DNA of 64,000 bases, taken from assembly GCA_025617745.1 (NCBI GenBank), contig CM046867.1, positions 24,048,705-24,112,704 on the forward strand, read 5' to 3'. Source of the DNA: Heliocidaris erythrogramma. Its lineage: Eukaryota; Echinodermata; Echinoidea; Camarodonta; Echinometridae. The notes under the pieces were generated by a model, which worked only from the letters and a program-made list of their open reading frames with translations, ran no database searches and had not been told where the DNA came from. A program made the position numbers and the translations under genes. How positions within the stretch are numbered: position 1 is the stretch's first letter; each line of letters begins with the position of its first letter. This document shows, piece after piece, positions 1 to 64,000 of the stretch.

Positions 1-1215
1 TTGATTTGCGGCGTAACTTACGGGGATTCTGTACCCCAAATAAAACAACAAATGAATGAAGTATACAAAGCTAAATGTTTATATCGAATAGAAAATTAGT
101 TCGGCGCATAAATTACAAAGAATCTAATTATAAATTATGAAATGAATGAAATATACAACGCAAAATGTTTTTTCATCGATTGGAAATTGATTTGGCGCGT
201 AACTAATGGATACTATATAACTCCCAAAAACATGAAATGGATGAAATATACAACGCAAAATGTTTGTATCGAATAGAAAATTGGTTCGGCGCTTAAATTA
301 CAATGAATCTAAAAACCAAATGAAACAACAAATGAATTCGAAATAAGACGCAAAATACATATATCGAATCGAAAATTGATTTGGCGCTTAACTTAGGGAT
401 GATTATATGCAACCCAAATAAATTATGAAATGAATGAAATATACAACGCGAAATGTTTTTTCATGATTTGGAAATTGATTTGGCGCAAAAATACATTTAT
501 CGAATCGAAAATTGATTTGGCGCTTAACTTAGGCATGATATGCAACCCAACTAAATTATGAAATGAATGAAATATACAACACAAAACGTTTTTTAATCGA
601 TTGGAAATTGATTTTGCTCAAAAATACATCTATCGTATCGAAAATTTATTTGGGTGCTTAACTTAGGGATAATATACAACCCAAATAAATATATGAAATG
701 AATGAAATATACAACGCATAATGTTTTTTAATCGATTGGAAATTGATTTTGCTCAAAAATACATCTATCGTATCGAAAATTTATTTGGGCGCTTAACTTA
801 GGGATAATATACAACCCAAATAAATATATGAAATGAATGAAATATACAACGCAAAATGTTTTTTAATCGATTGGAAATTGATTTTGCTCAAAAATACATC
901 TATCGTATCGAAAATTTATATGGGCGCTTAACTTAGGGATGATTATACAACCCAAATAAATATATGAAGTAAATCAAGTATACAACGCAAAATGTTTTTA
1001 TTGAAATGAAAGTTGGCGCGTAATTTATGGGGAATCTACAACGGTAATAAAAGATGAAATGGATGAAGTATACAACGCAAAATGTTTATATCGAATAGAA
1101 AATTGGTTCGGCGCATAAATTACAAAGAATCTAAAAACCAAATGAAACAACAAAAAAAAATCGAAATAATACGCAAAATACATACATGTATATCGAATCG
1201 AAAAAAAAAAAAATT
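1..1215. repeat. Tandem repeat array, ~92 and ~135 bp units
   Basis: The stretch repeats a module built around ATGAATGAAATATACAACGC followed by AAAATGTTT, a T run, ATCGATTGGAAATTGATTT and a GGCGC motif. The anchor ATACAACGC recurs near 153, 248, 441, 573 (as ACAACAC), 711, 844, 980 and 1071. Spacing is about 132-138 bp in the middle and about 91-95 bp at the edges, so two unit lengths are mixed. The units around 640-775 and 775-910 are nearly identical, which points to recent local duplication. The array runs off the left edge, so its full size is unknown. A 65-residue minus-strand ORF inside it is a by-product of the repeat. Confidence 0.9.
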
Positions 1216-1239
1216 TCGCCAAACTTAAAAAAAAAAACG

Positions 1240-1294
1240 CTCAGTAAAGGGGTTAAGGGGCCCAGTTCCCCCCCCCCCCCGGATCCGCCAATGG
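1240..1294. mobile_element. hAT-like element end fragment with poly-C
   Basis: A C run (1268-1280) is followed by GGATCCGCCAATG. The same poly-C plus GGATCCGCCAATG junction forms the right end of the element at 25729-26064. No matching left end is visible here, so this is a solo end or a truncated copy. Confidence 0.5.
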
Positions 1295-1358
1295 CTTAAC
1301 CTACGCAACTTCAATTCTATTTTTCTGTAGGCCTATTTACTCGCTTTATTAGCTGCAG

Positions 1359-1512
1359 AGTGGAATTACTCAAGGATCATGTAGTTTCAATAGATTCCCC
1401 CGATTACACTCTCCTTGATGTGTCTCCAAATAATAACGATAGCGAGAAAACATTGAATAAAGAACTGGAAACATCGTCTAAACATGTTTACGCAAGTTGG
1501 CCTCAAATCACC
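1359..1512 (+). CDS. Candidate internal exon, protein unrecognised
   Basis: An open 51-codon stretch begins right after a plausible splice acceptor (TTATTAGCTGCAG, AG at 1357-1358) and stops exactly where a plausible donor, GTAGGT, begins at 1513. Read from 1360 it gives a polar, Ser/Asp/Glu/Asn-rich segment containing KDHVVSIDSPDYTLLDVSP and ending YASWPQIT. The open frame continues past the donor to about 1566. Codon use looks more protein-like than the surrounding repeats, and I see no repeat copy of it elsewhere in the window. I do not recognise the family and no partner exon was found nearby. An isolated open stretch of this length can occur by chance, so this is a candidate only. Confidence 0.28.
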
Positions 1513-2070
1513 GTAGGTCTTCTTAAACAAAATGCAGTCATATATTTAGTTTCCTACTTTTTATGATGTGGACAAAGGATACTTGTTTGGGGATTTTTAA
1601 TGAGTTTTCTGTCGTATCATGTGTGCACTTAATGTCAAATCCCCGAATTTTTTATGAGTACCCCCCCCCCCCCCACCCGGATATAGCATGCATGTATTGT
1701 TTGCCACTCACTTTCAGTTGGCGACCCTTTTTTGTTAAACGCTTCAATATTATATTCCTTTTTTCACTTTTAATTCAGTTTGAATATATCTTGTTTATAT
1801 AAACTGAATGTGCATGAGCCCCCCGTAATGTTGACGAGGCTGTAATGCTCGATGTTTGTGTGACGGCCTGTACATTTTCTGAAGAAGGGAGAACTGAAAA
1901 AGAAAAAAAGTGCAGGGACAATTACAGATCACGAAAAGCAAACTAGTCAAGATCATTTGTTAGTTATTTTACTACAGGTACAGGTATTGTGTCCTTAAGT
2001 TCCCATGCTGGGGGTGCAAAATTCCGAACATTTGTTGCATTATTCCGAAGGTTTGTTTATCCAAAGGTTC

Positions 2071-2242
2071 CAAGGCCGTACGCAGAATTTTTTTCCTGGG
2101 GGGGGGGGGGGGGGGGGGGGGGCAAGATGATCGCTTTCAATATTGGATCATTTAAAAGTCTAAAACCCGATTTTTAAAAAGTATGATTTTGAAATTTCTG
2201 GGGGCAACTGCCCCCCCCCCCCCCCCGCTGCGTACAGCCTTG
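2071..2242. mobile_element. hAT-type MITE with perfect 8-bp TSD (copy 1)
   Basis: The 172-bp element begins CAAGGCCGTACGCAG and ends CTGCGTACAGCCTTG, a 15-bp terminal inverted repeat with one mismatch. It is flanked by perfect 8-bp direct repeats AAAGGTTC at 2063-2070 and 2243-2250, the target duplication length of hAT transposons. Inside are a long G run near the left end and a C run near the right end. It has no coding capacity. A second copy in opposite orientation is at 56971-57136. It landed in a low-complexity region rich in AAGGTTC and ATTCCGAA. Confidence 0.93.
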
Positions 2243-2540
2243 AAAGGTTCATAATTCCGAAAAAGGTTCATATTTGACCACAAAAGGACTGTCCCACATT
2301 AGGGTGATGTCATTTTTGCATAGCCGGGTCTACGATCTGGAGGCCAGAGTCCAACAGTTCGACAAGAAAAACGCCGTCAAACCAAATAGTCTAAAAAGTA
2401 AAATACAAGCATATTCAGGTCTGCTTCTTGACCTTCTTTATATTTCACCTCTTGATTTTTCACCTATATTCTCCTAGTATGCAGGTGGCATATTTTGCCT
2501 CTTTATTTTTTGTTCCTGACATCACCCATCGCGTGTTTAC

Positions 2541-2740
2541 CTCTGGCATTTTTCCCTCTGGCATTTTTTCCTCTGGCATTTTTTCCTCTGGCATTTTTTC
2601 CTCTGGCATTTTAACCTCTGGCATTTTTTCCTCTGGCATTTTTACCTCTGGCATTTTTTCCTCTGCCATTTTTACCTCTGGCATTTTTTCCTCTGCCATT
2701 TTTAGCTCTGGCATTTTTTCACCTGGCATTTTTACCTGGC
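2541..2740. repeat. 15-bp minisatellite, ~13 copies
   Basis: The unit CTCTGGCATTTTTTC repeats at exact 15-bp steps from 2541, with variants at the Cs and Gs. Because 15 is a multiple of three, both strands stay open: the plus strand reads SGIFS/SGIFT pentamers and the minus strand reads EKMPE/VKMPE pentamers. Those ORFs are repeat artefacts unless expression is shown. Confidence 0.95.
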
Positions 2741-2864
2741 ACCGCCTCTTCAGATCTTACTCAATCCATTTTAGATGATATTGCATGTCAACACCTCTAA
2801 CGATGTTTTAGAAACAGATGGATCATTTCTCTCATATTTTGTCAACGTATCAACGTAAATACAA

Positions 2865-3295
2865 TGTACAAGTAAACTTCCTTCAATATCATGGCTTGTG
2901 TTACGCTAATTCGATTTGGTTAAAAAGAAATTGAAAAAAGGTTGTTCACATATTTATCATTCTTTCTTAAAACATAATATAAAGGAATGTAAAAGTCTTA
3001 CAAAATGGAAACAGGAGTTTGACCTTGACAATATCATAATGGAGTTCTTAATACCAAAATTCCCTACCATTCAACTGTTGATATAAACACGAGGTGGTTT
3101 CAAATCCAGATACTGAATATAATTCTTTACATGAGAGATGCTTTGTTAAGATTTAAATTAGTAACAGATAACCCATGTACATTTTGTAATAACAGTAAAG
3201 GAACAATTATGCATATATTTTGTTCCTGTATTTATTCAAACGAAGTATGGTCAAACTTGAGCTTTGGCTGTCCCGTGATACTGTACACATTAAGC
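2865..3295 (+). pseudogene. Tx1/L1-like LINE ORF2 C-terminal remnant, 5' part
   Basis: From about 2865 the plus strand reads a LINE ORF2 C-terminal region: NFLQYHG, then KSLTKWKQEF, then after a frameshift near 3055 STVDINTRWFQIQILNI, then RDALLRFK and the zinc-knuckle CTFCNNSKGTIMHIFCSC. The RWFQ block followed by C-x2-C...H-x4-C is typical of Tx1/L1-type LINEs downstream of the reverse transcriptase. The copy is dead: a frameshift, no RT domain, and an inserted MITE at 3304-3463. The reading resumes in degraded form after that insertion. Confidence 0.72.
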
Positions 3296-3303
3296 TCATG
3301 GAC

Positions 3304-3463
3304 CAGTGCCCTATAGAGAGAGAGTCTGGCCAACTCGGTTTCAGTTGGGTAGCAACATGGCGTATATTCCTTTGTTATGCAAGCTTACATAACAAAGGAA
3401 TATGCGCCATGTTGTTACCCAACTGGAGCTGAGTTGGTCAGACTCTATCCATATACGGCACTG
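3304..3463. mobile_element. Foldback hAT-type MITE, 8-bp TSD TCATGGAC
   Basis: A 160-bp near-perfect palindrome. The arms start CAGTGCC and end GGCACTG and pair over almost the whole length around a small loop containing CAAGCTT near 3380. Perfect 8-bp direct repeats TCATGGAC flank it at 3296-3303 and 3464-3471, fitting hAT-type insertion. It interrupts the LINE remnant. Diverged relatives of the arm (GTTTCAGTGGGTA then ATATGGCAC) occur near 3882-3990 and 45750-45825. Confidence 0.93.
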
Positions 3464-3471
3464 TCATGGAC

Positions 3472-3690
3472 GTAATAATAGTGCCCTCAACTGTATTATG
3501 ATTGTAGTAAGGAAATAATTTTTTGCAGCCAAATGCAAAAACAGTTTGCCAGTTTTTGAACACATCATGTCAGCGATAAAATGTTATTATGATATGGAAA
3601 ATATATATGTAAACCAAATTTGAAAGAAAAGAAATTTATGAAAAAGTGGTTTCAGTTCACTAACTGTTTCTGATTATGGCCAAGTAAATC
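3472..3690 (+). pseudogene. LINE ORF2 remnant, 3' part after MITE insertion
   Basis: Weak but collinear continuation of the 2865-3295 LINE. The reading gives ALNCIMIVVRK near 3484 and KEKKFMKKWFQF near 3625-3660, resembling the extreme C-terminus of Tx1-like ORF2. Several stops and frame changes are present. The assignment rests mainly on position directly behind the MITE-split copy. Confidence 0.45.
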
Positions 3691-3881
3691 TGTAAGACTT
3701 TGAAAAGAATTTGCTATACATATAATTTATTTTTTGCAAATGTATGTTCGTATTGTATTTAAAATGGCTAAGAATATCATTTAGAAATTCTGCATGTATA
3801 CCTTTTCTTGTATATTTTTATGTATGATATATTTTAATAAAGGAACCCTTGTGAAAGACCTAAAAAGGAAGAGAAAAAAAT

Positions 3882-3990
3882 GTTTCAGTGGGTAGAAAAT
3901 AATATGGCACATAGTGCATTTCTTTCGTTGGGCAAGCAAATAGTGATGGGCCATATTAAGTTACTTCCCACTGTGAACGAGTTGGCCAAC
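3882..3990. repeat. Diverged relative of the 3304 foldback MITE
   Basis: TTTCAGTGGGTAG, ATATGGCAC and, at the far side, GAGTTGGCCAACC match segments of the 3304-3463 element and of 45750-45825. The ends are too eroded to define a boundary or target duplication. Confidence 0.45.
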
Positions 3991-4324
3991 CTCTGTGTAT
4001 AGGCTCTGGATCATTGTTTTGAACAGACGATTAGATAATCCATGAAAAAGTAATTTTGCATGTTTTCTAAACCTTGTTCATGTTGGAGTCGCTCTGCATC
4101 TCGTTTCCAGTTTGTGCTCCAGGCCAGGTGTCTATCTTTGGTGCGAAAAAAAAAATCCTTTTCAAACACGTCTGCTAGTTCCATGACAGAAGGCAATCGA
4201 TCGCTATCGAATAATCGTGATTTTGTGATAGTTTAAATTTGACAGGGGATTGTTTGGATGCACAGAAATCGTGCTCATCGGGTGTATACTGATGGCCGAT
4301 CTTAAATAATCGTGTTAAAATGAT

Positions 4325-4330
<6 letters not shown>

Positions 4331-4356
<26 letters not shown>
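4331..4356. repeat. (TC)n microsatellite
   Basis: An uninterrupted TC dinucleotide run of 13 units. Confidence 0.98.
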
Positions 4357-4718
4357 ACTTAAAGATTGCGTGAAACTTACTTTAGCATCTACAAGGTGAC
4401 TAAACTAAGGCTGACCAGATGAATACTTGTTTCCGCGTAATAATCATCAGACGACTTTGCTGACTTGGATTTTTACTTTGTCTAATCATATTTTATAACG
4501 GAGATTGTCTTTTATCACAGAGAGCATAACACTGCAAACTGATCGGTTGTCAACGGGACCTGATGTCAGATTATAGACTCTTTCACAATAATATATGCCC
4601 AAGGGAATTTACATAATGATTATGTTAACGATAACTTAATGAGAGACCCTGGTTGTCACAATGACTTTACGGAAGAAACAAGGTGGTTTCACAGGTAGCA
4701 TGTCGTTTTCCCGAAGGT

Positions 4719-4808
4719 CCGTTTACTCTAAAGGTTCGTAATTCCGAAAATGTAATAGGACTCTATTATCATTTTTTTGGAATTACGAACCTTTCGGAAT
4801 AACGAACC
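4719..4808. repeat. Small inverted repeat of the ATTCCGAA family
   Basis: AAAGGTTCGTAATTCCGAAA pairs with GGAATTACGAACCTTTCGG across a loop of about 30 bases. The same words occur around 2020-2280 (where the copy 1 MITE landed) and near 6340, so this is a dispersed low-complexity family. Confidence 0.7.
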
Positions 4809-4809
4809 C

Positions 4810-5660
4810 GTGCGACTCATGGTCCTCCTCGATCTACGCCACTTCTTATGCATATATGGATCACCCTGTTGTGCTAGGAATATATAGATTTATCCACTTT
4901 CAGTCCCAACACCTATAACTTTCCGCCCTATACACACCGCCTTTAGAATTATTAAAGGGCTATAAGCTCAATGGAGGCACCAGACGATGTAGTCTTGGGG
5001 GCATGGGGCATGGGGCATAGGGGCATCCCCTCTAATGCCCTCTGCTCCCCAAACTTATCATGTCTGTATGGAAACTGGAAATGTGTTTTGGGGTGATGGT
5101 TAAAACAAAATCATTATATTGCCGTCCCGGAAGCAAATTTTCGAGGGCTAGTGAAATCTATCTGTATCCATCCCCTCCTTCTTCTTTTCAAATCCAGATG
5201 CCGCCATTGCCAAAGAAGACTGGTTTATGACCCCAACGAACTTATCATTGTCTAGGTATATCTCACTAAGACCAAAGTTGCATGGAAATATGCATGGGGA
5301 AAAGTCGATCAGACGTTAGGAATGAAATGTTACCTTTCATAACCATGGGTACGTTCTGTTATAGGCCTGATTGAAGCTTATTATAATATTCTTACATGGT
5401 TGAAACATATTTTATGATATTCTTATTTGCTACAAAATGTCAAGTGGCAAGTGCAAACACTGACCGCAAGATGGAAACGTGCCTTTGTACGGTTACACTG
5501 AATGGCATTTGATCATGAATAGCACGTCATGCCAAAAACTCAATTAAACTCTAATGGCAAGGAACGTTATTCGTTTCTTAATATTGAAGAAGTCGACACA
5601 AGTTGGATCGTCTGGTGCTTGCTTTAAATTGAAATACCAAGCTAATCAGGAAGTTCGTTT
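4810..5660. other. No gene seen
   Basis: No ORF with recognisable protein similarity, no clear repeat boundary and no RNA gene. One word set (GGCAAGGAACGTT with CTTAATATTGAAGA) recurs near 6050-6285, suggesting an old local duplication of which the second copy received the SINE below. Confidence 0.5.
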
Positions 5661-5662
5661 GA

Positions 5663-5834
5663 GAATGGCGTATCCAGTATTGGATGAAGCCGGCGTAACC
5701 CCCCCCCCCCCCCCCGGTTTCGTTTGAAGGTTCATCATGGAACTTAATCAATACTCTTTGAAATGGGTCGATCTACAACACGAGGGCCCATATGTCTTAC
5801 GCCCTTCTGTTTAAATTTCTGGGCACGCCACTAC
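5663..5834. mobile_element. Possible hAT-like element, TIRs TGGCGTATCCAG
   Basis: ATGGCGTATCCAG at the left and CTGGGCACGCCACTA at the right form an imperfect inverted pair around a poly-C run (5700-5715). Similar GGCGTATCCAG words appear near 20855 and 20895. No clean 8-bp duplication is visible, so the call is tentative. Confidence 0.35.
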
Positions 5835-6104
5835 CTAAGATGAGAACAACCAGTCGATCATAATCATATAGATTAAGTGATTTATATAGGAACTAAAGAG
5901 TGGTCACATTAATTTTGTCCGATAACGATAACGAGATTTTCAATTAAAGGTACACCCTTGAACGTGTAAGTATACTCGAGTCCGTTAATAGTAGGGCAAA
6001 TCTAGGGTGTAACTTTAATTTTTTTAAATATAATTATATAAGACTGTAATGACAAGGAACGTTTCATTTCTTTTAATCTTTTTTTTCTTATATATTTTGA
6101 AACA

Positions 6105-6275
6105 CACTTACACACCTATTAATATGGCAAACACCATTTATTTAATGTACGATAAAAGAGCAATGTAGATAAAATGCCTTGTTCAAGGGCATAAGTGCCG
6201 CACCGGGGATCAAACCCACGACCCTCGCAATTTCCAATAGAGTGTTTTTAACCACTAGGATACGACACTTCTACT
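6105..6275 (-). mobile_element. tRNA-derived SINE, truncated
   Basis: On the minus strand a B-box-like GGTTTGATCCCCGG is followed by a conserved body reading GCCCTTGAACAAGGCATTTTA. The same head and body are in the better preserved SINE at 60835-61185 on the same strand. The L2-type tail of that copy is missing here. The B box is mutated, so this copy is probably dead. Confidence 0.75.
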
Positions 6276-6489
6276 TAATATTGAAGAGGTTGGAACAAAA
6301 ATGTCATAATCGTTATCGGACAAATGTACCCATTCCTTAATTCCGAAAGAAGGCCTGCGCTGAGTTGATTCTGTTTTCCTTTAAAATTCTTGAATGGTGT
6401 TTGAAGAATAAATGTCACAACTTGTCTTTACATTGTGGCCTCAGAAAAAATATCAGTATTCACGTGGCGAATCATATTTTGGGATGGGC

Positions 6490-6618
6490 TGGGGGGGGGG
6501 GGGGGTCGCAAAAGGAATGCAACATCTAATACTACTACATGTACTACTATTACTACTATTACAACTACAACTACTACTATTACTACTACTACTACTACTA
6601 CTACTTCTACTACAGCTA

Positions 6619-6650
<32 letters not shown>

Positions 6651-6762
6651 ACTACAATTACTACTATACTACTACATGTACTACTACTACTACTACTACT
6701 GAAGAGCATAATGTTTGCTTATGACGGTATTACTCATATTACTAATACTAATACTACATCTT

Positions 6763-6793
<31 letters not shown>

Positions 6794-6854
6794 CACTACA
6801 ACAACTACTACTACTACTACTACTACTACTATAAATTACTACTACTATTACTAT

Positions 6855-6898
<44 letters not shown>

Positions 6899-7013
6899 CT
6901 CCTCCTCCTACTACTCCTACTTCTACTCCTACTGATATTATTCCTACTACTATACTACTACTACTACTAATACTACTACTACTACTTCTTCTTCTTCTTC
7001 TACTACTACTACT
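6490..7013. repeat. (TAC)n/(CTA)n trinucleotide tract with G run
   Basis: A G run (6490-6505) precedes about 480 bp of imperfect TAC repeats with TGC, TTC and TCC interruptions. Long ORFs here encode homopolymeric Thr, Tyr or Leu in the three frames and are composition artefacts. The tract continues at 7736-7881 and 9111-9440; inverted-repeat elements and a LINE lie between the blocks. Confidence 0.95.
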
Positions 7014-7735
7014 ACACTCTTAGAAAAAATGGTGCTTATGGGGTACTCATTAGCTCCAAACTGGTGCCGGACTGAAAAGGTGTCTACAAGTTCCATTAAA
7101 AGGACCTTAGCCATTAGCCATTGAGCTTAGATTTCTCCACCTTTTGTTATGCGTATTAGTCTTTATCATAATCTGTAGATATTATTTAAACATGTACATG
7201 ATAATATCTATCTACATTCGTCATTTTCAAAATACTTTGGTTTGATACAAATTGTATAAATGTGTTCTATTGCATGTTGTTATAATTTATTGATTTCAGT
7301 TACTATGGATATATTGTATTTTTTTTCGAAGGACGATAAAATATTGCTCAAGAGTAGGCTACCTCTTTGCCAGTGCTCTGGGCGTTGTGACGTGCCACAG
7401 CGCCACAACTGGGCGCCCAGTGGCGTGAGCCTGTAAACCAAGCTGACGGGGCAGTTACAAATTGACTTGGGGTGCGGGTTCGAGCCCCGGTCACGTCTTT
7501 CGGATGGTGACGCTAAAGGTCGGTCCACACAGACGTAAATAATCATATCTGATTGATACACGTCTTAAAACGTCTTAAACTATTCATTCATTTTCTTTTC
7601 GTGATGAGCACCTTTAAAGGTGTCGATGAAAACCTTTTCAAAAGGTGCTTAGGGACACCCTAAAAGGTGGCACTGGTGTGGCAAATATAAGCACCTTTTA
7701 AAGGTGCTCAAACAAACCTTTTTTTCCAAGAGTGT
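7014..7735. mobile_element. TIR element (ACACTCTTAGAAA) inside the TAC tract
   Basis: Left end ACACTCTTAGAAAAAATGG and right end CCAAGAGTGT form terminal inverted repeats. GGTGC/GCACC words repeat inside both ends, for example AGCACCTTTTAAAGGTGCTC on the right. The element is about 722 bp and flanked on both sides by (TAC)n, so a target duplication cannot be told from the microsatellite. It contains a tRNA-SINE-like block at 7405-7560. The TIR is shared with 8898-9110. Confidence 0.75.
7405..7560 (+). mobile_element. tRNA-derived SINE-like block
   Basis: An A-box-like GTGGCGTGAGCCTG is followed by a clear B box GGTTCGAGCCCC (about 7477-7488), the split Pol III promoter of tRNA-derived SINEs. 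The 3' portion, GACGTAAATAATCATATC, recurs inverted near 54905. No complete cloverleaf can be drawn, so this is not a functional tRNA gene. Confidence 0.65.
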
Positions 7736-7841
7736 ACTACTACTACTACTACTCCTACTACTACTACTACTACTACTACTACTCCTACTTCTACTACTGA
7801 TATTATTCCTACTACTATACCACTACTACTACTATTACTAT

Positions 7842-7880
<39 letters not shown>

Positions 7881-7881
7881 A
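7736..7881. repeat. (TAC)n tract, second block
   Basis: Imperfect TAC repeats joining the right end of the 7014-7735 element directly to the LINE at 7882. Confidence 0.95.
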
Positions 7882-8897
7882 ACTCTAGAATTTGGACTTC
7901 CGCAGGGGTCAATAGCGGGACCCATAGCATATTCAATATATACTCTCCCTGTTGGTGACATCATTCGATATCATGGTATTAATTATCATCTTTATGCTGA
8001 TGACATACAATTATATATTTCTTTTGATCCTAAGACTCCTGGAGCTCTTGATAATGCCCTTGTTACACTTCAGAATTGTATATCAGATATAAGACAGTGG
8101 ATGGTGGTGAATAAGTTAAAATTGAACGATTCAAAGACTGAAATTTTAGTTGCTGCTTCTGCTTACAACCTGCGCAGTCTTCCAAATGTTCAGTTAGATG
8201 TTGGTGGCACACTCATAAGACCTTCAGAAACAATAAGAAACCTTGGTGTTAATTTTGATCCGTGTATGTCGATGTCACATCATATCTCTTACATCTGTAA
8301 AACAGTTACTTTTTATTTAAGGAACATTTCTAGAATCAGAAGGTTCGTCGATCAGTCTGCTTGTCACAATGCTGTCCGTTCTCTAGTTTTATCTCGTATT
8401 GATTATTGAAATGGGCTACTTTCTACGATTCCCTCTAATCAGTTGATTCGTATTCAACGATTACAAAATTGGGCAGCACGATTAATTTTACAAGTTTCTC
8501 GAGACCACCCTTCTCAACCACTCTTGAACTCACTACATTGGCTTCCTTTGAAGCAAAGAATAATTTTCAAATTACTCTTATTTGTCTACAAAATACTTAA
8601 TAACCAGGCTCCAGAGTATTTGATTAACTGTCTGAGTTTATACAACCCACTACTAAGGTCCGCCAGTGACCGTCTCCGCCTCACATATTCAGTAACTCGA
8701 ACATTAGCTGGTGATAGAACGTTTACTGTGTCAGCTTCAAAATACTGGAATAATTTGCCACTTTCTATTAGACAGTCTTCATCAGTAATAATTTTCAGAA
8801 AGGCACTAAAAACACATCGTTTTGATAGTTTATAGTTTGTAGATGATTTAATTTATTGTAAGCGCTTTGAGCCTAATGGGAAAAGCGCGTTATAAGT
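7882..8897 (+). pseudogene. L2/CR1-clade LINE 3' end, RT domain with one stop
   Basis: A reverse transcriptase of the CR1/L2 clade, cut off at its 5' side by the TAC tract. In one continuous frame it reads EFGLPQGS (RT motif around the PQG), HLYADDIQLY with catalytic YADD at 7993-8004, WMVVNKLKLNDSKTEIL, then the C-terminal block IQRLQNWAARLI and LHWLPLKQRI up to the stop at 8833-8835. The only lesion seen in the remaining part is a TGA at 8407-8409 at a position that in relatives is usually Cys, a one-base change. The short 3' UTR ends with TGTAAGCGCTTTG (8857-8869) and TATAAG, an L2-type tail. Low damage suggests a fairly young copy. Confidence 0.88.
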
Positions 8898-9110
8898 ACA
8901 CTCTTAGAAATATTGGGCAAAATTTTACCCAAATTTTACCCAACATGAGGGTCCTTATGAGTCCGACCAACTTTTGGGTAAACTTTACCAATTTCATTCT
9001 TATTTTTGACCAATGTTGGGTAAATGCATGTAAAAGTTGAGAAAGATTTAACCAACCTATGCCCAATCTTCTTTTACCCAGTGGCATTTACCCAACATTT
9101 CTAAGAGTGT
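8898..9110. mobile_element. MITE with ACACTCTTAGAAA TIRs
   Basis: ACACTCTTAGAAAT at the left and ATTTCTAAGAGTGT at the right are perfect inverted ends. The interior is rich in TTTTACCCA/TGGGTAAA and carries GAGGGTCC and CCGACCAACTTTTGGG, words found in the element at 59097-59346. It sits immediately after the LINE tail and before the next TAC block. No coding capacity. Confidence 0.88.
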
Positions 9111-9233
9111 AATAATAATAATAACTACTACTACTACTGCTGCTGCTAGTACTACTATATATTACTACTCATCCTCCTACTACTACTCTAACTATTCCTG
9201 CTACTGTATCGCAATGTGCTACTACTACTACTG

Positions 9234-9273
<40 letters not shown>

Positions 9274-9440
9274 GCCTATACTACTACTACTCCTACTACT
9301 ACTACTCCTACCACTATTCCTACTTCTCTTCCTCCTACTCCTCCTTCTACTACTACTTCTGCTACTAGCATTACTACTAGTACTACTCCTACTACTACTA
9401 CTACTACCACTACTACTACTGCTACTACTACTTCTATTTC
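9111..9440. repeat. (TAC)n tract, third block
   Basis: AAT repeats followed by imperfect TAC repeats with TGC and CCT variants. ORFs here are low-complexity artefacts. Confidence 0.95.
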
Positions 9441-10019
9441 CCTCATCCCTCTCGCCTTATATTATCACGTCCCTTATCTCTATGTGTGTCTGATATATCT
9501 CCCTAACCATAAATGATTTGCACATCCTAAGCAAATTGTGATAATATGCCCTTGAAGACCTATAATTTATAGTGCATGTAAAAGTGAACAAACTCATTAG
9601 AACCCTTTTTTTTTTGTTCTTGTCTGTTTTCTTCCATCGTCTTGTACTTATACTTCTCGCCTTCTTACGGTAAAATGGGAGAAAATGATTAATGGGAAAG
9701 CTTAATGAAATGTATCGCCTTCTCTATACCCGAATGACTCATTTACTATTGTAGAGCATTCATCACATGAGTCTAGCTAGCACCTCGAGTGTCTGTCGGC
9801 GAGACCTGGGGTAGGGTGGCGTGTTTACAAATCGTTTAATCTAGCGTACCGTTGACATTATTTTGTCATTTAGGGGAGTACTCTGTCATCCTACTCCAAG
9901 ATCGATGTCTCCCGCCATCTTGCTTTCTCTCACTCAACCCCTACCCCTTATAAAACATGAAAATCATCCCACCTTTCTTACTGCACGTAGTATGGGGAAA
10001 CTGAGGAAGGTGTCTTCAA
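9441..10019. other. No gene seen
   Basis: Mixed-composition sequence without recognisable ORF, RNA or repeat boundary. LINE coding traces begin at its right end. Confidence 0.5.
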
Positions 10020-10420
10020 AGCGATCTCTCTCTCACAAAAAAGATCAAAACCGGGCAGCTCGCATGATAATAACACACTGTAAAAAATAACTGTAGATTA
10101 ACAGGTTTTTTTGACGTGTAAAATTTGGGCCGTTTTTCTGTTAATACGGTATTTTTCTTGTGAAATGGCAGGAAAATTAGCCATTTCACAAGAAAAATAC
10201 CGTATTAACAGAAACTTGTAATTTTACAAGTCAAAAAACCTGTTAATATACAGTTACAAGTCAAAAAACCTGTTAATCTACAGTTATTTTTTACAGTGCA
10301 CCCCTTTGGATACGTCGGTAAGTTACAACCTAAATAAACTTGAATGGGATACACTTGAACAGAAAAGGAAATAAAATATTTCTGTAATGATGTTCAGAAT
10401 ACTAAATAAATAAGCCCCTT
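10020..10420 (+). pseudogene. LINE C-terminal remnant split by a MITE
   Basis: Left of the MITE the plus strand reads DQNRAARMI, the well-known QNRAAR block behind the RT of many LINEs. Right of the MITE, from about 10310, it reads LDTSVSYNLNKLEWDTLEQKRK and, after a stop, MMFRILNK, matching the usual follow-on (a Leu-x-W-x-x-LEQRR block, then MMFKIxN). The two pieces join naturally once the element at 10076-10298 is ignored. Stops at about 10372 and beyond make it a pseudogene. Confidence 0.72.
10076..10298. mobile_element. Palindromic MITE (CACTGTAAAAAATAACTG)
   Basis: CACTGTAAAAAATAACTGTA pairs with TACAGTTATTTTTTACAGTG at the right end. The arms continue inward through AACAGGTTTTTTGAC and AATACGGTATTTTTCTTGTG almost to the centre. 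Near the right end a roughly 35-bp block (ACAAGTCAAAAAACCTGTTA) is duplicated in tandem. No clear target duplication can be fixed. It interrupts a LINE reading frame. Confidence 0.88.
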
Positions 10421-10965
10421 CTTATCTAATAGATAAAATTTTCATTCAGAGAAAGGCCATAAAAAAACGGGAAGTGGCACTCTCTGTGTTAAGACAATCC
10501 AGCCTATTAAACTGATTCTGCTAAACGCTCAATTTTGTATACAGGCGCTTATACTGTATGTGGATGTCATTAACCCATGACCAAGCACAGTTTCAGAACA
10601 GGTTATAAAAGGATAGTAAATTTGTCATCATTTATACCGTGCTCGTATATGTCTATGAAACTTTGATTGTTTGCATTTTTGTGTTGTTTGAATTTTATAT
10701 TGTTCATGCATCTGCTCGTGTATTTTGATATAATATAAAATAGTTTCATTATTGTAACAGTTTTGAATTGATAGAGTTTGTCTTTTATGTGATTTTTAGT
10801 GCTAATGTTGTAATATTTTATATTTTTTATTCAGTTATTGCTATTAAATTTTGAAGATGTTCATTCTTTATATAATACTTGAACTTGGAATTATTCTTAT
10901 TTTTTAATTATATTTGATTTTTATTTGTTATATATATATATATATTCTTCTACGGTAGTATAATT
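10421..10965. other. No gene seen, AT-rich
   Basis: AT-rich sequence with short TA runs near 10935. No supported feature. Confidence 0.5.
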
Positions 10966-11470
10966 CTACTAGCAGAAGCAGCCGTGGACATCCACGGGCG
11001 CTATCTGTGTTTATGATTAATCACCGTACCGTTATTTGTCACAATAATGAAATGAATAAAAAGAAAAGTCGGGTAAAGTGTTATTTTTTTTTACCAAGAA
11101 GTATTTACAACATAGAAATATGTGTTATATATCCAAATATTACATGAGTTCTGAAGAAAATAAATTTTCATTTTGATGAAGACTAAATGACGATTGTTTT
11201 GTCTTTATGAATGACTTAATAATGATGCTATTTATGTTACGTCGGCCCTGTGGCCTGTGGATGACCCACGATCTCATTTACACCCGGGCGGGATTCTCGC
11301 ACATAGAGCATGGATATAATTATAGTAGTATATCCGTAGTATACCCACAGGCGTAGAAAGGATTTTTCAATAGGGGGGGGGGGGGGGGGGCAGACGTGAA
11401 GCATCAAACCGTATAGCCAGGACTTCATTTTACGGGGGCGGTTGCGAGCACGCGAAGAGTGCGAAACTTC
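10966..11470 (+). mobile_element. Dispersed element family 'GCAGAAGCAG', copy A
   Basis: Starts near GCAGAAGCAGCC and the palindrome CGTGGACATCCACG, continues through an AT-rich body (GATTAATCACCGTACCG, AAGTATTTACAACAT), then CCTGTGGCCTGTGGATGA, a G run and CATTTTACGGGGGCGGTTG. Copies in reverse orientation lie at 24272-24765 and 25600-26215, with a short piece at 30113-30240. No protein is encoded; the superfamily is unknown to me. The shared order of blocks across copies shows that it moved or was duplicated as a unit. Confidence 0.75.
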
Positions 11471-12040
11471 ACCGACGCGCGCCTACGCGCACGCACCCTA
11501 TTTTCAATTAATTTCCTTTTAAATTAACTTGCATCATGCCAAATATGGTTATGTTATGACTTTGTATTGCAGAGATATAGCATATGTCGGAATTTTACAA
11601 AATGGCACCTAGATGACGTCACGATGCATTGACGATGTTGGAAAATATTCTAGACTTTCCCGTGTTAAAGGACGCGGTGCGAAGTGCGCTGAGCAAATGC
11701 ATTATAGTTTTTCATGTCATGTAGGATCAATTAAAATGCTTAAAAAGTCCAAGATAAGTCATTTTGCATGCTGTATACGGAACATAAAGCCATTGACGCA
11801 CCCAAAATGTTGAAATGTTTAAAATGGCCTGAAACATGCCTAAAATTAATTTTAGACCATTTTGAGCATTTTCAGATTTTGCTCGCGAGCAACTTCACCG
11901 ACGCACGCGTATGCGCACGCACCCTATGTTCAATTAATTTCCTTTTTAAATACCTTGCATCATGCCAAATATATGGTTATGTTATGGCTTTGTATTGCAG
12001 AGATATATAGCATTTGTCGGAATTTTACAAAATGGCGCCT
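11464..12040. repeat. Direct repeat pair of ~150 bp (offset 425)
   Basis: The block from ACTTCACCGACGC through CGCACGCACCCTA, TGCATCATGCCAAATAT and GTCGGAATTTTACAAAATGG occurs at about 11464-11607 and again at about 11889-12033. Between them is a unique 280-bp spacer rich in AAAATG and ATTTTGAG words. A LINE begins right after the second copy. Confidence 0.8.
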
Positions 12041-12041
12041 A

Positions 12042-13280
12042 GTTCATATTTTTAACCTGTCATTATCTCACGAAATATTTCCAGATTCAATGAAAATTGC
12101 GATATAACTATCGACCCATCTCTCTTTCACCCTCCTTTTCAAAATTATTAGAAAGGGTAATATACGTTAGAATTATTTCCTTTCTGAAGAAATGTAACAT
12201 CTTTTCCAGCTCCCAGTTTGGATTCAGAGAACAGCATAACACTGTCCACGCGTTGATGTCTTTTGTCGAGAAGGTTGACCACGCAATAGATAAATCCTCA
12301 CACAATGGGCATCTTCCTTGACCTCTCTAAGGCCTTCGATACCACCAATCACAATATTTTGCTCTATAAACTTTCACACTATGGTGTACGTGGGAAGGCC
12401 TTAGAGTGGTTCAGGAGTTATCTTTCAAACAGAAAACAATACGTTTTTTTAAATTAACATTCATCAGATTTTCGTCATATCACTTGTGGCGTCCCACAAG
12501 GAAGTTTATTAAACCCGCTGTTGTTTATATTATATATTAATGATTTCTATGGATCATCCCAAGTTCTTTCCTTTATTTTATTTGCGGATGACACTCATTT
12601 ATTTTGTTCTCACAGTGACCACAAAGTTCTTCTAGATACTGTTAACAACGCATTATCGAAAATATCCCAATGGATTAGAGCTAACAAACTATCACTCAAT
12701 CTCCAAAAAAACAAATTATATGTTCTTCAGTAATTCATTCGATTCCTTACCCTCTGATATCATTTTTGATGACACTCATTTACAATGTGTTTCCCACCCC
12801 AAGTTTTTGGGTGTTATAGTAGATAGTAATTAGCTCTCGTGGAAATATCACATTGATAATATATGTACAACAATTTCACGCAATATTGGCGTGATCTATA
12901 GACTTAAATCAGTTCTTCCTCGTTCGTTATTATTAATACTTTACTCTTCCTTGATCCAACCATATTTGACTTACAACCTTTTGGTTTAACAACATATTAC
13001 CAGATGCATTTCTTGATATGTTCGTTAAAAATGATTTAATTCACAAATATTCTACAAGGCAATCGGATAAGTTCCATCTACCCCTACTTAGATCATGTTT
13101 CGCTCAAAATACATTTATTTTTGAAGGCCCTAAATATTGGAATGCACTACCCAATGAACTGAAGCCTGCCCAATCCCTTAACGTTTTCAAGAAAAGATTA
13201 AAAGAGTTCTTGCTTACTTCATACACAGCAAAAACGCTGTTTAAAATTTCGCTGTTTAAATTTGTGTTGTTTAAATTTTA
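12042..13280 (+). pseudogene. LINE reverse transcriptase remnant (CR1/Jockey group)
   Basis: Read in several frames, the plus strand gives IFNLSLSHEIFPDSMKIA, then (after a small deletion) YRPISLSPSFSKLLERVIY, SSSQFGFREQHNTVHAL, [15 protein letters not shown], GVPQGSLL, FILFADDTHLF with the catalytic FADD at 12581-12592, and the C-terminal block FEGPKYWNALP ending near 13280. The order is that of a Jockey/CR1-group RT. Frameshifts near 12315 and 12450 and several stops between 12720 and 13010 make it non-functional. The C-terminal block aligns with the minus-strand LINE at 13592-14620, so both belong to the same family. Confidence 0.88.
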
Positions 13281-13356
13281 AGCAATAAAAGACGGACCCT
13301 GCATTTCAAACAAGCGCTGTTTAAGACATCAATGATACTCTTTTAAACAACGTTGT

Positions 13357-15001
13357 TTAAAGGGGTACTCGGCCTAAACATAATATTAATTGAATGAATA
13401 GAGTAAAATTAAACAAGCAAAACACTGAAAATTTCATTGAAATCCGATAAAAAATAACGAAGTTATTGAATTTTTAAGTTTTGCATTATTTTGGGAAACA
13501 GTTCTATGCATGTCATCATGAATATGTAAATGAGTGAGCTGATGATGTCACGTCCCCACTTTCCTTTTTTAACTATATTATATGAAATTCAAATTCAAAT
13601 TCGTATTTATTTCATTTCCAACAGAAAGAAAAGACAATGGCATTACAGATATTGTTACAGAAAATATGAAAAATATATGTACAAATTCAATTTACCTTGA
13701 TAAGTGTAGAAGTACACTGTACATATATAAATACATTATTATAATGAATTATTAAAATTCTTAATTTCTGAGGAAATGTGGGGGATCCACTAAAAAGCAG
13801 TGCTTGTAATTTGTGGATCCCCCAGGGAAAATAACATCGTTTCAAATTGTGCCTACGAAGACTTGGAAAACACAAAACAGTGTTACAGAACAACAAACAA
13901 ACACGAAACGACGAGGAAAAGTAAAACAGATAAAAGAAAAAGGAACATGAACGATGGACAATGGGAAAGCAGGACAAATCATGACCGAAAAAGGAGGTAG
14001 TTATGTTGGTGATTCTGGCAAGTTGAAATCATAAGACCAAATAGAAATTCAGTAAATTGAGCAGATGATGAAGACCCAAATGGCAAAATAAGAAGATACC
14101 AGCTGTTATTAGGTTATTATTGTATATTATTATAAGACTTGAGCAAAAATATTTTTAGTTTTTTCTTAAAAGAATTTAGGGAAGGACTACTTTTGATATC
14201 TTCGCTTAAAAAGTTCCAAAATCTAGGACCATCGTACATAAATGACTTCTTCGCCAATAAAGTTCTAAAAAGTGGTAGATGAAACTCGTTTGACCGTCTA
14301 GTTGGGTAATCGTGAAATGACCGATTTTGGGGGAACATGGCATCAAATATATGTGGAAGGGTCTTTCTACTGTAGTTATACATAAATTGTCCCAAATGAT
14401 ATAGATACAGATCATTTATTTTTAATAGTCTGCTATCAACAAATAACGGGTCTGTGTGTGAGAGTATAGCAGAATTGCAGATAATACGGAGAGACTTCTT
14501 TTGTAATAAAAGTAGTCTATCTATTAGAGTTTGTTGGGTATTGCCCCAAGCAAGTATCCCATAATTCAGATAAGGTAAAATTAAAGATGAATAAAGCATC
14601 AATAGGGATGATGTCGGAAAATGAAATCTTAATTATTTCATTTTTTCATACATGTCTATAAAAAATATCTCCCTTGTAACAAAATAAGTTACAGCAATGA
14701 TAAACTTAGACATTAAATAAGGAGTCAGTCCCTTTAGTTATAGGCTTGGAGCAGAAAATTTGAATAATTGCAATTTCATATAATAATACAAAAAAAAGTG
14801 GGGATATGACATCATCAGCTCACTCACTGCATATTCATGATGAGGTGCATATCACTGTTTTACCAAAATAATGCAATACTTAAAAATTCCATAACTTCAT
14901 TATTTTTCATCCGATTTCGATGAAATGTTCAGTGATTTGTTTGTTTAATTTTACTCTATTTATTCAATTCACATTAATTTCAGGCCGGAGTACTCCTTTA
15001 A
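13357..15001. mobile_element. TTAA-flanked inverted-repeat element carrying a LINE
   Basis: TTAAAGGGGTACTCGGCCT at the left and GAGTACTCCTTTAA at the right are inverted. The inversion continues for about 220 bp (for example AGAGTAAAATTAAACAAG against its complement near 14940, and TGATGATGTCACGTCCCCAC against GTGGGGATATGACATCATCA). TTAA at 13357-13360 and 14998-15001 fits the duplication used by piggyBac-type transposons. The central part holds a 5'-truncated LINE inserted later in the minus orientation. Only the arms belong to the older element. Confidence 0.82.
13592..14620 (-). pseudogene. LINE 3' end (CR1/Jockey group), inserted in TTAA element
   Basis: The minus strand reads from about 14602 the thumb and C-terminal region of a LINE ORF2: LILPYLNYGILAWGNTQQ, RLLLLQKKSLRIIC, YPTRRSNEFHLPLFRT, YDGPRFWNFLSEDIK, ending near 14117. 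No stop interrupts this 161-residue stretch. A 3' UTR of about 500 bp follows and ends in a GAATTT repeat tail at 13590-13610, typical for a LINE priming end. The 5' truncation removes the RT palm. It is closely related to the plus-strand copy at 12042-13280. Confidence 0.88.
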
Positions 15002-15156
15002 AAAGATTGAAAATTCGCGCTAGACGGGTTTCCTTCTCCGCCAAACACGGCCGGCTTCATCATGGCGGATGCCTTTGTGGTTACAATGTTGCAGAAGTTC
15101 CAAATTAATACATTCAGAGGTAAGCATTTAGACTAAATATAATGTAATCTGATTGA

Positions 15157-15473
15157 GTTTATACTCAAGGCATATTTGTTCTGCCATGACATCTATATGA
15201 TGTCTAGATCTAAGCCACAGTCACAGAATTAATTATGATTTAGACCTAGCTGCAACTTTGCAAGTCGCCCTTCCAGCGCAGCGCAGTTTATGTTAATGTT
15301 GCACGCACAGTGAAAGCGCGCGTGGGTCCGGTCCTATAAGGTATGTGTGCAACTAATTCAAACTGCGCTGCGCTGCAAAGTTCCAGGTCTACATCATAAT
15401 TTATTTTGTGGTTATGGTCTAGATCTAGACATCATGTAGATGTCACGGCAGCACAAATATGTCTTGAGTATAA
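15157..15473. repeat. Foldback repeat of ~320 bp
   Basis: GTTTATACTCAAGGCATATTTGT at the left pairs with ACAAATATGTCTTGAGTATAAC at the right. The inversion continues through GATGTCTAGATCT, ATCATAATTxATT and GCGCAGCGCAGTTT to a centre near 15310-15340. No coding potential. It lies directly upstream of the Penelope coding trace. Confidence 0.82.
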
Positions 15474-15488
15474 CACAAGTCTCTCTAC

Positions 15489-15554
15489 ACACACAAAGAC
15501 ACAGCTTCTCCCGACAGCAAACCAGGAGTGTACCGCATACCATGTTCCTGCGGT
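15489..15554 (+). pseudogene. Penelope-like element, GIY half of endonuclease
   Basis: In the frame ending at 15554 the sequence reads THKDTASPDSKPGVYRIPCS followed by CG, matching the segment of Penelope-like elements that leads into the GIY-YIG endonuclease, with GVY at 15525-15533 as the GIY part. The reading stops at the codon GGT (15552-15554), where the foldback element begins. It resumes at 17997 with QVYIGETGRD. Upstream PLE sequence is not visible past the 15157-15473 foldback. Confidence 0.78.
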
Positions 15555-15590
15555 CATATGGCAAGCCTTATTACTATTTAAAGTGATTTT

Positions 15591-16040
15591 GTGATATCAC
15601 AAATTCGAATTTGTGATATCACGAATTCGATTTTGTGATATCACGAATTCGAATTTTTGATATCACAAATTCCCATTGGTTTATCACATAAACCCAATAT
15701 TTGATATCAAGAAATCGAATTTGTGATATCACAAATTCAAATCGTGATATCACAAAATCGAATTCGTGATATCACAAATTCGAATTCGTGATATCACAAA
15801 TTCGAATTCTTGATATCACAAATTCGATTTCTTGATATCACAAATTGGGTTCATGTGATAAACCTATGAGAATTTGTAATATGATATCACAAATTCGAAT
15901 TCGTGGTATCACAAAATCGAATTCGTGATATCACAAATTCGAATTCTAGATATCACATATTCCATTTTGTGATATCACAAATTCGATTTTGTGATATCAC
16001 GAATTTGATTTTGTGATATCTGGAAATCGAATTTGTGTAT
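15591..16040. repeat. 22-bp array of two alternating palindromes, left arm
   Basis: Ten-base palindrome GTGATATCAC alternates with 12-base palindrome AAATTCGAATTT (variants GAATTCGATTTT and others), giving a 22-bp period visible at 15591, 15613 and 15635. One stretch contains ATGTGATAAACC/GGTTTATCACAT words in inverted pairs (15680 and 15850). The matching array in the right arm is at 17615-17922. Confidence 0.95.
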
Positions 16041-16048
16041 CACGAATT

Positions 16049-16233
16049 CAGCTGTGTATTCGAGCATTAATTTAGTGCAGAAATTCAGCTGTGTATTCGA
16101 GCATTAATTTAGTGCAGGAATTCAGCTGTGTATTCGAGCGTTAGTTTAATGCAGAAATTCAGCTGTGTATTCGAGCGTTAGTTTAGTGCAGAAATTCAGC
16201 TGTTTATTCGAGCGTTAGTTTTGTGCAGAATGT
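16049..16233. repeat. 37-bp tandem array, left arm
   Basis: CAGCTGTGTATTCGAGC starts at 16049, 16086, 16123, 16160 and (as CAGCTGTTTATTCGAGC) 16197, exactly 37 bp apart, five copies. The inverted counterpart is at about 17405-17580. Confidence 0.97.
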
Positions 16234-16420
16234 AGTATAAGTTTGAATAAAAATAGCAACAGAGTTTTCGCATCCCTATCCTTCACTGGAACCGATTTTA
16301 ACATAATTTTAGACGAATTGATACATGTAAATTGATTGGCAACATATCAAGAATTCAGTTAATGATATGTTGTCAATTTAAATGAAACCCGCAATGCTCT
16401 TTCATATATTTTCGAGTTTG

Positions 16421-16730
16421 CATTGTTTAATTATATATAACTGTTTTTATTAAAAATATCACGTACAAAGAATTAATGGTTTCACTTGCATTCCTTAGAT
16501 TTATATTTAAAGCAATTAAATGGTCGCAAAATCAACTTATTTTTTTGTAAATTGGCAACATATCAGTAATTCATTGTTTAATGTATATGTATTTGTTTTT
16601 ATTAAAATATCACGTAAAAATATAGAATTCATGGTCTCACTTGCATTCCTTAGATTTATATTTAAAGCAAGTAAATAGTCTCAAAATCAACTTATTTTTT
16701 TGTAGATTGGCAACATATCAGTAATTCATT
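16421..16730. repeat. 155-bp duplication inside left arm
   Basis: The block from TGTTTAAT through TCACTTGCATTCCTTAGATT to GGCAACATATCAGTAATTCA occurs twice in tandem. The right arm holds only one copy (about 17045-17205), so duplication followed arm formation or one arm lost a copy. Confidence 0.9.
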
Positions 16731-16744
16731 TCGTGATATGTTGC

Positions 16745-17035
16745 CAATTTGTTGTTAGTCGGATTGGAGTACCGTATCATGCAGTTGCCCACGAGCAGGC
16801 ATAGCCACGTGGCCGCGCGGCCCAGCCCGGCGCGGGCCCGGTCGGTAAAATAAACACTGACTGTCGGGGACTTGCAGCCATCACCGTACAGCTACAAAAG
16901 GCCTGTAGAGACGGAGAACTCGAGCTCCACACGTGCGAAATGCAACACGTGCATGCATGCAATTCATGATCAGGGCATGGAACGTACCACTCGTAGACAG
17001 GATCTCTATGGCTAGTATACGGTACATGAAATTGG
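16745..17035. other. GC-rich unique centre of the foldback
   Basis: About 290 bp between the arms, much richer in GC than its surroundings (a GGCCGCGCGGCCC core near 16811). A short minus-strand ORF (16777-17046) partly overlaps the arm and shows no recognisable motif. It may be captured sequence or the functional core of the element. Confidence 0.6.
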
Positions 17036-17404
17036 CAACATATCACGAAATGAATTACTGATATGTTGCCAATTTACAAAAAAAATAAGTTGATTTTGAG
17101 ACTATTTACTTGCTTTAAATATAAATCTAAGGAATGCAAGTGAGACCAAGAATTCTTTTTACCTGATATTTTAATAAAAACAAATATATATACATTAAAC
17201 AATGAAAACTCGGAAATATATGAAATAGCTTGGCGGGTTTCATTTAAATTGACAACATATCATTAATTGAATTCTTGATATGTTGCCAATCAATTTACAT
17301 GTATCAATTCGTCTAAAATTATTTTGAAATCGTTTCCAGTGAAGGATATGGATGCAAAAACTCTGTTGCTATTTTTATTCAAACTTAAACTACATTCTGC
17401 ACTA

Positions 17405-17580
17405 AACTATAAAGCTCGAATACCAGGCAAGTGAATTCGAGCACTAAACTAACGCTCCAAATACACAGCTGAATTTCTGCACTAAACTAACGCTCGAATA
17501 CACAGCTGAATTTCTGCACTAAACTAACGCTCGAATACCAAGCTGAATTTCTGCACAAAACTAATGCTCGAAATCAAAGT
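17405..17580. repeat. 37-bp tandem array, right arm
   Basis: Reverse complement of the left array: GCTGAATTTCTGCAC and AACTAACGCTCGAATAC recur with about 37-bp spacing, four to five copies, more degraded than on the left. Confidence 0.9.
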
Positions 17581-17614
17581 GATTTTTGCACAACATGAGT
17601 GCTAGAATTCCTTT

Positions 17615-17990
17615 GCCATTTTGTGATATCACAAATTGGAATTAGTGATATCACGAAATGGAATTAGTTATATCACAAAATGGAATTCGTGATATCACAA
17701 ATTCAATTAGTGATATCACAAATTCGAATTTGTGATATCACGAATTCAATTTGTGATATCACAAATTCGATTTCTTGATATCAAAAATTGGGTTTATGTG
17801 CTTAACCAATGGGAATTTGTGATATCAAAAATTCAATTCGTGATATCACCAAATCGAATTCTTGATATCACAAATTTGAATTCGTGATATCACAAAATCA
17901 CTTTAAATAGTAAAATGGCTTGCATATGGCAAGCCTTATTACTATTTAAAGTGATTTTGTGATATCACAAATTCGAATTTGTGATATCAC
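17615..17990. repeat. 22-bp palindrome array, right arm and terminal repeat
   Basis: GTGATATCAC/AATTCGAATT units in the right arm up to about 17900, then the terminal CATATG junction at 17923-17928 and the 69-bp direct copy of the left terminus. Confidence 0.92.
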
Positions 17991-17992
17991 GA

Positions 17993-18243
17993 CGGTCAGG
18001 TCTACATCGGAGAGACTGGGAGGGACATCAAATCTACTTGGTCACTACGACCAATCTGCCATTATCAATCATTCTGTCTCTCGTGATCACCAGATTAACT
18101 GGGAAGACACCAAACTTGTAGCCCCCGCTTCCAACTGGTACACCAGGAGGGTCCGTGAAGCCATCGAGATTCACAAACATAACACAGTTACACAGGACAA
18201 GGGTTTACAGATCAGCGACATTTGGTTTTCACTCTTCCAATAA
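17993..18243 (+). pseudogene. Penelope-like element, YIG half of endonuclease
   Basis: After the duplicated CGGTCA the frame resumes as QVYIGETGRDI (YIG at 18003-18011). A frameshift between about 18030 and 18055 moves the reading to a frame giving SAIINHSVSRDHQINWEDTK, then NWYTRRVREAIEIH and DKGLQISDIW, ending at a stop near 18243. This is the usual order at the C-terminus of Penelope-like elements: GIY-YIG, a conserved His/Asn segment with HQINW, then R-x-x-EAI. The frameshift and the 2.4-kb insertion make it inactive. Confidence 0.82.
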
Positions 18244-18259
18244 TAACTAGTGTTATAAT

Positions 18260-18860
18260 TTTTTTCGCAGATGTTTTTTTCAACAGAATTTTGTGTTCTT
18301 TATTCTTTCTGATTTTGTCTTCACCCCCTCTTTTTTTTCCCCCACAGGTTATACATTTTTACCATTGTTCATCACCTCTCCCCCCACAGGCAACTCCTGA
18401 TGTCATCTTTTATCAACCGTTTTTTCCACATGTATTTTAACCACAATATTGCTTCCCTCAACAGGATTTCATGTTTCTCTCCTCAACTTGTTCATTACCT
18501 TTGTTTTGGTGTTTCATTCATAACATATTCATCATTAGGATACTCATTCTGATGTCATTATTTTACCCTTTTTCCACATGCATGCTTTAACCTTAATGTC
18601 TTTCCTCAACAGGATGACTTGTTTCTCTCCACAGATTATCTCCAACAGGATTTCATGTTTCTCTCCTCAATTTGTTCATTATCATTGTTTTTTCACCTTT
18701 TTTCCACAGACACACCGGTCCACTTCATTCACAACATTTTTTATTAGTATACTCATTCTGGTGTCAATATTTCACCTTTTTCCATATGTATGTTTTAACC
18801 TTAATTTCTTTCCTCAACAGGATGTCATGTTTCTCTCCACAGATTACCTACTGTCCTAAT
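18260..18860. repeat. Degenerate ~180-bp pyrimidine-rich repeats
   Basis: CAACAGGATTTCATGTTTCTCTCC recurs near 18458, 18606 (variant), 18641 and 18815 together with TTGTTCATTA and TTTTTCCACATG words. ORFs of 93-113 codons here are artefacts of the repeat. It may belong to the 3' region of the Penelope element. Confidence 0.75.
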
Positions 18861-19049
18861 CCCCCTTTTGTTTCCAGCTTATCCAGACGGTTAATCGGTT
18901 TCTTAGTCCTATTGTTCACTTGTTTTCAATGTTTCTTTTCAACGCAGGATTCGTTTGATGTTACTTATCCTTTCAATGCAGGTACCTTGATGTTATTTAT
19001 CCTTTCAATGTAGGTACTTTGATGTTACTGTTACTATTTCTTTCTATAC

Positions 19050-20245
19050 TAATTCCATGATGTTATTGTTTGCCTCCATTTTAATAAGTGAATTGCTGCT
19101 TCATATGTAAATTCTGCTGATTTATTCGCTCTTCTCATTCTCCTGACGACGAAGGATGTTATTTTGTTTAAATTAGCACACGAAGCTATGACCATTACAC
19201 ATGTTTTATCTGTGTTTAGTACAAGGCGGTTTTGATTAATCCATACCATTAATTCTTCCAATGCGAAAGATTTTGTTCAACCTCAGCTCCGCTACCTCCA
19301 CTTACAGTTAAAGTGGTATCGTCCGCATACATATCAACATAACCATCATATATACAATTTGGTAAAGTATTTACATAGATGGAGAATAATAACGGACCTA
19401 ATATAGATCCCTGTGGTACGCCCATCAATACAGTTAATGGATTAGAATTAGCACCTGTTCATGACCTGTTAAATATGTTCTGAACCATGAAGATTGTGAT
19501 CAACTGTGTCAAATGTTTTACGAAGATCTATGAAAGCGACTCCAGAGATCTCTCCGTTTTCAATGTTCCATGAAAAATTATTCACAAATTTCATTAGTGC
19601 TGTTCAAGTAGAATGTTTTCTCGAAACCAGACTGACTGGAGTTCAATATATTATCACCAATGAATTCAGAAAGTTGGCGATGTACAGCCCTCTCTATGAT
19701 TTTGCTAACAACAGACAAAATAGAAATTGGGCGTTAATTACTTGGATCGGACATATCAACAGCTTTAAAAATTGGAATTACTCGAGCTTTTTCCTAACCC
19801 TTGGGTATACACATCCCGTGGTCAAAGATGTATTTATGATATCGGTTAACGATTCCGCTATCACATGTTTCGTCATTTTTAGAAGACGACAAAAAATGTG
19901 GTCATCTTCAGTAGCTTTATCTTTACACATGCGATCAATTTCCTTAATGACGAAATCCTCAGACACACAGTCCATATCAAATTGTGAGATAGGATTATTC
20001 GGAATATCGTCATAGATATGAGATTCAGTTCTAGAACTTCAGGTTTTTTGTTATATTGGCAGCACAGGGAGTAAAAAAGTTCTTGAACGCATCAGCTATT
20101 TTAGGTGGATCTAACATACAACATGTACAAGCACCATCAATTTCCATACTATGCGGCGATATCTTGCTGAATTTTGGAATTACTCGTTTCAGACACTTCC
20201 ATATATTCCGAGAATTTCCATGATTTCCTTTAGTAAAGTAACAAT
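19050..20245 (-). pseudogene. Decayed LINE reverse transcriptase
   Basis: The minus strand reads, from high to low coordinates, NIWKCLKRVIPKFS, PPKIADAFKNFFTPCAANI, then the N-terminal RT block (IKEIDRMCKDKATEDDHIFC, LTDIINTSLTTG), then GVAFIDLRKTFDTVDHN near 19530, a degraded YADD region near 19325 and WINQNRLVLNTDKT near 19230-19190. The order is that of a Jockey/CR1-type RT. Many stops and frameshifts are present, and the catalytic aspartates cannot be read intact. A 169-codon plus-strand ORF at 19506-20015 is only the antisense of this relic. Confidence 0.82.
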
Positions 20246-20519
20246 GTTATTCTTTCTTTCTTTTTACAATAAGATGTGTCGGAAAACGGCGTTGAAGAGA
20301 GACATACTGAAGCTTTTCGTCTTGCACTCAGCAGAGTATACCGCAAGAATGTACCGCAAGGTATAAGGCGTACGACCAAAGAGTTTAAATACGCAGAGTG
20401 CTCAGTCCCGAAATAAAGCACGCGTATATATTGTGGTACATGTCCATATTGATATTGATATTGTCCCTTCAAATACAAACGTATGTCCCAAAACAGATAG
20501 GAATCAAATGTAACTGCAC

Positions 20520-22832
20520 CAGGGGGAGAGGGAGAGAGTTGGGAGGGGGGGGGGGGGGGGGCTAGGACTAGATGTTTGTATTTTTGTTAAAGTTATTTGC
20601 TGTGAAATTTATTGAGCTCTATATGAGCAAACACTGCGATATCTGACGGGAATGATGAGAAAAGTTATTTTAAAAATAATAAAATGCTATCTTTATTTTT
20701 CTATTAAATCGGAATATTTCATTTGATATGATTTATGGAAATTATAGGGATTATACACCTGTAATGTAAACTTTTTAGCCTTCTTCTTTTAAAAGTCAAG
20801 ACAGAAAAGGCTTTAATAAAATGATATTGTGTGCGAGCAGTTCCTTATATTAGAGTGGCGTATCCAAGATTATCTTATTTTTATTGGTAGCGTATCCAGG
20901 AATGCACGTGCCCCTACGAGCCAGCCAAAACCAAATCTGACATATCTTAGTTACACATCGAATGAAAAGAAATGTGTACAAGGGGGCGAATCGGCCGCGG
21001 CCCCCTTTTTGAAACCCAAGTTGGCATACGGGCTCTTGCCTAAAATGTTGAAAAACCCGGATCGAGCACCAAATTTAGTTTGGGAGCCCACGAGGCTAAC
21101 AATGTCGTTCTATTAACCCTCCAATAAAACTTGTATAAAGGCCCACCCCGCAAGACTGACGTGACAGTCCGGGCATGGATCGGTGGCGGATTTAGGGGGC
21201 TTTTTAAAAAATTGTATACCCCCTTTTAGAACTGATAACCTTTTTTTTGCTTGACAGAGAATTATGGAGGAAAACTGGACCCATAAAATCTGATACCACA
21301 CCCCATCCACTGAGCAACTTTTGGAGGGCTGGCGAAAAATCCCCCCAACTAATTTTTGGAGGGCTGGCGAGAAGAAAAATACAAATCTCCCTTCAATCAG
21401 TTCCCCAAAGTTGACAGCCCTGCATTAATGTTGTGCCTGCCCCCCTCCCTTTTACTACATCCTGCATTCGCCCTTGTCATAGAATGTCAGTGTCATAACA
21501 GGGTTCAGAAGCCCCCTCCCACTACATTGTCGGTCTCTCGGGGCCGTCGCTGCCAAAGACAAGTAAACGACGTACAGCAAGCAAAAAACCTTGATGAGCC
21601 AAATTTTGGCAAACTGACATAAGTTCAATTAGGAAACGCCACCGGCAACGCCACCTCCTCCATCGGGATCGCAGAGGGGTAGACCGAGCCTAGATACCTA
21701 TCATGGTCCATGTACCTATTCCGCTCAGCTTTTCCATGCTGCTTGCATGATCTAACATCAGCCATTAGGCTAGGCGTAATGCGGTGATAGAACATTGATT
21801 ATACAAATTTATGATCATGAATTTAACATATTGAATTGTGCCTCTGGTACATTAGAAATATAATAGTGAACTGGAATTTAGTTATAGTTTCTTCTAACCG
21901 GCCGGGTAGGCTGGGCTTGCCTTCGGGCGGACGTACGTCTGCTACATGGTCGTCTACTAGCGCACGATCTCATTGGATGTCGTCGATCTCACGTGATCGG
22001 TACGCGCCCACATTAGGTCATCGATAACAAATACTGGAATTCACGACTGGGCGTGAATACTGGAATTCACAACTGGGCGTTGTGGCGTCTGTAAAACGTC
22101 TGTAAAAACCCAATTACACACACACACCATCAGGTATGGATAACGGACGATAATGTTCATTTAATGATGAAACAATATACTTACACAAGACGATGAGTTA
22201 TGGAATAGTTACAAAAACCCCTTAAGAATAAAGTTACACATCTTTTTGAACAGATGTTTAGTACTACAGAATCGGTACCATATTCAGAGACTGATAAGAA
22301 GAAGATCCGCTCAAGGAGGGGGAGGGGGGGGGGGGGGAGGGGTATAGTTCGGTAATGCGTTCCGAATTAACATTTCTTTTGTGGTTCCTTTTTGGCTAAA
22401 AAGAGGTCTATGATGATTGAGGCCTAATCCTCAAATATAGGATGTAAAATACCAAGCAAGATATAAAATCGCCGTTAATTTTATAAAAGTCAGAGATAGA
22501 CGGGTTTCCCTGTTTAGGGTATCAAAATCTGCCCCTACTTCAATCTGCTTTTTAATTCAGCAAGTGATTTACGCGGATAATGTACAGGTCTCAATGAGAC
22601 ATCCCCCGGGGCGGTCGTCGCGATCGATTCGTATCGATTCAGAAGCCCGTAAAATTTTCTACCCTTTATTTGTGAAAATTCGACTCCTTTGGAACTTTCA
22701 TTTATGTAAGCATTCCATTACTTTCTAAATTGAATTTTCAACAGTTTTTTATTTTTTTTATCTATTTATTATTTTACTTATTAATTTATTTACTCCTTTA
22801 TCTCTGGGGGTGAAGCGGTGAAGGGCAGGAAC
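20520..22832. other. No gene seen; G run and hAT-end-like words
   Basis: Contains a G run (20546-20561), GGCGTATCCA words near 20855 and 20895, GGTGGCGGATTTAG near 21183, repeated GGAGGGCTGGCGA near 21323 and 21358, and a second G-rich run at 22317-22340. A short duplication, CTGGAATTCACxACTGGGCGT, is at 22033-22080 and resembles part of the SINE at 7405. Short ORFs (up to 95 codons) show no domain. Confidence 0.5.
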
Positions 22833-23196
22833 AGCCCTGATAGCAGAAAGTGTGAAAAAATTTACGTCATGGTTTTCGTCTTTTTTACGTCCTGTAATTA
22901 CGTCAATAAGACGACAACTTGCACCAACGCAAGACGTCAAGAGAACGTCTTATTTTGACGTCATCTCTACGTCTTCATTCCTCTTCCCTGATAGCAGAAA
23001 GTGTTAAAAATGACGTGATATTTACGTCGCGGTTTTCGTCTTTTTTACGTCCTGTAATTACGTCAATAAGACGACAACTTACACCAACGCAAGACGTCAA
23101 GAGGACGTCTTATTTTGATGTCATCTCTACGTCTTGTACAAAAATGCTGTTTATAGCACTTGTAGTGTGCTAATTTACCAGCAAAAAAAAATGTGA

Positions 23197-23265
23197 CCGT
23201 GGCGAGCCTCGAACCAGGTTCCGCTGATTGAGAGCCGCTGACGTTACCGATGGACTAACAAATGC
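23197..23265 (-). other. tRNA-like Pol III module (minus)
   Basis: The minus strand reads GTTAGTCCATCGGTAACGTC (A-box-like) and AACCTGGTTCGAGGCTCGCC, with the B box GGTTCGAGGCT. It mirrors the module at 23375-23432. The acceptor stem is not complete, so it is a SINE-like head rather than a tRNA gene. Confidence 0.6.
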
Positions 23266-23374
23266 TTCTTGCAATCCAGTTTAGTCATGGGAGTCAAGTA
23301 GATAACATGAATTATGTGGTGTCGTAAATTCACTATGTAACAATTTCTGCTCTAAATCGTACAATGTGAGTTAG

Positions 23375-23432
23375 TCTAGCGGTAATGCCAGCAATTCTCG
23401 ATCAGCGGACCCTGGTTCGAAGCTCGCCCAAA
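23375..23432 (+). other. tRNA-like Pol III module (plus)
   Basis: GAGTTAGTCTAGCGGTAATG (A-box-like) and CCCTGGTTCGAAGCTCGCC with B box GGTTCGAAGCT. With the minus-strand partner it would transcribe away from the element's centre on both sides. Confidence 0.6.
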
Positions 23433-24029
23433 TCATTTTTTTTCCAGCTCCCGTGAAAGTGCTGAAATAGCACGTTGTGTGCATTCAATAGCACTCTGAG
23501 TGCAGTCCCTATGCATGCCTTCACAAAGTGCTCAGCACTTCAGTTTTTGCAGTGTACAGATGACGTCAATATAAGACGTCCTCTTGACGTCTTGCGTTGG
23601 TGCAAGTTGTCGTCTTATTGACGTAATTACAGGACGTCAAAAAGACGACAACAACCACGACGTAAATATCACGTAATTTTTACCACTTTCTGCTATCAGG
23701 GAGGAAGGGCAGCAACTAGAGTCAATTGGAATTTGAACGTAATTATGTGAGGGAGCGAAGCGATCGAGTTTTAGAAAGTTTTCGCATTACAAACCCTATA
23801 AAACACAATTTCTTACGCCTTTTGTCCTTGACCGGGGCGCAAATAACCCCAAAAGACCATAACATTTATTTATTTTCCCCCTTTTCTTTCTCTCTTTTGC
23901 GTTTTTTGCGCCCCCCCCCCCCTTCAAGTGCCGCCCGGTGCACGTGTCCCCTCTGCCCCCGTAAATACGTCACTGCCTCATACCGTTGGAAACATGTTAT
24001 TGTATATAATACATTTTTTTTTAAAGGAA

Positions 24030-24271
24030 AAAAAAAGCGGGGGAAGAGGGAAACTCTGCCCTTCCTGCACCCATCCCTGTTACAGTGCAGTATTACGCCC
24101 AAATAACTAAAAAGCAGTCCGGACGTTGAAATAACTTTCCTCCTAAAAAAAATGTGCTACGAGCCGTTATCTTTCTCTCAAATTTGCTATAAAACGTCAG
24201 AGCTTTCGCGCTTCGCACGGGAGGGGAAAAAAACTTCCCCTCCCTGCAGCCATCCCATGGGGAGCACGCTT
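24030..24271. repeat. ~176-bp repeat units (two partial)
   Basis: The words ACTCTGCCCTTCCTGCACCC, TACAGTGCAGTATTACG, AAAAGCAGTCCGG, TGCTACGAGCCGTTAT and TTTCTCTCAAATTTGCTA occur in the same order as in the array at 29310-30112 and lead into the family copy below. Confidence 0.8.
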
Positions 24272-24765
24272 TGTGTGCTCACCACCAACTTCGCACTCTT
24301 TGCGTGCTCACAACCGCCCCCTAAAATGAAATCCTGGCTATGCGGTTGGATCCTTCACGTCTGCCCCCCCCCCTATTGAAAAATTCTGGCCTGTGGCTAT
24401 ACTATGGATATACTATTTTAATTATATCCATGCTCTATGTGCGAGAATCCCGCCCGGGTGTAAATGAGATCGTGTGTCATCCACAGGCCACAGGGCCGAC
24501 GTAACATAAATAAAATCATTATTAAGTCATTCATAAAGTAAAACAATCGTCATTTAGTCTTCATCAAGATGAAAATGTATTTTCTTCAGACTTCATGTAA
24601 GATTTGGATTAGTAACACATATTAATATGTTGTAAATACTTCTTGGTAAAAAATAACACTTTACCCGACTTTTCTTTTTATTCACTTTATTGTTGTGATA
24701 AATATACGGTACGGTGATTAATCATAAACACAGCTAGCCATGGCTGCTTCTGCTCGTGTGTATAA
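24272..24765 (-). mobile_element. 'GCAGAAGCAG' family, copy B
   Basis: Reverse-complement copy of 10966-11470: CGCACTCTTTGCGTGCTCAC, AATGAAATCCTGGCTATGCG, poly-C, CATCCACAGGCCACAGGGCC, AAGTATTTACAACAT (reversed) and GGCTGCTTCTGCT. The terminal palindrome is shortened here. Confidence 0.78.
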
Positions 24766-24769
24766 TTAT

Positions 24770-25600
24770 ATATATCTATTAATATAATACACTAAGGATT
24801 TGGGGCTCCTTTTTTTGTTCAAATAGGCTCCTCCCCTGGCCCTTTCGGTCCCTACTTTTGGTACCCATGGGTGGGGAATGGTAATTAGAGTGGTGGGAGG
24901 CACTTCTTAAGGGCTGACGTCCCGTCCATATTTCATAAATTCATTTTTAAACCTTGAATTTCCGCAGGGAGTAGGCCTAATCATTCTGCCAACCCATGAA
25001 GCGGGTTTGTAGCTTCATGCCCAGCCAACCCATACCCTTTACCTGTGAAGGGGAGGTATGACAAATTAGAACAGCATGGCCATAATCCGCATGCATGGGT
25101 GGCTTCAATGTACAGTACAGTATTATACACACGTGTTAGATCGTTCGCACGTGTATAGGTCATACAGGTACATTACGCATAGAGTTACATCATTTGAAGC
25201 TTCATGGTCACACACACAGTAAGTGTGTATGCAACTTTATGGTTTCACGACGTTCGCTACCGCTACGGTATAGTCTGCAAGCACAGAACCTAATTTGAAG
25301 AAGAAAATTCCTTCGAAAATATTTCCACTATGATATCTTCTCCCTCGCTGGGGGTGATGGGATGACAGTGGAATGGGGGGGGGGGGGGGGGGGGGGTAGT
25401 CGGGAAAGTCAATCCGTCGGTCCTCCCAAGACCCATCATAGGGGGCCATAATCCCCCTGAAAATAAAATGACAAATTCATTTTTTCTCATTTTTGCATCC
25501 TTTACAGGGGACGTACCGCTAATTATGGATGTTATTTTTTCATGGCCTTAATTTCTCTGAGTATTAAACCACAGAAACATGGCAAGATCAAATCGCTCCC
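24770..25600. other. No gene seen
   Basis: Unique-looking sequence with a G run (25376-25396). Short ORFs on the minus strand carry a Pro-rich stretch generated by that run. No supported feature. Confidence 0.5.
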
Positions 25601-26215
25601 TCTAGGTCTATGCATGGATATTCTACTCGAACATTATTATATCCATGTCATTAATTTTCATCAAGATGAAAATGCATTTTCTTCAGAACTCATGCAAGCT
25701 TTGGATAAATAAGACATACTCACATGATCAGGGGCGGATTCAGAATTTAGTATAAGGCGGGGAACACAAGTGCAAGTTTGTCAACTTTTGGAAAAGGTAA
25801 ACCGGGGGGGGGGGGGGGGTGACGATAATTTTTTTTTCGTCAGACCTACAAAATTCGCTCAGGAGGGGGTGGTTATGGGGGTCCCTCCATAATTCTCTGA
25901 CAAGAAAAAAAAAAGAAGGTTTCATTCTAAAAGGGGGCGGGGGCACAATCTACAAAAGGGCGGATCGTCTATGGTCAAAATGCATACTTTCCTTCCAAAA
26001 GGGGGGGGGGGGGTGGGGAGGGCACGGGCCGGAAGTACCCCCCCCCCCCCTGGATCCGCCAATGCTCATGTTGTAAATACTTCTTGGTAAACATAACTTT
26101 ACCCGACTTTTTTATTTATTCACTTGATTATTGTAACAAATATACGGTACGGTGATTAATCATAAACACAGCTAGCGCCCGTGGATGTCCACGGGCTGCT
26201 TCTGTTAGTATATAT
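25600..26215 (-). mobile_element. 'GCAGAAGCAG' family, copy C, interrupted
   Basis: ATCAAGATGAAAATGCATTTTCTTCAG near 25660 and, after an insertion, GTTGTAAATACTTCTTGGTA near 26070, then CGGTACGGTGATTAATCATA and CCCGTGGATGTCCACGGGCTGCTTCTG, match copies A and B in order. The break falls between the same two words that are adjacent in copies A and B, marking the insertion at 25729-26064. Confidence 0.85.
25729..26064. mobile_element. hAT-like element inside copy C
   Basis: CAGGGGCGGATTCAG at the left and CTGGATCCGCCAATG at the right are imperfect inverted ends. The 8-base flanks are CACATGAT and CTCATGTT, six of eight identical, a decayed hAT-type duplication. Four G or C runs lie inside. Comparison with copies A and B supports the boundaries independently. 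The same right end occurs at 1281-1294. Confidence 0.8.
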
Positions 26216-26233
26216 ATAAAGAGAGAGTGAGAT

Positions 26234-26856
26234 GGGGGGGGGGGGGGGGGGAGCAACGGATTTAAAAGACATCAGCGTTCGACCAGTAGCCTATTTGCGG
26301 GTTTAAAAAAAGGTAAGTATCTCAAGTGTGTTGACCAAGAAATAGACAGAGAAAGAGGAGAAAGATAAAGAGAGAGTAATGTATTAAATCCACATCAGTG
26401 CTCGACTCATGTTTGAGTTTTTGTTGAATGTAAACTTCGCTCAGCAAACACGGAAATCTGCAATCCGGAATGGGCTGATCCGACCGACCTGGGTATACGT
26501 TTGTTTAAACTCGTGATTGTATTTCTGCAAACCCGTGTGACCCCCTGAGGGCTTTCGTTCCAGAATAGACGGATGTATGCGTAAGAAAATATCGCATAAA
26601 AGCAGGTTATGGGTTCGGAAAAATCATGTCAGCTTTGACTTGGAGTGAAAGCATATCTTTGAAGGGGTTTTGGAATGAGGGATCGAGTACCATGCATGGT
26701 TTGAGGGGATCCTCAGTGTTACTTTCATCTCAACTCCAAATCAACAGCAGAAAAAGTGGACTCTTGATTTTTAAAGAGTATTGGGAAACCAGTCAACCCT
26801 AAAAAGTGCAAGCTATATGGAAATTGTCCAAGAAGTAAAAGGAGCGAGATCCCTTT
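26234..26856. other. No gene seen; G run at start
   Basis: G run 26234-26250 followed by mixed sequence without a supported feature. Confidence 0.5.
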
Positions 26857-26955
26857 TAGGTACGATTATACCCCTCTACAGGGCCGGGAAAATAAATGTT
26901 TAACTAAAACGGTTTTGTCAGTTTCATTTAGGTATTGTGTCCAACCCACCCATCA
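26857..26955. repeat. Block duplicated around the SINE tandem
   Basis: GGTACGATTATACCCCTCTA through AACTAAAACGGTTTTGTCA and TATTGTGTCCAACCCA. The first half recurs at 27152-27215 and the second half at 27783-27835, on either side of the tandem SINE, so the SINE block sits in a duplicated copy of this sequence. Confidence 0.85.
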
Positions 26956-27211
26956 AAGGATAAAGGCCTATATATCATATTCTTTTTTTTTGGGGGGGGG
27001 GGGGGTGGGGTAGTTTTAGAGGATTCATTTGGTATCTCTCACATTTGATTCGCACATGTACAGATGTTTGTGCGCCAATTCCTTGTCTGCCTATTTCTTT
27101 GGGCTGCATTCCCCCTCTATGTTCATGTACGATTTACGCTGTTGATTTTTATAGGTACGATTATACCCCTCTACAGGGGCCGGGAAAATAAATGTTTAAC
27201 TAAAACGGTTT

Positions 27212-27785
27212 TGTCATAAATAAATTTATTCAATTTGTCTCCAACGGCCCACAAGGGGGTGACACACGCTACTGCTGTGTGATAGGTTGCCCGGGTGCTG
27301 TGAAAAAAATCACAGGCGGAACCGGGCGGGATTCGAATCCGCGACCTCTGGATTACTAGACCAGTGTCATAACCACTAGACCACCGGAGTGCCCTGAGTG
27401 ATCAGGTTCAAACTATCCCAATATGGGGACTATCAAGTCAAAGGTATTGAATTAATCCGTCGGGTGATATAATGTCATAAATAAATTTATTCAATTTGTC
27501 TCCAACGGCCCACAAGGGGGTGACACACGCTACTGCTGTGTGATAGGTTGCCCGGGTGCTGTGAAAAAAAATCACAGGCGGAACCGGGCGGGATTCGAAC
27601 CCGCGACCTCTGGATTACTAGACCAGTGTCATAACCACTAGACCACCGGAGTGCCCTGAGTGATCAGGTTCAAACTATCCCAATATGGGGACTATCAAGT
27701 CAAAGGTATTGAATTAATCCGTCGGGTGATATAATGTCATAAATAAATTTATTCAATTTGTCTCCAACGGCCCACAAGGCCCACG
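27212..27785 (-). mobile_element. tRNA-Thr-like SINE, tandem 2.2 copies
   Basis: A 261/262-bp unit starts at 27212, 27473 and 27735 (third copy cut after ~48 bp). The two full units differ by a few bases. On the minus strand each has a tRNA-like head (27315-27393 and 27576-27655) with A box GGTCTAGTGGTTATGAC, an anticodon loop CTAGTAA that would present AGT (Thr), and B box GGTTCGAATCCC or GGTTCGAACCC-like. A body with CTGTGATTTTTTTCACAGC follows. The acceptor stem does not close, and the head merges into a SINE body, so these are not tRNA genes. Confidence 0.82.
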
Positions 27786-28065
27786 GTTTTGTCAGTTTCA
27801 AGGCAATACCAATGGTAGGTATTGTGTCCAACCCACATCATCGTGAAAATAACTGGAGTGGATTGTTTTGACCATGCGATATCCGCCGCACACAATATCT
27901 AAAACAAATTACAGTGGTAAGAATCGACCAATCCCTCCGTTTGAAAATGTAGCCCTACTAAAAGAAAAAAAGTCCTGAAAATGCTTTCTTATATCAATTG
28001 ACAATTCACCTAAAGCCTTTTATGGTGTACCTTTGGGTAGGAATGTCTAAAGCCAAATGATTTAA

Positions 28066-28093
28066 GAGAGAGAGAGAGAGTGTGTGTGTGTGG

Positions 28094-28121
<28 letters not shown>
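28066..28121. repeat. (GA)n(TG)n microsatellite
   Basis: GA repeats followed directly by TG repeats. Confidence 0.97.
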
Positions 28122-28125
<4 letters not shown>

Positions 28126-28129
28126 TATA

Positions 28130-29240
28130 AAACGAGCTCTTGCTAGATGCGGCAGTTAATTTCTTCTGACCTGGGGTTTTATTACTAAATCCCGTATATC
28201 TTTCCGCCTTGACTCGAATTTAGACGTTTTTATAGTCTACTTTTTCTGGGGCGGCCATATTCGAATCTTTCATATGCGGATTTAATATTGGTATACTATA
28301 TAAAGATATCAGCTTGAAGCATTACTTCAATATAGAAATATTGCTAGTTTGAATACTAATATTGCACTCCAAATGAAGGTAAAATCCACTTGTAAATTGT
28401 ATGAACTTATGCATTCACAAGTTTGGCGCTCTTGAAAGTGAACCAAAGTAAATTTCCTTGTGGGCCTTAAATCATCCGGTCCATTTATGACTTTTAATCA
28501 TGAACCATTCCGATGACTCAGGTATATATTTTTGTACATTTTAATCTTTCATAACGATACTTTTTTACCTTCAGTGATTGCCTGGTTATCTATGACGAAC
28601 GGAAAGTTTGAGTCGAAGCTGAAAATGATTTGTGAGCCTTTGCAGTCTTTTCATCATGTTTATGCATAAGTGAAAGAATTCCATAGCGGCAATGTCATAT
28701 ATTAGAACTGACCTTGAAATGCCCCCGTGTTCCACATAATATATGACCAGAAATAGTTTTAACTTTGAACGCATTCTGATACCTCATGAGAGCACAGTCC
28801 CATGCACCCATCTGTGTGTCGTGTCAATTTATTTCCATTTTGATGATTCAAGAACCTCACGATAAAAAATTATTCTCGTTAACTACATGGTGAATCATTC
28901 CCGGTAACTTTTATTCACAATGCAATGGCATGACCTTTTTACTCAATATTCTCTTCAAGCATTTTATAACAATAATCACAACTGTGATATATGGCAGTCC
29001 TAGAGGTTATAGTAAAATAATGTCAACATTAAGCACCATATTCTAAATTACTCTATCATGTATACGTCCCGTTGTCAAAGTCATTCTGGCATGTGATTTG
29101 GATTACATCATTGCTTCTCCATGCTTACATTGACGCATTTGGAAATTTCTCTTTGGCTCACATTGGTCGAAAGGTATGGAGCTTGAGAGGGGGAATGGGA
29201 GTACGTTTGAGTGCATGTACGTCGCCAGGGGGGTGCGGAG
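28130..29240. other. No gene seen
   Basis: Unique-looking sequence with no supported feature; a poly-T run of 23 follows near 29243-29265. Confidence 0.5.
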
Positions 29241-29309
29241 GGTTTTTTTTTTTTTTTTTTTTTTTGCTTGTCAGGAGGGAAACTGGACCCCCATAACCCC
29301 CCACTGAGC

Positions 29310-30112
29310 GAATTTTCTCTCAAAATTTGCTAATCGTCAAAGATTACACGCTTCGTGCGGGAATGGGGAAATAACTCACCTCTGCCTGCACCCACCCCTG
29401 AAATGTTGCGTCCAAATAATTGACAGGCAGTCCGGGCGTCGAACTAAATTGTTTGCTATGAGACGTTATCTTTCTCTCAAATGTGCGAAAACGTCAGAGC
29501 TTTGGCGCTTCTCGCGGGAAGGGGGGAAACTCCCCCTCCTTGCACCCAGCTCTGTTACACTCAGTGAAATGTTGCCTCCAAATAATAGAAAAGCAGTCCG
29601 CACGTCCAAATAATGCAGCCAGGGCGTCCAACTAACATTCCGCCTAAGAAAAAGGTGCTAAAACGTAAGAGCTTTCGCGCTTTGCGCGGGATAGGGGAAA
29701 CTCCCCACCCCCCCCCCCCCTGCACCAAACCTGTCACATCCAGTGCAGTATTGTGTCCAAATAAGTGAAAAGCAGCCAGGGTATTGAACTAACCGCCTCA
29801 AGAAAGGTATTACGAGCCCGTTATTTTTCTCTGAGATTTGCTGTAAAACGTAAGCGATTTCGCGCTTCCCGCGGGAGGGGAAACTCCCCCTCCCTGCACC
29901 CACCCCTGATACAGTGCAGTATTACGTCCAAGTAATTGAAAAGCAGTCGGGGTATCGAACTATAACTTTCTGCCTAAAAAATTGTTTGCTACAAGCGTTG
30001 TCTTTCTCTCAAATTTGCTAAAACGTCAGAGCTTTCGTGCTTCGCGTGGGAAGGGGACCCCCCCCCCCCTACCTGCACCCATCCCTGTTACAGTGCAGTA
30101 TTACGTCCGAGT
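29310..30112. repeat. ~176-bp tandem array, about 4.5 units
   Basis: TTTCTCTCAAATTTGCTA plus AAACGTCAGAGCTTTCGCGC recurs at about 29313, 29470, 29646, 29826 and 30002 (spacing about 157, 176, 177, 176). Each unit also has GGGGAAACTCCCCCTCC, TGCACCCACCCCTG and AAAAGCAGTCCGG. Two related units precede family copy B at 24030, so the array is part of, or travels with, that family. Confidence 0.9.
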
Positions 30113-30240
30113 AATCACCAATTTCGCACTCTTCGCGAGCTCATAACCGCCCCTCCCCCTAAAATGAAATCCTGGCTATGCGGATGGATCCTTCACGGCT
30201 GCCCCCCCCCCTATTGAAAAATCCTGGCTACGCCTGTGGG
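30113..30240 (-). mobile_element. 'GCAGAAGCAG' family, partial copy D
   Basis: TTCGCACTCTTCGCGAGCTC, AATGAAATCCTGGCTATGCG, GGATCCTTCACGGCTGCC, poly-C and AAAATCCTGGCTACGCC match copies A and B, then similarity ends at a G run. Confidence 0.75.
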
Positions 30241-31185
30241 GGGGGGGGGAGAGGTAGAGACTGGGGTTGGGTAGGAAAATTATTAATAGAGATTGGTTAG
30301 ATAATGAGAGAAGGGGGGGGTAAAAGAATAGCGAGAGAGGATTTTTATTAGAGATAAAAGAGAGAGAGAGAGAGAGAGGGAAGTGTTAAAAGGGTGAGAT
30401 ATAGGCAGAAGATTGGAGATATAGCCAGAAGATTAGGAGAGACTGAGAGAAATAGATAGAGACACCGAGATCTACCTGGCAGTCATCAGCTCCTTGCTTA
30501 CCATGCTTACAAGTGCGTCACGGATTTTATACCCATCTACGCTCTCTATTATTTTGTGATTCCCGTAGGAATCGTGTGATACGAGATTGCTGATGAATCA
30601 ACGAGATTTCCCAGCACCCTCTGACGTCACAAGATCTCATTCATTAATGCTCCGCCGTTTCACTGCCTTTCCCGCCAGTTATTTGGAAAGGCGCCATTTC
30701 GACTTAAAGTGGTGCGTATTTTTAGCTGGCTTGCACTTGACGAGTGTTACGCATGTTAGAAAAATGACTGATGTCAAATTAAAATCAACAAAATTAGGAA
30801 TGAAAGTGGTTTGGCATATTCAGTAACGGATTCCTTGCCTTTACGAGCAAGTTTATCAAATCAAAATGGGGGAGGGGCGGGATTTAAACGTAAGAGACAG
30901 CATTGGTTCACGATCAGAAGACGTTGAATATTTTGTTCTTCATATTGACATGCAGATAAACATTTGAGCCCAAAGTTTGACATTTTCTGCCTTAAATTTC
31001 GTGTTTATTACATGATTGCTCATCGCAAATCAAACATGTATCGTCGACAGCCGGCAATATTTCCTGTTATTAGTAGACCACCCAAATATAAAAAAGGCTC
31101 TAGAAAAAGATTCGACGGCATTTTGGGGTAATGCTCGGCTTCCATGGTAAAACTCTTCCAAATATATTGAGGTATAAGGTATGGG
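30241..31185. other. No gene seen; GA-rich start
   Basis: Purine-rich stretch with a (GA)n run (30358-30378), then mixed sequence without a supported gene. Confidence 0.5.
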
Positions 31186-31189
31186 CGGA

Positions 31190-32090
31190 TGGCGCATTTC
31201 CGTTTTACACCGTTGCCTAGGCATTTTCGCGAAAAAATCCAAGAAGTGCGCTGGTGAAAGAGTCTAAGTCGTCAGCGCCCCCAGTGAGGTCTAGCAAGCA
31301 CAGCATCTGCACAGACAGCAAAGATATGCATTACAGTAACTGTACAGTAGCTACACTTCATCTTGTGCGCAAACGAGCTAAAAGAAATATATAAGGAACG
31401 ATAAAAGCAAAAAAATATATAAGAGAGACAAGGGGGATGAAAGGAAAAGCAAAACAGAAGGAAGCGTGAAAGGGCCGTCTTCTTTGTTTTTTTTTTCTTT
31501 CATGCTGATGAGGCTTCCTCTTCTCTAATTGGCGCACAAAGAGTTACAGCTAGATACATAGTTATAGTTATAGTTGTAGCAAATATAACTATATTTCTTC
31601 AAATCAATTATTATTATTCTTATTATTCTTATCTTCTCGATATTAGTAAAACACCTAAATTTTCTTTTAAATGTATGATCCTGGGCTATAATTATTATAC
31701 GTATATTCCTCGTCCCCCACCCCTTCTGTTTAATTCCCTCGCTTTCTGGTAACACTGTTTCAGCTTAGCTGCCTTTCAGCTACATTTTAAAATTCTTTTA
31801 CCTTGCAATGCAACATGAATTAACTCTAATGTTATTCTTTATCGCCATATAGACAATCCGAGACAGTAGACCAGTGCAGTAGACCCTATAGTACACGTAC
31901 ACATACACCCGATCGCCGCAAACATGCAGAGTAGGAGTACGTGTGTACATTCGATTTCATACTTCGCGCGTGCAGAGCAAGCTCGAGCTCATAGCGCATG
32001 AAGCGAGCTGAAACCTAGACTTTGAAACCAGCACGTTCGAAGCGATTAATCGAAAAAATGCCTAGGCAACGGTGTAAAACGGAAACGCGC
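31190..32090. repeat. ~45-bp inverted pair enclosing 800 bp
   Basis: TTTCCGTTTTACACCGTTGC plus CTAGGCATTTT at 31197-31228 pairs with AAAATGCCTAGGCAACGGTG plus TAAAACGGAAA at 32056-32086. Reading the arms as protein gives the same KMPRQRCKTE words on opposite strands, a simple consequence of inversion. No target duplication or transposase was seen between them. Confidence 0.6.
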
Positions 32091-32682
32091 GGGCGGATGC
32101 TACGTACATTTTTGCCTTAAAATGCCATTAATTTTGAATTAATGAAAAAGATCACAATTTTTAATTTTCCAGCGGGGCCCTATTGATACACATCTAGGAC
32201 TTCGGCCCCCTATTTTGGTGGCAAAGGCCTTTCTTTTTCTCTTTTATATTTTTTCGCTTAATATCGCTCTTTCACATCGAGACTTCACCCCCCCCCCCTT
32301 TATGAAAAATCCTGGATCTGCTGTGACATCATATTTTTTTTCGGGGGGGGTGGGGAGCAGGTGCAGAAGCAAGTTATAGAATCATTTGTTCCCAACCAGT
32401 GCCAACCGTGAGTTTATTTTCATTTAACAAATATAATTCGAAGACTTTGTTTTCTTGCCGATTTCGAATTAAAGCAAGGCTTTTTCCATTCCAGCGAGCG
32501 AGCGGAAATTCCTGCCTACCACCACTTGTTGATCAAATGAGTGTTTATTTCATATTCGCGAGCGATCAACTTTTTAATGTTCTATTTCAATAATCATCGT
32601 ATTTAACGGACTGTTAACTTTTGACTGGGTGAGCGAACGTAGAGAGCGAGCGGAAAAAAACTAATACTTCTCGTTGAAATAA

Positions 32683-32965
32683 ATTGGTAGCATAAACGGA
32701 ATCTTCTTGGCAAGGGCCAGGGCTGGCACAATCGTATTTAAGGGAATGTAAATTTTATCATTTTATCATTTTTTTTTACTAATAATTGGTAGCATAAACC
32801 GGATCTTCTTCCTACGAAGCGGGGCAAGTCCAACGTATTCAATGGAATGTTAATTTTATTTAAGCGAGGGAGTAAAAATTAACTCCTCATTTTTTATACT
32901 AATTGGTAGCATAAAATGGTGTCTTCTTCCTGCGGGGCGGGGCGGCACACTCGTTTAATTTATTT
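32683..32965. repeat. ~102-117-bp tandem repeats, three units
   Basis: ATTGGTAGCATAAA recurs at about 32683, 32785 and 32902, each followed by TCTTCTTCCT-like and GCGGGGC words and a T-rich segment. Confidence 0.8.
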
Positions 32966-33079
32966 TATTTTAAGGTGATGTACCGACAAAACCAAACAAT
33001 GTTCTTTTGGTCACAAGGGAATTTTTATTTTGTTTTGTTTTTGTTTTTAACGGAGGTTTTATATTCTGACTACATAAAA

Positions 33080-33445
33080 GGCCTAATGACCGATTTTAGG
33101 ACAACTATACCTCTGGAAAATTACCCCGGACAGCTAAACCCGGACAGCTACCCCCTGGACAACTACCCCCTATGACAATTACACCCTAGGACAACTACCC
33201 CCAGGGCAGCTAGCCCCCCTCCCCCGACAATTACCCCCAGGAAAACTTACCCCTTAAAATGATGATTACCCCGACAACCCCCCCCCCCCCCCGGACAACT
33301 ATTCCCTGGTCAATTATCCCATAGGCATAATCCAGGGTTAGCTGTCCTGGGATAGTTGTCCGGGAGGGGGGTAGTTGTCCTGGGGGTAGTTTTCCAGGGG
33401 GTAGTTTTCCAGGGGGTAGTTATCCTACAACCGGTCATTGGAAAA
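33080..33445. repeat. Inverted minisatellite (GGACAACTACCCCC)
   Basis: Degenerate GGACAACTACCCCC units run on the plus strand to about 33340 and the complement GGGGGTAGTTGTCC on the other side to 33425. AATGACCGATTTTAGGA at the outer left pairs with TCCTACAACCGGTCATT at the outer right, so the whole locus is a foldback built of minisatellite. Confidence 0.85.
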
Positions 33446-33639
33446 AATATCCTTTTCCTCCTGCCTAAGATTGAATCCTGCCAAAGATTGAATCCTCCCA
33501 AATTTGGGGTAAAATTCAGCCATGCATTTTTAGAAGAAGGACGAAAATTGAAAAGATTAGCACGACGGACAACAAAGATGGTGAGCGAGCGCAGAAGCCT
33601 AAATGAATATTTTGACTCAGGTGAGCTACAAGGCCAACA

Positions 33640-34850
33640 ATCAGAGGCGAAAGGGGCACTTCTTGCATATCATAAGTGATACTCACCAGCTATGAGTATG
33701 AGAATGGAAAAGGGAGACTGAAGTATTATCATTAAAAAAAACGGGGCAATTATTGCAGAAAGACAAAGGGACAACAATTAGATTATGATTAGGGTATTAT
33801 GATCAGGGACAGGAGCTCTTATTAAATAACGAGGGCACGTTTCATAAAAAGTTACACTTTTTAGAGATCAAAAGGGCACTTAATGGAAGGAAAACGCCAT
33901 GTATCAGAATGAAAGGGGCAATATTATTGAGGATAAATAGGGCACACAACAGAGATGAAAAGGAGCACCTATTAGAGGGAAAGTATCACTTTATTGAAAA
34001 AAAGTACTTATCAACTTATGAGAATTTTTAAAAATGTTGTTACAAAGGAAAAGAAGCATTCATCGAAGGAAAAGGGGTACATAACAGATTTGAATAGGGG
34101 TTTTCAGAGCTGAAAAGGGAACATTTGTTAATAATTAGATGAATTTATATAGTGTAGCTACTATATTAGTTATTTTACTGTGCTGTGATGTAATGTTAAC
34201 AGAACTCTCAACAATTTTACTGAATAAACACACACTATAAAGAAACTATTGAGAGGGGAAGGGGTACTTGCAAGGGGTACTTGTCATCTCCCCAATTATG
34301 AACACGGATTGACACCCCTATTCCCGAGGAAAGTTACAATAAATGACCTTAACTCCATGTATACAAATAAGGATTTATTTTATAATAGATACGATTTATT
34401 TTATAATAGATACGATTTATTACACGATAGTAATCATCTCTGTCTTTCATTCTGAAAACATAAAATCATACCCCAACAAAGATTAAATGTTTTCTCTGTA
34501 ATTTTTTTTTGCACAGATTTGCACATTCATTGAGGGGGCACTTATCAGAAGGTGAAAAGGGCATACAGTATACCAGAAAGAAGAAGGGGCGCAGTTATAC
34601 AAGGAAAAGGGGCATTTATCAGAAGTGAAAAAAGGCACTTATCAGAAGGAGGAATTGCACTATTAGAACTGGAAATGGGGACTAATTAGAAAAAAGGGCA
34701 ATTATTAGATTTCATAAAGAGCAGTAAATGTCTGAGGTTAAAGGGGGCAGAAGGAAAAAAGGCACTAATTACAAAGAAAAGGGGGCACTTTACGAAGAGA
34801 AGGGGGCATTTATCAGCTATGAAATGGGGCACTTTTCCCGGGGATCGCCG
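33640..34850. repeat. Degenerate GGGGCACTTATCAGAAG minisatellite
   Basis: Words of the type AAAAGGGGCACTTATCAGA recur at irregular 20-40 bp steps, densest at 34530-34830. The same family is at 50530-50825 (inverted), 52840-52920 and 53390-53720. Part of the order here (GTGAAAAGGGCAT, AGAAAGAAGAAGGGGCGCAG, TTATAC) is repeated at 53630-53690, so larger blocks are conserved, not only the unit. Confidence 0.82.
34365..34435. repeat. Short 22-bp tandem repeat
   Basis: GATTTATTTTATAATAGATAC occurs twice followed by a third partial unit. Confidence 0.9.
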
Positions 34851-35654
34851 TCTCTACTTGGAACCATTTTGAATGTTGCTGTTGTTCTATATCATCTGCT
34901 TCAATTATTGATGTTAATTAAGAATAATTACACATTTTCTGTTTTTTTTAATTATTATTTTAATGTATCTGTTGTTTATTCTCTTCATAAATTCTGGATA
35001 AAAGTATTTTTCATCTCTCTTGATCGCTCGTACATATAATACATCTATTTTGATGGCGTTAATCTGCCCGTCCAGTGAGTCGCAGCAACACTGACACGAG
35101 CACCTAAACACGTAATCCTCTGTAAAGGTAATTAGCAAAAAACTCCTTAGCAAAAAAAAACCCTCCTTAAATTTCAGTTCTGTTTGGAAACCGTTGCACA
35201 AATCAAGATGCTTGGTAATGAATAAATGAAGTCCTACATTCATCCCATTTCATCTATACCTCATAACTATTACACAGATTATAAAAAAATATTAATAATT
35301 TATTCATCTTTGTTTATTTGTTAAGATCCAAAATCCACAAAAGATGATAACTGTAGATGATTTATGGTTTAATTTCAATATTTACAAACATTCAGTTTTA
35401 CATGATATAAAAGGAAACACAAATTTTAGCTACAAATACAGTACATGTACTTAAAGTAGCAAAGACTTCTCAGCTGGGAAACTGCTAATCCACAGGATAT
35501 GAATGCAAGGTTATAAGTCCAGAATGTTCTTGTAGAGTAAGTTGGCTGCTAATCCACAATAATAATCCCGAATAAAAATCTAAATGTTATGTTGTCCAAC
35601 TGGTAAAATAACATTCCAGAATATCCAGCCGAAGAATGTCCAAGGTAATTCAGG

Positions 35655-35825
35655 AAGTCATCGATGTCGACGATGTCGTTGACGATGTCGATAACGATGT
35701 CAATCACGGTGTCGCTAATGATGTCGATCATAATGTCGATAATGATGTCGACTGCGATGTCGATGTCGAATATGTCAAGGATGATGTCCAAGATGAAGTC
35801 CAAGATTAAGTCCAAGACGATCTCC
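35655..35825. repeat. GATGTC-based 12-bp minisatellite
   Basis: GATGTCGATAAT-like units, then GATGTCCAAGAT-like units. On the minus strand the 12-bp period yields a tetrapeptide run of the type IIDI/ILDI within a 92-codon ORF (35549-35827), most likely a repeat artefact. Confidence 0.88.
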
Positions 35826-36379
35826 ACGGGTTGATATCAATATGATCAATATCAGATGGTGTTTAATGAGAACTTATGCAATATATGCTCCACAATGTTA
35901 GTCAGGGTATAAATTCTGAAATTTCTGTGCAAACTTCCTTAATTAGCATGATTAGAATTTTCTACCTTCTACTACAACATTCATGAAGGTTTGGAACTGC
36001 CTTGTAAGTTCTACATAGTTCTAGTTGCAGCACCAAATAAGGGGATTCCAATGATCTATTTTTAGACTTATTGCAATGCTACACTCTTACTAAGAAGTTC
36101 ATGGAAAGGTCAGGATTACATACATGTAATTACATTGTTATTATCACACATTATACACAATGATCTAGAATGTTCTTCCCCTACTGGATGTGCATTTTTT
36201 ACTATGTAATTGATGATTCTTTCACTATTACAGAGTACATTCACTTTTCGAATACGAATAATGATTTCTCTTCTGGAAATTTCTATGTTCATAAAATCAT
36301 AAAGAGAACTGGAAAATAACTTCCTTCAAGAAGATTCCTTAATTATATAATATATTACATTGATAATTTCATCTAGATG

Positions 36380-36895
36380 AATTTAAAAACCCGATTTCAG
36401 TATTATTTCGATACTTCAGCACATACATTACACACTTGTTACAAAATTGATATGTATTCTCTGTACATTTCGACAGTAAATGCCATCAAAATCAGGGTGA
36501 ATTTCTTATTACGCGACGAATATTATAACGAAATTGCCTTTATAATGAGCAAAGACCATGTCTTTAATATCGATACATATTCAATACCTTGAGAAGTATT
36601 ACGACGCATGGTGACGCATGAATCTTGCTCTTTTAGGTATGCTAAGTCATATGACGATAAATCACCCAGATTTTCAAAATCTGAAGTATTTGTAAAAATA
36701 TGAATGATTTATTCATCAATGATACTAGAGTCTATAACATGGATTATTTTTCTCCTATAAATAATTGAAGTTATGTTATGGATACTAAGATACATGTATT
36801 ACGCGTTTGTTACAAAATTGATTTGTATCCTACGTACATTTTGACGTCGAAAACAGCGAGAAAGAAGGTGAATTTCTCATTATGGAGCATTGAAG
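36380..36895. repeat. Diverged direct duplication (~400 bp offset)
   Basis: TTGTTACAAAATTGATATGTAT with TACATTTCGAC and GGTGAATTTCT at 36430-36510 recurs as TTGTTACAAAATTGATTTGTAT with TACATTTTGAC and GGTGAATTTCTCATTA at 36805-36885. Confidence 0.75.
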
Positions 36896-36899
36896 CTAA

Positions 36900-37660
36900 G
36901 CATTTACATTGCGGGTAGTAGCTAAGTGTAGGTACTTCATCTTCATTTACAAATTATTCAAATTATTCAAAATGTCCGTGCAAACTAATCAAAATGACCG
37001 CGCGCAGGAAAATAATTATGTCCATTCATTGTGTAGTGAGCGATCGTATCGGTGTCCCCCTTCAGCTATGCCCGAAAAATATCTTTCGTGACTTACATTG
37101 GAATGAGCACAATTAATTTACCGTCTCGAGTGTAAGGCATACATAATTCATATTCAACAATGGTCAATTATTATTTGTTTGCTTTATTTCTTGAAAAATC
37201 AATGCATTATTTTTTGATTTGATTTATTTTCTTCTGCATTCATATTACATTTTTCTATAAAATAAATACAAGAGTACTTTTTGACACTGAATCATAAACA
37301 AGTACATGTATATGTAACAATTATTTTTTACACGAAATGATAAATTGTCAAATTATTGTAATTCATAACATATAAAATCATTAGCGGAAGAACTGCCATT
37401 ATAAGCAGTTTGCTTGAGAATATGCCAGACTATTATCATGTATGCTGAGAATGTTAGTAACATGTGAGACAAATTACCCGTCAACTTGTTATCGAAAATG
37501 ATAAAAATTATCCTTTTATTCTGTCAAATTGATTATTTTCCGTACTAGTTGAATTGGAAAAAAATAAGTAGAAAATATGAATAAGTTTTTTTATAAATCA
37601 TTCCACAGATTCGACAATAAAATTTGGGTCAGATCACACTATTGATCAAAGTATTCATAT
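36900..37660. other. No gene seen, AT-rich
   Basis: No supported feature. A 60-codon ORF (36909-37091) has no recognisable domain. Confidence 0.5.
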
Positions 37661-37666
37661 AGAGTT

Positions 37667-37716
37667 CCCCCCCCCCCCCCCCACGACTAGACCCGCACTA
37701 CGCCACTGACCCCAGA
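37667..37716. mobile_element. hAT-like right end (poly-C, CTACGCCACTG)
   Basis: A C run followed by CGCACTACGCCACTG, the complement of CAGTGGCGTAG, a common hAT-type terminus. The left end was not found. Confidence 0.45.
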
Positions 37717-37719
37717 GGC

Positions 37720-39120
37720 ACTCTGAAGTGATCTATTAGCCTCACTGCATTTTTAGCATCGGCAAGGGCACAATTATTTCTAACTTTTTCAAAAATTCGG
37801 TTAAATCGATGTCTACTGTCTGTCATGCAACGCCATGAGTCATATAAGGCATAGTTTCCTTGATAATGGATGGTAGGAAAAAGAGGTTTAAAGTCAATAA
37901 TCTAGAGAGGAAAATTTTGTTGCTTTTCCATTTGTTTTTCATATAAAAATAGAGTGAAAATTTACTCTTTTCTTTTATTGAGAGCACTCAACATTCACTC
38001 GATATTCACTCATGAACAAGTGATCACTGACGTGACTCCCAGGGAAGTGAAAATAGAGTGATATCATCTTGTTCCACTTGTGACAAAAAGATACATATGC
38101 CAGATAATTTGATGTTTTTCGTCCATGAATTCAGATCAATTTAGTGTACATAAAAATTCAGCAATCTCACTGAGGTTCATTCAAATCCATGCACATATAT
38201 CTATTCGGTTTTTCAATTTTTTTTTATCCTTGCCGTCGCACGAGAAAATTTAAATCCCGATCAGACATGTTGACTTTCTTTCAACTGTAATTTCTCTGAT
38301 ATTCCACTTAAAGATGGGAAACAGCTGAGAATTGTCAGCATATTGTTACTTATCAAGAAAAATCAAACAAATCTGTGTTTGGGGTCATGGCAAAACTAGA
38401 AACAGGGTTTAAGATTCGCATCGGTACTAAAATGAAAAAAAAAAAAAGACACTAAATGCTTTCTGGATTATTAGAGCACTTTACTCGTACTGGAAAGGTC
38501 AGAGGTATTTATTTTCATCAGATACTATGGGTACTTATGGGTAACAGCGAATTGCTTCTTTCCTTTCTTATATTGTTTAAAATAAAAAATAGGTAGGCAT
38601 ATAACTGTTCTTATGGCATAAATATGTGTATAAAAATCTCATGGCATCATTCTAAGCTAAGGCTATTACTTCATAATAACTGTTTACTTCACCTCTAGCT
38701 TTTTTGAAAAGATAAATACTTAATAACTATGGAATCTATTACTCATGTAGATCAGAAAATACTACTTTGATAATATTCTTTACCAGTTGATTTCTAAATC
38801 CAAAGCCTTTTGTTTTTTCCGCTTTTTTATAATAATGATTCTGAAAAAAAAATCGCGATGGGGGGACGGGGTGAGCATGACACCCTTTTACAAAATTAAA
38901 ATGTTCTGGGCAAATTTTAGGGTTCTTTCCAGCCCCCCCCCCCCGATCCAAAAGAAAAAAAATAGCCTTTTTTTTTCTTGTCCGCAAATGTGAAAATCTG
39001 ACATTTTTCATATTGGAAAATTTACCCTCCCCATTCAAAATTGTCTTGAGACGCCGCTAGCGGTTGGTCATTCAGTACCTTTGAGGACTTTTAAAGGGCT
39101 CCTGCAACCAAAATGCAGCA
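37720..39120. other. No gene seen
   Basis: Unique-looking AT-rich sequence, A run near 38435 and a C run near 38933-38944. No supported gene. Confidence 0.5.
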
Positions 39121-39960
39121 AAATTCAAGTTTATTGCTGTTTGATTTGGTTTGATTTTATTTACCAAATATAAAAGAAAACAAACATACATATAATAACA
39201 TGCATGATAACATGAGAAAGTAATATTGAGAATCGCCCTGCTCAGCTGTGCCATTGCAGCACATCTGTTCTACCGAGGGTCCAGTTGATAAGATAAAACA
39301 GACGAGAGAAAATAATATATCACAAATTGAATGATTAACATACTGGTACATGTGTATAACAGAAACATGCCCCACCCACCCAAAAGCGAAACCCCATCAC
39401 CCCCACCCTATTAGTCATCAATGTTAAATTCTACAATTATTAAAGGGAGATACAACGTGTGTTCATTTAATGACCTCATGAATTAATTATAATTTAAGGA
39501 TGATTTTACATTAGAAGGTAAGACGTTAAAATTCGATGCCCCACGATATGAAAACATTCCACGACATGATTCGGTATGTGGTTTTGGTAAATATAAATTT
39601 CAGATGGAACGTAAAGAATAAGAATGATAAGCCAACTGAAAGGAGTCATTTAAGTATAAGGGGCACTGAAATCATGTAGAATTTTGAAAACCATCGAATT
39701 TGTATGTTTTAAACGACGACAAGCCAACGATTCCCAGTTTAACATCTGATGAATATTATAATTAGATATGTGTTTGAATGGACTTATCCCGAGTATAATT
39801 CTACCTGCTCTGTTGATTGCTAGATTTTTTGTTACAAGAATCATACACTACATCAGATCAGCCTAATCAAATAAAGGAAGAATTATGGATTGATAAATCA
39901 ATTTTAAGCTAGGTTCATTCAAATAATGACGGAGACGGCCCAAAAATTTAACAGGTTTTG
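39121..39960 (-). pseudogene. LINE 3' end, C-terminal RT-flank block and tail
   Basis: On the minus strand ITKNLAINRAGRIILGISPF (with V for I in places) and NYNIHQMLNWESLACRRLKH followed by MVFKILH match the block behind the RT of many LINEs (QNRAxRIILG then W-x-SL-x-xRR). After about 39650 the frame is lost, and a 3' UTR runs to a tail of the form AATAAAATCAAACCAAATCAAA near 39140-39170. The RT domain itself is absent, so this is a 5'-truncated dead copy. Confidence 0.78.
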
Positions 39961-40042
39961 TGCATATATATTATAGATATCTATCCCATTTCAATTGCTG
40001 ATCTATAACAACTGCTAAATATTTTACACTTTCTTGTGCTTG

Positions 40043-40720
40043 GATGTGCAGGGATGCATACAACTAAATTTCTGTTATTAAAACATCTACAAATGTGTCA
40101 TAGAGTTTTAAATGTTTTTTAAAATATTTTTTATAACCTCCTAAGCTTCACCCTAAAAAAAAAAGTTCCAGATCTCATTCCTGCAATGACATCATATGTC
40201 AATCATCAGACAGCTATACTAACATTCTACAATAGACAGTGGAATGTAACTTCCCCCAGCTCAGCACATGCTCACAATAGGATTGCATGCTTTCAAACAA
40301 TACTTCCTCATTAGACATTACCATTCTTTTCCTAGTGATGCTACAGCATGTCTGACATAACAACTCCTATGTAAGCAATGTATGGTCTATTAGAACAGAT
40401 GGTCATCTCTGGCAAAGCTACATACCACTGTCTCTCCTTAGCTCACTAATGATTGACAGATGATGTCATTGCAGGAATGAGATCTGGAACTTTTTTTTTA
40501 GGGTGAGAAAAAATATTTTAAAAAACATTTAAAACTCTATGACACATTTCTAGATGTTTTAATAACAGAAATTTAGTTGTATGCATCCCTGCATCCCTGC
40601 ATTTTTTAGGGTGGAGCTTAGCATGTTTGAGAAAATGATTTTGAAAAACATTTAAAAATCTATGAAACATATTTAGATGTTGGAATAACAAAATATGAGT
40701 TGTATGCATCCATGCACATC
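40043..40720. mobile_element. Foldback element with extra half arm
   Basis: GGGATGCATACAACTAAATTTC near 40051 pairs with GAAATTTAGTTGTATGCATCCC near 40567. The arms continue through AAAACATCTA, GTTTTAAATGTTTTTTAAAAT, TTCCAGATCTCATTCCTGC to a ~220-bp centre (40200-40440). A second, more diverged copy of the right arm follows at 40605-40720. No coding capacity. Confidence 0.85.
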
Positions 40721-41484
40721 AACAGAAATAAATTTGCATTAGGGTTGCAGAGGATCTTTAAGCATTTCAATGATTCTTTGTTTAACTTCTCCCCGGTAGT
40801 TCTACATCTCGAAGGAGAACCACAGACCCGGATAAAGACGCTCATCTTAAGTTTCATACATGTGCTCAAGTCCATGTCTCCGAGATTAAAATAGAAATTC
40901 GGTGGCGCTTTGTTTACATGCGGTGTATGCCTGCTTTGGGTAAAATGCACAGTCAATGCACTGATTACACAAGTGACGTTTACAAGTACTACCAGGATGT
41001 ATTCAACACATAACGTTTTGTTGAGATAAGAGATTTGAATGGTCGTGCATGGTCAAATCTGACATACGACAAGGTCTTGTTTTACATATTCTGTGTTGGA
41101 GATTGTCAGGTATAGATGTATTTGTCCTTTGTCACCATTATGGCTTTAAATCGGCTGTGTTAGGTGATATTTAGCTGATATCCGTAGCCATATATATCAA
41201 GATTAGCATGGTTAGTTTGAATTTGATAAAGGTTGAAAGAAATATAGATGAAGTCATTGTCTCGATCATGCTTTTTAATGGTTAAAACTGCGAATGAAAG
41301 CATTGCAATTATCTGGAGATTTTCGCCGTGCCAAAAAAAGAAAAGAAAATGATATTAAATAGGCTTTTTCATACCGAAAATACCACACAATATAAAAAAA
41401 AAGAATTACTGGTTAAAAACTGCCAAACATAAGGGGTTATAATATGTAGGAAAAGCTTTAAGGCGATTATGTACCTATCTCGGG

Positions 41485-41600
41485 TGATTTTAGCTTAACA
41501 TTACCCAAGTTGCCAAAATTGGGCATAAAAGTGGGCAAAAGTTGATTGGACACATAATTACACCCCCCCCCCCCCCATATTGGGCAATATACTCTCTAAC
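41485..41600. mobile_element. Fragment of the ACACYCTT MITE family
   Basis: TTGGGCATAAAAGTGGGCAAAAG, GACACATAATTACACCC and ATATTGGGCAATATACTCTCT resemble 59270-59346 and 8898-9110. A C run sits where those copies have CTCGTTGC-like sequence. Confidence 0.55.
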
Positions 41601-41678
41601 TGATTTGAATGTTTGTTTGTTTGATTGATTATTTTTTTATTTCTGCGTTCAATAACATGATACAAAATAGTATGTTAT

Positions 41679-42227
41679 TACCTATATAAGGCATTTTAGT
41701 GGCGCATTAAAAAAGCATATTTTTGTCCGCTTGGTTTGCGCGTGCAATATGAGAGCATATTGCACGGAACGCTGAATTCCCCATAGGCTACAGTACTAAA
41801 CTTGCCGTGCAATATTATGCCGTATTTTGTCTGGTCTGTTTGTGTGCGCGCAAATAATACAACGCATACACACATACGCACATGACGTCATAAAGAGGTT
41901 AAGTGAAACTTGTGTGATCATAATGAAGTATGATGGGGCTCTGTTAACTGAATGTGGTTGGTTAAAATGCTTTTTATTAAGTTCTAAATCATTTTCCTGT
42001 ATGGTATAGATAATAATAATTATATTGGATAGCTTTATTTCATGGAATACCAGAAATATTCCACTCGTTAGGGCCAATATTGCACTCATCTTCGATTCGT
42101 GCAATATTGGACCTAACGAGTGGAATATTTCTGGTATCCCATTCAGAGCCATCCAATATAATATAATAATTTTTACCTATATGAGGCATTTTAGCGGAGC
42201 ATTAAAAACGCATATTTTTGTCCGCTA
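41679..42227. repeat. 54-bp direct repeat pair
   Basis: TTACCTATATAAGGCATTTTAG with GCATATTTTTGTCCGC at 41679-41732 recurs with few changes at 42174-42227. Between them lie GTGCAATAT-rich hairpins and the palindrome below. Confidence 0.85.
42021..42160. mobile_element. 140-bp near-perfect palindrome (MITE)
   Basis: TATATTGGAT and ATCCAATATA mark the ends. The inner arms (42044-42086 and 42099-42139) match over about 42 bases with two differences, around a 12-13 base loop. The ends lie in TA-rich sequence, so a TA or TATA duplication is possible but not distinguishable. Confidence 0.85.
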
Positions 42228-42239
42228 TTCGATATAATA

Positions 42240-43837
42240 TAAATATTACAGAAAAATATATAAACACATTTTCAGACATTAATAGCTTACTTCTAAATAG
42301 AAAGAAACTAAGTATACGGGAAATTAACATATTTGTGAAAGCAGAAGACCGTCATCATGAACGAGTTGCTTGATGTCGATGGTGGCCTCAAATTAAAATT
42401 GAAAACATGACAGCTTTCTCTGTAAAAGTACAATCTGGTATTACATAAGATCATATCAATGTGACTAGGGAAACAAAACCAAAAAAGAACAGCCCATGCA
42501 CCAGCTACGTCGACAGGTAGACACATAACATTTTTGCTGCCCATGCTTTGTCAAAATCCCACAGTAAAATGAAACAACATAGTTGTCAGTTTGAAACTGG
42601 TTACCACCCCTTTATTTTCTACAAAAACGTTTTGCAATACCTGTTTTACGAATTACGTTTTATTTCGGAGGAACATTCACGGAGTTTTAATTTTTTCGCT
42701 TTGAAAGATATTTTAATATAAACTATAGTGCTAAACCCCCACTATTCCTATTTACAGTTCGTTAGTTTCACATTGTATTTACAGTATGACATAGACCAAA
42801 GAAATCCATGTGAGGAAATGGCCATTAATATTTATCAGCCCCTGTCTCACGCATCGTTCTCAAGTAATCGGTGTCTGGTGTTCAACAAGAGAATGCATTA
42901 ACTAGACAAACCCTCTTTACTACAAGTGACATCTTCATCCTGGGCGATGTTACGGAGGTGGGACAGGGGTGTTTCCTCTATGATTGCCTTTTAATTTGCC
43001 AAACGTGACTTTCAAACAATTTGACTATTTGTGCCTGTTAGAGGTTTGTGTGAAACATATTGAACGCTTCCGAATCTATCAGCCCCCTTAAAAAGAAATT
43101 TCTGGAGCCACTCGTATCGTCATCCCGGTCACACATCACCCTTAGAGCCTCCAGTCGTATAGGATGAATAGAAGGATTTGGTTTGGATTTACTTTGGAGG
43201 AGGAGTAGAGAAATGGGATGGAGTGCGGAAGCTTCTGTGGATTCGCCGCAGGTATGCAGACAATGATGACGTATAGAGAGGAAGCATGGATGGACGAATG
43301 GATGGATATATGAATAAAGAGATGTATAGGTCTACGGGTGAATTAGTGTATTGGTGAATGGATGGGATATAAAGAATAAATGTAAAATTTTAAAAATTGA
43401 TATTATTTTATTAATGTGCATCGACGGATGTATATGGAGAGGGATGGATGAATGTTTATGGATTGGATTTATGAACGGACTGCTAATAATAAGGTGGAAG
43501 GGTATAGACTTAAAAAGAGTTTTGGTATTACAGTCGAAAGTTTCTCATAGAATCCATGTCATAGCAAAGTCATAAGCAAAGAGAGGTGAAGATATTGGAT
43601 CTAATTTTCTGTTCATGTTTGCAGCAAAAAGATTTCACTTTTTTTGTTTGAAATGTTTCAAAGCACAAAGAAGAACTTACACCGAACCCACCTATAGGGC
43701 TGGACGAATATGAGGTGATGGCTACACGAATTGTTAAAGTTTCACAATGTAGGGGGTCGGGGAGGAGAGAGAGAGAGAATGTAAGAAGATACGATAGAAG
43801 TGTCCGATAAAGCAGCTTTTAATTCCAAACCCTATTT
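42240..43837. other. No gene seen; GGAT-rich part
   Basis: No recognisable gene. 43260-43460 is rich in GGATGGATGAAT-like words. Confidence 0.5.
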
Positions 43838-44115
43838 TTCGACATCCTATGTTTCGACACCCTATGTTCCGATACCCTATGTTTAGACACCCTATGTTCT
43901 GACACCCTATGTTTCGACCCCCAATGATCCGACACCTTATGTTCCGACATGTTATATAATTATGTTTCGAAACCCCATTTTTCGACAGCCTATGTTCTGA
44001 CACCATATGTACGGACAGTCTGTGTTTCGATACCCTGTATTTTAAAACCCAATGTTCCTACATCCTATGTTCCGACATCTTATGTTCCGACACCCTATTT
44101 TTCGAGATCCTTTTC
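43838..44115. repeat. ~16-bp minisatellite (TTCCGACACCCTATG)
   Basis: TTCCGACACCCTATG and variants (TTTCGATACCCTATG, TTCTGACACC) repeat through the interval. ORFs on both strands (NIGCR or VPTSY runs) are artefacts. Confidence 0.93.
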
Positions 44116-44734
44116 ATGCTTATGTTCTGACACGCCAACGTTCAGACCGGCGAAGCCAAAAACACTTACCAAATAAATTGTAACTCATGCGTGACTAATG
44201 TATTTTTAATGATATTGTCAATACTCGTGGGTCGGAATGAAAACCGCTTCGAATATTTTTTTTTCCAGATTACTGTTTTCACGAACTGCGTCTGAAATTA
44301 TCTCGTTAAGTAACAAGCCACAGAAAAGGTATTTTTTGGAGTATTTCTCTATAATCGAAGAATGAAATAAATGTTGCCTACATAACTTTGACATGAAATT
44401 TTGTATGACAACCCATTTTCAACTGAAAATCAGTGAGGGTGACTTTCCGTAAAATTCTTAACTTTGCACAAGGTTGATGAAACCTTATATATTACATATT
44501 TGTTCGAAATTCTAGTGGGGGGGGGGGGTGGATTTTTCACAATATTTTATAGGACCTCGTCATTTTGTAAGTGTTTTTTTCATATATGTGGATATAATTA
44601 TCAAACAATGATTTCAAGAAGTTGATGCTAGAGTTGATGAAAATAATAAATATTCAACACATGCAATATAAATGTGCGAGTAACTGAGCGAAAATTCTCA
44701 CCTTTTTAAAAAATACTTCAAAGTGCCACTTAAC
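44116..44734. other. No gene seen
   Basis: Mixed sequence with a G run (44517-44528). Confidence 0.5.
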
Positions 44735-45033
44735 TTAAAGGGATACGCCACCAGGCCGCCGTGGGGAAAGTCGGATTGCGTAAGCCCAATTCACACGTAC
44801 ACAAAGTTTGTGCGTCGAACGCGTCCGTTGGACTAAGTGGGATTACATTTCGACTGCACGAAGCCGACCGAATCTCGCACGAGAGCTCGAGCTCAGGCGG
44901 AGCGTGTATGTTGTGCGGCGACCAGCCTGTCCGAAGGTTGAGCCCCGCGGGGTAACGGCATGATCAGGTAACGATCACGGTGCCCGCTCGCGGCATAAAA
45001 ACATCCACAATATGCGGTTGAGTATCCCTTTAA
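44735..45033. mobile_element. TTAA-flanked MITE, GC-rich
   Basis: TTAAAGGGATAC at the left and GTATCCCTTTAA at the right are perfect inverted ends whose outer TTAA fits a piggyBac-type duplication. The 299-bp interior is markedly GC-rich compared with its surroundings and has no convincing ORF. The terminal words resemble TTAAAGGGGTACTC of the 13357 element. Confidence 0.85.
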
Positions 45034-45749
45034 ATGACTGTACGCAATTTTCAAAAAATAATTCTGGAGGGAATGGGGACGACCCCAATTCCAGTGAACA
45101 ATTATATAAATGTAGATATTAATGTATTATGTTATCTTCCAGTAGATTTTAACATATTAAAGGGCATGAAATACTCTTTGTAGTGCTATAGGGTGGATCT
45201 TGTGTTAAGGGGGGGGGGGGATTAAATTAGTGTGTGCATACTGTGGGAGGGGGAGGGGTACTATTTATAGATAAGCAACGAAAGAGTAAGGCAACAGACT
45301 GGGGTAGTGGGAGGGAATTGTATCATCTTATTTCTATATTTCCTCAACAAGTGCTCATTCTGTCCTTTCATATCCTTTTCTCTCCATTTTGTCAATTGAT
45401 TGGGCAGCACGTGTCTCTGTGGGTGAGAGCGGCGGTAAAAACATAAATGTGAGCGCAGATTGATGACTTTGGGCAAGAAGGAACATCCGCGAGGTAAGAT
45501 CTGACATGACTGACATGCTGTTGAATATGTTGAATGATAAAGGTGCCTTGCCCGTCATGGCGGGATTAAAAGAACACTTGAGTAAGCGAGGAAGAGGATG
45601 TGGGGTTATAATAATTATGCATTGGAATTTAAGGTAAGAGTTTGTATGTTGAAGAGAAGACCCTTTTTTGAAGCACAAGTGATGTTCATAAGATACATGG
45701 GAAGGGTCAGAGTTACCTATTATGCCTACACAGTATTTTCCCAACTTGG

Positions 45750-45825
45750 TTTCAGTGGGTAACAATATGGCACGTGTGTGATTTTTTTCGCTTGCTTGCC
45801 CGACAAAGCAAAATGCGCCAGCTGT
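45750..45825. repeat. Relative of the 3304 foldback MITE
   Basis: CCAACTTGGTTTCAGTGGGTAAC, ATATGGCAC and AATGCGCCA match the arms of 3304-3463. Confidence 0.55.
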
Positions 45826-45899
45826 TCACATCTCTGATACCGAGTATATAGGTTCAAATATGTGTATAAATATCACTGAAAAGGCTATATAGCTGTATA

Positions 45900-46064
45900 G
45901 CTCTATGAGAGAGAGACAGAGAGAGAGGGAGAGAGAGAGGGGGAGGATTTGGAGAGGGGGTGGGACAGATGGAGATGTAGAGAATAGGGAGGGAATGAGA
46001 AATTGAGTTGAATGCAATATGCACAAAAGTAAATATATATGGATAGATTAGTCGACTGAGATAG

Positions 46065-46103
<39 letters not shown>

Positions 46104-46680
46104 CAGACAGAATGATCATGGTGATGGAGGGGGAGAGAAGAGGAGAGAGAGGGAGATGGAAGATGGGACATCGTGCGTAACTCCAGACCTTATTCATATT
46201 ACGAATCATAATACTCTTGCATGTCACTAATTCAGATTGATTCCACGCGCGATGCTAAATTCAAACCCGTTCTTTTTTTATTTTACCGGATGTCACAACA
46301 TTAGTACATGTACAGAGTATTTTCTGTAATTATTGATCACAGTGAAATGGGAAACATTTGGTGATTGACACGGCTATTTTTGAAGCTTGGGGCGACATGA
46401 GCAGCATAAACGAAAAACAAACATCGAAGGAGGAAAGAAGATATGGGAGAGATGCTTTCTCTGGATTAGAAATAAGTAGAAAGAGAGTGAGTGAGGGAGA
46501 TAGATCATTTTTGTAGATAGGAAGTAGGGAAAGAAAGGGGAGAGAGATGGGGGAAGTGCAGAGGGAAAGAGAGAGAGGGAGGGGGAGAGAGAAGACAATA
46601 CCTGTATAAAGGGATAGATAGTGTGAGAGACAAAGACAGTGTAAGAAAGAGAAATGAAAAAGAGCAATGAGACATGTTGT
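45900..46680. repeat. GA-rich tracts
   Basis: Purine-rich (GA)n stretches at 45900-46170 and 46430-46680. Minus-strand ORFs rich in Leu/Ser/Pro are artefacts. Confidence 0.9.
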
Positions 46681-46689
46681 TCTTCTATC

Positions 46690-47150
46690 TTCTTTCAATC
46701 ATTTAAAAGTTTTTCTTTGTTTTTCATCTTTCTATCTTCCTTTTTTTCCTGATATATTTCTTTGTTTTTCTTCTCTCTTCTATTTTCCTTATGTATTTCT
46801 TTCTTTTTCTTCTATTTTCTTTTTTCTTTTAGTGTAACATTGTTTTTATTCTCTATAATTATCTTCTTTTAATTGCTTTATGTATTTCTTTGTTTTACTT
46901 CTCTCTGTCTTCCTTTTCCCTTATGTATTTTTTTTCTGTCTTCCTTTTTTCCTTATGTATTTCTTTGTGTTTCCTTTCTCTTCTTTTTTTCCTTATGTAT
47001 TACTCTGTTTTTCTTCTCTGTCATCCTTTTTTTCCTTATGTATTTCTTTGTTTTCTTCTCTCTGTCTTCCTTTTTCCTCATGTATTTCATTTTTTCCCAG
47101 CTATTTTCTGTTAATTTCTTTATGTATTTCTTTGTTTTTGAGTAAAGGGA
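46690..47150. repeat. Pyrimidine-rich ~45-60-bp minisatellite
   Basis: TTATGTATTTCTTTGTTTTTCTTCTC and TCTGTCTTCCTTTTT words recur. Plus-strand ORFs up to 121 codons look like hydrophobic membrane segments but come only from the repeat. Confidence 0.88.
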
Positions 47151-47837
47151 GTCAAAAATACCCTGTACATATAATTGGTGAGTGCAAACTATTCTCCACT
47201 CGTACCAAAATACAAAGAAAAAAAATGACTCCCCCAAACCCCTGAAGGAAGTATCTCTAAATCATTACCGTATACACACAGGCTGTCTATAATATAGCTC
47301 AAATACCTCTGACATACAGAATGTAAAATAACCTTCCTTTGAGTGTCACAGTTAAGCCAAGCAACCTACATGTACATCACAACTATGTATTTGACATGTA
47401 CTGAACAGAGCCCTAGACAGGACTGCATGTATTCAATCATGCAAACTACTGGACATGCACCAAATCTTGATCCCAGGGTGATAAACATAATGAAATTTAC
47501 CCCAAAATATGTTTAATCTCCATAGAACATAGCAACCCAACATTATGAACATAATTAAGTAGTATCTCCATATGATGCCAAACCGGTGCAAGCTACACAC
47601 ATGCGAATACCAGCCGACCAGATCAAACTGAAACAATTCATAAACAAAACAATATTAAAAGCCTCTGACCCACAGGGCTATTAACTCAGACACATTAGTT
47701 AACATTCCAGAAAAATTGGCAATGTATAAACAACAAGGTAAATGCCTGCAAGGCAGAGAACTGTGGTATGAATCCACCGCATAGATTGTACAGCAAAAAG
47801 CGATGAACAAAACAAAAATCATTCAAAACGCGGTTTA

Positions 47838-48094
47838 ATCGCCACTTCTCATGGCCTCAGTTACACTAGAACTCGCGAGATCGTCCTAGAGGCGTTGAAG
47901 CCAATTGTTCCTGATGTGTCTAAGTTCGGCTTGCATAGCCTCCGGTCGGGTGGAGCTTCATCCGCTAGTAACAATCGTGTATCTCCCTTTCTGATCTCAC
48001 AGCATGGCCGTTGGAAGTCGGACAAAGCTAGGGACACTTACATTAAGTCTGATGCAGTATCAAATCTTCTTCCATCACAGTCTCTCGGCATTTA
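47838..48094 (+). pseudogene. Tyrosine recombinase C-terminus (DIRS/Ngaro/Crypton type)
   Basis: One frame is open from at least 47838 to the stop after 48094. It reads LSYTRTREIVLEALK, then KFGLHSLRSGGASSAS with the H-x-x-R box (His 47934-47936, Arg 47943-47945), then SQHGRWKSDKARDTYI with the second His (48003-48005) and the likely catalytic Tyr (48039-48041), ending SQSLGI. This is the C-terminal half of the catalytic domain of eukaryotic tyrosine recombinases found in DIRS-like, Ngaro and Crypton elements. The N-terminal half with the first catalytic Arg is missing, and no RT is seen nearby, so the clade cannot be fixed. It may be a truncated copy or a last exon. Confidence 0.82.
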
Positions 48095-49438
48095 AGCTTA
48101 AAGCATATTCCTTTATTTTATTGTCAACTGTTTTCCTTGACCGAGTTTATGCTAATTTATCTTGTTGCAATTATCAGAACGTACTAAATCTATTAAACAG
48201 CGAGCTAATAATCATTGCTCAGCTCTGACCAACCATGTTCAATCTTTTGCCATCGTTTGTTATTTTTCAGTATTTGTCTTACCCTGAGGTAGATAAAGAA
48301 AAGAAATTAACTTTCTGACGTTGTAACACGAGGAAGAAAGGACATTTTCCTCAAACTTTTCTCTAATGCAACCTCGCAAAAATTAAATTATAGATGATCA
48401 GTGATGAACTTAAAATATGAAGAGAAGGGAAAGCTGGGTTAAAGTTTCTCCAGCAAAGCCCACTGAAGAAAAACTGAACGCTTTTCGTATATAATGAAAT
48501 GAAATCTGAAATATCTAATCAATGTAATTATAATTAATGCACCTGTTGAAAAACTGTCATCCAAAAGGAGGCCTGTGCCAAAACTTAGCTCGCTCGCTTT
48601 GCTCCCTCGCAAAAAACTATACAATGACTGAATACCGATGTTACTAACATCGACAAAAATCTTTAAAATGGGCCCAGAAAAGTGATTTTCATACTGATTT
48701 ACAATGATTACAATTTGCCCAGGTGTCCTCCTCCCCTGACACCAAGATACAGATACGCCACAGGTCCCTATAGCCCTCAGTCCTCACTGATACAGGCTTA
48801 TGAACGTGATGTGAGAATTTAAATTATGTAAATGTTCTCTACAGTGTCTTGTGACAACCACAAACTTTTTTTTATATTTCTAAGGGAACTACATAATAAA
48901 AGTCATTTACAATAATTATCGACAATAATCTTATCGACAATTTACTCGCGCCAAAGCTCGGTCTATTTTTCTCTATCATTCTTTTCTGCGTATGTCATTT
49001 GGGGAAGTTTTACGAGAATGTGCCTTTTTGCACTTCTTTAATCAGATCGATCGAAAAAAATCGATATGTGACTTTCACGCAGAAGTGCTCTGTCAATTTT
49101 AAGTCCAAGATTCGCCCAATGCATTCGTCTTGTATTCCATGGACTGACGTCACTTTTCTCGAGCCATTTACAATTCCTGGTATACGCAATTACTGTAGGT
49201 TCAGCCCTGCTTCTATTTATATATCCTTATACAATTAGATGTAGGGGTCAACTGGCATTGAACTATATATACAATTGATGGAATTTGTTATTCATTCAAT
49301 TAAATACAAAGGCAAAGCATATTCATTAGTTTGAATGTATATTATAGTACCCTTATTTACAGAAGGTTGGTCTAATATTTTTCTAATATTTTTCCAGGGC
49401 TGTACATGTACATGTTGATGTAGACTGTTGCCTATAAA
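48095..49438. other. No gene seen
   Basis: No recognisable gene or repeat boundary. Confidence 0.5.
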
Positions 49439-49645
49439 AGAAAGAAGAAGATAGAGAGGGAGGGAGAGAGAGTGAGTGATAAGATAAGGAGAGAAGAGAG
49501 AGTGTGTGTGTTTTGTTTGTGTGGGGGTGGGGTGTGTGTGTATGTGTGCGGGGTGAGGATGCGTGTGTCATAGAGAAAGAGAAAGAGATAGAAAGAGAGG
49601 GGGTAGAGGAGGAGGAGGAGGAGGAGGAGAGAGAGAGAGATTTTT
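49439..49645. repeat. GA/GT/GGA microsatellite tract
   Basis: (GA)n, (GT)n and (GGA)n runs in succession. Confidence 0.93.
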
Positions 49646-49960
49646 GTATAGAGTGGAAAACCTCTTATAGCCTCTAGTCAGACGACATAAACAAGACAAG
49701 GAAGCAAATGGGAAAATTGCCCATAACGTATCTAACTAATTCAATGTCAGAAAATATTGGCATATTGCTCAGAGGCTGAGGAACCTGAGGCTAGTTGAAC
49801 ATGATTTGATTGGAGGAGTACTTCGTCAATTGTGTTGAAAAGGAAATCACAATCTAGTGGCGCATCTAGAGATTGGTGAACAGGATGGTCCGAAACCTTC
49901 TCGGACCAAGGTGGGTGAGAGTAAATACCCGCACTGCTGGCTTGCGACAGACCCTATGCA

Positions 49961-50053
49961 CAGGGGCCTGGGAGCCGGGGGTGCGGGGGTGGAAAAAATC
50001 ACTGATAAAATTTTCTTTTTAAAAAGTAGTTAGAGACCCTAAAGCGCTGAGGA

Positions 50054-50088
<35 letters not shown>

Positions 50089-50189
50089 GTGTCAGAGATT
50101 TTTGGACTTTAAAAGAGACACTAAAATGCTGAGGACCTTTTTTGGGGGCTCACAGCACCCCCAGTAACAAAACCGTTCCCAGGCGCCTG
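49961..50189. mobile_element. TIR element CAGGGGCCTGGGA
   Basis: CAGGGGCCTGGGAGC at the left and TCCCAGGCGCCTG at the right are imperfect inverted ends of a hAT-like type. Eight-base flanks CCTATGCA and CCTGTTTA share five bases, so a decayed duplication is possible. Inside, the words CTGAGGACCTTTTTT occur twice, one with a long poly-T run. Confidence 0.6.
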
Positions 50190-50529
50190 CCTGTTTAAAA
50201 AAAAAAACCTTAAACGGAAAGGAGGAGGGGACGCCGGTTTCATGCTATCCTAGATATACCACTGAAATCAAGCGCAAAAAGCAGCCAACCAGCTATTTAG
50301 AATGACGGACGAACCAGTGGCATCGGAAGTAATGAAAATTGGTGAAACGTGGTTAATGTTGCGGAAGAAAACGACATCCAGTCACAATTAAAGATCGTGA
50401 CATTGATTTCCTTACGACTGCAGTTTCGTCTTGAACTATAACCTCTTTTCCAAATCACTCTTACTTGGTGCATATCAAACGTCAACGACAATAATAATTC
50501 AAGTTCCAATAAAGGCGATTTCAGGACAG

Positions 50530-50825
50530 ACGGCCCCTAAAAATTGGAGTAATTTTCCCCCAAAAGTACCCTTTTACATCTGAAAAAAAAAATCCCCCTT
50601 TCTCTGATAAGTGGCCTTTTTACTACTAAAAGTGCCCCTTTTCCTCTATAATAAGTGTTCTTTTCCATCCTAATAGGTGCCTCTTTTCAAATCTGATAAT
50701 TGCCTCCTTATCTCTCTAATAAGTGCCCTTTTCTTCTGATGATAAGTACATTTTTACTTCTTATAAGTGCCCCATTCCATCTCTGATAAGCATCCTTTCC
50801 TCTTCTGATAAATGCCCCCTTTTAC
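50530..50825. repeat. CTGATAAGTGCCCCTTTT minisatellite (inverted family)
   Basis: Reverse-complement members of the 33640-34850 family: TCTGATAAGTG, AGTGCCCTTTT, CTGATAAATGCCCCC. Confidence 0.85.
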
Positions 50826-51311
50826 TTACATTTCCCACTGTTTCTTACAAAAAGAGATCGTGAAAACATCGTGCCATTCTTGCGGGCATCTTAAGCCATC
50901 GTATGACCGCCGGTGGAGTTTCTTAGGCTCCGGCAGCAACTTCGTGTGCGGTGGCAAAATCTTTGGCATGTCAAAAAATTGCCCGAGGACCTTGTGAACG
51001 TTAATTTTCGTGTTGAATTCATGTGTCCATTTTGCCCTTTGTAAGGCCATCGTGAGGGCATCTTGTCAAATCGTGTGATCTTCGTCTTTACTTCGTGTGA
51101 TCATCAGTGCCGTCGGGCATTTTTCGCCTCACGAAGACAATAGGAAGGAAACAAGAAGCTGTCCGATTGTCATAGGAAGGCAACACGATTACGTGAAGCC
51201 CTCGCAATGCCTGCGTGTAGCCTTCGTATTATAGTCCGATGACATCGCGATAGGATCACGGTGTCGACGAAGACAGCCGAATTTGAGTAGCTCAAGCGTT
51301 CCCCATATGTA

Positions 51312-51861
51312 CGGAAGCTTATGTGCCAACCAGATGACGAGATAAGAAGGCGAGAAAACAGGTTAAATGACTAGAAGACGAGATAAGAAGACGAGAAGAC
51401 AAGATAAATGACGATAAGACGAGTTGTTGCAACTCGGCAAGTCGACTTCTGGACAAGAAGTCGAAAAGACAAGTTGTTGGAACTTGGCATGCCAACATAT
51501 TTGAGATAAAAATCGGAGAAGACAAGTTGTTGGAACTCTGCAAGTCGACATATTTTGGACAAGAAGATCAGCGAATCGACTTGTTTAGGACAAGAAGATA
51601 AGATGAAAAGCTAATTCAACTTGGCAAGTCGTCATCTCGTCTTCTTGTCCCAAACAAGTCGACTTGCCGAGTTCCAATAACTCGTCAACTCGTCTTCTTG
51701 TATCAAACAAGTCGACTTCCCGAGTTTCAACAACTCATCATCTTGTCTTCTCATCTTATACCAGTCGAGTTGCCGAGTTCCAAATAACTCGTCTTCTCGT
51801 AATTTTAACTTGTATTCTCGTCTTCTTATCTCGTCATCTGGTTGGCACTTATCAGCTTCGG
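51312..51861. mobile_element. Foldback built from GACGAGAAGAC/TCGTCTTCTCG words
   Basis: AAGCTTATGTGCCAACCAGAT (51314 on) pairs with ATCTGGTTGGCACTTATCAG and GCTT at the right end near 51835-51857. Between, ACGAGATAAGAAGACGAGAAG and CAAGTTGTTGGAACT words on the left turn into their complements on the right after about 51600. Confidence 0.82.
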
Positions 51862-51929
51862 TAAGTATCCGATCAGCAATTGAATTCAGGGGTGTTGCTA
51901 GAGATGTGTGTGTGCGTGTTTAGCCGTAT

Positions 51930-51975
51930 GTCCGAGAACATTTTCGGACAGAGAACAAAAAAAAATCATGAGAAC
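51930..51975. repeat. Copy of the TCCGAGRACATTTTCGGAC hairpin word
   Basis: TATGTCCGAGAACATTTTCGG and ACAGAGAACAAAAAAAAATCA also occur at 60374-60425 as TATGTCCGAGGACATTTTCGG. Confidence 0.8.
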
Positions 51976-52429
51976 GGAACCAACACACTCGGCTTGCGCC
52001 TCGTGCGTAAATATAGTACTCCACGATAAAAAAACCTTTGTGTTGCCAGATCGCACCAACGCAGTCCCCATCATGTATTAATAGTATAATAACTTACTAT
52101 GGAAATATTCTCGCTGCCTGAATCTCGTTCCAGAGTTTTGTGAATGAGCGAAGCGAGCGACGGAAAACGCACTTTACTATCTCCCAAATGCTTCTAAAAC
52201 ACCCCAATACTCTCATGGCACTGCAGTTGAACAGGCTGTATTAGAGGGCCAAATTAAAGGAGCTGAATGACTAGACTGGGTCCGCCAGGAGTACTCCATG
52301 CAACTTGAGAGCGGGAAATTTTTCCATTTTAAAGTGAACAGACACATTAAATACCCCTCTCTCTTTTCCAGTAATATTTGGAATTCTACACAATGGTAGT
52401 ATATGTTCGGGCTTCACATTTGACCCCCC

Positions 52430-52566
52430 CCCCCCGTCAAATAATTCTGACTACGCTCATGCCCATACCCTTGGAGGGGCACACCCCCTGACTCCCTCAG
52501 AAAGGTCCACTTTTTCCAATGTTAACCCCCCCCCCCCGCCCCCGCAAAAATCCTAGTTATGGGCCT
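52430..52566. mobile_element. hAT-like right end (CTAGTTATGGGCCTG)
   Basis: C runs and AAAATCCTAGTTATGGGCCTG, the complement of a CAGGCCCATAACTAG terminus. A related terminus, CAGTTACGGGCCTG, ends at 54137. Left ends are not certain. Confidence 0.45.
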
Positions 52567-52818
52567 GAGTATGATTTCTATATTTCACTTTTATATTCCA
52601 TTACCCAAATTTCATTTGAGTCTTCTCATGCTTATCACGTTATCTTTGTATGGTGTTTTTAATCTATCTTCTTGTATTGTCAGGATTTCCTCTCCAATCT
52701 AACATTTCTCAAAGATCAAAATGCACTTCAATTTCGTCCTATAGGCTGATAGGAATCAATAATCATACAAATGTCACATGTCAAAGATAATTAAAAATAA
52801 TTAAAAATATCATTCAAC

Positions 52819-54137
52819 CAGGGGCGGTGGAGCGTCTTTCAAAGTGGGGGCACCAAAAATAAGGGGCACTTTTGGAGGGGAAAAGGGCACCTACTAAGGG
52901 TGAAAACAAGGCGGAAAATGCCACTTTGAGACATTAGTATACCGCTACGTTCTGATTAATACACTGTCGAGGATCATTTTTTGACACATTATTGTTTATA
53001 TCTTAACATGGTTCGAGATAAAAATTGCTTTGCAGTCAAGTGTAATGGTATGATTATTCATTTGCGAGCGAGCGAAGCGAGCAAAATATCAAAGATATTT
53101 TGAATAGCAGCGATTTTCCTAATGCTATCGAGCTTTGGTCAAATTTTAGAAAATTGTCCTCTTCCTTTTATGATCTAGGGGAACTGCTCATTCTTGTATA
53201 ATTTATGTAATTGTGCCCCTCCTGCCCCCTGATCCACTCCCTCTCATGGTGCTGATATCAGTAGGGTAATTTATTATTATGAAGTCCTCTGATTATTTGC
53301 AGCTAGATATATGGCTCTTTTGTAGACTTTAGGGCACAGTTTGTAAGCGACATCGGAGTATATAGGTATAATATATTAAATATATTATAGGTAGGGCATT
53401 TATCAGAAGACAAAGGGGGCACTTAATATCAAAAGGGAAAATAATACTATTAGAAAGAAAAAGGGGCACTTAAAAGAGGCATTTATCAGAGGTGAAAAGG
53501 GCACTTATCATAAGGAAAAATTACACTATTAGATCGGAAAATGGGAACCAATCAGAGGAAAACAGGTCGGGGACACTTGTCGGATTTCAAAGGCGACACT
53601 TATCTGAGCTTAAAAGGGGCACTTATTAGAAGGTGAAAAGGGCATTCATCAGAAAGAAGAAGGGGCGCAGTTATACGAAGAAAAAGGGGCACATATCAGA
53701 AGGAAAAAATGCACTATTATATCTCCATTCATTTTCGTCAGATTTCATTCGAATTCGTCCGACCTGGCAATCCGCTGCAAAATTTTATCATCAAATTGGG
53801 AAGTCGATTTCAAGAAATTGTCATTAAAATTCGTTACATAGACAAGACCTTACAACGAGCGGGTGACGATTTTGAATAACTCTTTGAACTCTTTCAGTCT
53901 TTGACAAAATCGATACCAAAATGAAAAATAAATTCCGAAAATGAATGGCCAAAGACTATATTGACTAGGCCTTATTATTAAGTTGCAGGACAAAAACAAA
54001 TAAAAAAGTGTTCAAATTGACTGGAAACCCGGCTGGAAACCCTATTATTTGACATTATTTTCCACTTTCCTTCCTCTCTCCCCTTTCACGTGATCCCCTT
54101 GTGCCCCCCCCCCCCCCCCCCCCAGTTACGGGCCTGG
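52819..54137. mobile_element. Possible composite element with minisatellite core
   Basis: CAGGGGCGGTGGAGCG at the left and a C run plus CAGTTACGGGCCTG at the right look like hAT-type ends, but the two do not match well, so they may belong to different copies. The interior contains the GGGGCACTTATCAGA minisatellite at 52840-52920 and 53390-53720. Confidence 0.35.
53390..53720. repeat. GGGGCACTTATCAGA minisatellite
   Basis: Same family as 33640-34850, with a stretch near 53625-53700 keeping the same unit order as 34555-34630. Confidence 0.88.
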
Positions 54138-54369
54138 AAACTTGGTGTAAACGAAATGGTGCTAGTCATGGTGGGTATAAAAAGAAGAATTTGTTTTGAA
54201 CCGGATGTCAATGAACTAATTGGCATATGTTGCCTGTCCATATAGATTCTTTGTGTCTTATAGGTAGCCTTTCGTAATAGACCTATACTAAATGTATTCA
54301 AATTCATGGGTATTTCTTGCAAGAACCGTTGCAATTTACCTCACCTGACATTATGATAGCATTTGCATG

Positions 54370-56029
54370 CACACAGAGAAATTTTTACAAAAATTATGTA
54401 AAAAATTATGTTAAATAGGAACTCCATAACTTTTTTGTAAAATTTACTTAACAAAATGTTTTACAAAAATTATGTAAAAAATTATGTTAAATAGGAACTC
54501 CATAACTTTTTTGTAAAATTTACTTAACAAAATGTTTTACAAAAATTATGTAAAAATTATGTTAAATAGGAACTCCATAACTTTTTGGTAAAATTTACTT
54601 AACAAAGTATTCGACGATAGTTATGTAAAATGTCATGTTAAATATAGGTACTTAAAATTCATGTGTAAATTTTACCTAACAAACAATTCCACACATGTAT
54701 TATGTTGGGCAAATTCAGTTGCCCACCCAATTCAGTTTCCTTTTCCTCCAACCTAGGTAAAAAATAAATTAAACCTGCTTGTTATGTCTTTCTGGGTCTT
54801 AAACTTATTAACTTACCAATCCTATCCTACTTTAAGCTATCCTATCCTATCCTGGTTGGTACATGTGTGTGTGTTTTTACAGACGTGTATCAATCATCAA
54901 TCAGATATGATTATTTATGTCAGACTCAGTCTCGAACCTCAATCAGTTTATAACTTTCACTGGTAGCACGCCAGGCGCACGCCACAACGCCAAGTTATAT
55001 ACAGTTATACACAGTCTAGTGCAAGCTCTTAAATACCCCTTATAATTTTTTTTATGCATTTGGTGACAGTTATTAAAATCGGGCCACCCCAAACCATACG
55101 CTACTGAAAACCATGAATATTCATATAAGTGTTTTCCCCAATATTGAGGGAAAAATACGAAAATGCATTTTTTTACAAAACCGTTTGCAAAACATTTTAC
55201 TTAATGGCGATAAATTACATTGTGCATGTTAAATAAACTTAACGAAAAGGGCAATATTGCAAAATCTTTATGAAGAAATATCTTACAGCGTTATTTTGCA
55301 AGATTTGTCAGTTTTACATAACTGTGTATAAAAATCATGTTAATGTCAACTGACATTCGTAAAATGTATTTTATACACAATAGTTTACAAAACATTTCAC
55401 TTAATGATGACTTATAACATCTGCATGATAAAATTCCCTTTAAAAAAATACCTGTACTTAACACATTTTACATAATAGGCATTTCTTTTGCAAAATGAAT
55501 TTTACTTAAATAGTGCTAAGTAAATGTTACATAAAATTTTACATTTTGCATGACACATTATATGCGAAATGTAATTCATTACAAATATTTTTACAAAAAT
55601 TATGTAAAAAATTATGTTAAATAGGAACTCCATAACTTTTTTGTAAAATTTACTTAACAAAATATTTTACAAAAATTATGTTAAATAGGAACTCCATAAC
55701 TTTTTTGTAAAATTTACTTAACAAAATGTTTTACAAAAATTATGTAAAAAATTATGTTAAATTCCCTTTAAAAAAATACTTGTACTTAACACATTTTACA
55801 TAATAGGCATTTCTTTTGCAAAATGAATTTTACTTAAATAGTGCTAAGTAAATTTTACATAAAATTTTACATTTTGCATGACACATTATATGCGAAATGT
55901 AATTCATTACAAATATTTAGTAAAATACTACATAAAACATTCATTCGAGACAATTTTACATATATTAAGTAAAAATTTTACAAAAGGAAGTTTACATAAT
56001 GAAATATTAAGTAAATATTTCTCTGTGTG
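54370..56029. mobile_element. TIR element with 76-bp internal repeats
   Basis: CACACAGAGAAAT at the left and ATTTCTCTGTGTG at the right are perfect inverted ends. Inside are 76-bp tandem units (ACAAAAATTATGTAAAAAAT to TACTTAACAAAATGTTTT) starting at 54387, 54463, 54539 and again at 55593 and 55669, with a shortened unit at 55733. A ~160-bp block (TTCCCTTTAAAAAAATAC to GTAATTCATTACAAATATT) is duplicated at about 55433 and 55762. A SINE-like fragment lies at 54870-54995. No clear target duplication and no convincing ORF. Confidence 0.8.
54870..54995 (-). mobile_element. SINE-like fragment related to 7405-7560
   Basis: GACGTGTATCAATCATCAATC followed by AGATATGATTATTTATGTC is the complement of the 3' part of the block at 7405-7560. 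The head is degraded (GCACGCCACAACGCCAAGTT). Confidence 0.6.
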
Positions 56030-56039
56030 TGGTCTGAAT

Positions 56040-56690
56040 CCAACTGGCATACGTTATTTGCTGCCACGTGGGGTAAGTATCTGGAAACTTCCGGGACGTC
56101 AAGAGCAACTTTTATTTGAAATAGTTATGCATTACATTTTAAGACATTAGGAAATATACGATTGATTCAGGGATAGCGAAAGTCGTGTGAATACTATGCA
56201 GGCACACGACTGAAAAAGAAGCATAATGTGCGCAAAAATATTAAATCTTACCAGGATGCATTGTGTCTTTAGGGAAACATGATGGATGTTGGATAAAGCT
56301 ATGTTGGCCAGAATGCTTGAATCCGAACGGAATGATATTGGATTTCTCATGAGAGCCTTCGGGGAATGAGCGATGCATTAATGTTAATGCGACTCTTTCT
56401 TGTGTGTCAGGGAACGCTATCAGTCAAGTATCGGCATGGCAAAGTGGCAGGCATTAGCGTCACCGAAGGGATAGGCGTGGCGGATTTGTTGGTTCATTTT
56501 AAGGACTTGTCTTTGCGTTTATATTATTGTTAACATTTCGTACCGAGATCAAAATTTCTCGTTCACTTTACTTGTCAGTCTAATTATTATATTAAGAATA
56601 TGAAAAATGATCATTTCCTATCCATAACAAACTAACCATTACCCTAGATTCCTCTGCCATCCAGTATTAGATTTGTCTCATTTTTCTCAT
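56040..56690. other. No gene seen
   Basis: No supported feature. Confidence 0.5.
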
Positions 56691-56694
56691 TAAA

Positions 56695-56830
56695 ACTCTG
56701 GTTGTAAAATAATATACATGATGTGTTTTAAATGTATTTAAAGTGTATATTTACAAAGATGTTTAATAATATACATGACGTGCTTTAAAGGTATTTCAAA
56801 TTTATATTTACAAAGATGTTTAAAAGTCAT
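56695..56830. repeat. ~60-bp tandem duplication
   Basis: ATATACATGATGTGTTTTAAATGTATTT with TATATTTACAAAGATGTTTA occurs twice with minor changes. Confidence 0.85.
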
Positions 56831-56970
56831 TTATATTTGGAAACTGCTTTTTTTCCTGCCAGTGCTATTGGCAGAAATATATCGCAATATCTTTGTTTAA
56901 ATGATTGAGATTTGTATCTTCATTGATAGCTTAAATAAATAAATCCGATAATCAACCAGGTTAAGGTATG

Positions 56971-57136
56971 CAAGGCCGTACGCAGCGGGGGCAGGGGGCA
57001 TGGGGGCAGTTGCCCCCCAGAAATTTCAAAATCATACTTTTTTTTAATCGGGTTTTAGACTTTTAAATGATCCAATATTGAAAGCGATCATCTTGCCCCC
57101 CACCCCCCAGGAAAAAAATTTCTGCGTACGGCCTTG
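56971..57136. mobile_element. hAT-type MITE with perfect 8-bp TSD (copy 2)
   Basis: CAAGGCCGTACGCAG and CTGCGTACGGCCTTG are perfect 15-bp terminal inverted repeats. Perfect 8-bp direct repeats AAGGTATG flank it at 56963-56970 and 57137-57144. The interior is the reverse complement of copy 1 (GATCATTTAAAAGTCTAAAA words), with shorter G and C runs. Two copies with different perfect duplications show true transposition rather than segmental duplication. Confidence 0.96.
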
Positions 57137-57144
57137 AAGGTATG

Positions 57145-59090
57145 TAAGCACCTTAGAGCGATAAATACGTACACATAACACATGTACGCACACAATGTGT
57201 GCCCCATCTCCACTCGCTTGCATTAGGAAAATTCAACCACAATGGCTTTTATCCAATCAGCTCCCAATTTCTCTCCTGAGTAAGGAGAAACAAGTGCAGA
57301 TTATGAATAGCCATATGACATTAGAACCAGAGTTCTAAACCCATGACCGTATTATCTCAAGCCAACTTTTTAAAACCCCTTTATTCCGTTTAGAACTGTG
57401 CCGCATTATACTACCTTAACAATAATAACGATAATAATAATATCATAATTATTATTATACATTATTTAACAAATGATTATAACAAAACGGAAAAATATGT
57501 CACAATCCCCCTTGATTGGGAAGATTTGAGGGCTGGGGATAAATATCGCGAAAGGTAACATTTTTCCTCAGTGCGGGAGCAAGTTTCAGCAAGAATTAAA
57601 ACTGGGCAGAGATTTAAAACAAGTAGAAAAAATGGAAGGGTACTCAAAATTTCATCGAATAGATGGCAAATTAAAAAAAAACGAATAATCATCGTTTCTG
57701 TGTATTTACTCATTCCCATGACCTGTAGAAAGGAAAACGGTAATTTAATACACTGGGATTGGCGTCCCCAAACAATTTTTTTTTTGTTTTTTGGGGGGGG
57801 GGGGGTGATCAAAATAAACGACCGACTTTGCCAACAGTTTCCTAGCGAAAGTAAATAAATCATCAATATTTTTCATTGTCGACAATTTCCTTAGATTTAT
57901 GAAGTCTATTGAAACGGGGTGTCAAGATTGCAGACCTGATAAAAATATTGTCGTTTTGATTTTGACCAAGAACAGTATGCAGTCAGTGGCTGATTTTGTT
58001 TGTCTCGTGTTATCTCTTTACGCCATTAGCACAGCTTCACATAATATACCATAAAGCCACATCACATATATTTTCAGATTGATTTCGAAAAGGTATAAGA
58101 CACAAAGGGATCACACTACTTGCACAGCATTAAAGGCTACCAATCACCAAAAATATTTTGTTCTGTTTGGTAGGGGTTCAATGTCGCTATATTATACTCA
58201 AAACATGAACTTCAAATATTAATTGTATGAAGAGTTATTACAAATTTAAATACACTTTAAATAAACGTTACGGTGACTTGTGAGTAGACCAGTCGACGCA
58301 CCTGTACGTGCTCGCACAGATTAGAGCCTGCCAGGAACAGAACGCGCGAGGGGTGTTAGGTTTTATTTTCTTCATGTTCCTTAACCGTTAACCCTAGGAG
58401 GTCAGATAAAGTGTCTAGAGGTTAACTTTATGCACTTTAGATGTACACAAAGTATTTTTCACGTGATTTGTACACTTTAACTGTGCTTCATCAATGTTCT
58501 AATGTCCCAATGAAAGTGGCGAAGGTAAAGTTTGCATACAAACTCGACGACAAAGAATAAAGGGAATATTTTCAGGCACTACCTGTGCTTCAAAAGTGGA
58601 ATACATTTCAAAAACATAAATATAAATGGGAGATAAAGCCAGCCGAAAGACGTCCATTTCCAATGCTCTTATATCCGTATTTGTGTAGGGGAGATTATAA
58701 TAGGATGGTGTGCTTTATAGCTAGTGGGATTCAAATCGTAAGCTTTATAGATGGAAAGAGTCCCCTAATCCGCACGGGTAATGGATGTTAGCATTCATAA
58801 GTGACATATGCGACTCTAAACCGCGGTGGCAAATGGGACTTAGGCTTCAAAATGTGACACTAATGACTCCACGAAAGCTCTTATCGTCATCTCAAGAGCG
58901 TCTACCTCAACACACTTTACATTTTTATGCTTGAAATGTTGCGACCAGTGACATTTTGGTCTTTTCACAAATGTTCCAGGTCATCAGTGTTTTTTTATTA
59001 CAATTATTGTGTCTAAATGTAATTTCGGTGGGCCTCGATCATGTTATTCGGTCTCAATTAAATGTTCCGCGTGCGGTGTTTCTCAACTGC
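57145..59090. other. No gene seen
   Basis: Unique-looking sequence with a G run at 57786-57797. ORFs of up to 129 codons (57477-57866, minus) span the G run and show no domain. Confidence 0.5.
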
Positions 59091-59096
59091 TTCCAC

Positions 59097-59346
59097 TATA
59101 CATTCTTTAAAATTTGAGGTATAAATTTCCCCAACGCGAGGGTAATTAGTATGTCTCCGACCAACTTTGGGCATTTCTTTAAACCGAACTTTGGTAATGT
59201 ACTCTCGAAATTCCGTTGAAATAAAACATTGATTACTTAAAAATGGGCAAAATATTAGAAAAGTTGGGTAAAATAAAACACCTAAACTTGGTCAGACACA
59301 TAATTACCCTCGTTGCAAAATTTTACTCAATATTTATAAGGGTGTA
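59097..59346. mobile_element. MITE related to 8898-9110
   Basis: ACATTCTTTAAAATTTGAGG at the left against the complement of ACTCAATATTTATAAGGGTGT at the right. Both arms contain GAGGGTAATTA, then GTCTxxGACCAA. Words are shared with 8898-9110 (GAGGGT, CCGACCAACTTT) and 41485-41600. Confidence 0.75.
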
Positions 59347-59349
59347 TGT

Positions 59350-60040
59350 TTGTAGAATAGAAGGGCATTACACTATATAGTGTCATTATACTGGCAGCGG
59401 TGAAAAGCAGATCGTTATCACTATTGATCCATATAAAATATCGATACTACAAGTAATTAAGAATAGTAATTAAGGAAAGTAATTAAGAATAGAATGGACT
59501 AAGCGATAGCGGATAAAACTTGCATGTGTGGCAAACTCACTTGGATGATTTTTTTAATCGTTTTATTTCGAGTTAAATTAGAAAAAATAGAATCATACGC
59601 AGTGCCATTCGTTACTTGTTTCTAAACGAGAAATGTAAATAGTTATGTGTACGTTTTTTGTCAGAAGTGACGCAGAGTTAAAATTGCAAAAGATGGGAGG
59701 GGCGAAGTAGGTGCGGAGAGCGAAGAAATCTGTATAGGAAAGTGAAACAAAAATATTTTAGTTTCCATATACCTTTGCATAAGGGCTGACTGATGGCAGA
59801 TGGTTGGACGGGGGGGGGGGGGGGCATTCACCCCTCCCCATGATGTGCTGCTATACAACGTTATACATTTGCCTTTGGAATTAATGAAAATAACCAATAA
59901 GTCTTTCTGACAAAATATATGCTCTCAACAATAAACAAATTTAAACTATTAAGAAAGAGAGAATGGAAATCCCTTAGAAGAGAAGCGAGGGGTATTAAAT
60001 CAGATTATTTTCGCAAAGTGAGATATACAAAATGGAAACT
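59350..60040. other. No gene seen; G run
   Basis: No supported feature apart from a G run (59810-59824) and a small GTAATTAAG duplication near 59452-59485. Confidence 0.5.
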
Positions 60041-60044
60041 AGTG

Positions 60045-60212
60045 AGCGAGAGAGAGAGAGAGAGAGTGTGTGTGGGGTGTGTGGGTGCGTGAGTGTGTGT
60101 ATGTGTGTGTGTGTTTTGACCGTGCGTTATAGGGATAGAAAGAAAGAGCGAGAGAGGAGGGGATAGTATGTTTTAGTGTTATATGTTGTGTGTGTGTGCG
60201 TGTGTGTGGGTT
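60045..60212. repeat. (GA)n and (GT)n microsatellites
   Basis: GA run followed by GT runs in two blocks. Confidence 0.95.
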
Positions 60213-60373
60213 TACATAGATTCATTGTGGGGTATAGAGAACAGTAGAGCACAATGATGGCCTTTATTCCGTCATGCTTGTGGGGTACAAAATACAATAG
60301 GAGAAGTGCTTGCGGGGTACAAAATACAATAGGAGAAAACAATAAAGTTCCCCACAAATCAATGTGCGTTTGT

Positions 60374-60560
60374 TTAGCATTATGTCCGAGGACATTTTCG
60401 GACAGAGAACAAAAAAAAAATCATGACAACAATGGTCCTCGGAAAGCGGACAATAGTCCTCGAACGTCGAACAATGAATTTATGCCTTATTCAGTCGACT
60501 GTCCGAGGACGAGTAACAATAGAGGAACAATAGTTGTCCTCGGAAGTAAAGCCATGTAAA
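60374..60560. repeat. TCCGAGGAC hairpin-rich repeat
   Basis: TGTCCGAGGACATTTTCGGACA is itself a hairpin. GTCCTCGGAA, GTCCTCGAAC and CTGTCCGAGGACGA words recur downstream. The first 50 bases match 51930-51975. Confidence 0.7.
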
Positions 60561-60622
60561 CCTGTGTGTGTATGTGTGTGTGTGGGGGGGGGGGTGCGTG
60601 TGTGTGTGTGAGCGAGAGAGAG
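60560..60622. repeat. (GT)n with G run
   Basis: GT repeats around a G run, then GA repeats. Confidence 0.95.
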
Positions 60623-60834
60623 GAAATAATTATATGAGGGGTTGCCTTGATGAATCTGGATCGAATAATTGGGTATGATAGCGGTATGATCTAAAGATAA
60701 TTATTATTGGCATCCAATTAGGTCTAACGTTAGTTCACGCTCTAATGATGATTGAGTTCATGATGCTCGTGAAACAATGTTCATTTGCATGACAAATTTC
60801 ATCACAGTCGGATCAGAGTTGCTATTAATAACAA

Positions 60835-61185
60835 TAGCTATTTCTTATATAGCGCCTTACCAGTACCAATGCAACCGACCAAAGCGCTTACAGCATTATT
60901 ACCCCGGTCACTGGATGCAATTGCGATTCTGCACATTACAGTGCACATTCTCCACTCCTCTGGGGAGCATTCCAGCCAGTCGCCTGTTTCCAAGCGCGCA
61001 CATGCTAAACCAACCACAATGACGTTCGCATCCTACCGGATACCCATTTAACACCTGGGTGGAGAGGAGCAATGTAGATAAAATGCCTTGCTCAAGGGCA
61101 TAAGTGCTGTGCCGGGGTTCGAACCCACAACCTTTGCATTCCCAGTCAAATGATTATAAATCATCGACTACGACGCCTCTATTTA
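60835..61185 (-). mobile_element. tRNA-derived SINE with L2-type tail
   Basis: Read on the minus strand from 61185: tRNA-like head GGCGTCGTAGTCGATGATTT, a strong B box GGTTCGAACCCC (61115-61126), a body with GCCCTTGAGCAAGGCATTTT and ACCCAGGTGTTAAATGGGTA, and a 3' tail TGTAAGCGCTTTGG (60879-60892) to GGCGCTATATAAG, ending in TATTGTTATT. The tail resembles that of the LINE at 7882-8897. It looks near full length and little damaged. The central block is like conserved central regions of several invertebrate SINE groups, but I cannot name the subfamily. Confidence 0.87.
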
Positions 61186-61189
61186 TCAA

Positions 61190-62300
61190 TATAAATTAAA
61201 TTGTCATTATTTATGCATCCTCCAATATTGCGTTTTACGTTCACCATTTAGGTGTATGAAAACGAAACTGCCAAACCTATAAATTCGTTTTTATTACAGT
61301 TATACATGTATACTTTCTTTCCACAATGTGCTGATACAGTTCTTTTTTGTGTGTGTTTGGTGTGAAAACGAAATTGTGTAAGGTTAATCATGTATCCATG
61401 AACAACAACAACAACAAAATTGACTATAGTTTATACATTTGTGTGTGCCAGAATTTTATACTGCGGCCTTCCAATTTACATGTCGTAGAAATATCACATA
61501 ATAGGAGTAAGAGGCCTCTGCTAAAACTATCATGATCATTTCATATTTATTTTGAAGCCCAATACTGCCTTGCAATGAAACAGAAGTCAATAGGCAAGCA
61601 CTATAAGTGGTGAACACCCGGGAGAGAAATACACTGACGATGTTTCGAAACATTTACAAATCGAGAGCATCCCACCCCCAAGAAGAAATGAATGAGGAAC
61701 GAGAAGAATTAATCTTTATATTTGAAATAGGCTTCGGGGGAAACCGTCAATATATTCAAGGACATGAGATAATTGAGGTGGGGACAGAAAATGATGCATT
61801 CGTCGGATATCTGCAAGAATTAAAACCGGCAATTTAAGAGAGCCCCTTTTCCGCGGTCAAGTCCCTCTAAATCCCTTTGAAGTCTTCGCGTGCCCGAAGA
61901 CATTAGTTGAACAACTCTTACTCGCGTCGGATTTCCTTGATTAACATGCGGAGCAAGACGAGTTTTGGAAAGGTTCGTAAAATCTGCAGCCACATCTTTG
62001 ACAAATGCCGCTAGGGGTAGAATTAACCCAAGAGTTATCACTCTCTTGTGGGTATTTTACTCCAGCATAATGTTCGACAACAAAGTTCTTCGCCCCGTGG
62101 TAGTACTGCAGACTGAGAGTTGGCGGCATTTTGGAAGCCGATATTGATGAGGCAAATGGACGCTAAATACCTCTTCATTTATTTAAATTCAAAGTAACCT
62201 TCATCATGTATATATTCTTCTAGTAATTCTTTCACATTTTGCAAAATATTCAAATAATCTGATGTTTATAGCGTGTCATAAGCATATTACAAGGGAATGG
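61190..62300. other. No confirmed gene
   Basis: Contains an ORF at 61607-61837 whose C-terminal part from 61637 (MFRNIYKSRAS..., Glu-rich, ending QELKPAI) has protein-like composition but no recognisable domain or splice context. Nothing else is supported. Confidence 0.4.
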
Positions 62301-62689
62301 TGATACTGTCATGCTGCTAGCCAAATGTTTAATGTTTCGAAGCAGCCCAAGCCAATGCGCTATACAGAACTATGGATTATTCACCAAAATAATGATACAT
62401 AATTATCATTCGCAATTGTGCGAATCCATCGAAACTCACGTAATAATCGAGGAAGCTAGGATATATACCATAAATACATGTATAAACACAAAGGATGATA
62501 ATTCGAAAAATGCAGGCGTTCCGTGCGAACTTTCAGGGAATTTGTCCACCCAGTGTTCCGACATAATATGCTCTGGCGACAATAATATTGCTTTATTATT
62601 TCAAAGATATTGGGTTAGCGTCAGGCTTGCAATTGGATTGTATGTTAGGGTAAGCGTTAGCGTTGGGTATATAGTGGGGTGGCTTAGCG

Positions 62690-63250
62690 TCAATTTTATG
62701 GATTACCGTTGCAAGGTGGATAAAAGCACCATTTTTGGTACAGAGCTTCCTTATGGACTAACTTTTGATTTTAGAAGGGGAGCCACCCAAACCGGGTTCG
62801 GGATCAGGGTCAAGGGGCATGGTGGGGGTGACCCCCCTTCTATAGTCCAGAAATGTGGATTTTACGCACATGAGCTGTATGATGGAAATTTAAAATGACA
62901 TTTTATTTCATCTTTCTCGAGAAATTAAGTTTTATAGTCCCCGAAATGATAATGCGAATCCCCCCCTCCCTCCATGAACCCTATTCATGTCCTCTCCATC
63001 CTGTTAAATGGCAAATGCTATTATCTATTTTGGCTAGACACCTATCTACATGGCCAAAGTGTGTGCGTGGGGGGGGGGGGGGGCAGGAAGGGGAACTGGG
63101 GGTAGGGTAACACACCGGGGCCTTCCTGTCCTGTTTTAAAATACATCACATCGTAAATTAATATATTTGTGCATAATTTCCATCATACAGCTCACATATA
63201 TGATACAATGTGCTTTTATCCACCTTGTAACGGTAATTACGCTAAGCCTC
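62690..63250. repeat. Inverted pair GGTGGATAAAAGCAC
   Basis: GGCTTAGCGT, GATTACCGTTGCAAGGTGG and ATAAAAGCAC near 62680-62732 have their complement (GTGCTTTTATCCACCTTGTA, ACGGTAATTACGCTAAGCC) near 63210-63248. The left member lies inside the 195-codon ORF at 62311-62898, which argues that this ORF is not a host gene. Confidence 0.8.
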
Positions 63251-63320
63251 CCCACTAATAGTGTTTTGTCCAGGGATAAAGTTAAGGACTCTGTTGTACA
63301 AATTGAAGCGTATATAGCAA

Positions 63321-63552
63321 TAGACCTGTTTACTAAGTTATTCAAATTTTATGCATACTTTTGAAACAAAGGTTGTTCTTGACAACCTGAAAGCTTGCCA
63401 GAGGCTTGTCAGACATAGCAACAAGTAATGTATGCAAACTGGATTCCAAGTATTGTAGTTCATTCGTTAATAGCAGGTTAATGGAATACCTCGTTACTAG
63501 GTCCCCAGGAAAGAAACATCCATAAATTTGAATCACTTAGTAAACAGGTCTA
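63321..63552. mobile_element. TA-flanked MITE (GACCTGTTTACTAAG)
   Basis: TAGACCTGTTTACTAAGTTAT at 63321 pairs with AATCACTTAGTAAACAGGTCTA at 63552. The arms run about 32 bases to TTCAAATTTTATG/CATAAATTTGAA. Terminal TA on both sides fits a Tc1/mariner-type duplication. The interior has no ORF of note. Confidence 0.82.
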
Positions 63553-63870
63553 TTATCGCCAGAGCATGTGCCGTACAATCGATCACCCAAATTAGTCAGT
63601 ACATGTATAGAACTCAGAAAAAAATTTGTTTACTTCTTCGACAGACTATTACTACACTGTGCATTATCTTTATGCTAGGCAGTTTCACATTCAGTCTGCA
63701 TACTTACAGACTATGGTGGCACACTTATGACGACGTTCAATTCTACATTTTTCCGGCAAATCAATACTCATTTGCCATCAATATGGCTCAGTGCCATATC
63801 GATCATAAATGCTATATAATACACTAATGCAATTCTTTCAAATGGGTGTTCTTTTGTTAGCCGGTGCGGT

Positions 63871-63886
63871 GGGGGGGGGGGGGGGC
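63871..63886. repeat. Poly-G run
   Basis: Uninterrupted G run, one of more than 25 long G or C runs in the window. Confidence 0.98.
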
Positions 63887-64000
63887 TGTATGGGTTGTCC
63901 GCTTCTCTGTTCGTCGTGTTCATGGTGAAAGTACAGGTTTTCAAGCCATATGTAAATCGCTACGTCGATTAATCTTTCCCTTCTCGTAAATAATTGTTCT

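Follow-up and report, generated by a model that had tools for sequence, protein, structure and literature searches.

The window analyzed here, a 64,000-nucleotide stretch of DNA in which position 1 is the first letter, carries a palindromic foldback element and a short tail, both lying between two copies of the hexamer CGGTCA within an open reading frame (ORF) that we take to encode the endonuclease of a Penelope-like element. The structure is a member of a young, non-coding foldback family with ~100 copies in the genome. The features of the locus are as follows, with the strand given where one was assigned.

15480 to 15556, plus strand: left part of the host ORF, an endonuclease (GIY-YIG type) of a Penelope-like element, ending in KPGVYRIPCSCG and in frame up to the insertion
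15551 to 15556: left target-site duplication, CGGTCA (duplications of the family are 6 bp long)
15557 to 17926, plus strand: foldback element from A-end to B-end, 2,370 bp (ten other elements measure 2.85 to 3.1 kb)
15557 to 15585, plus strand: A-type terminus TATGGCAAGCCTTATTACTATTTAAAGTG (193 termini genome-wide, by a pattern for both types)
15588 to 16049: left outer array of 22-bp units of two palindromes
16045 to 16230, plus strand: five 37-bp tandem units, 94% alike
16335 to 16378: inner hairpin ATTGGCAACATATCA..TGATATGTTGTCAAT
16421 to 16730, plus strand: 155-bp tandem duplication in the left inner arm
16706 to 16750: inner hairpin adjoining the center
16747 to 17031, minus strand: GC-rich center, inverted relative to the other elements
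16811 to 16822: 12-bp palindrome GGCCGCGCGGCC, at which two other copies are inserted in sister elements
17031 to 17075: right inner hairpin
17248 to 17292: right outer hairpin
17395 to 17572, minus strand: right-arm 37-bp units, 4.6 copies, 84% alike
17623 to 17896: right outer 22-bp array
17916 to 17926, minus strand: B-type terminus, GGCTTGC-ATA (most other ends read GGCTTGCCATA)
17925 to 17992, plus strand: tail, 68 bp of an A-type end and a direct repeat of 15557 to 15624, found in this copy only, within the scope of the searches
17993 to 17998: right target-site duplication, CGGTCA
17993 to 18240, plus strand: right part of the host ORF, VYIGETGRDIK..., with one frame change inside

The initial annotation described identical terminal direct repeats of 69 bp. 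The repeats are indeed exact but one base longer, positions 15555 to 15624 being equal to 17923 to 17992 over 70 bp without any leftward extension. They reach this length because the CA that precedes the left terminus recurs at the inner edge of the tail. This CA (15555 to 15556) is also part of the target-site duplication, and the element proper begins at 15557 with TATGG. On the right, element and tail overlap by a common TA, and the tail sits within the target-site duplication, between the two copies of CGGTCA. The GCATA with which the B-terminus of the window copy closes is found in no other end among those listed. No second copy of the element was detected in the 64-kb window, where the other BLAST matches spanned at most 37 bp (E values of 0.13 to 0.46).

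Architecture of the arms and center

The large inverted repeat with visibly differing arms that had been noted from the sequence was confirmed by aligning the left arm with the reverse complement of the right arm, which gave 87.7% identity (795 of 906 aligned bases), with indels. The GC-rich center was also borne out, at 285 bp (previously 290 bp) and 54% GC. The outer arrays have a period of 22 bp, with ~20.9 copies on the left and 12.6 on the right, and contain 20 occurrences of GTGATATCAC and 8 of AATTCGAATT, whose perfect dyads are often spaced by 11 or 22 bp. There is a tendency for the two palindromes to alternate, and where both are perfect, 11 bp separate their dyads. Of the 10- and 12-base palindromes said to alternate every 22 bp, the period stands, but many units depart from strict alternation. 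The 37-bp tandem units had been called exact, which they are not, the left arm holding 5.0 copies at 94% and the right arm 4.6 at 84%. Hairpins around the inner motif were recovered for four of the five in-register copies of GGCAACATATCA but not for the copy at 16551, which has no second arm.

The abundance of dyad symmetry exceeded that of shuffled sequence. The element contains 35 perfect palindromes of at least 10 bp, whereas 50 dinucleotide shuffles averaged 5.0 and reached at most 11, and when positions 15557 to 17992 were folded as single-strand DNA, the energy was -894 kcal/mol versus -229 to -271 kcal/mol for eight shuffles. An Rfam scan of positions 13000 to 20000 returned no match. 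A spacing of 11 bp amounts to roughly one turn of the helix and would place the dyads on the same face of the DNA. The repetitive arms may represent arrays of transposase-binding sites, by analogy with Galileo, in which binding was tested: the available part of that study reports that the tandem repeats in the long inverted ends of Galileo hold extra, tested transposase-binding sites (PMC3688188).

The arm plan of the window copy is that of the whole family, and a distinct center between long inverted ends that contain tandem repeats is the structure of a foldback-type DNA transposon. The center could be located in 18 other elements, and in all 18 it runs opposite to that of the window copy, the outcome predicted if inverted arms recombine. 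The 155-bp duplication, in turn, appears to be a shortened form of a repeated inner module of longer copies.

Insertion into a Penelope-like endonuclease ORF

Given that CGGTCA is present exactly on both sides and that the host reading runs without a gap across the joined flanks, the element inserted into the Penelope-like endonuclease ORF and duplicated CGGTCA. The left flank, KPGVYRIPCSCG, and the right flank, VYIGETGRDIK, share one frame across the joined site. When the joined reading was used as a query (with X at the later frame change), 16 proteins matched at an E value of ≤0.001 (best, 1.8e-32), and alignment with 7 of these 16 revealed neither a lost nor an added residue at the junction. 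Of the 16, 5 have a precomputed GIY-YIG domain (PF01541); the three homologues with a source name come from the crinoid Anneissia japonica (two) and the cockroach Blattella germanica (one). Pfam searches with the single host pieces and a 40-residue join gave no endonuclease match, and a search of solved structures with the 40-residue join gave no match either. Since the Pfam scans were blank, the ORF is named from its homologues and, in part, from motifs that we presume to be those of Penelope-like endonucleases. No relative of the Penelope-like protein was confirmed when viral contigs were searched.

The intact host ORF also bears on whether the palindrome or the tail was created by chimeric reads during assembly. 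Long relatives of the family do run into assembly gaps, but we consider an artifact extremely unlikely because the arms differ by 12%, both the duplication and the host ORF reading through the empty site are intact, and the plan recurs in sister copies on many contigs. The junction between the tail and CGGTCA, moreover, offers no homology that an assembler could use.

Copies and long relatives across the genome

The prediction that other copies exist was upheld when the 1.06-Gb genome was searched with the terminus: a pattern covering both end types and allowing up to two mismatches found 193 matches (92 on one strand and 101 on the other; none with the control), which corresponds to roughly 100 elements. 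The first 146 bases gave 380 matches (40 of 444 candidates scored), while an exact scan of viral contigs for the terminus gave none. With the window, the 29 loci that we fetched made up 30 sequences, in which 20 elements had exact 6-bp duplications, every one of them combining one A-end with one B-end. The duplication of L033 matches at 5 of 6 positions, and by the same rule no duplication pair was found in L016, L024, L025, L027, L030, L032, L034, L036, or L037. The window copy fails this rule, which looks for the duplication beside both ends, only because of its tail.

The target consensus is CGNNCG, with each of the four fixed positions matched in 35 of 40 cases (both strands counted). We also analyzed 64 further short end flanks, drawn from the unfetched ones among 100 listed of the 193 places and including two identical pairs (L072/L073 and L097/L098). 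At least three of the four CGNNCG positions were matched in 60 of these 64, a count in which the L052 flank was mis-sliced; its true flank, TGCCCG, would match three positions too. When ends were paired by coordinate, five more exact duplications emerged (L056/L057, L058/L059, L060/L061, L062/L063, and L064/L065), along with one matching at 5 of 6 positions (L054/L055) and one pair without a match (L052/L053). The copies are thus dispersed and flanked by target-site duplications, as in a foldback-type DNA transposon. Since ten elements of 2.85 to 3.1 kb are 97.1 to 99.9% identical, the family has been active recently.

Three loci, on C6, C7, and C14, share sequence from the same terminus onward (L038:145 onward, L039, L042, and L048 for C6 and C14; L040 for C7). 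C6 and C14 match over ~19.6 kb, up to a gap in C6, and C7 matches C6 over 5.4 kb, up to a gap in C7; the other ends of the three long relatives were not found before the sequence ran into these assembly gaps. No transposase was identified among 36 chosen ORFs of the long relatives, which are incomplete for the same reason. Those ORFs included one reverse transcriptase (RVT_1) and one weak HECT match (PF00632; E value of 0.0033, below the curated cutoff), the latter on C14 beyond the part common with C6.

Relationship to IS3EU, GingerRoot, and other foldback elements

In the available parts of the published accounts, TA..TA termini are a constant feature of complete IS3EU families, whose duplications are usually 6 bp long, GingerRoot is placed in this lineage (PMC10045372), and fungal IS3EU elements have TAYGG..CCRTA termini with inverted repeats of >30 bp (PMC12730594). 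Among the 21 elements that we cut at base level, the window included, 18 start with TATGG (the exceptions being TATTG in L017, TACGG in L019, and CGTGT in L021) and 19 end with CCATA (the exceptions being CCGCA in L018 and GCATA in the window). The family therefore has the 6-bp duplications and TA..TA termini of IS3EU and GingerRoot, its TATGG..CCATA termini fit TAYGG..CCRTA, and its inverted repeats exceed 30 bp. It differs from them in its very long, internally repetitive arms and its strong CGNNCG target, and foldback forms are not mentioned in the available parts of the two accounts (PMC10045372, PMC12730594).

Because no transposase was found, we call the family only IS3EU-like, a designation drawn from its ends and duplication length, the terminal letters being short by themselves. 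Movement was presumably by cut-and-paste, as the ends and the duplication suggest. A 6-bp duplication by itself is not unique, having been reported for hAT6 and being made by Polintons as well, so the family could belong to one of these or to another superfamily with 6-bp duplications; we regard this as unlikely, since the TA..TA ends and TATGG fit IS3EU. Helitrons and Helentrons were considered and rejected, given that they lack, to our knowledge, such duplications and inverted ends.

The view that no described family has this plan was too strong, as Galileo, Tetris, and Tm1 all have tandem repeats inside long inverted ends. The TU elements of sea urchins are likewise foldbacks, with short tandem repeats (15-bp unit) in the outer inverted domain and 8-bp duplications; we liken them to the present family from general descriptions rather than by sequence. 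A sea-urchin foldback is cited in the available part of the Tetris study (PMC4079207). As far as the available parts of these papers go, Galileo (P superfamily, Drosophila) shares with our family the tandem repeats in long inverted ends and the varied, rearranged copies (PMC3688188, PMC4168063), but its duplications measure 7 to 8 bp (consensus GTATTAC in D. willistoni), and the likeness is drawn from architecture. Tetris of Drosophila virilis is similarly a non-autonomous, modular foldback with a tandem-repeat domain in its inverted ends, but it has 8- to 10-bp duplications and a repeat unit of ~220 bp and was suggested to belong to the Mutator superfamily (PMC4079207). Tm1 of root-knot nematodes (Mutator/Foldback) has asymmetric terminal motifs, generally one type per end, as our family has; its composite ends carry ~14-bp repeats, its duplications are 9 bp long, and its asymmetric motifs lie outside the inverted repeat (PMC3169594).

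Duplications of the Galileo or Mutator type (7 to 8 or 8 to 10 bp) were not found here, where they measure 6 bp. No description of the present family was found in the open-license literature on foldbacks, IS3EU, and GingerRoot, and four sequence words of the element had no match in the literature. The element thus ties a foldback architecture, which the available parts of the cited work place mainly in the Mutator and P superfamilies, to IS3EU-like ends.

Distribution of the terminal direct repeat

The tail is identical to the A-ends of 10 of the 20 other elements (68 of 68 positions) and matches the remaining ten at 65 to 67 positions. In ungapped comparison with B-ends, it matched at 63 to 65 of 68 positions in 19 of 21 elements, at 48 in L019, and at 24 in the window copy, whose B-end is without one base. 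Since A-ends are near-identical across copies, the identity between the tail and the left end neither shows that the tail was copied from that end nor dates a copying step. The argument that identical repeats between differing arms imply such a step consequently fails: the family has two slightly different end types, of which the A-ends hardly vary. Opening of a hairpin at the B-end was rejected as a source, given that the tail matches A-type and not B-type ends.

The 20 duplication-flanked elements were chosen by a rule that a tailed copy could not pass, and so the privacy of the tail rests on a survey of 56 ends in the 30 sequences and on a search for the fused junction; the finding that 18 copies have no family 14-mers in the 300 bp outside either end stems from the same tail-excluding selection. 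In the survey, another end lay within 100 bp outside an end only in the window and in L011, in the latter case across a shared 6-bp duplication. An attached second end was absent from the 64 further short flanks, the nearest approach being an 11-base word with two mismatches in L072/L073. Scattered family 12-mers did occur in flanks (two in L055; one each in L051, L070, and L102; ten in L052, at least part of which reflects the slicing fault), as did 16-mers of the long relatives (nine in L052, from the slicing fault; 10 in L064; and 18 in L071). The fused B-end/A-end junction, searched as exact words, was present once in the 1.06-Gb genome, in the window only. An exact pattern of one end followed by another within 20 bases, which altered ends would escape, matched four places: the window, C14, C10, and C21. 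At the last two (C10:4392423-4392450 and C21:48396663-48396695), 6 and 15 bases, respectively, separate the ends.

Terminal direct repeats of an LTR or LTR-like kind were not found as a trait of the family. If they were such a trait, they would be renewed by an LTR-like or over-length rolling-circle step in which one end is carried twice, and the position of the tail inside the target-site duplication, where the whole stretch behaves as one inserted unit, would agree with this. The survey of 56 ends, the 64 further flanks, and the single fused junction speak against it, however, as does the outer edge of the tail, which is no terminus and falls within a satellite unit; we consider this explanation very improbable. 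Exact terminal repeats need not imply an LTR-like step.

Proposed origin of the tail

The locus probably contains a non-autonomous foldback DNA transposon with IS3EU/GingerRoot-like ends and a repair scar that was formed in one of two ways. The extra 68 bp would be this scar, whose formation is proposed from a single case. In the version that we prefer, a second family member would have inserted into the right-hand copy of CGGTCA, generating the order B-end/CGGTCA/A-end. This second element would later have been excised, and gap repair would have copied only 68 bp of its A-end before the copy was rejoined to the broken flank, which starts precisely with CGGTCA. CCATACGGT would have been lost in a 9-bp deletion at the junction; B-end plus CGGTCA plus A-end minus 9 bp reproduces the window junction exactly. 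An allele in which the second element is complete was not observed here.

Neighboring elements on C14 are arranged in the order long relative, CGGACG, short copy, CGGACG, the last CGGACG having been read from the next right-hand end (L051), which was paired by order and equal duplication. This order fits the insertion of one element into the duplication of an earlier one. The six bases between the ends read CCATA-CGGACG-TATGG on C14 and CCATA-CCCTCG-TATGG on C10, and at neither place was a duplication observed on the far side of the left-hand element.

Alternatively, template switching alone could have produced the tail if transposase broke the DNA at the B-end and the broken end, once resected, paired with an A-end of the same or another copy, was extended by 64 to 69 nucleotides, and was end-joined. 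CATATG is common to both sides of the junction (17923 to 17928), and any of the near-identical A-ends could have served as the template. In L016, the left end has been replaced by GTAAAGTGG, the sequence to the right of its own insertion site (L016 440 to 500 and 3380 to 3440), and template switching at ends therefore probably occurs in the family. Nevertheless, this route works only if the B-end lost a C or was resected with a single base of homology, and second elements at a duplication do occur, which favors excision and gap repair; we judge template switching alone to be possible but somewhat doubtful. Excision with gap repair and template switching are both repairs of a break at the edge of the element, which accounts for a tail that begins at this edge and ends precisely at the duplication. 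Of the LTR-like or copying step first invoked to renew the ends, copying during repair probably did make the extra end, but a renewal plan for the family did not hold up.

Nested copies in the center

Complete copies were nested in the center of another copy at L011 3590 to 6531 (duplication GGGCCG) and at L012 2642 to 5605 (CGCGCG), in both cases within or overlapping the same 12-bp palindrome, GGCCGCGCGGCC, which most longer copies carry at their center. Under uniform choice among CGNNCG sites, 0.001 to 0.018 such nestings would be expected among 22 insertions, an estimate that extrapolates to the genome the 85 CGNNCG sites that the window has outside the element and assumes three sites per center and 30 to 400 copies. 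Because GC and chromatin context do not enter this null and a single search turned up both cases, self-targeting is only a lead; no nesting in a center was found among the 64 further ends. A speculative and rather unlikely reading is that the GC-rich core acts as a landing pad for its own family, the CGNNCG preference leading new copies to land there or in the duplication adjoining an older copy. Were this true, harmless insertions would collect within the family's own foldback arms, nested palindromes would grow and flip, and self-targeted nesting would drive foldback growth, providing a concrete route to nested palindromes. In this young family, individual copies record how foldbacks grow, cores flip, and ends are repaired.

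Other features of the window

Two other foldback-like elements lie in the window, one with 15-bp tandem units in inverted orientation (33085 to 33440) and one with inverted arms of 53-bp units (51310 to 51863). A palindromic MITE-like element with the ends TATACTCAAG..CTTGAGTATA is located directly to the left of the Penelope-like piece (15159 to 15473). Long CTA/TAC/ACT trinucleotide arrays occupy positions 6526 to 7015, 7735 to 7884, and 9124 to 9436, the second of which runs into a reverse-transcriptase ORF (7801 to 8409, RVT_1). Finally, a 262-bp tandem repeat is present at 27212 to 27779 in 2.2 copies that are 99% alike.
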